From assembly GCA_021730635.1 (NCBI GenBank), contig JAJNNC010000006.1, positions 62,001-126,000 on the forward strand: a stretch of 64,000 nucleotides of DNA, written 5' to 3'. Origin of the DNA: Catalimonadaceae bacterium JC749 (GTDB lineage: Bacteria > Bacteroidota > Bacteroidia > Cytophagales > Cyclobacteriaceae). The notes beneath the pieces were generated by a model. That model was not told where the DNA came from. It searched no databases and saw only the letters and a list, made by a program, of their open reading frames with translations. This document shows positions 1-64,000 of this stretch, one piece after another (position 1 is the first letter of the stretch; each line of letters opens with the position of its first letter). A program made the translations under genes and the position numbers.

Positions 1-1
1 A

Positions 2-817
2 CTGGCCTATAACCAGTCAGGAGCAAGAAACTATGGCACATTTTATCAGGGTGATTATTATAAGGCCTTACAGATTCTCTGGCTTAAAAAAGAATGGCAA
101 AGTCTTTCCCTTTCTTTTCTGGGAGTCAACCGGGGTATGCAAATGGGAGACACTACCCTTCATTTTACACAAACCCTGGGACCTACCCTTCAATACAGAA
201 AAGGTCGATACACCCTGAAAGGTATCTTTTATTACCAAACAGGAAAAGACCTGACAGATAAACAGGTACAAGCCTATTTCTGGTCAGCTTCTCTGGGTTT
301 TGTGACTTCCCCCCGTTGGTCATGGTGGGTGGGAACCGACGTGCTGTCGGGGACTTCCCTACAGGATTTCTCCAACCCCTCCTATACCAAAAATCATACT
401 TTTGATATACTGTACGGATTCCGCCACCGCCATTTCGGACATATGGATTACTTTTACCTGAATTTCACCCCGCCAGCCGGTTTGCAGGATTGGATGGTCA
501 AAACGAAATACCAACCCCGAAAGAACCTGCAACTGAACGCAGATCTGCACTCCTTTTCCAGCCAGGCGTCTCTGCTGGACGCTGATCGTCCGGATGCAAA
601 AATCAACAGGCATCTGGGGGTGGAAACGGATTTTTACTTTTCTTATACGCCTTACCAGGCTGTGACCTATACCGGTGGTTATTCCCAGATGTTTGCCAGC
701 CCCTCGATGGAATTGGTAAAAGGGAGTGGCAACCGCAAGGCCCTGGCCTGCTGGGTGTGGGTGAGCGTTACCCTGAAGCCTACCTTTTATGCGAGTGACA
801 CAGATTCAGAACCCTGA
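2..817 (+). CDS. Alginate-export-like outer-membrane beta-barrel protein (C-terminal part)
   Basis: The frame is open from the window edge, so the gene starts upstream and only the last 271 residues are visible. Alternating polar and aromatic strands, motifs such as YYQTGKD and FDILYGFRHRHFGHMDYFY, and a C-terminal LNADLHSF segment resemble Bacteroidota members of the alginate-export barrel family. The name reflects homology: in this phylum these barrels are often porin-like proteins of unknown cargo, so alginate should not be assumed. The protein ends in a short polar tail after a KPTFY strand rather than exactly on an aromatic residue. An internal ATG at 137 would give a truncated barrel and is not the start. 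Moderately confident in the family. Confidence 0.6.
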   Translation: MAYNQSGARNYGTFYQGDYYKALQILWLKKEWQSLSLSFLGVNRGMQMGDTTLHFTQTLGPTLQYRKGRYTLKGIFYYQTGKDLTDKQVQAYFWSASLGFVTSPRWSWWVGTDVLSGTSLQDFSNPSYTKNHTFDILYGFRHRHFGHMDYFYLNFTPPAGLQDWMVKTKYQPRKNLQLNADLHSFSSQASLLDADRPDAKINRHLGVETDFYFSYTPYQAVTYTGGYSQMFASPSMELVKGSGNRKALACWVWVSVTLKPTFYASDTDSEP

Positions 818-1012
818 TAAATGATTGCTTATCGATAATCCTTTGATCATGCACACCATGCTATCCAGGAAGGTCACCGGGATTTTTAGAAGAAGGTTTA
901 TTCCGGGAAGAAAACGTCTGACTATTTGCAACAATTAGAAGCTTTATAAGAGGTTTTGTTGTGTCAGGAAAAGTACGAAAACAGGCATCTTCCTGGCTAA
1001 ACAGAAATGCTG

Positions 1013-2605
1013 TTATTCGCTTACTTCATTGAATTTCAATAATAATTTTTCCTCTTCCAGATCCAACATATCCTGGTGCCTCCGGATGACATCTTCATCG
1101 ATGTCCAGTGTTTTATTCCACTCTTTCAGCCATCGCCTTTGCTGGGCCAGCAAGTGCAGGTAAATACGCCGGTAGTCTTGATGGTCGGTTTCAGAAATCG
1201 GATCGGTAACATACTGGGCAATTTCATAGTTGTCTTTGAGTTTTTGCAACCCTTTATTGTTTTCTAACAAGGCAGGATATTCCTTTTCCAGATAGGTTAA
1301 ACTTCTCTCACCCAAATGTTTTCTGATGAGCTTGTCCTGTTCCAGTGGGGTTGTTTTAGCATCAGGATCTTCCAGCCTGAGCCACCGAATGAGCCAGGGA
1401 AGGGTTAATCCCTGCACGATCAGCGTTACCAAAATTACGGTAAAGGTGATAAAAATAATGAGATTTCGTTGGGGAAACGCTGTTCCATCGCTTAGGGTAA
1501 GGGGAATAGACAAGGCGGCTGCCAGGGAAACCACACCCCGCATACCAGACCAGCCTAAAACAAGAGGTCCCCTCCACCCCGGACGACTGTCGGCTGTGGT
1601 AATATACCGGCTGATAAATACCGTAAAAACAGAGGCTCCCAAAGCGCACAATACCCTGAGGACCATTAGCACGCCCGAAATCAGCAAACCATAATAAATA
1701 GCCTGGACCAGATTCACAGCACCTAGTTGCTCAATAATGACGGGTAATTCCAAACCAATCAGAATAAAGACGATACCGATGAGGAGAAAACCGAAAGTAG
1801 TCCACACATTACTGCCCCACAAACGGCTACGGGGATTCAGAAACAGATGGCTTTTCTCCGAAAGGAATAACCCACCGCTGACCACTGACAATACACCGGA
1901 AAAGTGAAACCATTCGGCGGCAATATACATCACATAGGGAGCGGTGAGGGATAAAATAATATCCATGGTAGAGGTAGTCGGTAGCCATTTGTGCATGGCA
2001 AAGTAAATCAACCCTACGACAATACCGATCAGTGAACCCATCACCACCACCAGGACAAAACTCAAAGCAGCCTCATGAAAAACGAACCTACCGGTATCCA
2101 CTGCGATGAGGGCAAACCGGAATACAATCAGACTGGAAGCATCGTTCAACAGACTTTCACCTTCTGCAATAGCTACTATGCGTTTGGGAGCCCTTACATT
2201 TCGCATAATGGTGGTGGCAGAAATGGCATCAGGCGGAGAAATAATGCCCCCCAGTAAAAATCCAAGAGCCAGGGTAAAACCCGGAAGCAGGTAACTGGAT
2301 ACCAGGGCAATGACAAAGGAAGTTACCAGCACAATGAGAAAAGCGAAACTGCTGATCACCCGTCGCCACCGCCAGAATTCTTTCCAGGAAGTTTTCCAGG
2401 CTGCCTCATACAGCAAGGGTGGCAGAAACAGGATAAAGATCAGCTCCGGTTCCAGATCCAGCAAAGGTTCTCCAGAGTACAGGCTCCAGGCCAGGCCACT
2501 GATTACCAGCACAATCGGGTAAGCGATTCTAATTTTTTGCGCCAGCATCACCAGCATCAGAATGATCACTACCAGTAAGATATATTGGGCGAATATTTCC
2601 AGCAT
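1013..2605 (-). CDS. Na+/H+ antiporter, CPA1 (NhaP/NHE-like) family
   Basis: This 530-residue inner-membrane protein has about 12 hydrophobic helices followed by a charged cytoplasmic tail of about 110 residues (from around residue 420). The CPA1 signatures are present: GGIISPPDA around residue 125, corresponding to the ion-binding Asp region, and AEGESLLNDASSLIVF about 30 residues later, matching the family's EGESLxND motif. It should exchange cytoplasmic Na+ (or K+) for H+, supporting pH and salt homeostasis. It converges on the barrel gene to the left and is divergent from the Na+/Pi symporter to the right, with a 330-bp region between. Ion preference cannot be read from the sequence. Confidence 0.85.
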   Translation of the reverse strand: MLEIFAQYILLVVIILMLVMLAQKIRIAYPIVLVISGLAWSLYSGEPLLDLEPELIFILFLPPLLYEAAWKTSWKEFWRWRRVISSFAFLIVLVTSFVIALVSSYLLPGFTLALGFLLGGIISPPDAISATTIMRNVRAPKRIVAIAEGESLLNDASSLIVFRFALIAVDTGRFVFHEAALSFVLVVVMGSLIGIVVGLIYFAMHKWLPTTSTMDIILSLTAPYVMYIAAEWFHFSGVLSVVSGGLFLSEKSHLFLNPRSRLWGSNVWTTFGFLLIGIVFILIGLELPVIIEQLGAVNLVQAIYYGLLISGVLMVLRVLCALGASVFTVFISRYITTADSRPGWRGPLVLGWSGMRGVVSLAAALSIPLTLSDGTAFPQRNLIIFITFTVILVTLIVQGLTLPWLIRWLRLEDPDAKTTPLEQDKLIRKHLGERSLTYLEKEYPALLENNKGLQKLKDNYEIAQYVTDPISETDHQDYRRIYLHLLAQQRRWLKEWNKTLDIDEDVIRRHQDMLDLEEEKLLLKFNEVSE

Positions 2606-2935
2606 GGGTTTCGGAAGTAGTTTGTCAGAATGTTACAGAATTTCTACTGTAATTTTTATAGTCAGGCCCATATTTTCATCAAAAACTGCAGCTTGAACGC
2701 TGGGTGGGGACATATCCGGATCAGCTCGGTTTTCCGAAACCTGTTGACAGCAGGATTCTGGAACAGCATCCTGCCTTTTGCTAAAAGCCTGACCTGTGGC
2801 ATTCTCATTTCTCCCAGGGTATCTTACTGTTAATAGAACTTAACATAAGATTAACAATTCCATAACTCATTCTGAATCAATCTTTTGTTATTAATGCATC
2901 TGACTTTTTTGACAACACAGATCAATACATAAGGT
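2606..2935. other. Divergent intergenic region between antiporter and Na+/Pi symporter
   Basis: No convincing gene is present. The half next to the symporter is AT-rich (about 2830-2930) and must carry its promoter, but no element matches the Bacteroidota -33/-7 consensus well enough to call. A 67-codon frame on the plus strand has no family-like composition and is judged spurious. Confidence 0.5.
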
Positions 2936-3913
2936 ATGGAAAATCAGCCTGATATTAATTTTTTCATGATGGCACTGGAGTTTACGGCAGGTTTAGTAAT
3001 TTTTATTTTCGCCGTAACCCTGCTTTCGGATACCTTAAAAGCCATCGCTGGGGATACCGTGAAGGAAAAGTTAGCGAAATTTACCCGCAATCGTTGGACC
3101 GGGGTGCTCACCGGCACGGTGGCTACCATGGCCGTCGACTCTTCTTCTGTCACCATTATCATAGTGATTGCACTGGTCAATGCCGGACTGCTCACATTCG
3201 TTCAGTCCCTGGCTGTGGTGATGGGCTCCAACATCGGGACCACACTTTCCAGTCAGTTGTATGCTTTTGATATTGATGAATATGCGCCTATTGCAATGTT
3301 TATCGGCTTTCTGGTCCAAACCCTTAGCAAATCTGAAAAGTGGGCCAAGGGAGGCAAAATTCTCTTTGCTTTTGGACTCATCTTTTTCAGCCTGCACCTG
3401 ATGGGTGAAGCCATGCAGCCCCTGGAACAGCATACCGCCTTTAAAAATTATATTCAACAACTGGATAATCCCTGGTTGGGTGTAATGATCGGCGCAGGAG
3501 TTACCGTGCTCATCCAATCCTCTTCTGCCATGATGGGCATTGTCATTGTGATGGCCAGCCAGGGTATTATCCCCCTATCCGTAGGGATATCCGTCATGCT
3601 GGGCGCAGAAATAGGGACCTGCGCCGACACCCTCATCGCCACCATTGGCCGGGAGCGGGAAGCCGTACGGACAGGCCTTTTCCACCTGTTGTTCAACATC
3701 ACCACAGTGGTGCTGGGGGTTGTCTTTATAGACCAACTCATTGCCCTGGCAGATACCATCACACCCAATGCCAGTGTGGAGAGAAAGATTGCCAATGCCC
3801 ATGTACTGTTTAATGTGGGGGGCGTCCTGTTGCTGATAGGATTTGTGGATGGGATGGCCCGGCTGCTATATTTTTTGATACCCCAACGGGAAAGACAGCT
3901 CGAACCGGCATAA
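2936..3913 (+). CDS. Na+/phosphate cotransporter family protein (Na_Pi_cotrans), short form
   Basis: A 325-residue polytopic membrane protein with the inverted two-repeat architecture of the family. Repeat 1 carries VDSSSVTIIIVIALVNAG and GSNIGTTLSSQL; repeat 2 carries LIQSSSAMMGIVIVMASQG and GAEIGTCADTLIA. The paired QSSS-like motifs are the substrate/Na+ site of NptA-type proteins. There is no PhoU-like cytoplasmic tail, so this is the short form. The expected role is Na+-driven phosphate (or another small anion) movement across the inner membrane. It converges with the ATP-grasp gene, with only 13 bp between the stops. Confidence 0.8.
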   Translation: MENQPDINFFMMALEFTAGLVIFIFAVTLLSDTLKAIAGDTVKEKLAKFTRNRWTGVLTGTVATMAVDSSSVTIIIVIALVNAGLLTFVQSLAVVMGSNIGTTLSSQLYAFDIDEYAPIAMFIGFLVQTLSKSEKWAKGGKILFAFGLIFFSLHLMGEAMQPLEQHTAFKNYIQQLDNPWLGVMIGAGVTVLIQSSSAMMGIVIVMASQGIIPLSVGISVMLGAEIGTCADTLIATIGREREAVRTGLFHLLFNITTVVLGVVFIDQLIALADTITPNASVERKIANAHVLFNVGGVLLLIGFVDGMARLLYFLIPQRERQLEPA

Positions 3914-3926
3914 GGCGTATGCCTGT
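3914..3926. terminator. Tiny inverted repeat in a 13-bp convergent gap
   Basis: AGGCGTATGCCT spans the junction between the convergent stop codons of the Na+/Pi gene and the ATP-grasp gene. It is a 4-bp stem with a 4-nt loop and no clear U-tract. It is too weak to be called a terminator with confidence, but it is the only candidate between these genes. Confidence 0.2.
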
Positions 3927-4970
3927 TTACATAACGGCCAGAGCTTTGTTGTCGAGCTGGTCGCCATACAGTTTTTTGTAGTACACTTTCCGCTCAATGG
4001 CTTCAATCACAGGCTCACAGAAATCTATCTTCTCCAGGTTTGACACATCATACAACCCACCGGGACTGAAGACATTGACCTCAACGAGTTTATCGCCTAC
4101 AATGTCTAAGCCCACGAAAAAAACACCATCTTCCATTAATTTGGGTCTTACCCTCTCCACAATGTTCAGCATGGCCTGGTTTACTTTTACACTGACCGCC
4201 TTTCCACCGGCGCTTACATTACTTCTGAAATCATCTTTCCGATTAACTCTCCGGACAGCGGCATATTTCCCCTCTTTCAGGATGGCCTGCCCATTCATCA
4301 CCAGCAGTCGAACATCTCCTTTAGAGGCTTCTGGCAGATATTCCTGCGCAATGATAAATCCGTGCCGGGCAATGGCTTCTACAATCTGGTTGAGGTTATT
4401 TTCCTTGTCATTCAACAAAAACACATCTCTCCCACCAGAGCCTTGTAATGGCTTCAATACAATCTGTTGATTGTTTTCTTCGTAAAACTTTCTGATATCT
4501 TTGGCGTTGCGGGTAATGATGGTGCGGGGCCGCACGCTCTCCGGAAAGTGCTGAAAGTACATTTTGTTCAAGGTATTGAACAGGGTATCCGGGTGATTCA
4601 GCACTATCACTCCCTGGTTGAGCGCAATTTTACCGAAAAAAACGCCAGCTGCCTGTGCCCAGGGCCTCCCTTCAATATCTACAGAAGGATCGTTGCGAAT
4701 CCATAACACATCCAGGTCGTGAGAAGTGATAGCCTTCTTTTTCGCTTTTTGCTCTTCCTGAAGACACTGAAGAAATTCCTCCACCGTCTTGATCCCTTTG
4801 TCAACCGTACAGGCCTGAGCGCCTATATGTCCTTCAGGAAAATACACCAGCTCGTCAACACCCATAAAGTAAACTTCGTGCCCCATCTGCAAAGCTTTAT
4901 AAGCCAGATGGACGGTGGTATAGACTACCTTCTCTGTTTTGACCTGATTGACGACAAATCCGATTTTCAT
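3927..4970 (-). CDS. Glutathione-synthase-like ATP-grasp ligase, copy 2
   Basis: This 347-residue protein has an N-terminal pre-ATP-grasp half (MKIGFVVNQV, then an IRNDPSVD motif as in GshB-like enzymes) and a C-terminal ATP-grasp half. In the latter, IVLKPLQGSGGRDVFLL supplies the phosphate-binding Lys and Gly loop, AQEYLPEASKGDVRLLVMNG follows, and VGLDIVGDKLVEVNVFSPGG carries the Mg2+-binding acidic and Asn residues. ATP-grasp ligases of this type join a carboxylate to an amine through an acyl-phosphate. The substrate is unknown, and no gamma-glutamylcysteine synthetase is nearby, so true glutathione synthesis is doubtful. It is a tandem paralogue of the gene directly upstream (52-bp gap) and the last gene of the DUF1704 operon. 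Confidence 0.8.
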   Translation of the reverse strand: MKIGFVVNQVKTEKVVYTTVHLAYKALQMGHEVYFMGVDELVYFPEGHIGAQACTVDKGIKTVEEFLQCLQEEQKAKKKAITSHDLDVLWIRNDPSVDIEGRPWAQAAGVFFGKIALNQGVIVLNHPDTLFNTLNKMYFQHFPESVRPRTIITRNAKDIRKFYEENNQQIVLKPLQGSGGRDVFLLNDKENNLNQIVEAIARHGFIIAQEYLPEASKGDVRLLVMNGQAILKEGKYAAVRRVNRKDDFRSNVSAGGKAVSVKVNQAMLNIVERVRPKLMEDGVFFVGLDIVGDKLVEVNVFSPGGLYDVSNLEKIDFCEPVIEAIERKVYYKKLYGDQLDNKALAVM

Positions 4971-5022
4971 AGATTAAACGATATAGCTGGTGGCCCCCAA
5001 TCTAAACCTCAACGACTATCAT

Positions 5023-6063
5023 TTACAGCGTAGCCAGGGCTTTGTTGCTGATTTTATCTCCGTATAACTGCTTATAATATACTTTACGCTCAATCGACTC
5101 AATGACAGGTTCAAAAAAACTGATCCCCTGGTGCATGGAAGCCGACAACATGCCCCCTGGGCTAAAAATATTGATTTCCATAAGCTTGTCTCCTACAATG
5201 TCTAAGCCCACACAAAATAAGCCATCGTTGATCAGTTTAGGCCGGATCTTATTGACAATTTCCAGCATGGTATCGTCCACCTCAGCCTTCACGCCTCTTC
5301 CCCCGGCACTCAGGTTGCTACGAAAATCATCTTCTTTGTTGACCCGGCGAAAAGCGGCGTATTTTCCATCCCGTTGGAGGGCCTCTCCATTGACGACAAA
5401 AAGCCTGACATCCCCATCTTTGGCAGCGGGTAAATATTCCTGTGCAATGACATAGCCATGCCGGCTGATGGCTTCTACAATCTGGTTGAGATTCGTCTCC
5501 CTCTCTTTGAGCAAAAAAACATCTTTCCCACCAGAGCCCTGCAAAGGCTTCAGTACGATCTGATGCTCACTCTCTTCAAAGAATTTTTTGATATCATCCA
5601 CATTTCTGGAAATAACCGTGCGGGGCCGGACGCTCTCCGGAAAGTGCTGAAAGTACATTTTATTGAGCGCATCGTTGAGGGCATCTGGATGATTCAATAC
5701 AATCACTCCCTGATTGAGCGCAATCTTGCCAAAAATAACACCAGCATTCTGTGCCCAGGGACGGGTTTCTGTGTCTACGGAAGGGTCATTCCGGATAAAA
5801 AGCACATCCAGCTCATGGGAGGTGATGGGCACCCGCTCTGCTTTGGGTCCCTGCATGCTTTTAAAAAAATTCTCGTAGGTTTTAAATTTTTTGGTAGGTC
5901 GGCGTGCCCACGCTCCCATATGTCCTTCCGGGTAATAGACCAGGTCTCCCACACCCATCAGGTAGGGTTCATGCCCCATCTTATGGGCTGTAAAGGCCAG
6001 TTGAATGGTGGTGTAGGTAGGTATCTCCGTATCTACCTGGTTTACTATAAATCCTATTTTCAT
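5023..6063 (-). CDS. Glutathione-synthase-like ATP-grasp ligase, copy 1
   Basis: This 346-residue paralogue of the next gene is close to colinear with it: MKIGFIVNQV, FIRNDPSVDTETRPWAQNAGVIFGK, HFPESVRPRTVISRN, IVLKPLQGSGGKDVFLL and VGLDIVGDKLMEINIFSPGG are all matched. The ATP-binding Lys/Gly loop and the metal-binding DIVG...EINIFSPGG segment are intact, so both copies should be active. Its ATG overlaps the TGA of the DUF1704 gene as ATGA (6060-6063), a translational-coupling arrangement that argues for joint function. The likely role is an amide/peptide ligase making or extending a small peptide-like product that the neighbouring peptidase acts on; this is inference. Confidence 0.82.
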   Translation of the reverse strand: MKIGFIVNQVDTEIPTYTTIQLAFTAHKMGHEPYLMGVGDLVYYPEGHMGAWARRPTKKFKTYENFFKSMQGPKAERVPITSHELDVLFIRNDPSVDTETRPWAQNAGVIFGKIALNQGVIVLNHPDALNDALNKMYFQHFPESVRPRTVISRNVDDIKKFFEESEHQIVLKPLQGSGGKDVFLLKERETNLNQIVEAISRHGYVIAQEYLPAAKDGDVRLFVVNGEALQRDGKYAAFRRVNKEDDFRSNLSAGGRGVKAEVDDTMLEIVNKIRPKLINDGLFCVGLDIVGDKLMEINIFSPGGMLSASMHQGISFFEPVIESIERKVYYKQLYGDKISNKALATL

Positions 6064-7898
6064 CGTACAACTAATGCTTTTAAATCTACTCCTTTTTTTA
6101 ATTCATTTAATTTTTGCTGGGCGGCTTCGTCAGCCAAATACCGGGGCTGTAAGGCAGGGGGTTTCAAAATGCCCCTTTCTCTGAGCTCCTGGATAATCCC
6201 CACATGCTTGATGGCAATCTTGCCCACCAGCAAAGGCGGCAAGGTGCCCCCTTCTTTCAGATAATCCAACAGTTTGATCAGCCCACGGAGATAAATGACA
6301 TCTTTGGTAAAACCACCTGCCTGATAAATCCGGGTGACAATATCAAAAGCCGTTCTTTTTGTAAAGCCGTATTGCTCATGCAACAGCTGGAAGGTAGTCA
6401 CAAAGGATTCCCCCTGTGTCAGGCTATCCGCCGCCATGACCCGGGCAGCCAGCAATCGCATTCTGAGCGCATCTAACCCACCGCTCAAATATTCTGATAA
6501 CACGGCAATCCCTTCCTGCAATTCATCGTAATCAGCTAAACCGTAACGCAAAAGATGCATGGGTTGTTTTTTTCCGTTGTGGAAGGTCAGAATATGTGTT
6601 CCTACCTCATGCTGTATGAGTGGGGCGACCCTGCTTTTTCTGATATATGAATGCGAGGTCATATACAGCTGTCCTTTGGAAACCATGAGACCCGGCACAT
6701 CAGAACTGATATGAACGTCTGAGAAAAAACTCTCATCCTGCTGTTTGAAATAGTCAAATTCTATCCGGGCTTCGCTGGCAAATTTTAAGGGAGACACTGT
6801 CTTCTCCCGTTCTTTATCCGCAAAAACATTCCCTAATATATATTCCGCCGTATGTACCAGCCGCTGATCGATGGTTTTATACAGACGGATACTGCTGTAC
6901 AAAAAATCGGGGCTGTTGCGCTCCAGCAACATATTCATCTGTTTGTCCAGTTCATTGCGCTTGTCCCGTAACAGAAAAGCCAGGGCAGGATCATGGATTT
7001 TGTCCAGGTCTATTTCAAAAATTTTCTTTTTCATCATCTCCGGATCCACATTCAGGATACGGTAATAGTACACGGGCTTTTTTCTGAATTTACTCCGGCG
7101 AAAGGCTTCCCATGCCTGTTCGGTATTAATGGCAGACACCAGCAACAGAAAATCAAAAGTATGCTCGATCTCCGAAAGCTGTCGATCGGCTTCCCAGAAT
7201 GCCTCGTCTACCGACCGGCGGCCCAGTATATAGTAGTTGCTGATTTTCAGGGTGGTCTGAATCCGTATAAAATCATACAGCGCTTTGCGTAAGACCTCCG
7301 AGAACTGATCTTTAAAGCTACGGAAAAGCACCGGATAGGCAGCGCCACTCTCCCGATGTGAAAATAAAGAAGGAATTTCCAGACCGATGATCTGGCTCCC
7401 GGTTTGCTGAAGTATCTCACTGTCTATCAGCTCCGAGAAGTCGGAACCAGGTTGCGCCTGAGAAGTGACTTTCAGCCGGGCATGGATTTTAGAAAAATCG
7501 GTAAAACCCTCTTTAAGCACCTTTACCGTAGAGGTCAGCTTGTTTTCCGGGAAATGTATGACCACCTGATCTTCATTGTCCTCACTGAGCCATATGTCTA
7601 GCAGCAGCACTGAGCCAAAAGCTTCAGCCATCTTCTCCAGATACACATTCAGAAACTTTCGTATGTCGGCCGGTAATTTTCTTCCCAGCACAATCAGGTA
7701 GGCCGACTCTCCTCTTACCAGACTTCCCACATCCAGGTCGGGCATCACATGCTCATGCCGAAATACAATAAGATAGGGGAGTTTTTTGTCTATTTGCAGG
7801 CGGTTTTCCTCGTCGAAAAAATACACCAGAGGTTCTCCTGCTTCAACTATGTGGATTAGGTTTTTGTAGCGAATTCCTGGTTGTTTAATCAGTTGCAT
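6060..7898 (-). CDS. DUF1704 / QEGLA-motif zinc metallopeptidase-like protein
   Basis: This 612-residue protein without a signal peptide belongs to the family usually annotated 'flavohemoglobin expression-modulating QEGLA motif protein'. Key residues are visible: HEVGTH at about 430-435 (HExxxH zinc site) and DELQEGIAVLSEYLSGG, with Glu about 462 as probable third ligand, a QEGIA variant of the name-giving QEGLA. The same family includes eukaryotic tubulin-tyrosine carboxypeptidases (MATCAP), so a C-terminal peptidase activity on a small peptide or protein tail is plausible. The N-terminal 250 residues show no motif I recognise. It is first in a three-gene operon with the two ATP-grasp ligases, which suggests a ligate-and-trim system. 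The older flavohemoglobin label should carry little weight. Confidence 0.8.
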   Translation of the reverse strand: MQLIKQPGIRYKNLIHIVEAGEPLVYFFDEENRLQIDKKLPYLIVFRHEHVMPDLDVGSLVRGESAYLIVLGRKLPADIRKFLNVYLEKMAEAFGSVLLLDIWLSEDNEDQVVIHFPENKLTSTVKVLKEGFTDFSKIHARLKVTSQAQPGSDFSELIDSEILQQTGSQIIGLEIPSLFSHRESGAAYPVLFRSFKDQFSEVLRKALYDFIRIQTTLKISNYYILGRRSVDEAFWEADRQLSEIEHTFDFLLLVSAINTEQAWEAFRRSKFRKKPVYYYRILNVDPEMMKKKIFEIDLDKIHDPALAFLLRDKRNELDKQMNMLLERNSPDFLYSSIRLYKTIDQRLVHTAEYILGNVFADKEREKTVSPLKFASEARIEFDYFKQQDESFFSDVHISSDVPGLMVSKGQLYMTSHSYIRKSRVAPLIQHEVGTHILTFHNGKKQPMHLLRYGLADYDELQEGIAVLSEYLSGGLDALRMRLLAARVMAADSLTQGESFVTTFQLLHEQYGFTKRTAFDIVTRIYQAGGFTKDVIYLRGLIKLLDYLKEGGTLPPLLVGKIAIKHVGIIQELRERGILKPPALQPRYLADEAAQQKLNELKKGVDLKALVVR

Positions 7899-8039
7899 AC
7901 TCTACTATTAATCCGTCTTCGGTTGGATATGTTTGTAAAAATCAAAAAATGAGTGAATGATCAAGGAATGAACTATAGATTACTTAAAGGTTTGACTCAT
8001 TAGCTCCTCTCCGCCATTCCATTATGCTTCTACATTCTT

Positions 8040-8972
8040 TTATAGTTGCGGTTTAATATCCTGTAGATATTGTATACTCTGCCGGATGCTGGCCAGGGGG
8101 TTCGGAGATTGGTCCTGCTCTACAAAGCACCACTCAACGCTGGTTTTCTCGGCTACTTTCAGTATTTGTGGAATGTCCAGCATGCCATCTCCCAACTCCT
8201 GAAAAGCCTTTTTCTTCACCCTGCCCTCATTGAATTGTACCGGTGTTCCTTTTCTTATATCCTTTAGATGCAAAAGTTTTACCCGGCTGTTCAATCTTTC
8301 CAGGAGGGCTACCGGGTCATTCCCGCCTATACTGGCCCAGAACACATCCAGTTCAAAATGTACCATCTCTTTATCCAAGGCTTCCATTAACACCTCAAAA
8401 GGGACCACCCCATTGATAGGCTTAAACTCAAAAGAATGGTTATGATAGCAAAGGTGAATATCGGCCTGGTTACACTGTTCTCCCATCTTATTTAACCTAT
8501 CGGCATATTGTTGATAATCCTCTATCTGCTGCCTTTCTTCCGGACGCAGATAACCAAAAACCAGGTATTTGATATCATGGTTGACCGCCTCTTCTATCAA
8601 AGATTCTATGGTATAGCCAGCGGCTGGTTTTTGCCCCCCACCCGCCTCTACCAGGTCCCAACGTTCGGTGATAAAAGCACCGGGAAAGAAGGAACTCTGT
8701 ACGATCAGTCCTGCATTTTGTATCTTAGGAAAAAGCGTTGCCAAAGTACGTACATCCCCTACTTCCACCTGGTGATAACCCGCTTCCTTGATGGCTTGCA
8801 ACGTGGCATCTGGATCTTCAGCCATCAACTGACGAACGGTATAGAGTTGCAGCCCTATTTCATCCACATAGATATTGTTGACATTCAGCGGTGAGAAAGG
8901 CCGGGAAAGGAACCAAGGGAGCCCTGCCATGGTGAGCATACTCTGTGCTAAAAACTTTCTTCTGGAAACCAT
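8040..8972 (-). CDS. Exported sugar phosphate isomerase/epimerase-like TIM barrel (Tat signal)
   Basis: This 310-residue xylose-isomerase-like TIM barrel begins MVSRRKFLAQSMLTMAG, a twin-arginine signal with an SRRKFL motif, so it should be exported folded. Metal-site motifs of the family are visible: CYHNHSFEF, HFELDVFWASIGG and KLLHLKDIRKG, with EQD near the end. Members interconvert keto/aldo sugars or epimerise polyols. The substrate is not predictable, and periplasmic members often sit beside carbohydrate-degradation genes. It probably forms an operon with the small membrane protein upstream (88-bp gap). A second, divergent exported member lies at 30931-31911 inside PUL2. Confidence 0.75.
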   Translation of the reverse strand: MVSRRKFLAQSMLTMAGLPWFLSRPFSPLNVNNIYVDEIGLQLYTVRQLMAEDPDATLQAIKEAGYHQVEVGDVRTLATLFPKIQNAGLIVQSSFFPGAFITERWDLVEAGGGQKPAAGYTIESLIEEAVNHDIKYLVFGYLRPEERQQIEDYQQYADRLNKMGEQCNQADIHLCYHNHSFEFKPINGVVPFEVLMEALDKEMVHFELDVFWASIGGNDPVALLERLNSRVKLLHLKDIRKGTPVQFNEGRVKKKAFQELGDGMLDIPQILKVAEKTSVEWCFVEQDQSPNPLASIRQSIQYLQDIKPQL

Positions 8973-9060
8973 CTTTTTTATATTTCTTTACATTCCAACA
9001 TTTCCTAACATAATCTACAGGCAGACCATAAGGTTTTAGGAAAATGATGCCGCACAGCAT

Positions 9061-9297
9061 TTAAGACATATACATACTGATCATATAGATCAGAACGCCA
9101 CTGATGATAACAATTCTGATCAGGTTGGCTGTGGGAGACTTGACACCCATAAAAGCCCCTACCAGAAAATAGGCTGTAATGAGCAAGGCCAGAAAAGACC
9201 GGGAATCCAACCCTCCATAGAAGTAACTGTAGACGGCAATCCCAAAAAAAATGATTGCCCCTACCAAAGAAGAATACGATTTGACGGGTGAAGCCAT
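9061..9297 (-). CDS. Small three-helix membrane protein
   Basis: This 78-residue protein of unknown function has three predicted membrane segments (about residues 10-29, 34-52 and 58-77) joined by very short loops (GGLDSRS, KSPTAN). There is no signal peptide and no recognised domain. It precedes the Tat-exported isomerase in the same direction, so co-transcription is likely. The composition is typical of a real inner-membrane protein rather than a chance frame. I do not recognise the family. Confidence 0.6.
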   Translation of the reverse strand: MASPVKSYSSLVGAIIFFGIAVYSYFYGGLDSRSFLALLITAYFLVGAFMGVKSPTANLIRIVIISGVLIYMISMYMS

Positions 9298-9707
9298 ATG
9301 GAATGATATCTGACTAAAAAATCCAGCCAGGCGAACTGGTCTGAAGGTGTCTTAAAACTACTAAATTTTTCATGAATGGCACGAAAGAATCCAGATTTTG
9401 GACAAAGACTCTTGAATTACTGACTTTATCAATGATATGTTTTTACGCTTTCTAGCGCTACGATTGATGAGGTTCAAAGAAATTGATTCTGAATTTCATG
9501 ATATAAAAAGACTACACATGGTTATGGGAGAAAGGCGCTGAGTTTAGAAATTTGCAGGATTTAAGAAACTTATATTCAAACCTTCCTTAAAATAGTTTTG
9601 GTTTGTTTAACCTTAAAAATTCTGATTGAATCCTCAATACCATGCATTGTATCAGTGGCGAATAAAAAACCATTGCTTTGTACATACGTTATGCATATAA
9701 TTAAGCC
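9298..9707. other. Intergenic region upstream of brnT
   Basis: These 410 bp are AT-rich and contain no supportable gene. The right end holds the brnT leader, including the 8-bp palindrome TATGCATA at about 9690-9697, roughly 10 bp before the ATG. BrnA-type antitoxins repress their own promoter, so this is a reasonable but weak operator candidate. Nothing else structured was seen. Confidence 0.35.
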
Positions 9708-9986
9708 ATGGAATTTGAGTGGGACGAAAACAAGAATAAAATCAATATCATCAAACATAAAATTGATTTTATAGAAGCTGCCAATGTTTTAGAACAAGAA
9801 AATGTTCTTGTTTACCCCTCATCCCATCAGAGTGAAGAAAGATTTATAGCGATTGGTCCATACCAGGATCGCTACATTACCATTGTTTACACCATGCGAG
9901 GCAACAGCTACCGGATAATTTCCGCTAGGGCTGCCCGCCGAAATGAAAGGAAAGAATATGAAGAAGCCAAAGGAAAAGATCGTTAG
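9708..9986 (+). CDS. brnT: BrnT family toxin (RelE-fold ribonuclease)
   Basis: This 92-residue protein has the full BrnT pattern: MEFEWDENKNKINIIKHKIDFIEAANV at the N-terminus (the family FEWDexKaxxNxxKHgixF motif), a central RFIAIGPY strand and the C-terminal YRIISARAARRNERKEYEEA segment with the conserved RxISARxA and Glu/Tyr. BrnT is a type II toxin that cleaves RNA and is neutralised by BrnA. The antitoxin frame begins inside the toxin's 3' end, in the canonical toxin-first order. The length matches the family norm. Confidence 0.9.
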   Translation: MEFEWDENKNKINIIKHKIDFIEAANVLEQENVLVYPSSHQSEERFIAIGPYQDRYITIVYTMRGNSYRIISARAARRNERKEYEEAKGKDR

Positions 9987-10305
9987 ATACACAAGCGAAG
10001 AAATTAGAAACATGAAAGGGCAAACCGACTGGAAAAAGGTGGATGCACTTACTGATGAGGAGATAGAGAAGGCCATTGATGAAGATCCTGACACTGCACC
10101 CCGACTGGATGCCGAATGGTTTAAGAATGCCGTATGGCGCAACTACAGCCATGAAAGGGATGACGAAGACAAAGAGCGCATTACCATCAGGCTGGATAAA
10201 GATGTGCTGGAGTTTTTCAGAAAAAAAGGAAAGGGTTACCAGAGCAGGATCAATAATGTACTGCGTGCTTTTGTCAAAGCACAGCAAGAGCAACACTCTT
10301 CTTAA
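9958..10305 (+). CDS. brnA: BrnA family antitoxin
   Basis: This 115-residue protein (MKKPKEKIVRYTSEEI...) ends in the BrnA DNA-binding region RITIRLDKDVLEFFRKKGKGYQSRINNVLRAFV, a ribbon-helix-helix-like dimerisation and operator-binding unit. The N-terminal half (TDWKKVDALTDEEIEKAIDEDPDTAPRLDAEWFKNAVW) is the acidic BrnT-binding segment. I prefer the ATG at 9958 because AAAGGAAAG sits just upstream; an ATG at 9943 would add five residues. Either start overlaps brnT, implying translational coupling. BrnA neutralises BrnT and represses the pair. Confidence 0.88.
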   Translation: MKKPKEKIVRYTSEEIRNMKGQTDWKKVDALTDEEIEKAIDEDPDTAPRLDAEWFKNAVWRNYSHERDDEDKERITIRLDKDVLEFFRKKGKGYQSRINNVLRAFVKAQQEQHSS

Positions 10306-10743
10306 TTATACTGGGTAAGTCATAGGATACACAAGCAAAGTGTTGCGTTGATCAGTCAGGTAAGCCCTTCATACAAGCCAACTACTATGAAGCCTATCTC
10401 CTCCCGGCTGACAATTAGCGTTGGCCCGATCCAAAGGCTAGTCTGAAGGCACATAAATATTGTTCTTTTCCAACAGCAAACATGCGATCTCTAAAACACG
10501 GATGCCTCAGGGACCGGAACTTTTCATTTGGCAGGGAAGCCATTGCCAAAGCGTATCCCAAGTGAATTTTTTTGAGCCGGCATCGATTTTTACAGCCATG
10601 GGGAAAATAACCTGTCGAGTACACTTGAAACCCGCCTCTAACATTTATAGATTTGAGTCATCCATAGCTTTAGGGTCATCGTGCTGGATATCCCTATTGT
10701 CAATGATTGAATTGAGACTTACTACTACTTTTAGCTTCATACT
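10306..10743. other. Intergenic region between brnA and the DUF5703 gene
   Basis: These 438 bp have no supportable gene. A minus-strand frame (10415-10624) and a plus-strand frame (10460-10747) overlap each other and match nothing I recognise. The minus frame has a somewhat protein-like stretch (ALAMASLPNEKFRSLRHPCF) but no context to support it. The promoter of the DUF5703 gene should lie at the right end. Confidence 0.35.
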
Positions 10744-13065
10744 GTGAAAAACAAGTTCACCTTTTTATTCTTTTTTTTCAGCTTATTGTCAGCTACAGCT
10801 CAGGCTCAAATCAAAGAACTCAAGCCCTATCATATTGTCTGGCATAGTCAAAGCAAACATGCTGGCGAATCTATGCCTTGTGGCGGCGGAGATATCGGAT
10901 TGAATGTTTGGGTAGAACAGGGTGACCTGCTGTTTTACCTCTCCCGAAGTGGCACTTTTGATGAAAATAACAGCTTCTTAAAGTTGGGAAGAGTCAGGGT
11001 AAAGCTTACTCCCAATCCGTTCGATGGATCTGATTTCAGACAGGAATTACGATTGCAGGATGGTTCAGTCTGGATTGAAGGATCCAACGGAGACTTTTCC
11101 GTCCAGGTTCATGTGTGGGTAGATGTTTTCCGACCCGTTGTGCATGTCGCCATTGAAAGTAGCCGTCCTGTTGCCACCGAGATTGGCTATGAGAACTGGC
11201 GGTACCGTGACCGTGTCATGCAGGGTAAAGAGAACAACGCGAATTCTTACAAATGGGCACCCAGGGAAGTGATCACCGCTAAAGATGAGGTTACTTTTCA
11301 GGACAAAAACATCTTGTTCTATCATAGAAACCGGGAACAACCCACCATTTTCGATATTACCGTCGAGCAACAAGGAATGGATTCCGTGAAATCCCAGCTA
11401 TACAACCCACTCAAAAATCTGACCTTCGGCGGCATCCTGCGAGGCCAAAACATGGAGCCTGCCGGAACCTACACTGGAAAGTATCTGGACACAGATTTTC
11501 AGGGCTGGAAACTGCAGAGCAAAACGGCTGCCCGTTCTCATGCGCTTTCTGTCTATCTCCACACTGCGCAGACAAACACCCTGGAAGAATGGCAGCATGG
11601 ATTACAACAGCACATGAAAGAGGCTCAAAAGCATGAAGAAAGTGCCTGGCAGAAAACCCGCGACTGGTGGCAACAGTTCTGGGGGCGAAGCTTCATCTTC
11701 CTTGAAACAGAAGAACCCCATACCCCAGCCTGGCAGGCAGGCAGGAACTACCAACTATTCCGGTATATGCTGGGCTGTAACGCTTTTGGAGAATATCCTA
11801 CCAAATTCAATGGCGGACTTTTCACCTATGATCCCTCACTGGTTGATTCCACTTCAACATTTACCCCTGACTTCCGCAACTGGGGAGGGGGCACCATGAC
11901 CGCACAGAATCAGCGGCTGGTCTATTTTCCCATGCTGAAAAGCGGGGATTTTGAGCTGCTGAAACCCCAGTTTGCTTTCTACCTTCGGGCACAGCACAAT
12001 GCCGAGCTACGCAGTAAGGTATACTGGAACCACGCTGGGGCCTGCTTTACCGAACAAATAGAAAATTTTGGTTTACCGAATCCCACTGAGTATGGGTGGG
12101 AGCGTCCGCAAGGGTACGATCCGGGTATGCAGTATAATGCCTGGCTGGAATATCAGTGGGATACCGTGCTGGAATTTTGTCTGATGATGCTGGACATCGA
12201 GCGTTATACCGGAGAGGATATATCCGACTATCTTCCCTTTATTGAAAGCTGTCTCACCTTTTTCGATGAACATTACCAATACCTGGCCAGTCAGAGAGGG
12301 AGTAAAAAGCTGGATGCAAACGGACATCTGGTGCTCTATCCAGGCTCCGCCTGTGAAACCTATAAGATGGCTTACAATGCGACACCTACCATTGCAGCCT
12401 TACAAACCGTGCTGACCCGCTTACTGGCCTTACCTTCCCACTACCTGCCTGCAGCAAAAAAGAAAGCGTGGACTGCTATGTTGGAGCGTATTCCCCCTCT
12501 TCATTTTCGTAGCTGTAATGGGCATACCACCCTTGCCCCTGCCAAGTTATGGGAAAGGATTAACAATGTAGAAGCGCCTCAGTTATACCCGGTATTTCCC
12601 TGGGGTATGTATGGCATCGGCAAACCGGATCTGGATATTGCGCTCAATACCTGGCACCACGACCCTGATGTCGTGCAGTTTAAAAGCCATGTAGGGTGGA
12701 AACAGTATAATATTTTTGCCGCGCGTTTGGGGCTAACCCAGGAAGCCGCTGCGCTGACAGTGCTGAAAATGAAAGATTCCGGCAGACGTTTTCCAGCCTT
12801 CTGGGGGCCAGGCTTTGATTGGACACCCGACCATAACTGGGGTGGTTCTGGCATGATAGGCATGCAGGAAATGCTTTTACAGACTGACGGAAAAAAGATC
12901 TATTTATTACCAAGCTGGCCTAAAGACTGGGATGTCCATTTTAAATTACATGCTCCCTATCAGACAACAGTGGAAGCCTGGGTGAAAAATGGTAAACTCA
13001 TCGACATGAAAGTGCTTCCGGCCTCCCGAGCCCAGGATGTGATCCTTCAGGAAGGTTTCAAATAG
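10744..13065 (+). CDS. Exported DUF5703-family glycosidase-like protein
   Basis: This 773-residue protein uses a GTG start, chosen because it begins a clean Sec signal (MKNKFTFLFFFFSLLSATAQAQ). The N-terminal module (about 30-290) carries VWHSQSKHAGESMPCGGGDIGLNVWVEQGDLLFYLSRSGTFDENN, the hallmark of DUF5703; the rest (about 320-770) has the Trp/Tyr-rich repeats of an (alpha/alpha)6 barrel, as in GH95/GH65-like enzymes. It is probably a periplasmic or surface glycosidase that acts on oligosaccharides, with unknown specificity. Candidate catalytic acids cannot be assigned by eye. It lies on the plus strand ahead of PUL1 but is separated from it by about 1 kb. Confidence 0.7.
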   Translation: MKNKFTFLFFFFSLLSATAQAQIKELKPYHIVWHSQSKHAGESMPCGGGDIGLNVWVEQGDLLFYLSRSGTFDENNSFLKLGRVRVKLTPNPFDGSDFRQELRLQDGSVWIEGSNGDFSVQVHVWVDVFRPVVHVAIESSRPVATEIGYENWRYRDRVMQGKENNANSYKWAPREVITAKDEVTFQDKNILFYHRNREQPTIFDITVEQQGMDSVKSQLYNPLKNLTFGGILRGQNMEPAGTYTGKYLDTDFQGWKLQSKTAARSHALSVYLHTAQTNTLEEWQHGLQQHMKEAQKHEESAWQKTRDWWQQFWGRSFIFLETEEPHTPAWQAGRNYQLFRYMLGCNAFGEYPTKFNGGLFTYDPSLVDSTSTFTPDFRNWGGGTMTAQNQRLVYFPMLKSGDFELLKPQFAFYLRAQHNAELRSKVYWNHAGACFTEQIENFGLPNPTEYGWERPQGYDPGMQYNAWLEYQWDTVLEFCLMMLDIERYTGEDISDYLPFIESCLTFFDEHYQYLASQRGSKKLDANGHLVLYPGSACETYKMAYNATPTIAALQTVLTRLLALPSHYLPAAKKKAWTAMLERIPPLHFRSCNGHTTLAPAKLWERINNVEAPQLYPVFPWGMYGIGKPDLDIALNTWHHDPDVVQFKSHVGWKQYNIFAARLGLTQEAAALTVLKMKDSGRRFPAFWGPGFDWTPDHNWGGSGMIGMQEMLLQTDGKKIYLLPSWPKDWDVHFKLHAPYQTTVEAWVKNGKLIDMKVLPASRAQDVILQEGFK

Positions 13066-14070
13066 TGATTATGTTTGACTTGAACAGAAGCCTTCCATCC
13101 GAGATAAGCAGCGCTACTGTTTTCTTGGTCTGCTGTGCTTCCAATAGTTGTTTTTCAGACTTTACCCTGTTGGTTTACCCCTTCAAATCAAACCAATGGG
13201 AACTTACCATTTTTTTCATCTCATCTGCGATCATTAACTCAATACTTTCCACAATTTTAAGAAAGGCCCCTCCCTGTTCTTGCACCCTCAATCCATTCAT
13301 CTCCAGTTTTTCCAATTCCTGACGAATAGTTACTATAAAATCAGTCAGGTTGCCCCCTTTTGTCGATCTGCCTTCTTACAAGAAGTCAAGTATTTTATTT
13401 CTTCATTGATTACTCATCATAGCCTATAAGTGTTGGATTTCTGATAGAAACCAAAAGTAAATGAAAATAATTATACAGGCTAATTGCCTTTCAACAGCAT
13501 CATTTTAACACAGGTATAACGAAAAAGAACGAAATTAAAAGAAAATAAATGATAATAATTTTGCGTTATTTGATTCTTTTTATATAGATTTACATACTCA
13601 CAGCAAAGAATACGAAAACAAAAGAAATAAAACCATAAACAATGTTATGTTTTTTTCTTTTCGTTTCTTCATATAGGCATAAACAGGACCTGAAATATTG
13701 AACAGACAGGCTCCTTTATGATTACAACTTGCCAGAGGGAATACCATTGGCGATATTACTATGAACCACCTATACGACTCATTCAACATGGCACTGCTGG
13801 CTTTCCTGTTGCTTCTGGGCTTTGGTAACAAAAACCTCACAGGAATCTCACAGGTATCTTTTTATTCTCATTCCGTCACTCCTATTCGCCCCAGGATTAT
13901 CATCAGTAGTGATATTGGCGAAGGTCACCAGAGAACAGAAACAGTAGCCTGTGGGCGGGAGGCTTTTTTTGCAAGACTAGGCCACCCGGTGGAGTCGGCT
14001 CCCTGAGCGATGATACTATCCAATAAAAGAAGAAACCTTTCAAAGAATACATCAACCTAAATTAATAAGC
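13066..14070. other. Gene-poor 1-kb stretch upstream of PUL1 susC
   Basis: No intact gene is present. A minus-strand frame open from about 13375 to 13175 (66 codons) reads like real protein (QELEKLEMNGLRVQEQGG, then FLKIVESIELMIADEMKK) but lacks a good start. The interval 13430-13640 is very AT-rich with A-tracts near 10-bp phasing (ACGAAA at about 13520 and 13530), possibly curved promoter DNA. At 13761-14006 a frame looks like the truncated start of a secreted DUF1593-type protein. The susC leader just before 14071 is A-rich. It looks like an old deletion scar together with the PUL1 regulatory region. Confidence 0.45.
13761..14006 (+). pseudogene. Possible remnant of a secreted DUF1593 / nucleoside-hydrolase-like gene
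   Basis: The 81-codon frame has a signal-like hydrophobic stretch (FNMALLAFLLLLGFG), a linker, and then IRPRIIISSDIG. That last piece resembles the first strand of secreted DUF1593 proteins (KPRxIISSDIGGTDPDD). The expected acidic metal-binding loop is missing: the frame turns into EGHQRTETVACGREAFF and stops. Either a deletion or a frameshift has removed the gene body, or the match is chance. Such genes are common neighbours of pectin loci, which makes a remnant plausible. Low confidence because only about 12 residues match. Confidence 0.3.
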
Positions 14071-17000
14071 ATGAAAAGTGAACTATCAACCAAAGTGAGG
14101 AACCTGTTCAGACTACTGCTGTATGGCATTTTTCTACAGCTACTGTCCATGACTGTATCCCTTGCACAAGGGGTTACTACCCAGGAGTCTGACGAACGTG
14201 CCGTCCAGGGTAAAGTAACGGATGATCAGGGAGAAGCTTTACCAGGTGCTACGGTGCTGGTCAAGGAATCCGATATAGGAACCATTACAGATATGGAAGG
14301 CCGTTATGTACTCAACGTACCCGAAGAGGCCACCACCCTGATTTTTTCATATATAGGCTACCTGCAACAGGAAGTGGCAATCAATGGCAGGTCTGTCATC
14401 GACCTCTCTCTGAATCCGGATGTTACCAGCCTGGAAGAAGTAGTGGTGGTAGGATATGGTACCCAGGAGAAAAGTGCGGTGACCGGATCGGTAGCGTCGC
14501 TGAGCCATGAAAGGTTTGAAGATCGCTCCTTTAATAACGTATTGCAATCCATGTCAGGGCAACTACCTGGCGTCAATATTACCCAGGCCCAGGGTGCGCC
14601 CGGTTCCTCCCCTATCGTCCGGATCAGAGGAATCAGCTCCATCACAGCAGGCACAGAACCTTTGTATGTGGTGGATGGACTGCCATTGGAAGATTTTAAC
14701 CTGAACATGATTAACCCCCAGGATATTGAATCGGTGGAAGTACTGAAAGACGCTTCCTCGGCCGCCATTTACGGATCAAGAGGAGCCAATGGAGTAATTC
14801 TGATTACGACCAAAACAGGTAAGCCCGGGCAGACTACCGTTAATCTCAACTATGAATATGGTATTCAGGATGTGGTCAGAAAAATAGATGTGATGAATGC
14901 CCAGCAGTTCATTGATTATTATGTTACAGCGCATAACAATGCCTGGATCGCTGCGGGCGGACTGGCCAGCGACCCGAATAGTGTTCGTCCGAAACAATAC
15001 CAGATCCCGGAAGATTTTATCAACAATCCGGAACAATTCGGTGAGGGAACCGACTGGCAGGACGTTGCCTTCCGAAGAGCGCCTTCTCATAACACTCAGT
15101 TATCAGTTTCCGGCGGGACAGACAAGACGCAGTTTCTGTTTTCAGGCGCTTATCTCGACCAGGATGCTGTATTAGATCAGAATTATTATAAACGACTGGC
15201 TATTCGTTCCAATATCCGGCAGGAATTATCAGATAAGGTCAGGATGGGATTAAACCTGGCTTTCACCAGCATCTATGACAGAACCGATGGCACCCAGGGA
15301 AAAAGTGATGTGGTGAGCCTGGCCGTACAAAGTGACCCTATCTTTCCGGTTTACAATGAAAATGGAAATTTAGGCTTTAAGGATCCTAACTCCGAATGGT
15401 ACCGTTTTGCCCAGTTTACCGACCTGCAGCTATGGCATGTGTATTCACTTACCCGTGAGATTGAGAAGCAAAATAAATCCTTCAATACCTTAGGTACCGC
15501 CTTCCTGGAATATGATATTATAGACGGGCTGACTTTCCGCTCCAGCATCAATGGAAATCTCCTGAATAACCGTTATGACAGCTACCGGAACAAAGGACAG
15601 AAGTATGGCTATTCTTCCTATCTGGATGCGCAGGGCAATAACAGTTCGGCTTTCATGCTCAATTGGCTGACAGAAAACACACTGACGTATGACAAAAGTT
15701 TTGGAGAACACACGCTCAACGCACTGGTAGGGTATACGGCCCAGCACCAAAAAGATGAATTTTCAGAGGTAGCAGCTGGTAATTACCCGAATGACCTGGT
15801 GCATACGCTGAATGCAGGCACCGTTACCGGGGGTTCCTCTACAGCCTCCGAATGGTCTATGCTGTCTTACCTGGCCAGGGTCAACTATGACTTCCAGTAT
15901 AAATACTTTCTGACAGCCACTCTGCGCAGAGACGGCAGCTCACGTTTTGGCCAGAATACCAAGTGGGGTTATTTCCCTTCGGTATCTGCCGGATGGCTGA
16001 TGTCTGAAGAAAGTTTTTTGAAAAACAATAACCTGATCAACTTCTTAAAGCTGAGGGCCAGCTATGGGGTCACGGGTAACAACCAGATTCCTAACTACGG
16101 TGCCATCAGTCTGCTGACGACCTCCAACTATGTTTATGGGGCTGAGCTGGCCAATGGTCTGGAAGTTTCTAACATCGCCAACCCAAACATCAAATGGGAA
16201 AAAACGACGCAGGTTAACTTGGGCATAGATCTGGGCATGTTCAGAAACCGGGTCAGCCTGTCAGCGGAGCTTTATCACTCTACCACCAACGATCTGTTGC
16301 TGGATGTACCGGTTCCTGACATTACTGGTTTTTCTACGCAACTAACCAATATAGGCAAACTGAGAAACAAAGGGGTTGAACTCAATGTATCTACCAAAAA
16401 CGTAGAAAAAGCCTTTTCCTGGAAAACTGATTTTAACTTTTCACTCAATCGCAATAAGGTATTGCAACTGGGACCAGAGAATGCACCTATTATCGTGACC
16501 GATTATGTAGCCACCGTAAAGACAGCAGTGGGGCAACCCATCTCCAATTTTTACGGCTATATCTTCGATGGCGTGTACAATACCCAGGAAGAAATAGATG
16601 CCACCCCGCATGATCCCAGCACCACACCAGGCGATCCCATCGTGCGAGATGTGAACGGTGATGGTCAGATTACAGAGGATGACCGGACTACCCTGGGAAA
16701 TTACCAACCTAACTTTACCGCCGGGCTCATCAACACCTTCTCTTACAAAGGACTTGACTTTTCTTTCATGTTGCAGGGCACTTTCGGATCAGAAATTATC
16801 AACCAGATGATCCGATACAATGGCATCTGGAACGGTGGCCGAAACGCTTTTGCAGATGTGGCCAACTACTGGCGTTCGCCAGAAAACCCAGGAGATGGCA
16901 TTCATTTTAAACCCACAATTGAGCCCAAAGGCTTGCAGGAAAAATTTTCCAGCTACTGGATAGAAGACGGCACCTTTGTGAGGATCAAGAATATCCGCTT

Positions 17001-17211
17001 ATCCTATACCCTGCCGCAAAGTCTGCTCAACAATATACCTGTCAAAGTGGCCCGGGTATATGTGAACGCTGAAAATGTCCATGTCTTTAGCGACTACCGG
17101 AACTTTGATCCGGAGAATACCACCTATTCTTCAGGACTGCTGATCGGAGCGGATTATACTTCTTATCCTGTGCCCCGTATTATCACCTTTGGTGCGCAAA
17201 TCAATTTTTAA
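14071..17211 (+). CDS. PUL1 SusC/RagA-family TonB-dependent transporter
   Basis: This 1046-residue outer-membrane protein has a signal peptide (about 1-33), a carboxypeptidase-regulatory-like domain (about 45-120; VQGKVTDDQGEALPGATVLVKE), the SusC hallmark EEVVVVGYGTQEKSAVTGSV, a plug domain (VRIRGISS, EVLKDASSAAIYGSRGANGVILITTKTG) and a 22-strand barrel ending in TFGAQINF. It has no STN domain, so it is not expected to signal through FecR. It pairs with the SusD 12 bp downstream to bind and import oligosaccharides. The start is the ATG after an A-rich leader. No regulator gene accompanies this locus within the window. Confidence 0.95.
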   Translation: MKSELSTKVRNLFRLLLYGIFLQLLSMTVSLAQGVTTQESDERAVQGKVTDDQGEALPGATVLVKESDIGTITDMEGRYVLNVPEEATTLIFSYIGYLQQEVAINGRSVIDLSLNPDVTSLEEVVVVGYGTQEKSAVTGSVASLSHERFEDRSFNNVLQSMSGQLPGVNITQAQGAPGSSPIVRIRGISSITAGTEPLYVVDGLPLEDFNLNMINPQDIESVEVLKDASSAAIYGSRGANGVILITTKTGKPGQTTVNLNYEYGIQDVVRKIDVMNAQQFIDYYVTAHNNAWIAAGGLASDPNSVRPKQYQIPEDFINNPEQFGEGTDWQDVAFRRAPSHNTQLSVSGGTDKTQFLFSGAYLDQDAVLDQNYYKRLAIRSNIRQELSDKVRMGLNLAFTSIYDRTDGTQGKSDVVSLAVQSDPIFPVYNENGNLGFKDPNSEWYRFAQFTDLQLWHVYSLTREIEKQNKSFNTLGTAFLEYDIIDGLTFRSSINGNLLNNRYDSYRNKGQKYGYSSYLDAQGNNSSAFMLNWLTENTLTYDKSFGEHTLNALVGYTAQHQKDEFSEVAAGNYPNDLVHTLNAGTVTGGSSTASEWSMLSYLARVNYDFQYKYFLTATLRRDGSSRFGQNTKWGYFPSVSAGWLMSEESFLKNNNLINFLKLRASYGVTGNNQIPNYGAISLLTTSNYVYGAELANGLEVSNIANPNIKWEKTTQVNLGIDLGMFRNRVSLSAELYHSTTNDLLLDVPVPDITGFSTQLTNIGKLRNKGVELNVSTKNVEKAFSWKTDFNFSLNRNKVLQLGPENAPIIVTDYVATVKTAVGQPISNFYGYIFDGVYNTQEEIDATPHDPSTTPGDPIVRDVNGDGQITEDDRTTLGNYQPNFTAGLINTFSYKGLDFSFMLQGTFGSEIINQMIRYNGIWNGGRNAFADVANYWRSPENPGDGIHFKPTIEPKGLQEKFSSYWIEDGTFVRIKNIRLSYTLPQSLLNNIPVKVARVYVNAENVHVFSDYRNFDPENTTYSSGLLIGADYTSYPVPRIITFGAQINF

Positions 17212-17232
17212 ACATCCTAAGCCTTGATAACA

Positions 17233-18657
17233 ATGAATACAATAAAAAGAATCATCGCGATTGGCTGCCTGTGTATCCTGTCCTTTGGCTGCAAAGAATC
17301 TTTTCTGGACCTTGCCCCGCTTTCCAACTCTAATGCCAGCAACTTTTACAAAACTCAGGAAGATTTTGACCTGGCCGTCAACAATGCCTATTCTACTTTA
17401 TACACTATTTATGCCCCGGAAAGTGCCGTCTCTTACTGTGCCGAACAAATGTCGGATAACGCTACCCTGTACAATGTAGCCGGTATCCAGGCAGACCGCT
17501 GGGCTTTTAAAGATTATATTGTGAAGCCTGCCAACACGGAAGTATACCGGTTCTGGCAGAACTATTACAATGCACTATACAGCATCAACATTATACTGGA
17601 AAAAATTGAAGGAGCAGACCTGGCTGAAGCTTACAAGCAACAGGTGAGTGCAGAAATGAAATTCCTGAGAGGTTTATATTATTTTAACATGGTCCGGATG
17701 TGGGGTGAGGTGCCGCTGGTGACCCGGCCTGTTACAGCGGATGAAAGCTATGATATCTTGCGCTCCCCGGAAGCAGATATTTATAGTTTAGTACTGGAAG
17801 ACCTGCAATACGCTGCCGAGCATTTACCCTTGGCCTCTGAGGTATCCGTACCGGGCAAAGCTTCCAAAGGAGCAGCCCAGACCCTTTTAGGAAAAGTTTA
17901 TCTCACCCTGGAGGACAAGACGGCGGCGGCCCAGGTACTTCAGGAAGTGGTCAGCAGCGGTCAATATGCTTTGCTGCCCGACTATGCCTCTTTATGGATC
18001 GTTAGTAATAAGAATACGGCGGAGTCTGTTTTTGAAATTCAGTACAAGGGAGGGGCCGGTAATCCTTTCAGCCCTTATTGGACAGCCTTTGCTCCTACAG
18101 AAAACTTTGTGCTCACCTTATACGGCGGTGGCATGAACCAGGTCACCGACAATTTGTGGAATGAATACGAAGCAGATGATCCCCGAAAAGAACTGTCTAT
18201 TTTCACAGGTTATACCAACAAAGCCGGCACGTTTATCCCTATCAAATTTCCAAAAAAGTGGGTAGACTCCACCGCGCAAACTGTAAATGGCAGAGAGTTG
18301 AGTGATAATAATTTTATGGTACTCCGGTATGCCGATGTGCTGTTAATGTTATCCGAAGCTACTGACGATCCTGCCTACCTGAACCAAGTCAGGGCCAGAG
18401 CAGGTTTACCGGCCTTCGGTTCCGCCGATTATCCTATGGCAAAATTCCCCACCCTGGCATTAGCCATCGAACACGAGCGCCGGGTAGAACTGGCACTGGA
18501 ATTTCATCGCTGGTTCGATTTGAAAAGAACAGACCGGGCCCTTCCGGTGCTCACCGCGAAAGGGAAACCGGTTACGGCAGACAAGTTATTACTGCCCATT
18601 CCCGAAATTGTACTGCAACAAAACAGTGCGCTTTTACAGAATCCGGGATATGATTAA
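17233..18657 (+). CDS. PUL1 SusD/RagB-family surface glycan-binding lipoprotein
   Basis: This 474-residue lipoprotein starts MNTIKRIIAIGCLCILSFGC, with lipobox and Cys at about 20 followed by KESFLDLAP, as in SusD proteins. The TPR-like SusD fold is shown by FYKTQEDFDLAVNNAYSTLY, the MKFLRGLYYFNMVRMWGEVPLVTRP motif and the C-terminal ALAIEHERRVELALEFHRWFDLKRT, which is diagnostic. I chose the ATG at 17233 over an upstream in-frame TTG at 17224. It caps the SusC transporter and determines glycan capture. The gap to the next gene holds a hairpin. Confidence 0.93.
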   Translation: MNTIKRIIAIGCLCILSFGCKESFLDLAPLSNSNASNFYKTQEDFDLAVNNAYSTLYTIYAPESAVSYCAEQMSDNATLYNVAGIQADRWAFKDYIVKPANTEVYRFWQNYYNALYSINIILEKIEGADLAEAYKQQVSAEMKFLRGLYYFNMVRMWGEVPLVTRPVTADESYDILRSPEADIYSLVLEDLQYAAEHLPLASEVSVPGKASKGAAQTLLGKVYLTLEDKTAAAQVLQEVVSSGQYALLPDYASLWIVSNKNTAESVFEIQYKGGAGNPFSPYWTAFAPTENFVLTLYGGGMNQVTDNLWNEYEADDPRKELSIFTGYTNKAGTFIPIKFPKKWVDSTAQTVNGRELSDNNFMVLRYADVLLMLSEATDDPAYLNQVRARAGLPAFGSADYPMAKFPTLALAIEHERRVELALEFHRWFDLKRTDRALPVLTAKGKPVTADKLLLPIPEIVLQQNSALLQNPGYD

Positions 18658-18686
18658 AAGAATTTTCTGGAAAACTTAACTGATTG

Positions 18687-18721
18687 GCAGGAATTTGATC
18701 CAAGTGAAGTCATGTTCCTGC
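18687..18721 (+). terminator. Hairpin between PUL1 susD and GH127 gene (attenuator-like)
   Basis: GCAGGAA at 18687-18693 pairs perfectly with TTCCTGC at 18715-18721 across a 21-nt loop, followed by a T-rich run (ATATTTCTTTTTA). It lies about 30 bp after the susD stop and could be a partial terminator or RNA-stability element lowering expression of the downstream enzyme relative to SusCD. Comparable inverted repeats occur after the other two susD genes. Confidence 0.45.
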
Positions 18722-18757
18722 ATATTTCTTTTTATGGAAACCTGATAAAAGTATACG

Positions 18758-20800
18758 ATGAATCGCCTAACACAATTTTTTTCTCTCTGTTTTTGTATCG
18801 TTTTACTCTCCTGCCAGCAGCTGCTGGCACAGGATAAAGGGCTGGTCAATACCTCTAAGAGTGATTACAGCCTGTTGCACAATGTGGATATGGAGGATGT
18901 AGTATGGACCCAGGGCTTCTGGGCAGATCGTTTCCAGGTCTGCAAAGAATCTATGATTCCCAGCATGTGGCATTTGCTGTCCGATCCTGAGGTCACTCAT
19001 TCGCTGAGAAATTTTGAGATTGCTGCCGGACTGGAAAACGGGATTCATGAAGGTCCGCCATTTCATGATGGAGACTTTTATAAGTGGTTTGAATCGGTGG
19101 CCAATGCTTATGCCATCACCAAAGAGGCCTCCCTGAATCAATTAATGGATCAGATTATCCCGCTCATTGCCCGATCTCAACGGGAGGATGGCTACATTCA
19201 TACCCCGGTAGTGATAGAACAAAAAAACAAAGCCAACAACAAAAAAGAGTTTCAGGATCGCCTTGATTTTGAAACTTACAACATGGGCCACCTCATGACT
19301 GCGGCTTGTGTGCATTACCGGGCTACCGGCAAAACTTCCCTGCTGGAAGTAGCCAAAAGAGCGACGGATTATCTTTACAATTTTTATCAGAAGTCCTCAC
19401 CCGAACTGGCACGCAACGCCATTTGCCCTTCTCATTATATGGGCGTGGTAGAAATGTATCGTACCACCCAAGACCCCAAATACCTGGAGCTGGCGAAAAG
19501 CCTGATCGATATCCGGGGTATGGTAGAAAACGGCACCGACCACAACCAGGACCGGATTCCTTTCCGTCAGCAGACACAGGCGGTAGGTCATGCGGTGAGA
19601 GCCAACTATCTTTATGCAGGGGTGGCGGACGTGTATGCGGAAACCGGTGACGATTCGCTGCTCCAGGCCCTTAACCTGATCTGGGAGGATATGGTCCATA
19701 CCAAAATGTATGTGACCGGTGCCTGTGGTGCCTTGTACGATGGTGTTTCTCCCGATGGCACCTCCTACCAGCCCAGCGAAATTCAGCAAGTACATCAGGC
19801 TTATGGCCGGCCCTATCAACTCCCGAATATTTCGGCTCATAATGAAACCTGTGCCAATATTGGCAATGTGCTCTGGAACTGGCGTATGCTCCAAATCACA
19901 GGCGAAGCCCGTTTTGCCGATGTCATGGAGCTAGCCCTGTATAACAGCGTATTGTCAGGCATCAGCCTGGATGGCACCCGCTATTGTTATACCAATCCGC
20001 TGCAAGTGTCTGACGATCTTCCTTTTGACTTGCGCTGGTCTAAGGAAAGGGAGGAATATATCGCCCTGTCTAATTGTTGTCCGCCCAACGCCGTCCGTAC
20101 CGTCTCAGAAGTGAGCAACTATGCCTATAGTATTTCTGACAAAGGGTTGTGGCTCAACTTATATGGAGGCAGTACACTGGCCACTACCCTTACGGATGGT
20201 ACATCCCTCCGATTGTCTCAACAAACAGACTATCCCTGGGACGGAAACATCAAAATACGGGTAGAACAGGCTCCGGATAATAAGGTATCTTTCTTTTTCC
20301 GCATACCCGGATGGTGCAAAGACGCTCAATTGAAAGTGAATGGCAAAGCCCATGAAGCCCGGCACACACCTGGTACCTATACAGAAATTAACCGGAAATG
20401 GTCAGCGGGTGATGAGATTGAATTAATCCTCCCTATGCAACCCACCTTGATAGAAGCCAATCCTTTGGTAGAAGAAACCCGCAACATGGTGGCAGTCAAA
20501 CGGGGGCCTGTAGTCTATTGTCTAGAGTCGGCAGACCTACCGGAAAAGGTAGAGATGCACCAGGTAGCCTTGCCGGCCCAGATAGCGCTGAAACCAAAAC
20601 GGATGCAGATAGAGAATACCGAGGTCGTTGGCCTGGAAGGAGAAGCCCTGCTGATACAGCAACAGGCATGGAACCAACAACTCTACAGGGAAGTTTCTAC
20701 CCATGAGCAACAATCCGTGCCGGTAAGGCTTATTCCCTATTATGCCTGGGGTAACAGAGGGACCACTGAAATGACTGTCTGGATGCCACTCAACCGGTAA
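18758..20800 (+). CDS. GH127 beta-L-arabinofuranosidase-like enzyme
   Basis: This 680-residue exported enzyme begins MNRLTQFFSLCFCIVLLSCQQLLAQ, compatible with a lipoprotein (LLSC) or Sec cleavage after LLAQ. The (alpha/alpha)6 barrel has the GH127 cysteine site: Glu363 and Cys365 in HNETCANIGN and Cys440-Cys441 in SNCCPPNAVR. These match the Glu-x-Cys / Cys-Cys zinc-bound catalytic arrangement known from Bifidobacterium HypBA1, where the first Cys of the pair is the nucleophile. A beta-sandwich domain follows from about residue 480. The expected activity is release of beta-L-arabinofuranose from pectic side chains or glycoproteins. It is third in PUL1, 100 bp after susD. All key residues are intact. 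Confidence 0.88.
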   Translation: MNRLTQFFSLCFCIVLLSCQQLLAQDKGLVNTSKSDYSLLHNVDMEDVVWTQGFWADRFQVCKESMIPSMWHLLSDPEVTHSLRNFEIAAGLENGIHEGPPFHDGDFYKWFESVANAYAITKEASLNQLMDQIIPLIARSQREDGYIHTPVVIEQKNKANNKKEFQDRLDFETYNMGHLMTAACVHYRATGKTSLLEVAKRATDYLYNFYQKSSPELARNAICPSHYMGVVEMYRTTQDPKYLELAKSLIDIRGMVENGTDHNQDRIPFRQQTQAVGHAVRANYLYAGVADVYAETGDDSLLQALNLIWEDMVHTKMYVTGACGALYDGVSPDGTSYQPSEIQQVHQAYGRPYQLPNISAHNETCANIGNVLWNWRMLQITGEARFADVMELALYNSVLSGISLDGTRYCYTNPLQVSDDLPFDLRWSKEREEYIALSNCCPPNAVRTVSEVSNYAYSISDKGLWLNLYGGSTLATTLTDGTSLRLSQQTDYPWDGNIKIRVEQAPDNKVSFFFRIPGWCKDAQLKVNGKAHEARHTPGTYTEINRKWSAGDEIELILPMQPTLIEANPLVEETRNMVAVKRGPVVYCLESADLPEKVEMHQVALPAQIALKPKRMQIENTEVVGLEGEALLIQQQAWNQQLYREVSTHEQQSVPVRLIPYYAWGNRGTTEMTVWMPLNR

Positions 20801-20846
20801 AGATTGGGCTGATGCATTTTATGATGAGCCATAAAGAGTAGAAACC

Positions 20847-21551
20847 GTGTCCAGCCATAGAGGAAGAAAACCCCATGATGATCAGTTATTTGGACCCCAT
20901 TGGCTGCCTATCCTGAAAGAAGCGGTCGATGACCTTGGCTACCTTCTCACCAGAGGCTACAGCGCATCGGCAGCCTTAGCAATCGTAGGCAACCGATACC
21001 AACTCAACCAACGGCAAAGGATGGCCGTAGGGAGAATGAGTGCTTCTGATCAAGAAATATCCCAGAGAAAACAGAAGGAATGTAAGCCCATAGCCCTGCA
21101 AGATCAAGCCGTGGCCATTGACGGATTTAACCTGTTAATTCTGTTAGAAAGTGTCATGTCAGGCGCTTACATATTCAAAGGCAGAGATGGCACTTACAGA
21201 GACATTGCCAGTGTACATGGCTCGTATAAACGGGTGATTCAGACAGAAGAAGCCATACCCCTAGCTGGCGATACACTGAAAGCCTTAAAAGTATCAGCGG
21301 TCAGGTGGGTATTAGACTCGCCTGTTTCTTATAGTGGCCAATTAAAAGAATTTTTATACAAGCTCAGTGAAGAAAATGGTTATCATTGGGAGGTAACCTT
21401 AATCCATAATCCTGATATTGTACTGGCCGAAAGTCAGCAGATCGTCATCTCCTCTGATGGTTGGATTTTAGACCGGGTAGCCCGCTGGTTCAATTTAGGG
21501 GCTTATCTGATAGAAAATAAACTCCCCCAGGCACAGACAATTAGTGTCTGA
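20847..21551 (+). CDS. DUF434 domain-containing protein
   Basis: This 234-residue cytoplasmic protein uses a GTG start: the only nearby in-frame ATG is followed at once by a stop, and the product then begins MSSHRGRKPHDDQLFGPHWLPILKEAVDDLGYLLTRGYS as in other DUF434 proteins. The N-terminal helical DUF434 module (about 1-60) is followed by an alpha/beta domain with VAIDGFNLLILLESVMSGAYIFKGRDG and IISSDGWILDR-like acidic loops, suggesting a metal- or nucleotide-dependent enzyme. The function is unknown. It follows GH127 by 46 bp on the same strand but is a poor functional fit for a glycan locus. Its stop lies only 6 bp from the stop of the opposing GH106 gene. Confidence 0.8.
   Translation: MSSHRGRKPHDDQLFGPHWLPILKEAVDDLGYLLTRGYSASAALAIVGNRYQLNQRQRMAVGRMSASDQEISQRKQKECKPIALQDQAVAIDGFNLLILLESVMSGAYIFKGRDGTYRDIASVHGSYKRVIQTEEAIPLAGDTLKALKVSAVRWVLDSPVSYSGQLKEFLYKLSEENGYHWEVTLIHNPDIVLAESQQIVISSDGWILDRVARWFNLGAYLIENKLPQAQTISV
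21534..21550. terminator. Hairpin at the PUL1/PUL2 tail-to-tail junction
   Basis: CAGACA (21534-21539), a 5-nt loop and TGTCTG (21545-21550) form a perfect 6-bp stem that includes part of the DUF434 stop codon. It is the only structure between two long convergent transcripts. No U-tract follows on either strand, so termination would be weak and read-through antisense RNA is likely. Confidence 0.35.
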
Positions 21552-21557
21552 CAATCT

Positions 21558-24500
21558 CTAGTCCTGAAGTATGTTTACCGGACCTAGCAGGCCTGCTTTC
21601 AGCAGCGGTTTGCCTTCCAGACGATAAGGTGCTGTAGTCCTGCTTATCCGCTTCTCTTCCGGAAGCATCTGGTCTCCGATCAGCCGGTTGGCCCAGGTAT
21701 TGGTTACCTCAACACTTAGCTCGTTCTTCCCTGCTTGCAATGCCTGGGTAATTTCCACCCGATAAGGGGCAGTCCATGCCACTCCACAGGAAATGCCATT
21801 GACCTTTACTTCCGCTATGTTGGCTACCTCTCCCAAGTCAAGCCAGATACGCGCATTCTTCCCAGTAGATTTTTTCCAGGTAAATGTTTTGGTGTAAGTA
21901 GCGGTCCCTGAATAATGCTGAATCTCTTTTTCTGATCGGGTCGTCCAATCTTGAAGTGTGTTAAATTCTATTGGCACGGCTGGCCCTCCTGCCTCCGGAC
22001 TAAAGGTGACCTGCCATTTTCCTTCTAACGTTTGTACTGATTCTGGCGTTAACCAGTTATCACCCGTATGTTCTGCTGTCGCTGTGGTGGGCTGACGAAA
22101 AATCAAAAAGAGGGAGCCGTTGGCCTCCAGGCGTAAGGGCAACTTCGTTCGCCCATTTTCTATCTGCCAATCACGGGCAGTATGCCTTTCATGATTGACC
22201 GGATCATACCATTCGGGTACACGCCCGTTTACCCGTAAAGACACCTCGATAGTACGCGGTTGATTAAGCTGGTTAGAGATGAAGTAAATATCCTGATCCC
22301 TACCCCTGCGATGGGTCCAGGCAATCCCTTCTGCACGATTGCCTGCTGAATCTTCCGCTATGAAATCACGTGCTATACCCAGTTCATCCAATGACGCTTT
22401 CTGATAAGGTCCCTGGATTACCCTTCCTTTACCCACACGCCATTGGGTAAGCCCTTTCTTTGTTTCAGCCGGTTTCCCCTGCCAAAGTTCAGCCACGATT
22501 TTTTGTAAGGTATCATCACAGGCTGGAAAATGCTGAAAACCCGGCGAAGCAACAAGCCGTTCGTTCACCAGTAATGTGGCGCCTGCTTTCACCAGTTCCA
22601 GTAAGTGGGAGGCTACCTCCGGACTCATCAGGTCTGCTTCAGGTGACATCCGGCGTGCACCCGGTAGCACCAGTAAACGATAACTGGCCCCTCCCGGCAA
22701 CACAATACGACCATCCTGCACCCGGGCAAGACGTAACAGGGCATCTTTGTTGAAGGAATCATAGGCATACCCATGCAGGGGATCCATCCATTTTTCAGGA
22801 TCAGCCAGGTTGGCTGAGTGCGTGACACCGTCTGGTAGTTCCCGTAGCGGTTGTCCTGCATTCGCCAGTCGTTGAGATTCACGCTTTACAGTATCTTCCC
22901 CAAACAGGCCTGGAAAGGTTGATACCAGCCTGTCGGGCAACAGCGCACGCCGTGGTATTTCCTCGCCGGTAAATACGGCAATATCCACCACAGGATGACC
23001 TTGTTGCAACAGCGCCTGGCAACGCTGCGCATACTCCACCCAGGCACGGCCGGGTTTCCACCAGGTCTGATCCCGTTGGAAATAAAGCCCCACTCCGTCT
23101 AGTGTCATACCCGGTTGGCGATCCAGCCATGGGTTGTGGGTAAAGACATGATAGACAAAGCGGTTGATACCCAACGCATAGTTTCGGTCACCCAATGCTT
23201 TGAGCATGGCTGGATGCTCATCCCAGGCCATACGCAATTGGGTGAAGGCTTCCGCCTGTACTATGGGTTTGCCATAGAGATGAGCTCCCGAAATGGCATC
23301 CAGGATATCATTCGGCTTATCATGGGTTGGGCTTCGCAGCCAAAATTCACCCATAGGAAGATCCACTGCCCTAAAATGTAACATCCCATCGCTCGTCATG
23401 GTAGGTGAGACATTCTCTGCGCTAAAAAGACAACCCTTTTCGTGGGCCAGCTTCTCCATGGTATCATAAAAATTGTCAGCCACCAAAGCTGCGATAGTCT
23501 GACGAACATCGTACAGAACCCGCTCGGAAACGTTTGCACTCTCCACAGGAATGCCCGCCATGACCGGCAGGTAAGGGATTATATCGTACCCGAGTCGACG
23601 CTGAAACTCCTCACGAAATACCGGCGACCAGTTCTGGCTTCCTGCTTCCCAGCTATCCACGTGAAAGATCTTCAGAACTTTGGAAGCCAAGGCAGGGCCT
23701 ACTTGTTGGAAGGCTTCGCCAAACCACCGGTCAAACTGCAGGCGAACTGCTTCAGGATTGAATTTATCACATTCCAATCCCCGGCCCGCTCCTCCGGTAG
23801 CGTTGGTATGACCCGTGGAGGTATGGCCCATCCGTAAAATAGTCCACCGGCCCGGAGGAACTTCCCATGACAGACGCCCCTCACGATCAAGAAATGCCGT
23901 AAGATCAACAATACTGTCCTTTGGCACACACAGGGAATCAGGCAATTGTTCGGCTGTGGTACGCCTGCTAATCCGCCAGACTTCACCGGTCTTACCCTCA
24001 AACTGGTGCAGACGAGGGGCAGCGGAAAGCGTAATGCCTTTCATTTTCAGGACAGGTTTCCACTTGGCAGCGTCCAGATCTTCTGCACCCGGTTCTGACC
24101 CTGATGGGTCATACCTAAAACGAAAATAACGAGCCGTAGTCGGAGTGATCACATGAGTGACCTCCGCATCCGAATCCTGCCAGCCATGGCGGGGCGGTTC
24201 CAGTTGTTGCACCAAATGAAAGTTTTCTCCGTCATCGCTAGCTTCTATAAGCAGACGGTGGGCCTGGTAGTTGTTTCCATGGGTATGGATGAGGAGAGAT
24301 CGACAGGTAAAGGGTTGGTCAAAAGCATACTGAATCCAGCAGGGTTCTTCGCTGCGGAAAATCTCTTCATGACCTTTCTCCGCCAAAAATTGGGCGTCCA
24401 CTTCTGGCTTGCTGCTGGTAACATGGGGCACAATGGTTTGTGTGGATATTCCTGTTCCCTCCGGAGTAGGAAAAGCCAGCACGGCAATATCCCGATAATA

Positions 24501-25037
24501 TCCTTCCTTGGTTTCAGGTTGTGGCAGGCTATCGTAGTAGTGGTGGCCACCTTCAACATAGGTTTCCGTCCAAACTACCTTTTGCATCGACAGTTCGGGC
24601 GTAATCCAGGGGCCTCCTGCCGTTGCGAAACCATCGCTGGCGTGCATGGCGAGCTGGAGTCCCAACCGGTCGGCTTCTTCCATCGCATGTTGCACCAGCT
24701 TCCACCAGGCTGGGCTGAGCTGTTCTACAGGAGGTTCCATGAGCGGCGGGTCCGCAGGTCCTTTGATCGGCATAAGATAAGCGCCACCAATGCCCGCTTC
24801 TTTCATGGCTTCCAGGTCGGTGGTGATCCCTTCGCTTGAGACACTGGCCTGCATCCAATACCAAAATACCCAGGGGCGCGCCGCCTCCGGCGGTTTTTGT
24901 AAAATTTGTGAAAGGTCAGACGTTACAGAACTCTTACTCCGATTTTGCGCCTGTATTTCTCCAGGTATGATGCTCAACAGCGTGAACAGGAATCCATGAA
25001 AAAAAAGGTATCCTATACTCAGGAAGTGTTGCTTCAT
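21558..25037 (-). CDS. GH106 alpha-L-rhamnosidase
   Basis: This 1159-residue secreted enzyme has its start placed at the ATG beginning MKQHFLSIGYLFFHGFLFTLLSIIPGEIQAQ (Sec signal). A GTG 48 bp upstream overlaps the previous stop as GTGA but would mask the signal. GH106 features are clear: RPWVFWYWMQASVSSEGITTDLEAMKEAGIGGAYLMP at the N-terminus of the catalytic barrel, KIFHVDSWEAGSQNWSPVF, SAENVSPTMTSDGMLHF and a C-terminal galactose-binding-like beta-sandwich (LSVEVTNTWANRLIGD). GH106 enzymes hydrolyse alpha-L-rhamnosides, including those in rhamnogalacturonan. It is last in the PUL2 gene run and is preceded by two GH78 rhamnosidases. Confidence 0.9.
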   Translation of the reverse strand: MKQHFLSIGYLFFHGFLFTLLSIIPGEIQAQNRSKSSVTSDLSQILQKPPEAARPWVFWYWMQASVSSEGITTDLEAMKEAGIGGAYLMPIKGPADPPLMEPPVEQLSPAWWKLVQHAMEEADRLGLQLAMHASDGFATAGGPWITPELSMQKVVWTETYVEGGHHYYDSLPQPETKEGYYRDIAVLAFPTPEGTGISTQTIVPHVTSSKPEVDAQFLAEKGHEEIFRSEEPCWIQYAFDQPFTCRSLLIHTHGNNYQAHRLLIEASDDGENFHLVQQLEPPRHGWQDSDAEVTHVITPTTARYFRFRYDPSGSEPGAEDLDAAKWKPVLKMKGITLSAAPRLHQFEGKTGEVWRISRRTTAEQLPDSLCVPKDSIVDLTAFLDREGRLSWEVPPGRWTILRMGHTSTGHTNATGGAGRGLECDKFNPEAVRLQFDRWFGEAFQQVGPALASKVLKIFHVDSWEAGSQNWSPVFREEFQRRLGYDIIPYLPVMAGIPVESANVSERVLYDVRQTIAALVADNFYDTMEKLAHEKGCLFSAENVSPTMTSDGMLHFRAVDLPMGEFWLRSPTHDKPNDILDAISGAHLYGKPIVQAEAFTQLRMAWDEHPAMLKALGDRNYALGINRFVYHVFTHNPWLDRQPGMTLDGVGLYFQRDQTWWKPGRAWVEYAQRCQALLQQGHPVVDIAVFTGEEIPRRALLPDRLVSTFPGLFGEDTVKRESQRLANAGQPLRELPDGVTHSANLADPEKWMDPLHGYAYDSFNKDALLRLARVQDGRIVLPGGASYRLLVLPGARRMSPEADLMSPEVASHLLELVKAGATLLVNERLVASPGFQHFPACDDTLQKIVAELWQGKPAETKKGLTQWRVGKGRVIQGPYQKASLDELGIARDFIAEDSAGNRAEGIAWTHRRGRDQDIYFISNQLNQPRTIEVSLRVNGRVPEWYDPVNHERHTARDWQIENGRTKLPLRLEANGSLFLIFRQPTTATAEHTGDNWLTPESVQTLEGKWQVTFSPEAGGPAVPIEFNTLQDWTTRSEKEIQHYSGTATYTKTFTWKKSTGKNARIWLDLGEVANIAEVKVNGISCGVAWTAPYRVEITQALQAGKNELSVEVTNTWANRLIGDQMLPEEKRISRTTAPYRLEGKPLLKAGLLGPVNILQD

Positions 25038-25081
25038 GTTTTTTTCACTTAATACATGTACTATAGCCTTAGCAAGGCTGC

Positions 25082-27868
25082 TCACTGCCTCACGGTCAAT
25101 CGATAATGGCCCGAACCTGCCTGAATTATGGCTTTTCCCTCCTCATAACCCATTAGTTGTAAGTCCTTTACCTTTTTCAGAGGCTTCCCGTTTTCTTCAA
25201 TGTTATCTTTCTCTGTGGCCGGCAGATAGATCAGTGCTGACGTATTAACCGGAATGCTTACGTTCAGCGTGAAAGTATCCTGTTGTTTTTCCCAGGATGA
25301 GCGGACGGTGCCATAGGGCGTATCAAAAGAGGCTTTTGCCTGACTGATATTTCCTACGGGTTCTGGTTTGAGCATAATTTCTTTATAGGCTATTGCATTT
25401 TCCGCCTGCCTGATGCCAGCCAGTCCTTCATAAAACCACTGCATGAGGTGTCCGAGCATCAGGTGATTATTGGAAACGACTTCCAAAGCCTGCCAGGATT
25501 CGGTAAGCGCTGTCGCTCCTTTCTTGAGCTGATAGCCATACCCGGGTACATCCGCACGGGCATTCATTTCGTATAGCAATTCTGAAGCTCCTCCATCACT
25601 CAGGGTCTCGACCAGAAAGTGGAACCCTATGTCTCCGGCTGTCAGCACTTTGCCAGACTGCCGGATAGTACTTATCAGCTTATTCAACACCGCTTCCCGG
25701 TAGGGTTCCTCTACCAGTCCTACTGCCCAGGGCATGGACATAGCTGTTTGGCTACCCGTAGCATACACATGCTGCTGCTCGTCAAAAAACTTGTTATTAA
25801 AAGCTGTTTTGATTTCAGCAGCCAACTGGGTATAATATTTTGCCTGCTCATCGTGTCCCAGCAGGTTTGCCATACGGCTCAGCAGGGTTACATCATAATA
25901 GTAAATGGCAGTCGCTGTCAGTGCTTTTGGCGTCAGTTGGGCATAACCCGGACGTTCAGGTCCCAGATCGTACCAGTCGCCCAAACCGTGAGAGAGGATA
26001 TGATGGTCCGCTTTACTTTCCAGATAGGCCACATACCGTTCCATCATCGGCCAGGCTTTTTTCATCACCCGCCGATCGCCATACCATTGGTAGACCAGCC
26101 AGGGCAGGATGACCGAAGCACTGCCCCATTCCGGTGAATCTCTGAAATCACCCCCGAAATCTACATACTCCGGAGCAATGGCGGGCACCAGTCCTGCTGG
26201 CGTCTGGGCATAGATCATGTCATCTACCAGCTTGCTGTATAAGCCATACAGCTCAAAATTATAGTGAATAGCGCCTCCCATCAGATAGGTTTGCTCCATC
26301 CACCCCAGCTTTTCACGGTGCGGGCAGTCAGTGACCACACTTTGAAGATTACTTTTAATAGCCCAGTGGATGAGTTGAAATACCTGGTTCAACAAAGTAT
26401 CCGAACAGGCAAAGGTACCGGTTTTTGGCGCTGCATTGCGGGTGTGCAGCAAAGTCAGCTGTTCTATTCTGGGTAGATCGTTCGTTCTCTCCATGGTATC
26501 AGGCATGGCGCCCTCTACCTGCACATAGCGGAAGCCATAATAGGTAAATCTAGGTTTCCATACCTCTACCCCATCCCCTTTTAGGGTATAAGTAAAATAG
26601 TAAGGCTTTCCCGTTGCCGACTGGTTTACCTGCTTGTTCTCACGAATAAGTTCAGCAGGGATGAGTTTGATCATCTGTCCTTTCTTTCCTTTTACTGTCA
26701 GCTCTACGATACCGGAGGCATTCTGCCCAAAGTCATACAGAAAATTCCCATCCTCCAAAGGATAGATTTTTTGAGGATGGAGGGTATCTACTACTTTCAC
26801 CGGATGATCTCTTTCTTCTCTCAGCTTACCTTTGGGCGTATTTGCCAGGATAGCATTTTTCCATGGGGTATCATCAAAACCTGGCTGGTTCCACCCTTTC
26901 TGTTCCAGGGTAGCCTCATAATTTTCTCCGCCATAGATACTGGAAAAAGTAATAGGGCTACGGCTCGTCTTCCAGGTGGTATCACTGACCACTGTTGTCT
27001 TAGAACCATCGGAATGTTCTATCAGCAATTGAAGAATCATTTTAGGATGACCATAGGCGATCAGCAGCTTGCGGTATCTTTCGTTCGGCACATTATAGAA
27101 ACCGTTGCCCAGCCAAACGCCCATCACATTGGGTCCTACTTTCAGCGAATCAGTGATATCATAGGTGTTATAGAGACAATGCTGCTCATAATCTGTCCAG
27201 CCGGGTGCCAGAAAACGGTCTCCTACTTTTTCTCCGTTCAGGCTCATCTCATAATGGCCCAAACCAGAAACAAAGAGCGTTGCCTTCTTCACCGGCTTGA
27301 CTACCTGAAATTCCTTTCTCAGGATAGGCAGGACATGATCGCCACTGACCCTGTTTTTATATTCCTTGTGATGCCCGGGGGCATGAATACCCGGTAGGAT
27401 ACGATGAGCCGTATCCATTCTGGAGTAGCCTATCCATTGGGCGTTTCCCCAGGCGGAAGCATCCAAAAGTCCCATCTGCCAATGGTTGATCTTACTCCAG
27501 GGAGAAGGGTTCCCCTCTTTGTCCCACACCTTTACCTTCCAGAAATATTGATGGGCCGAAGATAATTTTGGGCCATGATAAGCGGTCCCAATAGACTGAT
27601 CGCTTTGTATTTTCTGAGAATCCCAGATAATGCCTTCCTCATTTTCCAGCTTGACAGGGTCATCGGCTACCAGGATACGATAGGCCGTCTGATACTGCCC
27701 TCTTTCCTCCGACTGCATCTGCCAGCTCAGCTTCGGATGTGGCTCTTCAATACCCAATGGGTTATTGCGATGCTCGCACAGCAACTTTGTCACCTGCAAA
27801 GCACTGTTTTGAGCACTCAGCAAAACAGGAAACAGCCAGAGAAAAGTAAAAACTATATAATGATACAT
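25082..27868 (-). CDS. GH78 alpha-L-rhamnosidase (long form)
   Basis: This 928-residue exported enzyme has a Sec signal (MYHYIVFTFLWLFPVLLSAQ). Its order of domains is that of the large GH78 enzymes: N-terminal fibronectin-like and carbohydrate-binding beta-domains (about 25-450), an (alpha/alpha)6 catalytic barrel (about 470-800), then a C-terminal beta-sandwich. The catalytic region shows SVVTDCPHREKLGWMEQTYLMGGA (family motif with the general-acid Glu), followed by DFRDSPEWGSASVILPW. It hydrolyses alpha-L-rhamnose linkages. It lies 28 bp after the second GH78 gene, and its stop sits just upstream of the GH106 gene, so coordinated expression is expected. No defects are visible. Confidence 0.9.
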   Translation of the reverse strand: MYHYIVFTFLWLFPVLLSAQNSALQVTKLLCEHRNNPLGIEEPHPKLSWQMQSEERGQYQTAYRILVADDPVKLENEEGIIWDSQKIQSDQSIGTAYHGPKLSSAHQYFWKVKVWDKEGNPSPWSKINHWQMGLLDASAWGNAQWIGYSRMDTAHRILPGIHAPGHHKEYKNRVSGDHVLPILRKEFQVVKPVKKATLFVSGLGHYEMSLNGEKVGDRFLAPGWTDYEQHCLYNTYDITDSLKVGPNVMGVWLGNGFYNVPNERYRKLLIAYGHPKMILQLLIEHSDGSKTTVVSDTTWKTSRSPITFSSIYGGENYEATLEQKGWNQPGFDDTPWKNAILANTPKGKLREERDHPVKVVDTLHPQKIYPLEDGNFLYDFGQNASGIVELTVKGKKGQMIKLIPAELIRENKQVNQSATGKPYYFTYTLKGDGVEVWKPRFTYYGFRYVQVEGAMPDTMERTNDLPRIEQLTLLHTRNAAPKTGTFACSDTLLNQVFQLIHWAIKSNLQSVVTDCPHREKLGWMEQTYLMGGAIHYNFELYGLYSKLVDDMIYAQTPAGLVPAIAPEYVDFGGDFRDSPEWGSASVILPWLVYQWYGDRRVMKKAWPMMERYVAYLESKADHHILSHGLGDWYDLGPERPGYAQLTPKALTATAIYYYDVTLLSRMANLLGHDEQAKYYTQLAAEIKTAFNNKFFDEQQHVYATGSQTAMSMPWAVGLVEEPYREAVLNKLISTIRQSGKVLTAGDIGFHFLVETLSDGGASELLYEMNARADVPGYGYQLKKGATALTESWQALEVVSNNHLMLGHLMQWFYEGLAGIRQAENAIAYKEIMLKPEPVGNISQAKASFDTPYGTVRSSWEKQQDTFTLNVSIPVNTSALIYLPATEKDNIEENGKPLKKVKDLQLMGYEEGKAIIQAGSGHYRLTVRQ

Positions 27869-27896
27869 TAGGCTTTCAGTCTGTTTGTATGGCGTT

Positions 27897-30098
27897 CTAT
27901 CTTCCTCGTGACTTCACTTGCTGATATTTGACCACATACTCCTGTCCGGGCGCTATGGTCATTTCGTAGGTGTTATCCCCTTTGGATTGGATGGATGCTG
28001 ACGCACAGGAAGGCTTAGAACGGCTCTGAAAGCGAAGCGTCCCTTTACCAGCCTCTGCTTTTATTTTTATTTCTTTTCCGCTGCAATACACAAAGATATC
28101 TCCCTGGGGGGTAGGCACAGCGCCTTCCATCCAATCCAGTCCTCCCAACACAGGTTCTACACTATACTCCTCATAGCCGGCGGATAAGGGATGTACGCCC
28201 ATGTAGTATTTTCCAAAGAGGTAGATAGGACTAGCTCCCCAGGCATGACATAAGCTTTTGCCAAAAGGCCGCCCATACATGGCATAATGTTCAGCGCCCT
28301 CTTCCGTAGGATCATATTTTTCCCAGAAAGAGGTAGCACCCAGTTGGAGCATACCCCCCCAGTAATCTCTGATCTCTTGCAGCACCAGCTCCTGTTCACC
28401 CATGGCACACAGGGCTTCCAGTTCATAAAAACGCATGTAGGGCGTCGTAATTTTCTGGACTGAATCATTCAACAGCACATGTTCTTTGATAGCCTGTTCC
28501 TTCTCATCATCCAGGTACTCAAAAAAGATGGCAAACATATTGGCATAGCGGGTCACGTCATCACTCAACTTTCCCTCTACCCGGTTGTGTAGCAGTGCCT
28601 GCTTTTCGTCAGACCAGAAGGTATTCAGTATTTTTGTTTTCAAAGAAGACGCCATCGATTGGTAACGGCTGACATTTTCTGAATCACCAGCCAGGTCTGC
28701 ACAGAGGGCCATGGTTTCCAGGCTACGACAGAACAACAACTGTTCGAAGCTCACCTCCCCCTGCTTACTCATGGGTGCCCAATCGATAAAGACCCAGTCG
28801 CCGCTCAGGCCTTCTACCATACCATTGTCATTAAGACGCCCCAGGCAAAAATCCATCATGCTGACCATCTGGGGATAAATCTGTTGGATAAAGGATTTAT
28901 CGCCTGAATAGAGGTAGTAATCGTAGATACCTATAAACCAGTAAAAGGTATAATCCAGAATGGTATTGATATGGCTGGACACCGGATTTTTACCTCTCAA
29001 TGCCAGCAGGGTGCGTTTAACACTGGGATTATCAAAGAACAGGTAGTAATTCATCAGGTAACTCTGATACGCATCACCCGACCATATCCAGCGATCCCGT
29101 TTGATGCCATCGATGAAGAACTCACGGGTATTGAGGTGCAATGTATAGGCAGCTATATCCCAGATCTGGTTGATACGCTCGTCAGAGCAGCGGAACTGCC
29201 CCCGATAATCCAATGGCAAATATTCGTATAGCATGGAAACTGAGTCGAACTGAATACCCGGATCGGCCTGCACCTGCACATAGCGGAAAGCCCGGGAACC
29301 TTCCAGTACGTAGTCGGCTGCGTCGGGCTGGTCTATAGTCAGATGATCCAGGGTTTCACAGGTTTCCGTAGCCTGTGCTTCTTCTTTTGATTCCCCGTAG
29401 TACAACGAAAGCTTTCCTTTCCCCTGCAAGTGGTGGAATTTTACGAAGCCAAAAGTTTCTTTTCCAAAATCTATCAACCATTGCTGCCCGTTTTGCGCTA
29501 CCGTTTGGGCGGGTATAGGTTGGATTTCCATCTGAAAAGCAGAAGGCAGGTCGGTAGGTTCATCAAAATCCCAGGAACCTGCGTTGACCCATACAGTGCT
29601 TGATTTATCAGATACTTTACCGGACTCATCTATCCACTCTTTATCCTCATAGGTCACCTGCCAGCTGGTATCGGAGGAGATGGTCTTGCCTTTTATGTAA
29701 ATAGCCGGCACGTGTGTTTGGTTAAACACTTTTAAATTGATGTTATGATCCCCTGCCGGAAGCGTGAGTCGGGTAGGTCGGCCATGGATGAGCTTGCTGT
29801 CGATCTTAACATTATACTCTCCTTCCACGTAAATTTCTATCTCTTCGGGAGACGATAAGTGGTATTCTTTCTGAAAATCTACCAGGGCATAGTGACTATA
29901 CAGGCGCCAGAAAGGAGGAAGAAAAGCACCCCGCTCCGTCCTGCGGTTCTGCATCTGATTGCTCAGCCATATTTCATAGTCACCCGGATACCAGATCCAG
30001 GTTGCCTGCTCCTGTGCATTGGCCGGTTGCACGACCCATAAACAACATGCCAAACAAAAGCATAGGTTGAGATAGATGGTTGTTGTAGTATTTCTCAT
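27897..30098 (-). CDS. GH78-type alpha-L-rhamnosidase (short form)
   Basis: This 733-residue protein has signal MRNTTTTIYLNLCFCLACCLWVVQPANAQ. It has a shorter N-terminal beta region than the neighbouring GH78 enzyme and a six-hairpin barrel with REFFIDGIKRDRWIWSGDAYQSYLMNYY, the characteristic DGxKRDRxxWSGD catalytic motif, and later WGASPIYLFGKYYMGVHP. Sequence divergence from the adjacent GH78 enzyme is large, so they probably cut different rhamnosyl linkages. It sits mid-PUL2, 124 bp after the DUF3826 gene. Confidence 0.85.
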   Translation of the reverse strand: MRNTTTTIYLNLCFCLACCLWVVQPANAQEQATWIWYPGDYEIWLSNQMQNRRTERGAFLPPFWRLYSHYALVDFQKEYHLSSPEEIEIYVEGEYNVKIDSKLIHGRPTRLTLPAGDHNINLKVFNQTHVPAIYIKGKTISSDTSWQVTYEDKEWIDESGKVSDKSSTVWVNAGSWDFDEPTDLPSAFQMEIQPIPAQTVAQNGQQWLIDFGKETFGFVKFHHLQGKGKLSLYYGESKEEAQATETCETLDHLTIDQPDAADYVLEGSRAFRYVQVQADPGIQFDSVSMLYEYLPLDYRGQFRCSDERINQIWDIAAYTLHLNTREFFIDGIKRDRWIWSGDAYQSYLMNYYLFFDNPSVKRTLLALRGKNPVSSHINTILDYTFYWFIGIYDYYLYSGDKSFIQQIYPQMVSMMDFCLGRLNDNGMVEGLSGDWVFIDWAPMSKQGEVSFEQLLFCRSLETMALCADLAGDSENVSRYQSMASSLKTKILNTFWSDEKQALLHNRVEGKLSDDVTRYANMFAIFFEYLDDEKEQAIKEHVLLNDSVQKITTPYMRFYELEALCAMGEQELVLQEIRDYWGGMLQLGATSFWEKYDPTEEGAEHYAMYGRPFGKSLCHAWGASPIYLFGKYYMGVHPLSAGYEEYSVEPVLGGLDWMEGAVPTPQGDIFVYCSGKEIKIKAEAGKGTLRFQSRSKPSCASASIQSKGDNTYEMTIAPGQEYVVKYQQVKSRGR

Positions 30099-30222
30099 AT
30101 AGAAACTTATTCTGTATTGAAATCAAGGTTACTCTTACTTGTTTCCTGAAGAGTACCTTGGCCATTCTCTAGGCCTTCATGTGATTGACCACCTATGTGA
30201 TCATACTTTTCTTTTGCATCAC

Positions 30223-30921
30223 CTAATTGGAATGATGGCCGGAGGCAGCTTCCCGCCGTTCTGCCCAGTCTTCTTCCTCTTTTTTCAGATCGTACCCTTC
30301 GGCGGAAAGGTAGTTGTTGATTTTGCCTTTGTACTGGCCAAACCACCAGTGTTTTTTCTCAGAAGAACCCGCATCCATGGCATGCTCACGGGCTTCCGTC
30401 AGATACGCTTTGATCCGGGCTTTTTGTGCTTCTGTTAGGGTGGGGATCATATCCTGGTAGGCCTGATACGTAATAGGCAGCACCCCATAGGTCATACCGT
30501 CTTTCACCTGTTCTACCTGCTGGGGGGTAAGGGCTGCTGAAAGTTTAGATACGTATGCATGGTGTAACCCATCGATCTGTTTTGCAGCCTTTTCTTCTGC
30601 CAGTTTGATACGGGCTTCCACTGCTGCCTCGTCAACCCCTGAGGCTCGCTTCTTAATCGTTTCGATTTGGGTATCCCGCTCCTCCTGAATGTTATTCAGA
30701 TCACGATATTGCCGGGCAATGATATTCCGTACCTGTCTGGCCTGGACAGTATCTTCTAAGCCCAGGGTTGCTACAATTTTATCTGCCCTTTGGTTGGTGA
30801 CCCGAATATATGCCGCTTCCGGGTCTTCCTTTTTTTCAGCATCCTGGGCAAAGGTCGTTGCCAGTCCGGTAAGCAGCATTGTCATAGTAAGAATACATTT
30901 TTTGATAAGTTGACACATCAT
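30223..30921 (-). CDS. Exported DUF3826 helical protein
   Basis: This 232-residue protein is almost wholly helical after a Sec signal (MMCQLIKKCILTMTMLLTGLATTFAQ). It carries the DUF3826 pattern: AYIRVTNQRADKIVATLGLEDTVQARQVRNIIARQYRDLN near the N-terminus and MTYGVLPITYQAYQDMIPTLTEAQKARIKAYLTEAREHAMDAGSSEKKHWWFGQYKGKINNYL near the C-terminus. The function is unknown, and no enzymatic motif is visible. The fold and the AALTPQQVEQVKDGMT / LTEAQKARI repeats recall periplasmic helical adaptor or chaperone-like proteins of the Spy/LTXXQ type, as inference. It lies between rhamnosidase and isomerase genes in PUL2 with a 9-bp gap upstream. Confidence 0.8.
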   Translation of the reverse strand: MMCQLIKKCILTMTMLLTGLATTFAQDAEKKEDPEAAYIRVTNQRADKIVATLGLEDTVQARQVRNIIARQYRDLNNIQEERDTQIETIKKRASGVDEAAVEARIKLAEEKAAKQIDGLHHAYVSKLSAALTPQQVEQVKDGMTYGVLPITYQAYQDMIPTLTEAQKARIKAYLTEAREHAMDAGSSEKKHWWFGQYKGKINNYLSAEGYDLKKEEEDWAERREAASGHHSN

Positions 30922-30930
30922 TTTTTACAG

Positions 30931-31911
30931 TCAAGTAGATTGAAAAATAGATTTCAGATAAGCGGTATTGGCACTAAAATTTCCTTTGACATCGTGAGGA
31001 TTGTTGGCATTGCGGGAACGCTCGATCACCAGCCACCCTTTCCATCCCATGTCATCCAGCGTCTGTTTTATTTTGGGCATATCCACCTGGGGATCATCCT
31101 GCAACCATACCCCATCCTGGTTGGTACAATGGATCTGACAGATACGGTCTTTGCCCAGCATGCGCAGTTCCTGACATACATCACGTCCGTTTTGCAGGGC
31201 GTTGGCAAAGTTAAAATAGCTTTGAACGGCAGCAGACCCAATGTCCTCCAGTAGTTGCCCCTCACCCGCTGCATCAAGAGACGTTTCCAACCCGATGATG
31301 ACGCCTGCCTTCTCAGCTTCGGGAGCTATGGTCTGCAGCCGTTTGATGATGACAGACCGCAGCTCCGGATGTTGCACCAGATCAGCCTGCACGCCCAAGG
31401 GAAGAAACGCTACTTTCACCTGCATGGCCTGCATTGTAGCGAGACAATCCTGCACCATCCGCTCTACGGTCGGCCGTTTGGCAAAAGATTGGGCATAGAA
31501 ACCCGACATGGCCATAGAACAAATCTCCAGATCAAGTGCAGCGGCTTTCTCCAGAAACTGCTGCCGCGTGGCAGGGTCCGACAGTTTGTTGTCGAAGGTC
31601 TCCCGGTTGCCTAATCCTCCCATATCCACTTCCACGCCATCGGCACCGATGTCTTTGGTGAGCTGAAAAGCCCCGAGCTTCTGTCGCTTCAATATCATCC
31701 AGTCGCAAACAGCAATTTTATATCTTTCTTCTACCGGCTTGGCCGGAGGGATAGCCCACGAAAGCCCTGTAGATGACACCCATCCTACCGCTACTGAGGC
31801 CAAGGCTTTACCCAGAAAATGGCGTCGGCCTGCCTGATCGCTTACTTCCTTATTTTTCCTCAAGTTGTTGGCCTGGTTTGCTTTCATTCCTTGATGCTTC
31901 ATGCTCCCCAT
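30931..31911 (-). CDS. Exported isomerase/epimerase-like TIM barrel in PUL2 (Tat signal)
   Basis: This 326-residue protein has a twin-arginine signal after a long polar n-region: QAGRRHFLGKALASVAVGWVSSTGLSWA. The mature part is a xylose-isomerase-like TIM barrel with GADGVEVDMGGLG, GVIIGLETSLDAAG, DRICQIHCTNQDGVWLQDDPQVDM and WLVIERSRN, which place the metal-binding Glu/Asp/His residues at the barrel strand ends. Three in-frame ATGs (31911, 31902, 31887) are possible; all keep the Tat motif. It abuts the sialidase-like gene with a 1-bp gap. Family members act on free sugars or sugar acids, and this one presumably acts on a product released in the periplasm. Confidence 0.78.
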   Translation of the reverse strand: MGSMKHQGMKANQANNLRKNKEVSDQAGRRHFLGKALASVAVGWVSSTGLSWAIPPAKPVEERYKIAVCDWMILKRQKLGAFQLTKDIGADGVEVDMGGLGNRETFDNKLSDPATRQQFLEKAAALDLEICSMAMSGFYAQSFAKRPTVERMVQDCLATMQAMQVKVAFLPLGVQADLVQHPELRSVIIKRLQTIAPEAEKAGVIIGLETSLDAAGEGQLLEDIGSAAVQSYFNFANALQNGRDVCQELRMLGKDRICQIHCTNQDGVWLQDDPQVDMPKIKQTLDDMGWKGWLVIERSRNANNPHDVKGNFSANTAYLKSIFQST

Positions 31912-31912
31912 A

Positions 31913-33025
31913 TTATTTTCCGCGATGGGCTTCCCCAGGGCTTTCAGGCCATTGCCCCTCCTCTATTTTGACCAGCTCCAGTTGGGAAGGATCTACTTTC
32001 ACATGTTTGATGCGCTCTCTCCGCCAGGTGTATACAATATGGACCATACCGTCTTTTGTCTGGATGACCGAAGGATAGGAATACTGGCTGATGGGAGAAT
32101 CTTCCAGAATCAGGGCAGCATACCAAGTCTTTCCATCTTCAGAAACAGAGACATGCAGGGGTGTTCTGGGGCCTTTTACTTCACCGTCGGGAGGCAACAC
32201 ATGGTTATAGACCAGCAACTGACGACCATCTTGCAGCGTCACACCATCCAGACCGGAATTGTTATTGGGCAGAGAAGTTTTCGCCAGCGGCGACCAGGTT
32301 TTTCCCTGATCCTCCGACCAGGTTTCTACAATAGCTCTGCTTTTGCTCCGGTGTAATACCTGTAATTTCCCATCGCCATATTGTAAGACAGTAGGCTGAA
32401 TAGCATCATGTCCGTTCTTGGCTACCGGCCCTACCTTCTCCCAGGTTTCGCCAAAATCCGGTGTGATCTCAAAATGCACTTTCCAGCCATCCCCTTCGGT
32501 ACTGGAAGGGCACAGCAGGTGGCCATTGCTCAACAAGACAGGTTTGTTTTTGACAGGCCCTATATACCCTTCCGGCAACGCCTCCTGCGCTGACCAGGAC
32601 ATGCCTCCGTCTTTGGAGCTTTTCATATATCCTTTCCAGGCGGAAGGTTTAGGCCCAATTTTATAAAACAACAACAAGTCGCCCTCCGGCACCTGATACA
32701 GCACTGGATTCCAGGTAGGCAAGCGGCTGCCATCTGGCTGAACGCCATTGGCCACTTCCACGGGAGTTGTCCACTGATCGCCCTCTTTGCGACTTACCCA
32801 GATGCCTACATCCGGATGGCGTTCACGGGTGCCCCCGAACCAGGCAGCGACCAGTCCTTTTTCTGTTTCCTCAATAGTGGCTGCATGGCAGGAAGGAAAA
32901 GGCGCTTCTTCATAAATAAACTCATCGACAAGGATGCCTGCTTTCCAGGGTTCTGACTGTGCCAAAAGACTTTCCACACCGATCACCGCGAGCATTATGA
33001 AAATTACCAACGTTCTTTTTATCAT
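31913..33025 (-). CDS. Sialidase-fold BNR-repeat beta-propeller hydrolase-like protein
   Basis: This 370-residue exported protein starts MIKRTLVIFIMLAVIGVESLLAQ; an upstream in-frame ATG at 33079 would bury the signal. Asp-box repeats (SxDxGxxW) are visible as SSKDGGMSW, TPDFGETWE, SEDQGKTWS and SEDGKTWY, giving a six-bladed sialidase-like propeller; AATIEETEKGLVAAWFGGTRE is typical of the 'predicted neuraminidase' group. True sialic acid is unlikely to be the target here. In pectin loci, GH33-like proteins can remove Kdo/Dha-type acids from rhamnogalacturonan II, which is one testable option. It is part of PUL2. Confidence 0.75.
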   Translation of the reverse strand: MIKRTLVIFIMLAVIGVESLLAQSEPWKAGILVDEFIYEEAPFPSCHAATIEETEKGLVAAWFGGTRERHPDVGIWVSRKEGDQWTTPVEVANGVQPDGSRLPTWNPVLYQVPEGDLLLFYKIGPKPSAWKGYMKSSKDGGMSWSAQEALPEGYIGPVKNKPVLLSNGHLLCPSSTEGDGWKVHFEITPDFGETWEKVGPVAKNGHDAIQPTVLQYGDGKLQVLHRSKSRAIVETWSEDQGKTWSPLAKTSLPNNNSGLDGVTLQDGRQLLVYNHVLPPDGEVKGPRTPLHVSVSEDGKTWYAALILEDSPISQYSYPSVIQTKDGMVHIVYTWRRERIKHVKVDPSQLELVKIEEGQWPESPGEAHRGK

Positions 33026-33095
33026 GGTTGTGTTATTAATTTTTCTATTTTCAATAAACATAATAGTATCATCAGCCAAACATCCACCACCATGC

Positions 33096-34976
33096 TCAGG
33101 GGTTAGGTTGAGGGTTTTGGGTTTTCAATGATTTGATGTAATAACGCACGGCAGGCTCGGGATCCCCTGCCTTCGGCAGATCGAACATCTGGTCTGTGGG
33201 GGTGTCCGCATCCGGAAAACGCCTTACTTCTCCTGTCCGGAACACCACCCGCTCCAGGGTATGTACTGGGGCAAAAAATATCCTGGTAGCTTCCTTTTTT
33301 CCGTTGACAAACACCTCATAAGAACGGGTATCCGTATTCAGATCCACTTTAATGTCCAGTGGCTGATGGGGTTCATACCTGGTCAGACCGGAGTAGCGGT
33401 AGCCGGCTTTTGCTTTAAGGGTACTATCGGCATCCAGCACCAACCGGACAGCGGCGGTTCCTTTTCCATCCTGAAATTCTATGTGCAACAGTCCCTTATC
33501 GTTCTGGGCAGGAATGATGGTAAACGCACAGCTTACCTGATGGGAAGGAGGAAACAACCGCTCTGCTTTGGCATAATCGAAGCGGTCAGCATCCTGCAGG
33601 GACAGTACTTTGGTGCCATCTTCCATCTTTGTTATCTGTACCGGTGCCTCTTGCGGACTGTAAATATTCCACTGCTGCAGTGCTTCATCCTCCGGCAGCC
33701 GGTCAAACACTTCATTCACATGTTGCTCTGCTTTTGCTTTTACCGGTACGGGTATACGCGCCACCCAGATATCCTCTTTGTTCATGCTGTAGGTGACCCA
33801 CATGTCACCGTCGGGAGGCGTACCGTTACCTTCCAGTATTCCTCTGACATATTGCGGGCCATAGGATTTATAATTGCCACCATAGCGCATGGCAGTGATT
33901 TCTCCCTGCACCAGCAACAGGCTATCGTAAGCCAGCCCATCTTCACTGACCGAAACAGCCAACGGCCAACGAAATTCTGAAGGATTGTATACCGTGGCAT
34001 AACGCCCGTCGGAGGTCCGTTGTCCCCAGATCTTGGCATTGCTATTGACAAAATGAGGCGCTCTGACCGGGGGGTAAAGCCATGTCTGACCCCCATCTTT
34101 AGAAATGCTGGTGAGCGCGTGTTTCCATAAACCGACCACCCGCCCATCGGACAGATGATAGTAGCTAAAGGCTTTGTACTGTTCTTTCAACGGGATCAAG
34201 GGATCATCACGGTCTGCTTCCTCTACCCACTGCTGCATCATCAGTGGCTTGGATAACAGTTCATCGCAGGCTTTGACGAACGCTTTGTCTTTACTGCTTT
34301 TGTAAAAGGGGTAATCCGTATTCTTCTCACTCCAGCCTTTGTTGTATCGGATGAAATATATAGGTCCAAAACTTCCGTCGGCCTTTATTTCACGCACCAC
34401 ACGGCCTATACCATGCCCATCGTTGGGACTGTCATGATCATCCAACGCGATACCGTAGTAAGCCAGCGCCAGCAGCCGTTCATTCTCCGCGACATAAAAA
34501 CCCATCCGTTGGTGCATCACGGCATACAGGTTCTGTGCCACGTTCTGATTTCCCGCTTTGGTGGTACCATCGGGCACTTTGTAAGGAGGAAATAGTATGG
34601 TAGGCGTAGACCACTGGTAGCCATCTTGTGAAGTGACTAGCAAGGTCTGCCCGGGAGGAATGTGCTCCCCTACCGAATCACTCAGGTATTCCAGGTAAAA
34701 AGTATCATTCCAGTACGCCAGCATAGGGGCATGATTGTAGGTCCAGCCGTAACCGTTGGCCGGTGTAGGTTCCTGACGGTTGGCGTGCAATACCTGTATG
34801 TTGTGTACCCCCATGGCCGGATGCAGCTGCCCATGATGGTAATCTACGTTGGACAGGGTTTGGCCGGTATAGCGGACAGTATCCTGTGCCAGTACCGGCA
34901 TACACCAGCAAACACACCAGGCGAGGAGTATTATTTCTTGATAGACGAGTCGATAGGTCTGTCGTATAGGATACAT
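33096..34976 (-). CDS. Two-domain beta-propeller plus jelly-roll protein, possible PL42-like lyase
   Basis: This 626-residue exported protein has a signal near residues 10-30 (IILLAWCVCWCMPVLAQ). Residues about 35-430 form a propeller with degenerate Asp-boxes (TSQDGYQWSTP, SISKDGGQTWLYPP, SVSEDGLAYDS) and a distinctive N-terminal block, GYGWTYNHAPMLAYWNDTFYLEYLSDSVGEHIPPGQTLLVTS. Residues about 440-620 look like a LamG-type beta-sandwich. The N-terminal block reminds me of Bacteroidota proteins grouped with rhamnose-glucuronate lyases (PL42), but I cannot verify this. The alternative is a glycosidase of unassigned family. It is part of PUL2, 3 bp from GH43. Confidence 0.6.
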   Translation of the reverse strand: MYPIRQTYRLVYQEIILLAWCVCWCMPVLAQDTVRYTGQTLSNVDYHHGQLHPAMGVHNIQVLHANRQEPTPANGYGWTYNHAPMLAYWNDTFYLEYLSDSVGEHIPPGQTLLVTSQDGYQWSTPTILFPPYKVPDGTTKAGNQNVAQNLYAVMHQRMGFYVAENERLLALAYYGIALDDHDSPNDGHGIGRVVREIKADGSFGPIYFIRYNKGWSEKNTDYPFYKSSKDKAFVKACDELLSKPLMMQQWVEEADRDDPLIPLKEQYKAFSYYHLSDGRVVGLWKHALTSISKDGGQTWLYPPVRAPHFVNSNAKIWGQRTSDGRYATVYNPSEFRWPLAVSVSEDGLAYDSLLLVQGEITAMRYGGNYKSYGPQYVRGILEGNGTPPDGDMWVTYSMNKEDIWVARIPVPVKAKAEQHVNEVFDRLPEDEALQQWNIYSPQEAPVQITKMEDGTKVLSLQDADRFDYAKAERLFPPSHQVSCAFTIIPAQNDKGLLHIEFQDGKGTAAVRLVLDADSTLKAKAGYRYSGLTRYEPHQPLDIKVDLNTDTRSYEVFVNGKKEATRIFFAPVHTLERVVFRTGEVRRFPDADTPTDQMFDLPKAGDPEPAVRYYIKSLKTQNPQPNP

Positions 34977-34979
34977 AGC

Positions 34980-35930
34980 TTATTGTGTTTGAGAAATCTC
35001 CAATTTCTGTTCATTCTGTTGGGTGGCCGCTTCCAGTTTTTCCAGCGTTTCCGCCGCTATAGTAAAGATGGTGCCATGTTTATGTCCTTCGGGCACTGTA
35101 ATCTGGTCTGATATATCGGTAAAGGTTTTAAAATCCCGGGTTCTGACAGCATCATATTGTTTATCTTCGTAGGCATCAAAATAGATGAGCCACGCATCTT
35201 CTGATCGTAAGACGGAAGGCCCTTCCGTAAAATTACCCGTAAATGCTTCAGAAATGTTCTGATAAGGTCCCAATGCCTGATCACTAAAAGCCACTTTGAG
35301 GTTTCGGTTAGGGCGGGTATTGTCTTTCAGTACCAGCACATACTGATCCTGATCTTCTTTGACAATCACCGCATCAATGACACTGAAGCCAGGATCGAGG
35401 AACAATTGGGTATCGGAGAAATGGATAAAATCCTGGGTAGTGGTATAATACATCCGGTGGTTGTTTCTTTCATCTTCTATCCCACGAGGAAAGCGATAAG
35501 GAATGGTAGACGCCCAGAGGATCACAAACCGCTGATGATCTTCATCATAAAATAATTCCGGTGCCCACACATTGACGGTGGTGGGCTCGTCGGCCATTAC
35601 CTCTATAAACTGTTGATCTGACCAATGGATCAGGTCTTTAGAACTGGCATACCCAAAACCCTGATCTCCTCTCCAGGCCGTAGTCCAGACCAGATGATAC
35701 GTACCATCCGGACCTTGCACCATGGAAGGGTCTCGCATTAATTTACCCCCCACTTCCGGCTTCAAAAAGGGACCTCCCAGCTCTTTCCAGTGGTAACCAT
35801 CCTCACTATACAGCAGGTACAACCCATCGGTAGCCGGTTCCCGGAAAGAAGTAAACAGATAGACCTCTCGCTGAGACCGGCAGGATACAAATAGGATAAG
35901 TCCTGTAAATATGAAAATGTATTTAGTCAT
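34980..35930 (-). CDS. GH43-like five-bladed propeller glycosidase (lipoprotein)
   Basis: This 316-residue lipoprotein starts MTKYIFIFTGLILFVSC, with Cys at about 17; an ATG 51 bp upstream is possible but would hide the lipobox. The GH43 fold shows GGKLMRDPSMVQGPDGTYHLVWTT (catalytic base Asp), a central VNVWAPELFYDEDHQRFVILWAS segment and NFTEGPSVLRSEDAWLIYFDAY (general-acid Glu in EGPS). GH43 members are mostly alpha-L-arabinofuranosidases, beta-xylosidases or exo-galactanases, and the target here is probably an arabinosyl or galactosyl pectin side chain. It is part of PUL2, 37 bp after the apiosidase-like gene. Confidence 0.82.
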   Translation of the reverse strand: MTKYIFIFTGLILFVSCRSQREVYLFTSFREPATDGLYLLYSEDGYHWKELGGPFLKPEVGGKLMRDPSMVQGPDGTYHLVWTTAWRGDQGFGYASSKDLIHWSDQQFIEVMADEPTTVNVWAPELFYDEDHQRFVILWASTIPYRFPRGIEDERNNHRMYYTTTQDFIHFSDTQLFLDPGFSVIDAVIVKEDQDQYVLVLKDNTRPNRNLKVAFSDQALGPYQNISEAFTGNFTEGPSVLRSEDAWLIYFDAYEDKQYDAVRTRDFKTFTDISDQITVPEGHKHGTIFTIAAETLEKLEAATQQNEQKLEISQTQ

Positions 35931-35967
35931 GGATAACGTCCGCTTTGTATACTTTACCCTAAGTTTG

Positions 35968-37371
35968 TCATTTTTCTGCATCTAAAATCAGCACCCAGTC
36001 ATTGCCTTCCTCCTTCGTGCCGGGAGGATCAAATTCGTGTACGCCCTGGTTGGGAAAAACGCCTATTTCCGTTTCTTTTCCGTCACGAGGACTATACCAG
36101 CTTGCTTTTACTTTTTCTCCTGCAATTTTTCCCATGTTGATTTTCATATCGCGTCCGGTATAAGTGTAGACAAAAGCATAGTCTTTGCCACGGGTTGCCG
36201 TCAGATAATCGTACTGATCCCCCTGTTCAGCAATGATCGTTGGATCGGGCACACGCTCGAAATACGGACGCGACAGTATCAGTGATTTCAGGTATAGCAT
36301 TTGCCCCGCCCCTGGATGATGGATGGCGTCATACCAAAATTCACTGACACCATAGGAGCGTTCCTCATCACCGGGCCTGTACATTTGCATCACGGCATTA
36401 TCCCCGTAGGTAAATCCACATGCCCCTGCAAAGACCGACCAGTACCCATAACGACGGATATCTTTCGCTTGCCAGCGGGGTTGGGTGGTGTCATGCAGTC
36501 CTTGGGGAATACCTTCATAGGAAGGCTCTCCATCCAGGGTAGGCTTTACGGGCTCTTTCTGGTAATCTACCTGCACATACCGCCAGTTATCCTCCCCAAA
36601 GTTCAGTTCCGTAGAATCCTGATCATACCGGCGATGCCCCGACTGAAACATATTAAAATCTAACCAAGGGGCTTCATGAAACCACATAGAAGACTGGGTA
36701 CGGCCTCGTGGATGAAAAGTAACCAGATGGTTAGGATCGTTGGCCTGAAGTGTGCTGCCAAGGGTCTGCCAAACCTGCAGGGAATCGTCACCTCTGATAT
36801 CACCTCCGTTCAACCAGATAATATTCGGTCTTTCTCTGTATCTTTCAGCCAGCCAGGTGCCATACGTAGCAGCCTGTTGCTGGTTGACAAACCCGTTCTT
36901 GACATTTGAACCCCACACCGGCACCAACGCCATATACATTTCCTTTTCGGCGGCCTTGTCTATCACATAATCCACATGGTCCCAGAAATCATATTGCGCG
37001 GAGTCTGCCAAAGTATTGCCTTCTGTAACCTTTGGCGTGGCTACATTTTGGTTGATCAACGCAGAGTCTCCATACACATTGACTGCTGAAACATTATGAA
37101 GGACCATGACCTGTATGACATTGAATCCCTTTTGCCTGCGGTTTTCCAGATATTTTTCTGCTTCCTCCCGAGTGAGTTTAGAGAATAACAGCCAACCCGT
37201 ATCACCCAGCCAGAAAAAAGGTTCTCCATCCGCTTTTGTAAAAAATTTTCCATTATCAGATATGCGCAGTGGCCCCATCGGGTCTTTTTTTTCTTCCTCT
37301 TCAGGCTGGGAAGTACAGGCAGCAACCCATAAGAGGATCAATAAATGAATTACACTAAGATATTTATACAT
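35968..37371 (-). CDS. Apiosidase-like (DUF4038, GH140-type) lipoprotein
   Basis: This 467-residue lipoprotein starts MYKYLSVIHLLILLWVAACTSQPEEEEKKD: lipobox VAAC followed by an acidic stretch like the Bacteroidota surface-export signal, so cell-surface location is likely. The TIM-barrel motifs of the DUF4038 apiosidase-like family are clear: GEPFFWLGDTGWLLFSKLTREEAEKYLENRRQKGFNVIQVMVLH, RPNIIWLNGGDIRGDD, KPTLDGEPSYEG (probable nucleophile Glu) and a C-terminal collagen-binding-like beta-sandwich. GH140 removes apiose from rhamnogalacturonan II; membership of that exact family is likely but not proven. It is part of PUL2. Confidence 0.8.
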   Translation of the reverse strand: MYKYLSVIHLLILLWVAACTSQPEEEEKKDPMGPLRISDNGKFFTKADGEPFFWLGDTGWLLFSKLTREEAEKYLENRRQKGFNVIQVMVLHNVSAVNVYGDSALINQNVATPKVTEGNTLADSAQYDFWDHVDYVIDKAAEKEMYMALVPVWGSNVKNGFVNQQQAATYGTWLAERYRERPNIIWLNGGDIRGDDSLQVWQTLGSTLQANDPNHLVTFHPRGRTQSSMWFHEAPWLDFNMFQSGHRRYDQDSTELNFGEDNWRYVQVDYQKEPVKPTLDGEPSYEGIPQGLHDTTQPRWQAKDIRRYGYWSVFAGACGFTYGDNAVMQMYRPGDEERSYGVSEFWYDAIHHPGAGQMLYLKSLILSRPYFERVPDPTIIAEQGDQYDYLTATRGKDYAFVYTYTGRDMKINMGKIAGEKVKASWYSPRDGKETEIGVFPNQGVHEFDPPGTKEEGNDWVLILDAEK

Positions 37372-37393
37372 GCTTGAACTAAAATTCTTCAAT

Positions 37394-39118
37394 CTAATTA
37401 CCGAATAGTTTTTTATTGTCAGCCAGCGTATCGTGGTTGTTATCAGGATTGGTCCAGTCCACTTTTTGGGTAGGGTCCATGCCATTGATGTACTTCTCAA
37501 TGTTGGTATACCCGTCTCCATTCATGTCTTTATTGGCATCAGAAGGATCTTTGGGATTGAGCTTGTATTGGCTTTCCCAGGCATCAGGCATGCCATCACT
37601 ATCGCTGTCCTGATAAGGCGTTCCTTTATATGCCGGGTACCCACCTACCTGACTCACATCCGTGATGATACCCTGCTTATAGGAGTCTTCCGGTAACCGT
37701 CTATCTACGAATTCACTGCCAACATTTGTTTTTCCTCCTTCCTGATACTCTATTTTCCCTGTTCTCACCTGTCTGACAATTCTTTCATCTACCGCATCCC
37801 TTCTGGGCAGTGTCGCCCCTGCGTTCTCCAGCACATAGGTATAGGCTTCCCGGGCTGGCATGACAGCAACTGCGGCCATTTTGAAGGGATCTTTCACGCT
37901 AATATACTCAAAATAGGATTTGGCTTCCCCCAGTGACATATCATCTAATTGGACGCCACCCGCCCAGTTATCCTCTGTTACCTTATCATTTCCTTCCACT
38001 ACGTTGCCATGTGCATAGACTCTTCCTAACACCAGGGTATCTTTTTTCCCACGATCCCCTTCAGGCTTTAAAATGCGGTAACTGATAGGCTTACCTTTGG
38101 GTGTGATAGGCCCTGGTTTGTAGTAATTATTGATCATGTTAAACCTGGAGCGATGGTCTCCACCATCTACGGAACGGTTCCACCAGTTGAACAGCACATT
38201 GTTGATAAAATTAAAACTACCGTACATGCCTACGGATGGGTTACGGGAGATATTGCAAGCCCACAGATTGCGTACAAAAGTACTGTTAAGCCCTCCGATG
38301 GTGCTGCCAAAAGCATGATTGTAGGTATCCAGTGCTTCAGAAGAGATACTGTTCTGTATGGTCACATTCACGGTCGGGAGCTTCTCCTCTTTGGCGGCGT
38401 CACCCGGATCATACATATGCCGGTACATGGATATATTTTCATCCAGCCCCCAACTCGCTGAAATATGATCCAGAATAATATTGCCGATGCCATTACCGCC
38501 CAAAGCATCATCCCGGCGACCTACACTGGTTTCTCCCCTGCGGAATCGCATGTGGCGGATGACTACATCATGGGTGTTGATCCAGACGGATTCACCGGCG
38601 ATACATACGCCATCGCCAGGGGCAGTTTGTCCGGCAATAGTGATGTAGGGTGCCCGGATGATGACCGGAGATTTCAGACGGATAATACCCGCTACGTTGA
38701 ACACGACGATGCGAGCCCCGCCCTGCTCACAGGCCCAGCGGAAAGTGCCAGGTCCACTGTCTTCCAGGCTGGTCACCACATAGACCTTACCCCCTCTTCC
38801 TCCGAAAGCATAAGCCCCTCCTCCTTCGGCACCTGGAAAAGCAGGGATATCTGCCTGTGGCAGATCGGCAGGCACCGCCGCCCAGGGAATATAGGGTTTT
38901 CCCTGTCGGGCTTCTTCCCGGATAACAGGCCAGGCCTTCTCCCAGGCTTCATCCGAGCGCTGCTGGGCCGCTTCCAAGGCCGCATCGGCTTTAGCCTGCA
39001 CCTCCTCCGGAATTTCCGGATATTGCGCCATGGCCGATGGAATGCGGCAGACAATGAAAAATATCTGAATGAATAATACTAGAAACTCGCTCTTCCTAAA
39101 AGAATGCTTCATATTCAA
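37394..39118 (-). CDS. PL1 pectate lyase with C-terminal Ca2+-binding repeats (PUL2)
   Basis: This 574-residue secreted lyase (an ATG at 39112 is equally possible) has signal FLVLFIQIFFIVCRIPSAMAQ. The right-handed beta-helix (about 75-430) begins ADIPAFPGAEGGGAYAFGGRGGKVYVVTSLEDSGPGTFRWACEQGG and carries HDVVIRHMRFRRGE and NIILDHISASWGLDENISMY, the PL1 calcium and active-site region. The C-terminus (about 490-560) has EF-hand-like loops DSDSDGMPDAWE and DMNGDGYTNIEKYINGMDP, as in thrombospondin-type or dockerin-like repeats. It cleaves polygalacturonate by beta-elimination. It is first enzyme after PUL2 susD. Its last 90 or so residues are identical to those of the PUL3 lyase. Confidence 0.92.
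   Translation of the reverse strand: MNMKHSFRKSEFLVLFIQIFFIVCRIPSAMAQYPEIPEEVQAKADAALEAAQQRSDEAWEKAWPVIREEARQGKPYIPWAAVPADLPQADIPAFPGAEGGGAYAFGGRGGKVYVVTSLEDSGPGTFRWACEQGGARIVVFNVAGIIRLKSPVIIRAPYITIAGQTAPGDGVCIAGESVWINTHDVVIRHMRFRRGETSVGRRDDALGGNGIGNIILDHISASWGLDENISMYRHMYDPGDAAKEEKLPTVNVTIQNSISSEALDTYNHAFGSTIGGLNSTFVRNLWACNISRNPSVGMYGSFNFINNVLFNWWNRSVDGGDHRSRFNMINNYYKPGPITPKGKPISYRILKPEGDRGKKDTLVLGRVYAHGNVVEGNDKVTEDNWAGGVQLDDMSLGEAKSYFEYISVKDPFKMAAVAVMPAREAYTYVLENAGATLPRRDAVDERIVRQVRTGKIEYQEGGKTNVGSEFVDRRLPEDSYKQGIITDVSQVGGYPAYKGTPYQDSDSDGMPDAWESQYKLNPKDPSDANKDMNGDGYTNIEKYINGMDPTQKVDWTNPDNNHDTLADNKKLFGN
37422..37689. repeat. Near-identical segment shared by the two PL1 genes, copy A
   Basis: These 268 bp match 55733-56000 with 10 substitutions counted by eye, about 96% identity, all synonymous in the shared C-terminal Ca2+-loop region. 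The tails beyond the boundary diverge completely. This indicates recent duplication or gene conversion. Confidence 0.9.
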
Positions 39119-39141
39119 TGATGTTCTTGGTTGATCTTCGT

Positions 39142-39167
39142 AGACAGACGAGAACGCAGGTCTGTCT
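39142..39167 (-). terminator. Hairpin between PUL2 susD and the PL1 gene
   Basis: AGACAGAC (39142-39149) and GTCTGTCT (39160-39167) form a perfect 8-bp stem with a 10-nt loop, in the 154-bp gap between the susD stop and the PL1 start. No U-tract follows on the minus strand, so an RNA-processing or stability role is more likely than full termination. Confidence 0.5.
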
Positions 39168-39272
39168 GATTTGAAATTTTACAGGGATCAGATGTTCAGG
39201 CTATGTTTTGGACCTCTGCCACCTTATTTTATTGCCTGCTTTCAGGCTACCCATTCAGATCCAGATGCCTGT

Positions 39273-40898
39273 TTACTCATAGGCTGGATTTTGTGGATAC
39301 TCTTCGCTATCCAGGGCAATGACCGACAAGGGAATAGGGCGCAAAATCTTAAAATGCCCGTTAGCCCCCAGGAAAGGATCAATACCACTATTGACCAGTT
39401 GGATGACCTGAGGGTTATACATTTTGTTACGCTCAATGAGTTTTCCCGTACGCTTTAAATCTGTCCAGCGATGACCTTCTCCTGCCAGTTCCCGTGCCCT
39501 TTCATCCAGGATAAAGTCAACATCGATATCGGCTTCTGTAATGAGCATATCAGCCTCATGACCCGGCATGGCTGCCCGTCGACGCACTTCATTCACACGA
39601 TCTTTTGCCTGGGTTAAATTACCCATTTTAAAGTAGGCTTCGGCGGCTATCAGGTAAGTTTCTCCCAGACGCGCCAGGAACAGATCATGGGTGTAACGTA
39701 TATCCGGCAATTGTACCCGATCGTACTTACTGAGGGCAGGGTATTCACTTTGATTATTGAGATTCCACCACCATTCAGAGAGGGGTACGATCTCCGTTTC
39801 GCTACGGTTTGCCGGATCTGCTGCTCGCCAGTTGACCGTATCAGCCATTTGTTCGGCTGTTCTTGGATAATACATGCTGATAGGATAAGCCCCTTCCTCT
39901 ATGAGAGCCCCCACATAAGGGGAAGTACGTACGGTTAAAAATGTACCCTCGAAGCGGCTGTCATACTCTCCAAATACATTCCACAAATATTCTGTCACTT
40001 TCAGTCTGAGTTGTTTGAATACTCCTTCGCCGGTGGCAGTGATGAGAGGTCCATAGGGTTCATCCCAATGGTGCGCGCCTCCATTCAGCAGAGAAGCTTC
40101 ATCGTACTGGATAGAAAACAGAACTTCAGCGTTCGCATCATTTTCATAGGCAAAAATATCTGCAAAGGGTACACTGAGGGTTTCATTATTAATGGCTGCG
40201 TCAGCATAAGAAGCTGCTTTTTCAAAATCAGAGGCCTGCCCGAACTCTTCATAGCCGTGTGTCAGGTAAACCTTAGCCAACATATGCTGTACTGCTCGTT
40301 TGGTGACTCTTCCAAAATCACTTTGCGTTTCGGGTACTTCGTTTAGGGCCTGTTCCATCTCACTCATGATAAACTGGTAGATGTCGCTGGCCGACGCCCG
40401 CTCAAAATGGGTAATGGGTTCCTGCACCATCTCTGTGACCAGGCTGACGCCTCCAAAATGCTGCACCAACAGGAAGTAATAGTAGGCTCTCAGGAAACGG
40501 GCTTCTCCCCTACGCGACTCCAGTGCGTCAAAACTTTCGGTCAGTTCTGCATAGTGCAGTGCTGTATTCGTAACCTGTATGCTCTCATACAGTGTCTGGA
40601 AAAAATCAGCCACCTGACTGGTACCTGGTGTCAGGGTTTGATAGCTCGTCAGTCCGAGCGGAGCCTCCTGCCCCGTCCCGAAAAACAAATCAGTACCTGC
40701 CAGAAACATATAAGGCTGGGGTTCATACACTTCCCGTAAGGTAGCATAGGCAGAATTGATCAGGGATTCGTAGCCTACTTCTGTCAGGTAAAAGCTTTCT
40801 GCCGTCGCGTTGCTTTTGTTTTCTTCTTCCAAAAAATCAGAGCAACTACAAACCAGGAGCAGACTCATGATGCCGGATAGATATATTAACTTTTTCAT
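39273..40898 (-). CDS. PUL2 SusD/RagB-family surface glycan-binding lipoprotein
   Basis: This 541-residue lipoprotein starts MKKLIYLSGIMSLLLVCSCSDFLEEENKSN, with lipobox VCSC followed by the acidic start typical of surface-exposed SusD. Family motifs include AESFYLTEVGYESLINSAYATLREVY, EARFLRAYYYFLLVQHFGGVSLVT and the C-terminal DVDFILDERARELAGEGHRWTDLKRTGKLIERN, ending in FKILRPIPLSVIALDSEEYPQNPAYE. It forms the lid of the SusC transporter directly upstream (8-bp gap) and selects the glycan that PUL2 imports. Confidence 0.94.
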   Translation of the reverse strand: MKKLIYLSGIMSLLLVCSCSDFLEEENKSNATAESFYLTEVGYESLINSAYATLREVYEPQPYMFLAGTDLFFGTGQEAPLGLTSYQTLTPGTSQVADFFQTLYESIQVTNTALHYAELTESFDALESRRGEARFLRAYYYFLLVQHFGGVSLVTEMVQEPITHFERASASDIYQFIMSEMEQALNEVPETQSDFGRVTKRAVQHMLAKVYLTHGYEEFGQASDFEKAASYADAAINNETLSVPFADIFAYENDANAEVLFSIQYDEASLLNGGAHHWDEPYGPLITATGEGVFKQLRLKVTEYLWNVFGEYDSRFEGTFLTVRTSPYVGALIEEGAYPISMYYPRTAEQMADTVNWRAADPANRSETEIVPLSEWWWNLNNQSEYPALSKYDRVQLPDIRYTHDLFLARLGETYLIAAEAYFKMGNLTQAKDRVNEVRRRAAMPGHEADMLITEADIDVDFILDERARELAGEGHRWTDLKRTGKLIERNKMYNPQVIQLVNSGIDPFLGANGHFKILRPIPLSVIALDSEEYPQNPAYE

Positions 40899-40906
40899 AT
40901 TCTTCC

Positions 40907-43900
40907 TTAAAATTTAATGTTCGTGCCAATTTGATAAATGGAGAAGGCTGTTGAGTTGGCATTTTCCCCTGACATTGAGGCACCTGCCCACTCAGGATCA
41001 AATCCTTCGTATTTTGTCCAGACATATGGATTCACAGCGTTTACATAAATTCTTATATCCTGTATGCCTATCCTGTTGAGGAAGTCCGGGTTCATGTTAT
41101 ATCCCAGCGTCACATTTTGTAGCCTGACGAATGAAGCATCTTTGTTGAAACCAGGATAACCATAATCTTCGGCATCTTCTCCCCAGTATTGACCCTGGTT
41201 ACGGGGTTGCGGATAGGTATTACTATACCTTGATTCTGTAATAGGATTGTCGCGCATGTAATAGGGCACATCCAGAATTTGTTTACTGTTGAGGTCCGTA
41301 AATTCCGTATGGAACGGGCTATAGATAAACACACCTTGATTGGTGTAGATATTGGCTGACAAATCCCAGTTCTTATAAGTCAGGGTAGTTGCCAGGCCAC
41401 CGACCCACTTAGGAATGGGCGAACCCAGCACTTTCATGTCATTGTCAATATCGGTCACACCGTCGCCATTCAGGTCTTTCACTTTAGCGGTACCCTCCAG
41501 GGTATTGTCTCCTTCCGGTACCTCGTCTTTTTGCCATATGCCGTCAAACACCATGGCGTAGACCACTTCGGCAGGCTGACCGATGAACCAGCGGTTGGCT
41601 ACATCATCTTCTTTTTTCCCGTAGAGTTCTACAATCCTGTTACGATTGGATGAAAAGGTAAAATTGGTTTCCCAGCTAAAATCGCTGGTTCTTACGTTGA
41701 TGGTTCTCAACTGCACTTCGATGCCCTTGTTGCTCAATGAGCCTACATTATCCATCATGGTTGACCAGCCGGTGGGTACAGCCAGTTTCCGTTCCATGAG
41801 CAAATTCAGGGATAACTTATCATACACATTCAATTCTCCTGAGATTCTGTTGTCCAGGAAGCCAAAGTCCAGGCCCAGGTTCCATTCGCGGGTGCGTTCC
41901 CAGGTCAAATCCTTGTTGGCAATGGCACTGGGTCTGAACCCATTGGCCAGGGTACCATCCCAGTCATAATAGGTCTGGTTATTGACAGCGAACTGCGTAG
42001 AATAAGGATCTATGTTGTCGTTTCCGGTATACCCGAAGCTGAGTCTGAACTTCAAATTAGAAATAGCTGAAATGTCCTGCATAAACCCTTCTTCTGAGGC
42101 TCTCCAGGCCACAGCGGCAGAAGGAAAGAAGGCCCACTTATGGCCAGGAGCCAGTCGGGAGGAACCATCCCAGCGGGCAGAAGCGGTGAACAGATACTTA
42201 TCTCTGAAGGAGTAGTTCAGCCGGTTGGTGTAAGACATCAGCGTACTTTTTTCGAAACTGCTCACTGTATTCAGGATGGAGGCGCTACCCAGATTAAAGT
42301 ATTCGGAATTAAAGGGCAGCCCCCAGCCAAAGCCATACAGGTATTCCGTACGGTCCGAGAGCATGGAATAGATGAAATCATAGTCAAAGCGATGCTCATT
42401 CACTTCTTTGCTGATATGTATTTGATTATCCCAGATGTAGGAAAAATCCTGGGTAGTGGCCATGCTGCCTCCATTGGTGCTCCCCGTAGAGAGTACGTCC
42501 CAGTATTCACCCTCTCTCTGTATTTGCACGTTGGGCGAGAAAGTAGATTTTAGGGTGATCCAGTCAAGGGGTTTAAACTGCAGGTAAAAATTAGAGATCA
42601 GGTAATATTCCTGTGTATTGTATTTATTGTATTTCAGTTCAGCCAGCGGACTCACATTGCCGGAGATACCTACCATCGGCTGCCTGATCAAATCTCCCTC
42701 CAAAGTATAGGCTGGCGCGTAGGGAGGCATACGAAAGAGCTGTCTCATCACATTCCTGCTTCTCAACTCCCTGTCGGTATAAGCCAGGTTAATATTAGTA
42801 CCCATGGCCCACTGCTCTGACACGTTAGCATTCACACTGCCCTTGAAATTATACTTCTTGTAGCCTTGTCCCTCCACATTTCCATTATCTCCCTGATAAC
42901 CGGCCCCCACCAGATAGTTTACCTTATCGGTGCCTCCCGAAGCGGAAATAAAATGGTTGGTCTGCAGGCTTGGCTTTGTCAGTTCTCCTACCCAGTCATA
43001 GTAATTTTTATTGCCCAGATTGGTTACCCAATAGTCGTGGGCCTCTCCTGAAGAAGGAAATCCAAACAAGTTATCGGGAGCGCTGATGGGTTCTCCTGAA
43101 TAGATATTGCCGATGATGCCTCTGTTCATGGTATAGAGAATGGCCTCTTCCGCATTTAAGAAATCTGGAATATTGGCAATCGTCCGCATGCCTGCAAAAC
43201 CTGAATACTGAAAGGTAGGTTTACCTCCCTGCGCTGATCCGGACTTGGTGGTTACGATCACCACACCGTTGGAACCCCGGGAACCGTAGATAGCGGTTGA
43301 CGAGGCATCTTTCAATATGTCAATGCGTTCAATGTCGTTCGGATTGAGAAAATTGATGTTATCAGTCATCACGCCATCTACCACAAACAAAGGTTCCCCA
43401 CCTGTTAAGGAATTAACCCCCCGTATATCAATGTCAAAATCAGCCCCTGGCAAACCGGTATTGGCTGTAATATTCACACCCGCTACCTGTCCCTGCAAAG
43501 CAGCCAGTGGACTGGTAGTACCTCTCTTGACAATATCCTCATTGCTAATCGCCGCAACCGCTCCTGTCAGATCGGTTTTTTTGGTCGTACCATATCCTAC
43601 AACGACCACTTCCTGCAGGGATTGAATATCGGGCATCAGTTGTACGGCAATGGATGACCTGCCCTCTATGGCTATTTCCTCTTTTGAGAAACCCACCGAG
43701 CTGAAGATAAGGGTAGTATGACCTGCAGGAACCGTAATCGTATAGTGTCCATCTATATCGGTAATCGTTCCCATGGTGGTATCTTTTACCAACACATTCA
43801 CGCCTGGCAGTGGCTCATTGTCTTCTATAGAAGTTACCTGGCCACTCACAGTAATCTGAGCAAAAACCTGCCCTAAGATCAAACAGTTTAGAGCAAAGCA

Positions 43901-43918
43901 TAGTAGCTTTTTTTTCAT
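40907..43918 (-). CDS. PUL2 SusC/RagA-family TonB-dependent transporter
   Basis: This 1003-residue outer-membrane protein starts at MKKKLLCFALNCLILGQVFAQ; an ATG four codons upstream is less likely. A carboxypeptidase-regulatory-like domain (VSGQVTSIEDNEPLPGVNVLVKDTTMGTITDIDGHY) leads to LQEVVVVGYGTTKKTDLTGAVAAI, the plug (IDIRGVNSLTGGEPLFVVDG, DILKDASSTAIYGSRGSNGVVIVTTKSG) and the barrel ending FSIYQIGTNIKF. There is no STN domain, which fits activation by an AraC-type regulator rather than FecI/FecR. The 356-bp upstream region carries a direct-repeat array and a palindrome. Confidence 0.95.
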   Translation of the reverse strand: MKKKLLCFALNCLILGQVFAQITVSGQVTSIEDNEPLPGVNVLVKDTTMGTITDIDGHYTITVPAGHTTLIFSSVGFSKEEIAIEGRSSIAVQLMPDIQSLQEVVVVGYGTTKKTDLTGAVAAISNEDIVKRGTTSPLAALQGQVAGVNITANTGLPGADFDIDIRGVNSLTGGEPLFVVDGVMTDNINFLNPNDIERIDILKDASSTAIYGSRGSNGVVIVTTKSGSAQGGKPTFQYSGFAGMRTIANIPDFLNAEEAILYTMNRGIIGNIYSGEPISAPDNLFGFPSSGEAHDYWVTNLGNKNYYDWVGELTKPSLQTNHFISASGGTDKVNYLVGAGYQGDNGNVEGQGYKKYNFKGSVNANVSEQWAMGTNINLAYTDRELRSRNVMRQLFRMPPYAPAYTLEGDLIRQPMVGISGNVSPLAELKYNKYNTQEYYLISNFYLQFKPLDWITLKSTFSPNVQIQREGEYWDVLSTGSTNGGSMATTQDFSYIWDNQIHISKEVNEHRFDYDFIYSMLSDRTEYLYGFGWGLPFNSEYFNLGSASILNTVSSFEKSTLMSYTNRLNYSFRDKYLFTASARWDGSSRLAPGHKWAFFPSAAVAWRASEEGFMQDISAISNLKFRLSFGYTGNDNIDPYSTQFAVNNQTYYDWDGTLANGFRPSAIANKDLTWERTREWNLGLDFGFLDNRISGELNVYDKLSLNLLMERKLAVPTGWSTMMDNVGSLSNKGIEVQLRTINVRTSDFSWETNFTFSSNRNRIVELYGKKEDDVANRWFIGQPAEVVYAMVFDGIWQKDEVPEGDNTLEGTAKVKDLNGDGVTDIDNDMKVLGSPIPKWVGGLATTLTYKNWDLSANIYTNQGVFIYSPFHTEFTDLNSKQILDVPYYMRDNPITESRYSNTYPQPRNQGQYWGEDAEDYGYPGFNKDASFVRLQNVTLGYNMNPDFLNRIGIQDIRIYVNAVNPYVWTKYEGFDPEWAGASMSGENANSTAFSIYQIGTNIKF

Positions 43919-44006
43919 AGTTGTTGTCATTAGTTACTTAATAGTAATTGATTATTAAATCGCTAAAAATTATACCGCCAGTAACAACAAATTTTTAACA
44001 ATTCTA

Positions 44007-44020
44007 TTAGATGCATCTAA
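44007..44020. promoter_or_regulatory. 14-bp perfect palindrome upstream of PUL2 susC
   Basis: TTAGATGCATCTAA is a perfect palindrome about 90 bp before the susC start, between the direct repeats and the AT-rich promoter zone. Its length and position suit an operator for a dimeric regulator, or a small RNA/DNA hairpin. The binding protein is unknown. Confidence 0.45.
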
Positions 44021-44057
44021 ACAAATATGTCTGATACGCTTTAATATCGAGTAGAAA

Positions 44058-44134
44058 ATTGTCCAATTTTGCAGGGTCAATTATCTGATGAGAAGGTTGT
44101 ATTGTCCATTTTACCAGGCTTATTGTCCATTTTA
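44058..44134. promoter_or_regulatory. Direct-repeat array, likely AraC-type regulator binding sites
   Basis: TATTGTCCATTTTA occurs exactly twice (44100-44113 and 44121-44134), 21 bp apart, two helical turns. A third, slightly changed copy, ATTGTCCAATTTT (44058-44070), lies a further 43 bp away, about four turns. Tandem direct repeats with this phasing are the usual binding mode of AraC-family activators. The array is immediately downstream of the araC-like gene and about 140 to 215 bp upstream of susC. Confidence 0.6.
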
Positions 44135-44274
44135 TGGGGGTCTTTCCTCTGACAGGCCAAAAGCATCCTTATTCTCTGATTCCACAGATTTTCTGATCCG
44201 ATGGCAAACAGAGATACGGAATATTTTATCAAAAAACTTATGTGATTTTAATATTAATGGACTATGAATATTAA

Positions 44275-45135
44275 CTAATGGGTATAGCTAGCCTGGCAAA
44301 ACTTAGTATACTCCAAAGGACTTTTCCCATACCTTTTTTTGAAGCAGTCTCTGAAATACTTGGGGTCTCTGAAACCCACTTTCAACATGACTTCCGACAC
44401 GGTAAATTCTCCTTCCTGCAGTAAGTGAGCAGCCTCATGCATTCTGATATTTTTCAAATATTCGTTAGGCGTCAGGCCGATCAGATTTTTTATTTTCTCA
44501 TAATATAGAGAACGGCTCAGTCCGAGCATACTTGCCATCGTATCGTGGGTCAGGTTTTCATCACCCAGATGTTCCTGCATCAGGTGAGTGAAATTTTCTA
44601 TGATCTTTTTATCCGCACTGCCGATCTTATGATTTTTGTGAGGGGAAGCAGGATGTTCCTGCCTTTCCTTCAAGTTCAACGCGCCCTTTTTTTGAAGCAT
44701 GACCTCTGAGAGGCGGGTTTTCAACAATACGAGATTACGATTTTCTTTCTCTTCCCCCTCCTGCGCCTGTGCCATGAGATGATGTAATCTTTTGTTGGGC
44801 TGCTTAAATGGCACATGGGTTTCCCCCGAAATTTTATGAAATATCTTCAGCAGCGAAGCATTTGTTTTTTGGGCTTCCTTCAGTGCCACCTTGTAGTAAT
44901 ACATTTTATAGCCGACATACAACAGCAGGCCCAGCACTCCCAACCACAGCAGCAGGATGACCCATTGTGGAAGATCCACCGGCCACATTGCCCATACATT
45001 CCTGGCAGGAACCTGATGGCTGAGCGGATCGCCAGCTCCTATTTTCTGTGCATCACTTCCATGACAGTAACTTAAAAGAACTATTATTAAACCATATTTC
45101 TTCACACTGCGTCGTAACTGATAGATCGTTTTCAT
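44275..45135 (-). CDS. Short membrane-anchored AraC-family transcriptional regulator
   Basis: This 286-residue protein has a signal-like segment (YGLIIVLLSYCHGSDAQ, about 14-30), about 28 periplasmic residues, one membrane helix (WVILLLWLGVLGLLLYVGYKMYYY, about 58-81), a charged linker or coiled coil (about 85-175), and a C-terminal double helix-turn-helix AraC domain. The AraC domain runs from KIIENFTHLMQEHLGDENLTHDTMASMLGLSRSLYYEKIKNLIG to FRDPKYFRDCFKKRYGKSPLEY. Topology and C-terminus match hybrid two-component regulators, but the periplasmic propeller, kinase and receiver domains are absent. It is last in the LacI-led run, 15 bp after the symporter, directly upstream of PUL2, its likely target. 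Confidence 0.85.
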   Translation of the reverse strand: MKTIYQLRRSVKKYGLIIVLLSYCHGSDAQKIGAGDPLSHQVPARNVWAMWPVDLPQWVILLLWLGVLGLLLYVGYKMYYYKVALKEAQKTNASLLKIFHKISGETHVPFKQPNKRLHHLMAQAQEGEEKENRNLVLLKTRLSEVMLQKKGALNLKERQEHPASPHKNHKIGSADKKIIENFTHLMQEHLGDENLTHDTMASMLGLSRSLYYEKIKNLIGLTPNEYLKNIRMHEAAHLLQEGEFTVSEVMLKVGFRDPKYFRDCFKKRYGKSPLEYTKFCQASYTH

Positions 45136-45150
45136 GCGTTCTTGTATTTT

Positions 45151-46743
45151 TCATGGTTTACCGGATCTGACTAATGATTTTTCTCCCTCCTCCTTTTTCT
45201 TTTGTAACCAGCCGGCATAGGTTAAATTATTGATATCTTTCGCAGGGCTAAAGCATAAACTGAACAGATACCCCACTACAAAAAGTACAATATGACTGTA
45301 GACCCCTATCATTAAGGTATGGTGCGTATAATTGTAAGCGCCCAGATCCACTAACAGCCGGTTCTCTCCCCCAATCTCCAGTGGTGTAGACGTAATGATG
45401 GCATAGGCCGTAAACATAATGCTGGCTAAAATACCCATATAAACACCTTCTTTGTTAGCTCTTTTGCTGAAGATGCCTAACAGAAACATGCCGGCAATGC
45501 CGCCCGAAAATATGGCGTACAAGGTGAAGACAATACCCAGTGCCCCTTCCCCTCCATGTCGCACATAATACAAGGCAATCAGCATAGACGCGAAGCCTGC
45601 CAGGACAATCACCAGTTTACTCATGAACATGCGTTGTTTCTCTGTGCTCTCCGGTTTAAACCTCAGATAATAATCTTCCAGGACAATGGCCGAAAGGCAG
45701 TTTAACTCAGAGTCCAGGCTGGAAATGGCCGCAGCCAGGAGGGCTGCCAGAACGAGCCCTATGACTCCCGCAGGCATTTGGGTCATGATAAAATAAGGGA
45801 AAACACCATCCGGCTTCACATCGGGGGGTAAGGCTACCCCATTGAGTTGGTAATAGGCAAACAGGGCCGTTCCTATGAACATAAACATAGCCCATAAGGG
45901 AACGCTCATAAATACACCCATTAAAGAGGCTTTAATAGCTTCTTTGTCAGATTTCGCTGTCAGGTACCGCTGCACAATGGTCTGATCCGTTCCATATTTC
46001 TGGATGGCATAAAAGACTCCGTTGAGCACCATCACCAGAAAAGTTAAATGCACCACATCAAATTCGTAGGGACCAAAGCCTGTTTTATCATTTTCTACAG
46101 CGACTTCCCAAATGGCTGCCGGCCCCCCTTTGGTGGTAAATAAAAGAATTAGCAGCGTGACAAGGCCGCCTGCAATGAGAATGAATCCCTGCATCACATC
46201 CATCCAGATAACGGCTTCTATTCCTCCTATTAAAGTGATGAATATGATGAGTGATCCCATGATCCATACCATCTCTGTAGTACTCAGACCCGTTGCTTTC
46301 GAGAATGTCAGCGCGATTAGAAAGAACACAGTGCCCACCCCAGAAAAATGGGCCAGGATAAAGCCTAATGAACTGTACAAGCGTGCCCCAAAGCCAAACC
46401 TTCTTTCGAAATATTCATAAGCACTGAGCTTGATGACCTTGCGGTACAGTGGCACAATAAATCCTATAAAGAATAACAGGGTAACAGGAACCATCAGGCC
46501 CTGAACCAGCAATATCCAGTTGGATGAAAATCCTTCTCCCGGGTAGGCTAAAAAAGTAATACTGCTGATCAGGGTGGCCAGGATAGACATGCCGATGGCC
46601 CATGCCGGAATAGAACCACTGGCTGTAAAAAATTTTTTAGTATTATTCTGTTTTCTGGAAAATTTCAGACTGATGGCCACTGGAATGAGCAGAGAAATTC
46701 CAATGATGATGTAGTCTAAACTATGTAAGGATATTTCATTCAT
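45151..46743 (-). CDS. Sodium:solute symporter (SSS family)
   Basis: This 530-residue inner-membrane protein with 13-14 helices has SSS-family features such as FTASGSIPAWAIGMSILATLISSITFLAYPGEGF near the N-terminus, GGIEAVIWMDVMQGFILIAGG in the middle, and LAAAISSLDSELNCLSAIVLEDYYLRF, which carries the Na+-site Ser pair. Bacterial members import sugars, sugar acids or other organic anions with Na+. The flanking catabolic genes suggest it takes up an acid-sugar or uronate-like product of PUL2. There is a 15-bp spacing to both neighbours. Confidence 0.88.
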   Translation of the reverse strand: MNEISLHSLDYIIIGISLLIPVAISLKFSRKQNNTKKFFTASGSIPAWAIGMSILATLISSITFLAYPGEGFSSNWILLVQGLMVPVTLLFFIGFIVPLYRKVIKLSAYEYFERRFGFGARLYSSLGFILAHFSGVGTVFFLIALTFSKATGLSTTEMVWIMGSLIIFITLIGGIEAVIWMDVMQGFILIAGGLVTLLILLFTTKGGPAAIWEVAVENDKTGFGPYEFDVVHLTFLVMVLNGVFYAIQKYGTDQTIVQRYLTAKSDKEAIKASLMGVFMSVPLWAMFMFIGTALFAYYQLNGVALPPDVKPDGVFPYFIMTQMPAGVIGLVLAALLAAAISSLDSELNCLSAIVLEDYYLRFKPESTEKQRMFMSKLVIVLAGFASMLIALYYVRHGGEGALGIVFTLYAIFSGGIAGMFLLGIFSKRANKEGVYMGILASIMFTAYAIITSTPLEIGGENRLLVDLGAYNYTHHTLMIGVYSHIVLFVVGYLFSLCFSPAKDINNLTYAGWLQKKKEEGEKSLVRSGKP

Positions 46744-46758
46744 GGTTGCATCGTTTGA

Positions 46759-47961
46759 TCACAGATGATTAGCCCGCTGTATTTGCTGAGAAACCCAAAG
46801 GTCTTCCGGCCACACATAACTTCCCGGTTTGGTGGTTACATACAGGGTTGAATTTCCTTCCATTTTCATCCGGATAACACCCGTATCCAATTCCTGAACA
46901 GGCCATAATTTCCTGACACCCAGATGACTTAATATCGCTGAGGTGGTACTGCCTCCCTCTATCAGTAATTCATTGAGTTGCACTCTTTGCACTACTTCCT
47001 TGATCAGTAGCCCTATGGTTTCCTGGATGCGGGAGGTAAGGTCGGGTTCGCTGCTTTGAGCATGAAGAATAGCCACAATCACTTTGTGATGAACACGAAA
47101 AGCCTGCACAATTTCCTCTACCCATTGCTCAAAATGATGGGGATTATATTGTTTGTTGTAATAGATTTCTTCCGGCATGTTTGAAAGTACGTGACCATCC
47201 AACTTTTTGAAGAAACTTGGATCCCTGGAAATCGAACTTCCGAAAACAAACAGTGCCTTCTCACCGAATGCCACCGGGGGTAATTTTCTGTCAGGTTGGC
47301 GATCCGATTGCGTTAGCTGTTGACCCAGGAGGGCATTGAAAAAACCTGAAGCTCCCGCCATCAGTGTATGTTCATCCATTTTCATAGCCCACTGATCCAG
47401 ATCCTTCAGATGAGCCACATCTCCTACGATCAGGCCTTCTTCTGGCAAGGTGTCGTGCGGTTTCAGATTGACTAGCTTGATCGATCCTTTTATAGGATTT
47501 AGTATCTCCAATACGGAAGAGGAGGTTATCGGAAAATGTGGATCCGAAGAAAAATAAGTCTCATGCAAGGGAACCTGATCAATATAGTAGATGCCCCCTT
47601 GAATGATACGTGTAAGAACCGGATTGGCAGCCACAATGAGGATTCTCTTCTTTTCTGAGGCTTCCATTTGTGCTAACAATTCGGGAACAACATGACCTCT
47701 CAACACAGAATCCAGTTTTTTGTAAATAAAAACGGGAAGAAACGTCATCAACTGCCGGGTGATTTGCGTGATATGGGCAACCGCTTTCTCCGGTGATAAG
47801 GCACGGGTATCTGCGTTGATAACCAGCAAATCAGTCTGATGCTGTATAGCCTCCGATTCAATGACAACATCCAGGCCATGTCGCAAACCGATCCCTCCTA
47901 TTTCAGCAGCTCCGGTAAAATCGTCAGCGATGACTGCAATCATTTTTTTGTGATTAAGCAT
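46759..47961 (-). CDS. DUF1537 four-carbon acid sugar kinase family protein
   Basis: This 400-residue kinase has the N-terminal substrate domain (MIAVIADDFTGAAEIGGIGLRHG and FIYKKLDSVLRGHVVPE, the family ADDFTGA and KxDSxLRG motifs) and the C-terminal nucleotide domain (LLIEGGSTTSAILSHLGV). Characterised relatives phosphorylate D-threonate, L-threonate or D-erythronate at O4. The adjacent PdxA-type dehydrogenase is the partner used in D-threonate breakdown to dihydroxyacetone phosphate and CO2. The start at 47961 shares one base with the pdxA stop (TAATG); an ATG at 47943 would begin MIAVIADD and is also plausible. Confidence 0.85.
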   Translation of the reverse strand: MLNHKKMIAVIADDFTGAAEIGGIGLRHGLDVVIESEAIQHQTDLLVINADTRALSPEKAVAHITQITRQLMTFLPVFIYKKLDSVLRGHVVPELLAQMEASEKKRILIVAANPVLTRIIQGGIYYIDQVPLHETYFSSDPHFPITSSSVLEILNPIKGSIKLVNLKPHDTLPEEGLIVGDVAHLKDLDQWAMKMDEHTLMAGASGFFNALLGQQLTQSDRQPDRKLPPVAFGEKALFVFGSSISRDPSFFKKLDGHVLSNMPEEIYYNKQYNPHHFEQWVEEIVQAFRVHHKVIVAILHAQSSEPDLTSRIQETIGLLIKEVVQRVQLNELLIEGGSTTSAILSHLGVRKLWPVQELDTGVIRMKMEGNSTLYVTTKPGSYVWPEDLWVSQQIQRANHL

Positions 47962-48992
47962 TATAAAAGTTTTACCGCATACGCTACAGCATGCATTAAC
48001 GCATCCGCACTGGCTGTTCCTTTACCCGCAATTTCAAAAGCGGTTCCATGATCAACGGAAGTCCGGATGATAGGAAGACCTAACGTAATGTTGACCCCCC
48101 TGACGCTTTTCATGGCGTTTTTCTTTTCGTCCCACTGAAAACCCAGGAACTTGAAAGGGATATGCCCCTGGTCATGGTACATGGCTACACAGCCATCATA
48201 CTTCCCACCATACGCCAGCGCAAATAATGTATCGGGAGGCAATGGGCCTTCCACCTGTATGCCTAACCGCCTGGCTTCTTCCACCGCGGGTCTGATCTCT
48301 TCTATATCTTCATGACCAAATAACCCGCCATCACTGGCATGCGGATTCAGCCCGGCCACACCAATTCTGGGAGTCTCTATACCCAGTTTTTTCAATCCCT
48401 CGTGGAGCAACTCAATAACATCCCGTACCCTGTCTTTTTTGATAAGATCACAGGCTTTGCGCAAAGCCACATGGGTTGTCACATGAATGACCCTGAAATT
48501 CTCTTCTGCCAGCAGCATGGCATATTTCCGGGTTTGGGTGAAATGCGCATAAATCTCAGTATGCCCGGAAAAGTGATAACCCGCTTTGTTGATAGACTCC
48601 TTGTGGATAGGCCCTGTTACGGTACCTGCTACCTTGTTTTGCATGGCCAGCTCAATCGCTTTTTTGACAGCCCGGAAAGCCAGGTCACCAGCCGGTACTG
48701 AAATTTCTCCAAACCGTATCTGATCAATACCTTCTCCACCAATGTCAAATACATTCATGATACCTGGTTCATAATGGGCTTGCGCTACATCAGAAATAGC
48801 ACGAATGTCCAGCGCTGCCTGAACAATCTTGCAAGCATTGTCCATTATGGCCGGATGTCCTATGAGCAACGGGCGACATGTTTCATGCAGGCTATCACTG
48901 GCAAAGAGCTTGGCCGCTATTTCTGGTCCTATGCCGGCGGGATCACCCATGGTGATCGCTAATACAGGTCTATCTTTTTCTTTGTCTTTCAT
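47961..48992 (-). CDS. PdxA-family 4-phosphate dehydrogenase (PdxA2-like)
   Basis: This 343-residue oxidoreductase starts MKDKEKDRPVLAITMGDPAGIGPEIAAKLF; an in-frame ATG at 49004 is also possible. PdxA motifs are intact: VTGPIHKESINKAGYHFSGHTEIYA, GLNPHASDGGLFGHEDIEEI, AMYHDQGHIPFK and DHGTAFEIAGKGTASADALMHA, providing the metal-binding histidines. Canonical PdxA works in pyridoxal phosphate synthesis, but pairing with a DUF1537 kinase marks the PdxA2 type that oxidises and decarboxylates threonate or erythronate 4-phosphate to dihydroxyacetone phosphate. It overlaps the aldolase gene upstream, so translation is likely coupled. Confidence 0.88.
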   Translation of the reverse strand: MKDKEKDRPVLAITMGDPAGIGPEIAAKLFASDSLHETCRPLLIGHPAIMDNACKIVQAALDIRAISDVAQAHYEPGIMNVFDIGGEGIDQIRFGEISVPAGDLAFRAVKKAIELAMQNKVAGTVTGPIHKESINKAGYHFSGHTEIYAHFTQTRKYAMLLAEENFRVIHVTTHVALRKACDLIKKDRVRDVIELLHEGLKKLGIETPRIGVAGLNPHASDGGLFGHEDIEEIRPAVEEARRLGIQVEGPLPPDTLFALAYGGKYDGCVAMYHDQGHIPFKFLGFQWDEKKNAMKSVRGVNITLGLPIIRTSVDHGTAFEIAGKGTASADALMHAVAYAVKLL

Positions 48993-49941
48993 TTTCAAAC
49001 TCAATTTGGTTTTCTTCCAGGACAGCTTCCAGCATGGCTAGCATACGATTTTCTTCTTCCCTATCCAGGGTATACATGGGTGGCATGACAAAAGGTTTAC
49101 ACAAGCCATACGTGGCCATCAGTGTTTTCAAAGCAGGTATAGATTCACCCAATAGCTTATCCTTCTGGTAAATGTCAGAAATCTGGTTGGTCACTTGCTG
49201 TAAGTGTGCCGCCTCTGAAGATTTCCCTTGCATAGCTTTTTCATAAAGTTCCCGGTATAGCTTGGGTATCAGATTTCCCGTGCTGGGAACAATACCGTCG
49301 GCTCCTGATTGCAGGGCATAGGCTGATTGGGCAGCCCATCCCAAAAAATAGGCAAAATCTGTCCGTTGCTTCCATTGTCTGACGGATAGATCTATACGCT
49401 CTGTACTTCTTTCTGAATCTTTGATACCCACAATGTTCGGATGATCACTCAGCTGCACTATTACCTCAAAGGGAATAGATTGTTTGACAGTGACAGGCAT
49501 ATTGTAAAGTACCAGTGGGCAAAGAACCTCATCGGCAAGCTGTTCGAAATATCGTAGCATCTGACTGGAAGAAAGTGGATAATAAAAAGGCAGATGCGCC
49601 ACGACCACGTCTACGCCCATCTCTGCAAAGGCTTTTGCCTGGTCTATCGATTCGTGCAGACAATTTCCCGCAATACCGGCAAATATTTTCTGACGCCCCC
49701 TAACAAAATCCACGGTGGATTTCGTAAGGCTCATTTTCTGTGCCTGTGAAAGAGAAACCGATTCGCCGGTGGTGCCCAGTATAAAAGGGGCTATTTTTTC
49801 TTCCAGCAAATGTTCCAGTATTTTTTCAACAGCCGCTGCATCCACAGACAAATTCTCACAGAGGGGTGTGACCATGGGTACAATTACCCCCTGAAATATT
49901 TTATCAGTCTTTTTCATCACAGGTTCAGTAAGCTTTTTCAT
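48970..49941 (-). CDS. Dihydrodipicolinate synthase (DapA/NanA)-superfamily aldolase
   Basis: This 323-residue class I aldolase fold has FILGTTGESVSLS (the GTTGE substrate loop), CPLVLYNMPV (the Tyr in the YNxP motif) and NIVGIKDSE (Schiff-base Lys). The C-terminal VMPPMYTLDREEENRM tail is family-like. Lysine synthesis is unlikely in this context; catabolic members split 2-keto-3-deoxy sugar acids into pyruvate and an aldehyde. The start at 49941 overlaps the alcohol dehydrogenase stop by 17 bp; a second ATG at 49917 would remove the overlap. It probably supplies an aldehyde to the neighbouring dehydrogenase or acts on a side product of the same substrate. Confidence 0.85.
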   Translation of the reverse strand: MKKLTEPVMKKTDKIFQGVIVPMVTPLCENLSVDAAAVEKILEHLLEEKIAPFILGTTGESVSLSQAQKMSLTKSTVDFVRGRQKIFAGIAGNCLHESIDQAKAFAEMGVDVVVAHLPFYYPLSSSQMLRYFEQLADEVLCPLVLYNMPVTVKQSIPFEVIVQLSDHPNIVGIKDSERSTERIDLSVRQWKQRTDFAYFLGWAAQSAYALQSGADGIVPSTGNLIPKLYRELYEKAMQGKSSEAAHLQQVTNQISDIYQKDKLLGESIPALKTLMATYGLCKPFVMPPMYTLDREEENRMLAMLEAVLEENQIEFENERQRKR

Positions 49942-51079
49942 ACATGTTAATAGCGTCGTCCAACGTCACTTCCCGCACATTGTTTTTGAGTAATCGCTGG
50001 ATTTCCATCGCTGACCTGGCCAACGCAGGAATGGCATCAGCCGGGATGCCCAGGTCTGAAAGCCGGGAGGGTACCTGGCAATCCCGGATCAGTTGCCTGA
50101 GGCGCACTATTCCCTGCAAGGCTATGACGGCATCAGAGGCCCTTCGCCTGGCGCCCATCGCTACAGCGATAGCCGCATATCTTTCCTTTGCCGCAGGCAG
50201 GTTAAATTCCATCACATAGGGCAGCAGTAGCGCATTGGAGAGCCCATGGGGAATTTTGAACTGAGTACCCAGCGGATAGGCCAGGGCATGCACGGCCGCT
50301 GTATTTACCGGTCCCAGGCACATACCCCCATAGACACTTCCCAACGCTACCTGGGTACGGGCTTCCAGGTTCTGCCCCTCCTCTACCACCCTTTTCAGGT
50401 TCCGGCTGATTAATCTGATTCCCTCCAATGCCCATACATCGACCATAGGATGCGCAAAGCGGTTGGCAAAGGCTTCAATACAATGGGTCAGCGCATCGAT
50501 ACCAGTATAGGCTGTAATAGAGGCTGGTAAGCTCAGGGTAAGGGCAGGATCAACATAGACACTGTCGGGCACCAGGAAAGGACTGATCATGCCTTTCTTG
50601 GAGCCATCTTTTTCATCGATCAAAATAGCGTTGGGCGACACTTCGCTGCCTGTACCGGAAGTGGTAGGCATGCAAAGCAGATAAGTACCCCTTCCTTTCA
50701 ATAATCCATTCCCCACTATCTCCTCAATAGATTGATCGGCGTGCAAAAGGGCCGCCACTACTTTAGCTACATCCATCACACTACCGCCTCCAATCCCTGC
50801 TATGCTGTCTGCGTCAAAAGATCTTGCTTCCGCCAGAATTTCCTGTAAATCAGCAAAGGAAGGTTCTCCCTTCAAACCCAAATGAATTTTTAGCGTTATC
50901 CCTCCTGACTTCAAAACGTCTAAGGTAGGTGAGAGATGCTCCATCACCGCTGGATCACTGATGATAAAAAAACGTTTGTATCCCGAAGCGAGATAGTCTT
51001 CAGCCATCTGTCGTAAGCTGCCTGCCCCGAAAACCATTCGTTGAGGATGATGGAAAATAATATTTCTTACACTTGTCAT
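49925..51079 (-). CDS. Iron-containing (group III) alcohol dehydrogenase
   Basis: This 384-residue protein has the NAD(P)-binding GIGGGSVMDVAKVVAAL motif and the iron-site residues in AYTGIDALTHCIEAFANRFAHP and AALHALAYPLGTQFKIPHGLSNALLLP. Group III dehydrogenases reduce or oxidise small alcohols and aldehydes, such as lactaldehyde, glycolaldehyde or hydroxybutyrate. Given an adjacent DapA-type aldolase and rhamnose-releasing PUL2, reduction of lactaldehyde from a non-phosphorylating rhamnose route is one option. Oxidation of a C4 polyol acid feeding the kinase/PdxA steps is another. It sits 28 bp downstream of the LacI gene. Confidence 0.88.
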   Translation of the reverse strand: MTSVRNIIFHHPQRMVFGAGSLRQMAEDYLASGYKRFFIISDPAVMEHLSPTLDVLKSGGITLKIHLGLKGEPSFADLQEILAEARSFDADSIAGIGGGSVMDVAKVVAALLHADQSIEEIVGNGLLKGRGTYLLCMPTTSGTGSEVSPNAILIDEKDGSKKGMISPFLVPDSVYVDPALTLSLPASITAYTGIDALTHCIEAFANRFAHPMVDVWALEGIRLISRNLKRVVEEGQNLEARTQVALGSVYGGMCLGPVNTAAVHALAYPLGTQFKIPHGLSNALLLPYVMEFNLPAAKERYAAIAVAMGARRRASDAVIALQGIVRLRQLIRDCQVPSRLSDLGIPADAIPALARSAMEIQRLLKNNVREVTLDDAINMYEKAY

Positions 51080-51107
51080 ATCAGCTAATACATTAGGTTG
51101 ATTGGAT

Positions 51108-52133
51108 TCAACAGGAACTCCGTAGCATTAACTCCGTTTTTAAAATCATACTGACCGTGGGCCGGGTTGGATCATTGATCCGCATGATTAACTGTTCTGC
51201 AGCCCGTTTTCCTATTTCATAGGCAGGTTGTCGGACGGCAGTAAGGGGCGGATTCAGGGAAATTGACCAATACATGTCATCAAAACCAATGATGGCCACA
51301 TCACGGGGAATATGCAATCCTCTTTTGTGGATCGTTTCCAAGGCGCCCAGGGTGATCAGGTTATTGCCGGTAAAGATGGCATCCGGTGGCTTGGGAAGGT
51401 CCAACAACTCTTCACACAATTTTACCCCGCTTTCATGTCTGGAATCTCCATATCTAATCAGGTCCTGATCCAGGGGCAAACCATGGGCCGCTAACGCTTC
51501 CCGATATCCCTGTTCCCGTTGGCGGCTGGAAGGTATCTGCGGGAGCCCTGAGATATAGGCAATGCGCTGATAACCGGATCTGGCCAGATGGTCTACAGCA
51601 GAAAACGCTCCGTTGCGATTTTCTACCACCACTTCATCTACATCTACGCCTATCAGCCCCCGGTCGACACAGACGATGGGTAATCCTTTTTTTACCAGAT
51701 CGATCACTTTCTGGTCACGCTCATCGGTGGGAGCGACGATCATTCCATCGATAGATTCTGATTGTAGAATGTCGAGGTATAACTTTTCCTTCTTTTCATC
51801 CTGTGAAAAATTACACATGATCAGGGCATATTGATTTTCATAAGCCACGTCTTCGATGCCCCGGAATACTTCTACATAGAATGGATTCTGGATATCCGGT
51901 ATGACCACCCCCAGCAGGTTACTGGAAGCATTTCTGTTGCGAAGGCGTTTGGCCACCCGGTTCGGTTGATATTTTAATTCTTTGATCACCTTCTGCACCT
52001 TGAGCCGGGTTTCGGGATGCACTTTTGGGTTCTCGTTCATCACCCTGGAAACGGTTGCAATGGAAACCCCTGCCTTTTCGGCTACCTCATTCAGGCTAAC
52101 AATTTTGTAAACGTTTTCATTGCTATTTTTCAC
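51108..52133 (-). CDS. LacI-family transcriptional regulator
   Basis: This 341-residue regulator has an N-terminal helix-turn-helix (VSLNEVAEKAGVSIATVSRVMNENPKVHPETRLKVQKVIKELKYQPNRVAKRLR) with hinge helix, followed by a periplasmic-binding-protein-like sensor domain (NLLGVVIPDIQNPFYVEVFRGIEDVAYENQYALIMCNF to the end). It begins with the non-family stretch MKNSNENVYK. It is first in the seven-gene catabolic run and has a classic LacI-type palindrome just upstream plus a second half-conserved site at its 5' end, so autoregulation is likely. The effector is probably an intermediate of the pathway encoded downstream. Confidence 0.93.
   Translation of the reverse strand: MKNSNENVYKIVSLNEVAEKAGVSIATVSRVMNENPKVHPETRLKVQKVIKELKYQPNRVAKRLRNRNASSNLLGVVIPDIQNPFYVEVFRGIEDVAYENQYALIMCNFSQDEKKEKLYLDILQSESIDGMIVAPTDERDQKVIDLVKKGLPIVCVDRGLIGVDVDEVVVENRNGAFSAVDHLARSGYQRIAYISGLPQIPSSRQREQGYREALAAHGLPLDQDLIRYGDSRHESGVKLCEELLDLPKPPDAIFTGNNLITLGALETIHKRGLHIPRDVAIIGFDDMYWSISLNPPLTAVRQPAYEIGKRAAEQLIMRINDPTRPTVSMILKTELMLRSSC
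52106..52119. promoter_or_regulatory. Second LacI-type operator-like site at the lacI 5' end
   Basis: TGTAAACGTTTTCA lies inside the first codons of the LacI gene, about 64 bp from the main operator and sharing its TGTAAACGTTTT core. It could support looping or be a coincidence of coding sequence. Confidence 0.4.
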
Positions 52134-52169
52134 AATTTGGAGGTTTTAGGCGTATATTTCTTAGTAGTG

Positions 52170-52186
52170 GTGTAAACGTTTTACAC
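52170..52186. promoter_or_regulatory. LacI-family operator upstream of lacI
   Basis: GTGTAAACGTTTTACAC has 7-bp perfect arms (GTGTAAA / TTTACAC) around a CGT centre, matching the typical LacI-family operator TGTAAACGTTTACA. It lies 37 bp before the lacI start and abuts a possible -7 element, so bound repressor would block the promoter of the whole seven-gene run. Confidence 0.65.
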
Positions 52187-52216
52187 AATATCATAAGGAT
52201 AAATTGTAAATGCAAA
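52186..52216 (-). promoter_or_regulatory. Candidate Bacteroidota promoter for the lacI-led run
   Basis: On the minus strand, TTTG (52216-52213) is followed after 19 nt by TGATATTG (52193-52186). The spacing fits the TTTG-N19-TAnnTTTG consensus, but the -7 element matches only 4 of 6 fixed positions. The LacI-type operator overlaps its downstream edge. Confidence 0.35.
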
Positions 52217-52294
52217 CAAATTTTTAAAAAAAGCCACCCAACCATTGGTGATTGGATTTACAGGAAGTTGTCTGCTCGTAAGAGCCTTCCTCTG

Positions 52295-52356
52295 AGGTGT
52301 CAGACGGCCATAATATAAAAGAACTTACAGTGTGAGTGGCCGACCGTCTGATACCT
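52295..52356. repeat. Interrupted inverted repeat between the DUF6298 gene and lacI
   Basis: AGGTGTCAGACGG at 52295-52307 pairs with CCGTCTGATACCT at 52344-52356 with one mismatch, and the inner CCA/TGG extends the structure. The loop is long (about 26-36 nt), and no U-tract follows on the minus strand. It might be a weak terminator for PUL3 or a footprint of a small element; no gene is present in 52134-52383. Confidence 0.5.
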
Positions 52357-52383
52357 AAAAAATCAGGTGACCCAATCAATAGG

Positions 52384-55300
52384 TTACTGCTTGGTTACCC
52401 ACATCACCGCCGGACCTCCTTGCGGAGAATGCCTTGTGATCTCTGTTCCCCCCTCCACATTCTCTTCTTTTGAAATCAACCGGCCATTGTCAGGATCCAG
52501 CCAGCGAAGGCAATAGGTACCTACCGCCTGGGTTAAATCCACACGCATAGGCTCTGTTGAATCGCTGTAAATGATATATTCCTTGTTTTCATTGCTCAAG
52601 ACCCATGATCCTGCCGCATGATCCGTTGAAATGGAAGGATGCATAGTAGCTGCATCTGCTAGAAATTCTGGATGTTCCAAAACAGGAAGGCTAGCCATCG
52701 AACCACCTGCCATAAAAGTGGCCCAAGCAAAGCTGTCATATCCTTCAGCCGTATAGGTGACAGCTTTATCAGGGTACCGCTGACGATAGGCTTGGACTGC
52801 ACGGTATACCTGCTCCAAGGAGCTTTTTCCCGGAGCTACCAGCCGGGCATGTTGCCGGGGTGCCAGCTGCTGCCCTCCTGCGGGTGCATACAAGCTCCCA
52901 TCCTCCCTGTAATGCCAGTAACGGATGTCTATCAAATCAACTGCCGAAGCCCGTACCGGATCGGCCAGTATGGCATCCTGTACCTCTTTGGTGACACTCA
53001 GTCCCACTACGGCGTCTTTGCCCGTTTCCTTTTCCCAGGCCAGGATGGTATCTATCCAGAACTGTACAAAGTGTAAGGGACCTGTATATTCCGCACCAAT
53101 GAACTGAATGACATTATGATGATTCGCAAAATTATCGAGACATTTTCTGATATAGGCTTCATGCAACCGGCGGCGTGCCGGATGCGTGATGTCATAAAAC
53201 TGCTCAGCCATGAAAATACGTTTGTCCCCGGCATAGGGCGGTGGTTCGGGAAAACCCGTATCATTGATATTATTGGCTGTACGCCAGGGAAAGTCAGCCC
53301 AGTGTGCCCCTGCTTCCAGGATGTTATGCTGAAAATAATGCTGGTGAATCAATACCAGTCCCTTCTGATCGGCCAGATCGGCAAAACGTTGAAGTCGCCC
53401 CCAATACCAGGGGTTATACTTTGTCAGATCATATTTGCTTAACCCGTCCCAGGCCGTACCTTGTCCGCTGCGGGCAAAGGGAAGTTCATAAAATGGGGCC
53501 CACACTTCACCACTCATCCGACGCACCCGCTCGTGGTCGTCCCGGCGGCGATCATACCATAGTCCATAGTTGTGCTCTAAGCTCACTACCTGCTGATGCA
53601 CCAGGGTGTCAGCCACGGCTTCTAAATGGTCTGTTAAGCCCCAGCCCGTACGACCGGGCACGAAACGTGTGATATGCGGTCTGGCTTTTTTGGTTGCATA
53701 ATAATGCACATCTCCCCTCCACCAGGGTACATCCTGTCTTTTTCCTGTCAACACACGATCTTTCAGGATCAGCCAGCCCTGCACTATCTGGATAGGTACT
53801 GCCTGCCTGGCCTTTTGCGCAGTTGGCAAATCATATCCTATTTGATCTATGGTTTTTACACCCTTAATGCTTACCGGGATAGGATTTCGCTGCGCTGCCT
53901 GGTTGATCCAGTCTTTCAGCAGAGGTGCCGGTTCATTGGACAGTGCAGTCAGTTCGGCTGCTTGTTCTAGGGTAGGACTGCTGGTGGCACTGGTCTCAAT
54001 TTCCAGCAGCTGTGCACGCTTCAACACAGTATCGCCCAGGCGATCCCGTAGCTGGGCATAATACAAGCTATAAGGTTTGATGTGGCTATTGGCTTCGTAC
54101 CAGTAACCGTCTCCGGAAAACTCAGCCCAGGCCCCGAAAGCCCAATTCTGAGCCGTAGGTGGACGGAAGCAATCCATGTGGGCAGCGGAGCATTGCCAGA
54201 ACATGCTATTGGCTGCTGTCCAGCCGGCCCCCTGTGCCTCCTGCCTTCTGTTTGAAAAACGTAGGGCTTGTCCATCCACTTCCACAATATCAAACAATAT
54301 CCCGGAGGCCCAGCTATCGATGGTCCCGCTAAAACTGTAGGGCAGGTAGGATTTACATTGTACAAAGGCGTTCAGACTGGCACGAAAACCTGCCGCGAAA
54401 TCATGATAACCATATTCTGCGTAGAGCCGTTGGAATAGGGTTTGTTGTCCCAGGGTCCAGAAAGTATATCGACGCTGTCCGCCGATTTCAGAGACAGGAG
54501 CCAATGACAGACAGTCTTCTACCGTAATGCGCCTGCCGGTTTCCATCACCGCAACGGCCGAACTGGCAAAATGCTCGAAAACTACTTGTCGCACCCAAGC
54601 ATCCGTCACGTTTTCCAGCGTAATTGCCATCCAACTATGGTCTTCGTCCTTTGGATTATTTTGATCATAAGTAGACCGGCAGCGAAGGTTTTCTACGCCT
54701 AGCTGCGCAATCCTTCCCGGCCACTGATACGGGGTGATGTTTCCTCCTCCATAGGCAGTGTCCAGGGCTGAGGTCAGAGGGGCATCCAGGGTAAGGGTGT
54801 TGCCATCCACAGCAATGATTTTTCTGTCCCAATACAGGTCACGCTCCCCGGGCTTCCAGCCCAGCCACTCTGTTTCACCCCCGAATTCTTCCATGTCAAG
54901 CGCATGAATCCAGTCCTGGGTACTGGGCCGGTGTACAAAAACCTGGTCACCCGGCTTCAAAGCATTCGCATGGGCCACCCTGAATTTTTTCGCATTCACA
55001 GGCACATAAGCCTCTTGTATGGCTATCGCCGGTCCGGTCTGCCTATCATCTTTACCGGCAATGCTGATCAGTGTACGGCGGTCCAGACCGTCGGCCAGCA
55101 ACACCGTACCTTCTTCGTCCATGCCACTGCCCCGCAGTACGATACCGGAAGCATTGATTTGTAGTTGGCCCTTCACTTTATAAAGCCCTTTCTCCAGCAA
55201 GACAGCCCCCCGGATTCCCTGGCTGTCTAGGGGTAAGGAGGCCACATAATTCAAAGCGGCCTGTATACGGAAAGTGGCATCCTCCTCTGTGAGAGGCACC

Positions 55301-55539
55301 ACTACCCTGACAGGCACCTCGGGAATAGGTTTTTCTCCTGCCATATAACCGCAATAGGAAAAGTCAGGAATACGATTTCCCTGCTCGTCAGAGGTGTATT
55401 GCAGGTATCCATCCTGGCCCACAGAAATGGGTGGCTCCGGTTCCTGCCATAGTCCTGAGCGGTTACCGGCCGTTCCATACGATGGAAAGACAAAGGTTAA
55501 GAAGAGACAACAAGAATAGAAGCAAAGCTTTCTGCCCAT
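52384..55539 (-). CDS. Secreted right-handed beta-helix plus DUF6298 (TIM-barrel-like) fusion
   Basis: This 1051-residue protein is started at MGRKLCFYSCCLFLTFVFPSYG (signal); an ATG ten codons upstream is possible. Residues about 90-560 look like a pectin-lyase-type beta-helix (FRIQAALNYVASLPLDSQGIRGAVLLEKGLYKVKGQLQINASGIVLRGSG, LENVTDAWVRQVVFEHFASSAVAV). Residues about 600-1050 resemble DUF6298, with glycosidase-like TIM-barrel strands (GLVLIHQHYFQHN, HHNVIQFIGAEYTGPLHFVQFWIDT, AVTYTAEGYDSFAWATFMAGGS) offering candidate acid residues. Substrate and activity are unknown. It is last in PUL3, behind a pectate lyase, which suggests processing of pectic oligomers. Confidence 0.72.
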   Translation of the reverse strand: MGRKLCFYSCCLFLTFVFPSYGTAGNRSGLWQEPEPPISVGQDGYLQYTSDEQGNRIPDFSYCGYMAGEKPIPEVPVRVVVPLTEEDATFRIQAALNYVASLPLDSQGIRGAVLLEKGLYKVKGQLQINASGIVLRGSGMDEEGTVLLADGLDRRTLISIAGKDDRQTGPAIAIQEAYVPVNAKKFRVAHANALKPGDQVFVHRPSTQDWIHALDMEEFGGETEWLGWKPGERDLYWDRKIIAVDGNTLTLDAPLTSALDTAYGGGNITPYQWPGRIAQLGVENLRCRSTYDQNNPKDEDHSWMAITLENVTDAWVRQVVFEHFASSAVAVMETGRRITVEDCLSLAPVSEIGGQRRYTFWTLGQQTLFQRLYAEYGYHDFAAGFRASLNAFVQCKSYLPYSFSGTIDSWASGILFDIVEVDGQALRFSNRRQEAQGAGWTAANSMFWQCSAAHMDCFRPPTAQNWAFGAWAEFSGDGYWYEANSHIKPYSLYYAQLRDRLGDTVLKRAQLLEIETSATSSPTLEQAAELTALSNEPAPLLKDWINQAAQRNPIPVSIKGVKTIDQIGYDLPTAQKARQAVPIQIVQGWLILKDRVLTGKRQDVPWWRGDVHYYATKKARPHITRFVPGRTGWGLTDHLEAVADTLVHQQVVSLEHNYGLWYDRRRDDHERVRRMSGEVWAPFYELPFARSGQGTAWDGLSKYDLTKYNPWYWGRLQRFADLADQKGLVLIHQHYFQHNILEAGAHWADFPWRTANNINDTGFPEPPPYAGDKRIFMAEQFYDITHPARRRLHEAYIRKCLDNFANHHNVIQFIGAEYTGPLHFVQFWIDTILAWEKETGKDAVVGLSVTKEVQDAILADPVRASAVDLIDIRYWHYREDGSLYAPAGGQQLAPRQHARLVAPGKSSLEQVYRAVQAYRQRYPDKAVTYTAEGYDSFAWATFMAGGSMASLPVLEHPEFLADAATMHPSISTDHAAGSWVLSNENKEYIIYSDSTEPMRVDLTQAVGTYCLRWLDPDNGRLISKEENVEGGTEITRHSPQGGPAVMWVTKQ

Positions 55540-55695
55540 CAAAATACCTTTTTTTAAATCGCTGTTCATTACTTGTTCTTTTCTAAAATCCGCAGGGCCT
55601 AAGGCTACTGATCCTTTGTAAAAATCCTGAAGGTGATCAATAGGAACCTCTGTTGCATCCTGTACTGTACGGCAGCATCAGGTGTTCGTTTTACT

Positions 55696-57435
55696 TTATC
55701 TGACAGAGTTTGTCCGATGATGGGCTTGTTCCGCCAGCGTATCGTGGTTGTTATCAGGATTGGTCCAGTCCACTTTTTGGGTAGGGTCCATGCCATTGAT
55801 GTACTTCTCTATGTTGGTATACCCATCTCCATTCATGTCTTTATTGGCATCAGAAGGATCTTTGGGGTTGAGCTTGTATTGGCTTTCCCAGGCATCAGGC
55901 ATACCATCGCTGTCGCTGTCCTGATAAGGCGTTCCTTTATATGCCGGATATCCTCCTACCTGACTCACATCTGTGATGATACCCTGCTTATAGGAGTCTT
56001 GTGGCAAACGGCGGTGTTCGAATTGATAGAAATCTTCCGGATGAAGGCCTTCTACATATTCAGGTTTTCCGGTTTTAACTGTTCTGATGATCCGTTCATC
56101 TACGGCATCCCTTTTGGGCAGTGTCGCCCCTGCGTTCTCCAGCACATAGGCATACGCTTGCTGGGCTGGTATGACCGTAACAGGAGGCATGGGAAAAGGT
56201 TCGTTCACACGAATATCTTCGGTAAATTTTCCAGCATCGGGCAGATCCTGGTCATTTTCATCTTCTACTTGTACCCCTCCTGCCCAGTTATCGCGGGTCA
56301 CTTTTTCATATCCTTCCATGATATTACCCTCTACATACGCCCTGCCAAAAACCTTGTAGCCTAAATTACTCCGGCCAGATTCCGGGTTTAGAATACGATG
56401 GCCGACCGCTTCGTCTTTGGGTGTCACGGGGCCAGGTTTAAAGTAATTGTTAATGATATTAAAAGTGGCTTTATAATCTCCTCCATCCATGGAGCGATGA
56501 CGCCAGTTGAAAACCACGTTGTTTACAAAATTGAAGATCCCGTTCCAGCCGATGGAAGGGTTGCGGCCTGTATTATTGGCCCACAGGTTACGCATAAACG
56601 TACAGTTTTCTCCTCCCAGCGTGCTACCGAAAGAATGGTTATAGGTATCGAGTGCTTCTGCAAAGATGCTGTTCTGAATGGAAATATTCACGGTCGGGAG
56701 CTTCTCCTCTTTGGAGCCATCACCCGGATCATACATATGCCGGTACATAGACATATTCTCATCCAGCCCCCAGCTGGCGGAAACATGGTCTATCATGATG
56801 TTGCCAACCGGATTGCCTCCGATGGCATCATCCCGGCGACCCACATTAGTCTCTCCTCTGCGGAAACGCATGTGGCGGATAACTACATCATGGGTATTGA
56901 TCCAGAAAGATTCGCCTGCCACACACACCCCATCGCCTGGTGCAGTTTGACCGGCAATGGTGATATAGGGTGCCCGGATGATGACCGGAGATTTCAGACG
57001 GATAATGCCCGCTACGTTGAACACGACGATGCGGGCTCCCCCTTGTTCACAAGCTTCCCGCAGCGTTCCAGGACCGCTGTCTTCCAGGCTGGTCACCACA
57101 AGGACTTTACCCCCTCTTCCCCCGAAAGCATAAGCCCCTCCTCCTTCAGCACCTGGAAAAGCAGGGATATCCGCCTGCGGCAGATCCGACGGTCTGGATG
57201 CCCAGGGAATATAGGGTTTTCCCTGACGGGCTTCTTTCTGAATGATAGGCAGTGCTTTCTCCCAGGCTTCATCCGAACGCTGCCAGGCTGCTTCCATCAT
57301 TTTGTGAGTAGCTTGTTTGACAGAATCCGGCACCTTCGGATACTGGGCCAGCGCCGGGTGGATCAGGCCGGTCATGAGGATCAGTGCTATCAATAGTGAA
57401 AAATAATAGGTTCGCTTACAATTAGTTTTTACCAT
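55696..57435 (-). CDS. PL1 pectate lyase with C-terminal Ca2+-binding repeats (PUL3)
   Basis: This 579-residue secreted paralogue of the PUL2 lyase has signal YFSLLIALILMTGLIHPALAQ. The beta-helix motifs ADIPAFPGAEGGGAYAFGGRGGKVLVVTSLEDSGPGTLREACEQGG, HDVVIRHMRFRRGETNVGRRDDAIGG and NIMIDHVSASWGLDENMSMY match PL1 enzymes, with the active-site and Ca2+ residues intact. The Ca2+-loop module (DSDSDGMPDAWE, DMNGDGYTNIEKY) is identical to that of the paralogue, then the tail changes abruptly to EQAHHRTNSVR. It is the first enzyme of PUL3, separated from susD by a large inverted repeat. Confidence 0.92.
   Translation of the reverse strand: MVKTNCKRTYYFSLLIALILMTGLIHPALAQYPKVPDSVKQATHKMMEAAWQRSDEAWEKALPIIQKEARQGKPYIPWASRPSDLPQADIPAFPGAEGGGAYAFGGRGGKVLVVTSLEDSGPGTLREACEQGGARIVVFNVAGIIRLKSPVIIRAPYITIAGQTAPGDGVCVAGESFWINTHDVVIRHMRFRRGETNVGRRDDAIGGNPVGNIMIDHVSASWGLDENMSMYRHMYDPGDGSKEEKLPTVNISIQNSIFAEALDTYNHSFGSTLGGENCTFMRNLWANNTGRNPSIGWNGIFNFVNNVVFNWRHRSMDGGDYKATFNIINNYFKPGPVTPKDEAVGHRILNPESGRSNLGYKVFGRAYVEGNIMEGYEKVTRDNWAGGVQVEDENDQDLPDAGKFTEDIRVNEPFPMPPVTVIPAQQAYAYVLENAGATLPKRDAVDERIIRTVKTGKPEYVEGLHPEDFYQFEHRRLPQDSYKQGIITDVSQVGGYPAYKGTPYQDSDSDGMPDAWESQYKLNPKDPSDANKDMNGDGYTNIEKYINGMDPTQKVDWTNPDNNHDTLAEQAHHRTNSVR
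55733..56000. repeat. Near-identical segment shared by the two PL1 genes, copy B
   Basis: Partner of 37422-37689 in the same orientation, about 18.3 kb away: 268 bp with 10 silent differences. Direct repeats of this size could mediate deletion of everything between, including the LacI-AraC run. Confidence 0.9.
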
Positions 57436-57481
57436 TTGCCAATCTGTATTTATTGTACTTTATTATTTTTTGCGCTTAATC

Positions 57482-57586
57482 ACCTGTGAAATTTTAGAAA
57501 TGTTAAATTTTGAATGATGAATGTTGAATGATTAAAAGCAACATTCAACACTCAACATTTATCATTTAACGTTCAATTTCACAGGT
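57482..57586. repeat. 105-bp palindromic element built of 7-bp TTGAATG-like units
   Basis: The ends ACCTGTGAAATT (57482-57493) and AATTTCACAGGT (57575-57586) are perfect 12-bp complements. The interior arms consist of heptamers close to TTGAATG on one side (about four units) and their reverse complement on the other (about five units). It fills the susD-PL1 gap of PUL3 and would fold into a long hairpin in mRNA. Similar heptameric AT-rich palindromes occur between genes in some Bacteroidota genomes, to my recollection. Confidence 0.75.
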
Positions 57587-57595
57587 ATCATTCTC

Positions 57596-59356
57596 TTATT
57601 GTAGTGGGTCAAAGGTGCCACCCCAATCCTGGTTCTGCGCCAGATTAGGATTATTATCTATAGCATCTTGTGGTATGGCAAAGAAATAATAAGCAGGTTG
57701 CCAGTTGATCTCATATTTTGTATCCAGCACTACTTCCTCTGTATTGAAATAGGTAGCGTATTGTGCCTGCATATCAATTTCATCCCGCACTTTCTCGAAT
57801 TCATCCGAAGGAATGCCCGCAGAAGCCTCATCATAAATGTCTTTCACCCCGGTCCTGACAGTACCATTCAGTAAGCCTTCAAACAATTTATGGCGCCGCA
57901 AGTCCCAGAATCTTTTACCCTCAAAAGCAAATTCTACTTGCCTTTCCTCCAGAATGGCCTGAAACATTTCTTCTCGAGTCATATTAGGTTTCAACCCATA
58001 TAATGCATCACTGCCCGGTTCGATACCGGCTCTTTTACGGATTTCTATCAACTCCGCATAGGCTTCGCCCAGCTGATTGATGCCACAGGCACTTTCTGCC
58101 AGATTCAATAGGACTTCCGCATAACGGATCTCCATCCAATCGGTACCGGCGTATTGGACATCACCCGCCGCCAGATCAGGGTCAATGGCCTTACGGGCAT
58201 AAAAACCTGTCTGGGTAGCTTCGGGCTCTACAGAAGTTTCCTCCTCATAATAAGTCCAGAGCCTGTAACCCTGGTCTCCATTGATGGGCCACTGACTGCC
58301 ATTATAAGCTATGGTAGCATAAAAACGCGGATCTCGGTTATTAAAGAAAAATGTCTCATCATAGGGATAGGCGGAAGAAGGATCGGTAATCTTTTTGCCA
58401 TCTTTCATTGGAAACGCATCCACGATTTGTTTGGTAGGCTGGTTACTGCCTCCGTCTGTGCCAAGGTAAGAGGGTCTGGTGCTGTTGTCATAGCCCGCAT
58501 TTTTTTTCTGCTGGTCGTTAGCGCTGGTATTGTAGCCTGTAATCAGTACGGCTTCCGGATTACCTACCTCCTCAAACCACATGTTTTGAAAATCCGGGTG
58601 AAGCCCGTATCCATTGGCTGACAATATGTCTTTGGCCGCTTTGTTGGCTTCATAAGCCATCTGCCAGCGATCTGCCTCATCATTGGGGTTGAATTGCGGA
58701 CTGGCCCAATGCAACAGTACCCGCCCTTTAAAGGCAGCGGCTGCGCCGCTGGTAATCCGTCCCCAATCGCTACTTTCTTCCCACTGACCGGGTAACAGAG
58801 CGATAGACTGGTTCAGGTCGTCCACTATTTGTGCGATGCATTCGGAAGTCTTGTTGCGGGCCAGAAACAGCTCGTCTTTGTTCCCACCCACCGGATCTTG
58901 AGGCGTTAACACCAAAGGCACACCCCCATACAAGGACAACAGTTCAAAATATCGCAAGGCTCTGAAAAAGTATACCTGTCCTTTCAGCTTATCGATCCAG
59001 TTTCTACTCAAGCCGCCATTCTCTATCTCCTGAAGAAACTGATTGATACTCCGGATCTTTCCGTAAGCATTGGTGGAAGAAATAGCAGTTCCAAAAGTAG
59101 TGACGGTATTGACGTCTACGGTGCCATCAAAATATTTGGTTTCTCCCGGCATCTCGTCAGACGCTTTGATAAAATCTCCGCTGGGCCATCCGGGCAGGTT
59201 CTGTTCATAGACATAATCCACATAGGAACGAGCCAGCAGAGAGTCCTCAAACACCTGCTCATTCAAACCGGAAAGATCTCTTTTTTCGGTAAGGACATCT
59301 TCGCATCCGGTACTCCATAAAAGCAAGCCTGTTATCAAGATTATAGGGTATTTCAT
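57596..59356 (-). CDS. PUL3 SusD/RagB-family surface glycan-binding lipoprotein
   Basis: This 586-residue lipoprotein starts MKYPIILITGLLLWSTGCEDVLTEKRDLSGL, with lipobox STGC and acidic residues after it. SusD features include QVYFFRALRYFELLSLYGGVPLVLTPQDP, the TPR-like middle (WMEIRYAEVLLNLAESACGINQLGEAYAELIEIRKRAG) and the C-terminal MFQAILEERQVEFAFEGKRFWDLRRHKLFEG. It is longer than the PUL1 partner, typical of the larger SusD group found with STN-containing SusC. It follows SusC by 18 bp. Confidence 0.94.
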   Translation of the reverse strand: MKYPIILITGLLLWSTGCEDVLTEKRDLSGLNEQVFEDSLLARSYVDYVYEQNLPGWPSGDFIKASDEMPGETKYFDGTVDVNTVTTFGTAISSTNAYGKIRSINQFLQEIENGGLSRNWIDKLKGQVYFFRALRYFELLSLYGGVPLVLTPQDPVGGNKDELFLARNKTSECIAQIVDDLNQSIALLPGQWEESSDWGRITSGAAAAFKGRVLLHWASPQFNPNDEADRWQMAYEANKAAKDILSANGYGLHPDFQNMWFEEVGNPEAVLITGYNTSANDQQKKNAGYDNSTRPSYLGTDGGSNQPTKQIVDAFPMKDGKKITDPSSAYPYDETFFFNNRDPRFYATIAYNGSQWPINGDQGYRLWTYYEEETSVEPEATQTGFYARKAIDPDLAAGDVQYAGTDWMEIRYAEVLLNLAESACGINQLGEAYAELIEIRKRAGIEPGSDALYGLKPNMTREEMFQAILEERQVEFAFEGKRFWDLRRHKLFEGLLNGTVRTGVKDIYDEASAGIPSDEFEKVRDEIDMQAQYATYFNTEEVVLDTKYEINWQPAYYFFAIPQDAIDNNPNLAQNQDWGGTFDPLQ

Positions 59357-59374
59357 AGTCTTAGGTTTTTAGCG

Positions 59375-62300
59375 TTATAAAGTCACATTGACCCCTACTG
59401 AAAATGTTTTCAGGTTTGGATATACATTATAGGAACCGGAAGGGTCCTTGTAGTCAAAAGGATTATAGAAATTAAAGGGATTGGTACCCGAAAAATAGAG
59501 GCTGGCGGCCTCTGCCCCTAATTTGGTGGCAGCCTTTTGCGGCAATGTATAAGAAAGGTTAAAACTCCTCATTCTGAAGGCAAAGGAACTTCTGAACCAG
59601 AAGGCAGATACCCTGTCGTAGGAATCTTCAAAAAATGGGTTAGGATAGGCTGCATCCGTATTGTCCACCGACCAGTGGTCTGTCCAGAAGGCTGGTCTGT
59701 TATTGTCAGTTTCTGCCTTTTTTCGGGCATCACCTTCTACGATATCCTGTCCGCCGAATGATCCGGCCAATACCATATCCAACCGAAGTCCTTTCCATGA
59801 CACACCTATGGAAGAGCCAAAGCCATAATGGTTCACCGCCTTTTTAGTCAGAAAGTCTTCATCATTATCATCAATGATGCCATCGGGACCTGTATATTGC
59901 CCATTTTCATCTTTAGGCCCCCTGATATCTTTGTAATACAACATACCTGGTTCTGGCGCCAGTCCATACACTGTATAATCCGGATTTTCTTCCAGGAAAG
60001 CATCCACTTCATCCTGCGTTCTGAACATACCCAGATAATGCAGGCCCTGTATACCCCGGTCAGAAGATTGACCAATTACATCTTTCCAGGTGCCCACGTC
60101 ACCGGTATTCTGATCTATATTCAGCACTTTATCATCACTCCAGGAAAGGAATCCATTGATATGATAGTTGAAATCCGTGCCTATTCTATCATTCCATCCC
60201 AGAGAAACTTCATAGCCAAAAGCATCACGGGCCGCATAGTTCTCCGGGGGCAGTGTCCCTCCCACGATCAGGGGAATATCGGCGTTTCTTTCGGCCAGTA
60301 AACCATAGCCATGATCGTAGAAACCATCGAGGGTTGCCGATAATCTATTGTGAAGAAACCTTGCGTCGATACCCACATTCACCTTTGTGTTATCATCCCA
60401 GGTAACGTCCGGATTGGGGATGGCTTCCATCCTGATGCCATAATTTCTGACATTGTCTCCACCAAAGACGGCACCATCTGACCGGAAAGTATAGCGTTGC
60501 CGCCACATCCAGGGCTTGGCCTGGTCGCCTCCCAGTAACCCGACAGAACCTCTGATTTTTAAGTAATCCACAAAAGTATTGGCAAAGAAACCTTCTTCAG
60601 AAATAATCCAGCCCAGCGACAGAGAAGGAAAGAACCCCCAATAGTTGGCCGGCGCAAATTTTGTGGAAGAGTCAAAACGGAAGGCAAGTTCTGCCAGGTA
60701 CTTGTTGGCCAGACTATAGTTGACACGACCCAGGTAAGACAGTGTAGCACCTTCCTGCCCCGTTCCATAAGCATCGGTGCCGCCAAAGGCAGAATACATA
60801 AAATCTAATCCACCATCTACCACCCCTTCTTTCAGGGATCTCACCTCTTCCCAATAGAATTCTGACTGCTCTACCACCGCGATAGCATTGATGTGGTGTT
60901 GACCAAAATCACGTTCGTAGGTCAGATAGCCATTCAGCTGATATCTGTCCTGGAAGTCGGGGTTGATCCATACCCGGTCGCCATTTTTTATTCTGACGGA
61001 GGAAATCACATCGCCCCCATAGATATGGTTATGCTCTCCCAGCATCTCAAAGTTGTACACCTCTATGTAGGTACCGAATTCTTTATGAAATTTGTTATCA
61101 AATATGCGACTGTATTGAGCACGGGCCGATAAGCCTTTGATGAAGGGAAAATCATATTTCAGATCAACGTTGATATTTAATCCGGTTTCTCTGGTTCTTT
61201 TATAATTATTTGAGTTTTGCACTTCAAAAAAGTGATAGGCCTCGTTGCCTCGGGGAGCCAACAGTACCGGATACCCATTGACGTAGGGAGGGATAAACTG
61301 TGGCGTATGTAATAAAGCTACCATATCGGCTTCATCCGATGAATTGATTTTGGAGAAATATTTTTCCGTTTGCCGGTAGTCGCCTGATAAAGAAAATCCG
61401 AGTTTGAGGTTATCGGATATGCTCACATCGGCACTGGCCCGATACGTCCACTTGTCGTAGCCAATATTGTCAAAGTTACCATCCTGGGTATAATAGGAGG
61501 CTCCGGCATAATACGTTGCTTTTTCTGATCCTCCGCTCACATTCAGTGCATGCCGGGTCAGATGGGAAGGCTTCCAGGCCATGTCCAGCCAGTTGTAGTT
61601 ATTCGTGCTGTAGCTCTCCAGTTCATCAGGGGTATAGATTTCCTGGCGGGTAGCATCTCCTTCAAACCGGGTCAGATTATACGTATTCAGATACATCGCC
61701 TGCTGATAACCATTCATCATATCGGGTAGGGCGACGGCATCGGTAATCCCATAAGAACCATTGTAATTGATTTTCGGTGCGCCCGGTCTTCCTCTCTTGG
61801 TTTTGACCAATACCACGCCCTGTCCGGCACGCGCCCCATAAATTGCCGCTGATGCATCTTTCAGGATGGATACACTCTCTACCTCAGAAGGGTCCAGATT
61901 GTTGAAATCCGTATCATCCCTCACCACATTGTCTATTACATACAAAGGCCCTGTGGTTCCGCCATCTTTACTATAGGAAATGGGGTTACGGATGACAATA
62001 GAAGCGGTGGAACCTGGGCGGGCGGTGCCTCCACTCACACTTACACCCGGCATTCTTCCGGCTAGGGAGGCAGCTAAATTGCTAAAAGGAATGTTTTCTA
62101 TTTCCTCGGCATCCAGGGTCACGATGGAGCCCGTCACATGGGCCTTTTTCTGCTCACCATAACCCACCACTACCACCTCTTCCAGCGACTGTATATCCGG
62201 TACTAAACTGGTATTGATCTGCGCACGTCCATTGACTGGCACCTCTACCACAGCAAAGCCCACATAGCTGAAAATCAGTGTATCGTTCTCTTGGGGTACC

Positions 62301-62908
62301 TGAATCGCGTAATGACCATCAATGTCGGTGATAGTACCCAATTCCGTATTTTTCACCAGGACATTGACACCGGGAAGTCCTCCCCCATCTTCCTGAGAAG
62401 TGACCTGCCCTCTCACCATGATCTGCGGGGCCATTGGTTCTTTGCCTGTGGACTGAGAGCGCATTTTTGAGCTGTTGAAATCCTGTCTCACCTTTTCCTG
62501 TACAGGCATATTCAGCTTAATGCTCTCTATTTTTTTAATATCTTTTAGAGTTGCTTTCTGAATGACATACGCTTTTTCTCCTATCTTCTCATATTGAAGA
62601 TCAAGAGGGTCCAGCAACTTTTTCAAAAATGGCTCCAAGGTTTGCAATGATTCCACGCCCTCCTCAGTAAGCTTAATATCCTGTAAGGTTTCACTGTCGT
62701 AGAAAAAACGTACTGTAAATTTTTCTTCCAGCTCTGAAAGTATTTCTCTCAGGGTACGTTGTTGCTCCTCCTGGGCAGGTTGTCCGCTGTGGTCATGATA
62801 CCCTGAAGAAGCTAACGGTTGTTGTGCTTGCACAAACAGATGACATAGACAAATCGTCAACACCATCGACCATTTGGAAAATCGGTGCCATTGTAGTAAT
62901 CTTCCCAT
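59375..62908 (-). CDS. PUL3 SusC-family transporter with N-terminal STN signalling domain
   Basis: This 1177-residue outer-membrane protein has a signal peptide (about 1-29), then an STN domain (about 50-120; LREILSELEEKFTVRFFYDSETLQDIKL, then LDPLDLQYEKIGEKAYVIQK). A carboxypeptidase-regulatory-like domain follows (VRGQVTSQEDGGGLPGVNVLVKN), then LEEVVVVGYGEQKKAHVTGSI, the plug and the barrel ending KTFSVGVNVTL. The STN domain couples substrate binding to a FecR anti-sigma factor, and a FecR gene lies 72 bp upstream. It probably imports galacturonan-type oligomers, inferred from the pectate lyase encoded downstream. Confidence 0.95.
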   Translation of the reverse strand: MGRLLQWHRFSKWSMVLTICLCHLFVQAQQPLASSGYHDHSGQPAQEEQQRTLREILSELEEKFTVRFFYDSETLQDIKLTEEGVESLQTLEPFLKKLLDPLDLQYEKIGEKAYVIQKATLKDIKKIESIKLNMPVQEKVRQDFNSSKMRSQSTGKEPMAPQIMVRGQVTSQEDGGGLPGVNVLVKNTELGTITDIDGHYAIQVPQENDTLIFSYVGFAVVEVPVNGRAQINTSLVPDIQSLEEVVVVGYGEQKKAHVTGSIVTLDAEEIENIPFSNLAASLAGRMPGVSVSGGTARPGSTASIVIRNPISYSKDGGTTGPLYVIDNVVRDDTDFNNLDPSEVESVSILKDASAAIYGARAGQGVVLVKTKRGRPGAPKINYNGSYGITDAVALPDMMNGYQQAMYLNTYNLTRFEGDATRQEIYTPDELESYSTNNYNWLDMAWKPSHLTRHALNVSGGSEKATYYAGASYYTQDGNFDNIGYDKWTYRASADVSISDNLKLGFSLSGDYRQTEKYFSKINSSDEADMVALLHTPQFIPPYVNGYPVLLAPRGNEAYHFFEVQNSNNYKRTRETGLNINVDLKYDFPFIKGLSARAQYSRIFDNKFHKEFGTYIEVYNFEMLGEHNHIYGGDVISSVRIKNGDRVWINPDFQDRYQLNGYLTYERDFGQHHINAIAVVEQSEFYWEEVRSLKEGVVDGGLDFMYSAFGGTDAYGTGQEGATLSYLGRVNYSLANKYLAELAFRFDSSTKFAPANYWGFFPSLSLGWIISEEGFFANTFVDYLKIRGSVGLLGGDQAKPWMWRQRYTFRSDGAVFGGDNVRNYGIRMEAIPNPDVTWDDNTKVNVGIDARFLHNRLSATLDGFYDHGYGLLAERNADIPLIVGGTLPPENYAARDAFGYEVSLGWNDRIGTDFNYHINGFLSWSDDKVLNIDQNTGDVGTWKDVIGQSSDRGIQGLHYLGMFRTQDEVDAFLEENPDYTVYGLAPEPGMLYYKDIRGPKDENGQYTGPDGIIDDNDEDFLTKKAVNHYGFGSSIGVSWKGLRLDMVLAGSFGGQDIVEGDARKKAETDNNRPAFWTDHWSVDNTDAAYPNPFFEDSYDRVSAFWFRSSFAFRMRSFNLSYTLPQKAATKLGAEAASLYFSGTNPFNFYNPFDYKDPSGSYNVYPNLKTFSVGVNVTL

Positions 62909-62980
62909 GAACTTGTAGTTTTACGTTGATGTTACTGAGCTCTCTGCTTCTTTTACTGGCCAGATGAAGGGCAGATATTT

Positions 62981-64000
62981 TTATTTATTTTTCATGATAA
63001 TGCTATTACCTTCTTGCTGTATATGAATATCGAATGTAGTCGTCAATGCTTTTAACAGCAGATCCACCTGGTCGGTCGCAATCGTACCATTGAATCTCTT
63101 TTCCTGAATCGAGTCACCTTCGATGGTGATATGGAAGCCATACGTATCTTCCAGCATTTCCGCTATTTCCCGGATTGGAGTATCTACAAAAATCAGTTCA
63201 CGATCTTTCCAGGAAGAATACAGCGCAGACGCGACAACCCTTTGCTCAAGCGTTTGACTTTTTTCAGAGAAAGCTACCAGATCACCCGGATTCATCCATA
63301 TGGTATCTATTTGTTGCGTCTGACGATCCTTGGCAGGTAAATGCAATTTCACCTTGCCTGAGTTAAGCACAACCTGCGTCTGGTCCTGACGGTTACGCAC
63401 ATTGAAGGTAGTGCCCACCACTTCAATATCCAGCTGTGGCGTATGGACAATAAATTTAGATTTACTTTGGTCGGGTAAGATCATGTCCTGTACCTCAAAA
63501 AAAGCTTCTCCTTCCAGCCATATCTCTCTTACCGCCAATAATTCATCATTATCCTCCCAATGATTGTCATACCGTAAGGTAGAATTGCCATTCAGCGTTA
63601 CCTGTGAATGATCAGGCAGTTCAATGGTTTGTATCTGTCCGTATTCCGTAGTGTAGGTGATCGTATCTGATCGGAAGAGCCAAAAAACAACCCCTGCTAT
63701 CAATAGAAATCCAGTAAAAACAGCCGCCATTTTGTAAGCGGCCGGCCATGAAAACAACTTCTTCCCGGAAGAAGTGTCAGGTGCAGGCATCGCTGTGACG
63801 ATACTCTTGAATATCTCCTCAGAGCGGCTTTGATCCAAGACTTTGAGCTCTTCCTTTTTCCTCCAGGCTTCTTGTAACACAGCCTCGTCTAAAGCACTGT
63901 GACCACCTTGCCGGAGCACTTCCAGCAACGCTTCCAATTCTTCGGGAGTGCATTGATCATTCAAATACTTTCTGAGGAGCTCTCTTCTATGACTATCTTG
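62981..64000 (-). CDS. FecR-family anti-sigma factor (5' end beyond the window)
   Basis: The frame is open to the window edge: the codons before a TTG at 63964 read HRRELLRKYLNDQCTPEELEALLE, which is the usual FecR N-terminus, so that TTG is not the start. One membrane helix (MAAVFTGFLLIAGVVFWLF) separates the cytoplasmic sigma-binding part from a periplasmic FecR domain (TEYGQIQTIELPDHSQVTLNGNSTLRYD ... WLEGEAFFEV) and a C-terminal STN-like DUF4974 domain (FVDTPIREIAEMLEDTYGFHITIEGDSIQEKRFNGTI). It receives the signal from the STN-SusC downstream and controls an ECF sigma factor expected just outside the window. Confidence 0.93.
   Translation of the reverse strand, partial: QDSHRRELLRKYLNDQCTPEELEALLEVLRQGGHSALDEAVLQEAWRKKEELKVLDQSRSEEIFKSIVTAMPAPDTSSGKKLFSWPAAYKMAAVFTGFLLIAGVVFWLFRSDTITYTTEYGQIQTIELPDHSQVTLNGNSTLRYDNHWEDNDELLAVREIWLEGEAFFEVQDMILPDQSKSKFIVHTPQLDIEVVGTTFNVRNRQDQTQVVLNSGKVKLHLPAKDRQTQQIDTIWMNPGDLVAFSEKSQTLEQRVVASALYSSWKDRELIFVDTPIREIAEMLEDTYGFHITIEGDSIQEKRFNGTIATDQVDLLLKALTTTFDIHIQQEGNSIIMKNK

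Follow-up and report, generated by a model that had tools for sequence, protein, structure and literature searches.

A predicted operon pairing a MATCAP (DUF1704) fusion peptidase with GshB-like ATP-grasp ligases in Bacteroidota and other bacteria

Gene order conserved across about ten phyla indicates that a 612-aa peptidase of the MATCAP (DUF1704) family and the GshB-like ATP-grasp ligase encoded directly after it belong to one operon and are functionally coupled. The genes were found in the window, which is the whole stretch of 64,000 nucleotides of Catalimonadaceae bacterium JC749 that was analysed. Among the papers searched, none discusses the pair itself or mentions DUF1704 or KIAA0895L together with ATP-grasp enzymes. 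Iyer, Abhiman, Burroughs and Aravind are said to have predicted in 2009 peptide-synthesis and tagging systems in which ATP-grasp or GCS2 ligases are found with peptidases, and reportedly may already mention DUF1704 neighbourhoods.

The peptidase gene (6060-7898, minus strand) encodes a MATCAP/DUF1704 fusion protein with a degenerate FGase-like domain, as defined by the ORF, PF08014 and an AlphaFold2 model that covers the entire 612 residues with a mean pLDDT of 92.7. The MATCAP (gluzincin) peptidase domain takes up residues ~251-611 (6066-7148, minus strand), with a PF08014 match over residues 264-596 (E 1.5e-80, 271.3 bits against a cut-off of 27), and the C-terminal part of the model superposes on human MATCAP (7z6s) with a Z of 24.7 over 290 residues. 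HEVGTH at residues 430-435 (6594-6611, minus strand) is the HExxxH metal-binding and catalytic motif, whilst QEGIA at residues 461-465 (6504-6518, minus strand) aligns with the EEG of human MATCAP and has E462 as the predicted third metal ligand; H430, E431 and H435, along with Q461, E462 and G463, are present without exception in an alignment of 69 homologues. The protein is predicted to have the MATCAP fold and an intact HExxxH/QEG metal site. The sequence-only reading that preceded this work had placed both motifs in a 612-aa protein and had taken DUF1704 for a relative of tubulin carboxypeptidases, and it was right on both counts, as the motifs lie in this ORF and the PF08014 match comes with the fold and the metal site. 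The eukaryotic enzymes TMCP1 (MATCAP) and TMCP2 have the same HExxxH motif and an EEG motif; they remove residues from the C-terminus and also cut back chains of polyglutamate, a deglutamylase activity (PMC10499314). Against TIGR02421, the QEGLA family, the window protein scores 317.8 bits, below the cut-off of 338.65.

What the earlier reading overlooked is that the same protein carries a degenerate FGase domain at residues ~29-214 (7257-7814, minus strand), from which the metal ligands have been lost. Pfam finds no match in the first ~240 residues from the N-terminus; in hhalign the domain matches the FGases encoded in the same operons (prob 96.2, E 2.5e-9, 210 columns). The top structure for the domain in VIA-align, using the AlphaFold2 model, is the N-formylglutamate amidohydrolase PDB 2q7s, with a Z of 12.6 and a clear gap, and a full-length Foldseek search places nucleoside phosphorylases and carboxypeptidases of similar fold above FGase. 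In 39 aligned copies the FGase (PF05013) residues H-x-G-H, D-x-H and D-x-N-R are replaced or deleted, with E-x-aromatic (E-x-W) standing in for D-x-H in most of them, and because these metal and catalytic residues are gone the domain is very probably catalytically dead. One locus, L020, has an intact FGase fused to MATCAP.

The two ligases, both GshB-like ATP-grasp proteins, are ligase 1 of 346 aa (5023-6063, minus strand), which falls in the B-type (downstream) clade, and its tandem paralogue ligase 2 of 347 aa (3927-4970, minus strand), as assigned by PF02955 (E 1e-52 and 1e-53 respectively), NF009110 (434.7 and 431.9 bits, both over the cut-off of 408) and a tree. The TGA of the peptidase gene and the ATG of ligase 1 form an ATGA stop/start overlap (6060-6063, minus strand) that couples the two genes, and a further 52 bp separates the ligase genes, the products of which are 67% identical. 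All 38 columns that are invariant in 14 homologues are retained by both ligases, and these columns and the coordinates agree with the overlap, the nearby second paralogue and the intact ATP sites described earlier. Matches to PF02951 and PF02955 place the ligase closer to GshB than to RimK, and both window ligases fall short of the equivalogs TIGR01380 (206.5 and 215.4 bits, cut-off 299.05) and NF003573 (216.6 and 226 bits, cut-off 272).

The codon differences between the two ligases are concentrated at the third position (55%, with 16% at the second), with dN at 0.23 and dS saturated, thus both copies have been kept under purifying selection. Their duplication postdates the split from the nearest relative, L069 (SH-aLRT 88, quick tree), independent tandem pairs are found in Salinimicrobium and in Planctomycetota/Gemmatimonadota, and the B-type ligase occurs singly in most loci. 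On this tree the pair is a recent, lineage-specific tandem duplication, a later elaboration and not a core feature. It had been proposed that the duplicated ligase adds two different residues or forms a heterodimer; as the duplication is recent here and separate in other lineages, such a role is unnecessary for the system, and an obligatory heterodimer or two-residue machine was rejected in view of the one B-type ligase of most operons. The most elaborate form seen is a Rhodopirellula locus (L139:7737-14920) with the order MATCAP-ligase-ligase-MATCAP-ligase. Some Flavobacteriia also have an upstream ligase of A-type that is distantly related (about 30% identity), with a co-oriented glutamate/aspartate symporter-like gene immediately before it in five genomes. 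In two genomes a rhodanese-domain gene adjoins the A-type ligase, lying between it and the FGase gene (L021:11816-12637 and L024:6770-7609), a hint of sulphur chemistry; the gene in L021 resembles 3-mercaptopyruvate sulfurtransferase.

A comparison of DUF1704 neighbourhoods across Bacteroidota had been suggested from the sequence, and in 198 genomes it gave a conserved ligase partner and a co-occurrence that is not random. PF08014 is found in 12 of these genomes and a strong ligase (a match of >390 bits) in 11, all of them within the 12 and with both genes sharing one neighbourhood, an overlap of 11/12 that has a chance of P = 3e-17 under independence. The PF08014 genome without a strong ligase, G186, is from the window's own family and has a different, lone DUF1704. 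A further 80 loci from GTDB genomes are the best matches to the window protein, hence describe this subfamily, and 79 have a callable MATCAP gene; the ligase is present in 78 of the 79 and lies on the same strand and <=400 bp downstream in 76, with the two genes overlapping in 28 of those 76 and a -4 overlap being the commonest arrangement (27/76). The hosts come from about ten phyla: Bacteroidota, Calditrichota, Acidobacteriota, Planctomycetota, Verrucomicrobiota, Kiritimatiellota, Gemmatimonadota, Poribacteria, Myxococcota and Pseudomonadota. Chance adjacency of peptidase and ligase is excluded by the 11 co-bearing genomes together with the 76 of 79 loci.

It is apparent that the coupling belongs to a subfamily and not to all DUF1704, since in Gammaproteobacteria a ligase adjoins 7 of the 9 long, fused MATCAP proteins, whereas none of the 20 loci with other DUF1704 (L185-L204, mostly ~430 aa and stand-alone) has an adjacent strong ligase. 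The mostly ~430-aa proteins may differ in function. Thus the idea of a ligase/peptidase pair stands as far as functional coupling goes, with genes that are conserved in many phyla and that, as a rule, overlap or come close to doing so, but does not hold for DUF1704 in general, given these 20 loci and the lone DUF1704 of G186.

In the window the operon is flanked by a TIM-barrel gene and, on the opposite strand, by a Na/Pi cotransporter-like gene, both of which are outside the conserved unit. No protein-target gene or other catabolic gene is consistently linked in the homologous loci, the ORFs having been called with a floor of 90 aa; most of the gaps within the operon leave no room for a short precursor-peptide gene. 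Viral spread was excluded, as the IMG/VR contigs hold no viral relative, as was a role as a defence system, the three window proteins having no PADLOC match. Elsewhere in the window (14071-62908) the translations show glycosidase-like and pectate-lyase-like genes accompanying several pairs of the TonB-dependent-receptor/SusD-like type, which are probably polysaccharide-utilisation loci.

The best clue to the substrate, also overlooked earlier, is a third gene of the FGase or AstE/AspA type, which is either an intact FGase upstream of the fusion gene or an AstE/AspA-type deacylase (PF24827) downstream of the ligase. Within the 69 loci that have sufficient flank, 24 have the FGase only, 37 the AstE/AspA gene only, none have both and 8 have neither, and a D-x-N-R motif is invariant in the two families alike. 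One change on the MATCAP tree suffices for the FGase/AstE exchange, so it counts as one observation and not many, and repeated independent exchange was dropped as an idea. The window falls in the AstE/AspA clade of this tree together with L069, its nearest relative, and in both loci the third gene is absent next door. An alignment-based search found an AstE/AspA homologue on another contig of the window genome (G000:C67:351389-352288, 297 bits) that is 36-42% identical to the operon forms; the alignment was used in place of the PF04952 profile, which matched no third gene because the Pfam model is now limited to a 76-position hybrid part. At L151:7442-10334 (G000 C67) a GCS2-like protein of 643 aa that contains CBS domains is encoded by a gene sharing 20 bp with that of the AstE/AspA homologue, which suggests another ligase/deacylase pair. 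The sole FGase of the window genome sits in a separate operon with a C39-like peptidase, a RLAN/RimK ligase and GCS2, and this second amidoligase operon, C39-like peptidase-RLAN/RimK ATP-grasp-GCS2-FGase, has an identical order in three genomes (L152:6441-10548 on G000 contig C9, L153:4229-8324 and L154:5701-9818).

The explanation we prefer, which we regard as having an even chance of being correct, is that the operon is an amide ligase/hydrolase module that handles an acidic small peptide or metabolite in a make-and-trim cycle, perhaps tied to osmotic state. The ligase would couple an acidic (Glu/Asp-like) carboxylate, by way of an acyl-phosphate, with an amino acid or amine, giving a short pseudo-peptide from which the MATCAP domain would take off the C-terminal residue. 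The third hydrolase would cut an N-acyl or amide bond beside the acidic residue. As the FGase domain is dead, it could act in docking or in holding the substrate. For the acidic theme we draw on the enzyme families, the symporter-like gene, the shared D-x-N-R and the deglutamylase activity of TMCP1/2. Enzymes of the AstE/AspA, FGase and GCS2 families have Glu/Asp compounds as substrates. Family names are weak evidence for the theme, and other amides are the substrates of related M14 and FGase-fold enzymes.

The main rival, possible although unlikely, is that the pair writes and erases a protein tail, with the ligase adding a residue such as Glu or Tyr to a protein C-terminus or side chain and MATCAP removing it. 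This would parallel tubulin, where TTL-family ligases are set against MATCAP/TMCP; the partner ligase is in the ATP-grasp superfamily of RimK and TTL, and the N-terminal domain, which is non-catalytic, could serve to dock a protein. Homology of the peptidase domain to human MATCAP is clear, and the substrates characterised for the human enzyme are the tails of proteins and chains of polyglutamate (PMC10499314). However, the ligase is closer to GshB, a small-molecule ligase, than to RimK, the third gene comes from small-molecule deacylase families and no gene for a protein target is consistently linked. Somewhat more doubtful is the specific form of a bacterial C-terminal tail writer/eraser in which the ATP-grasp enzyme adds a residue to a protein or peptide and MATCAP, held by the dead amidohydrolase domain, removes it. 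If this form were true, pairing with an ATP-grasp ligase would predate the eukaryotic tubulin-trimming enzyme, which would descend from a bacterial peptidase that had such a partner.

A purely catabolic or salvage role seems improbable. In that reading the hydrolases would degrade acidic peptides or N-acyl amino acids that the cell takes up, and the ligase would put the products into storage or make them harmless. FGase and AstE are catabolic elsewhere, in histidine and arginine degradation respectively, and the co-oriented symporter-like gene of five genomes also speaks for this role, but the steadiest partner is the ligase, which spends ATP and is found in 78 of 79 loci, steadier than the third hydrolase, and other catabolic genes are not conserved nearby.

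That no gene of glutathione synthesis is nearby had been stated from the sequence and was borne out; the GshA family PF04262 is missing genome-wide too, being found in none of the 12 MATCAP-bearing Bacteroidota genomes, the window genome included. GCS2 is found in 4 of the 12, the sole match over the cut-off in the window genome lying in a different operon, and BshC, of bacillithiol synthesis, in all 12. Both window ligases are over the cut-off of NF009110/PRK12458, which bears the name glutathione synthetase and which a published screen used to represent GshB (PMC3462692); this is an annotation name and not a demonstrated function. That the ligase makes glutathione and the hydrolases recycle it is very unlikely, as the TIGR01380 and NF003573 cut-offs are missed, the 12 genomes have this complement of PF04262, GCS2 and BshC, and MATCAP and FGase/AstE have no part in known glutathione metabolism.

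The pair sits unrecognised in two published Vibrionaceae data sets, one of which refers to COG3930, which we take to be DUF1704. In Vibrio vulnificus, COG3930 (VV2_1203) and a 'glutathione synthetase' (VV2_1204) are both specific to clade 2 (PMC3091676). In Photobacterium damselae at 1% compared to 3% NaCl, 'GshB' (A0J47_RS17020) is 38-fold up and a QEGLA protein (A0J47_RS17025) 27-fold up (PMC10308900), which suggests that the pair, recognised here by names and adjacent locus tags, is co-regulated at low salinity. The gene set of about ten phyla is filed as 'glutathione synthetase' and 'flavohemoglobin expression-modulating QEGLA protein', names that are unsupported, and such a label has led at least one transcriptome study to count glutathione synthetase with the genes it ranks highest at low salinity (PMC10308900). 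The product, once found, would bring to light either a new metabolite of the acidic peptide kind or a bacterial version of the tubulin tail cycle, and would supply a first substrate for this bacterial MATCAP branch. This is directly testable, given the strict operon structure, the fusion-protein model (pLDDT 92.7) and the culturable hosts Pontibacter, Leeuwenhoekiella and Salinimicrobium.

Compared with known systems, the window protein is like MATCAP/TMCP1 (KIAA0895L) and TMCP2 (PF08014) in its fold, its HExxxH and the Glu of an EG motif as third ligand, but unlike the eukaryotic proteins it is fused to a degenerate FGase and encoded in an operon with an ATP-grasp ligase, and proteins of its type are found in bacteria that, as far as is known, have no microtubules. 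The same domain is found in TIGR02421, the 'flavohemoglobin expression-modulating QEGLA motif protein', although the window protein is below the cut-off of that family and the gammaproteobacterial stand-alone forms are uncoupled. With GshB (1gsa) the window ligases have in common a two-domain architecture, a conserved ATP-grasp region and a loop with R-x-N-x-x-A-G-G, yet they miss the equivalog cut-offs, have other gene partners and occur where classical GshA is absent, in 12 genomes. The operon of RimK-type ligase, GCS2, cysteine peptidase and FGase in the same genome likewise couples ATP-grasp and FGase genes, whereas the operon in the window has a GshB-type ligase and MATCAP.
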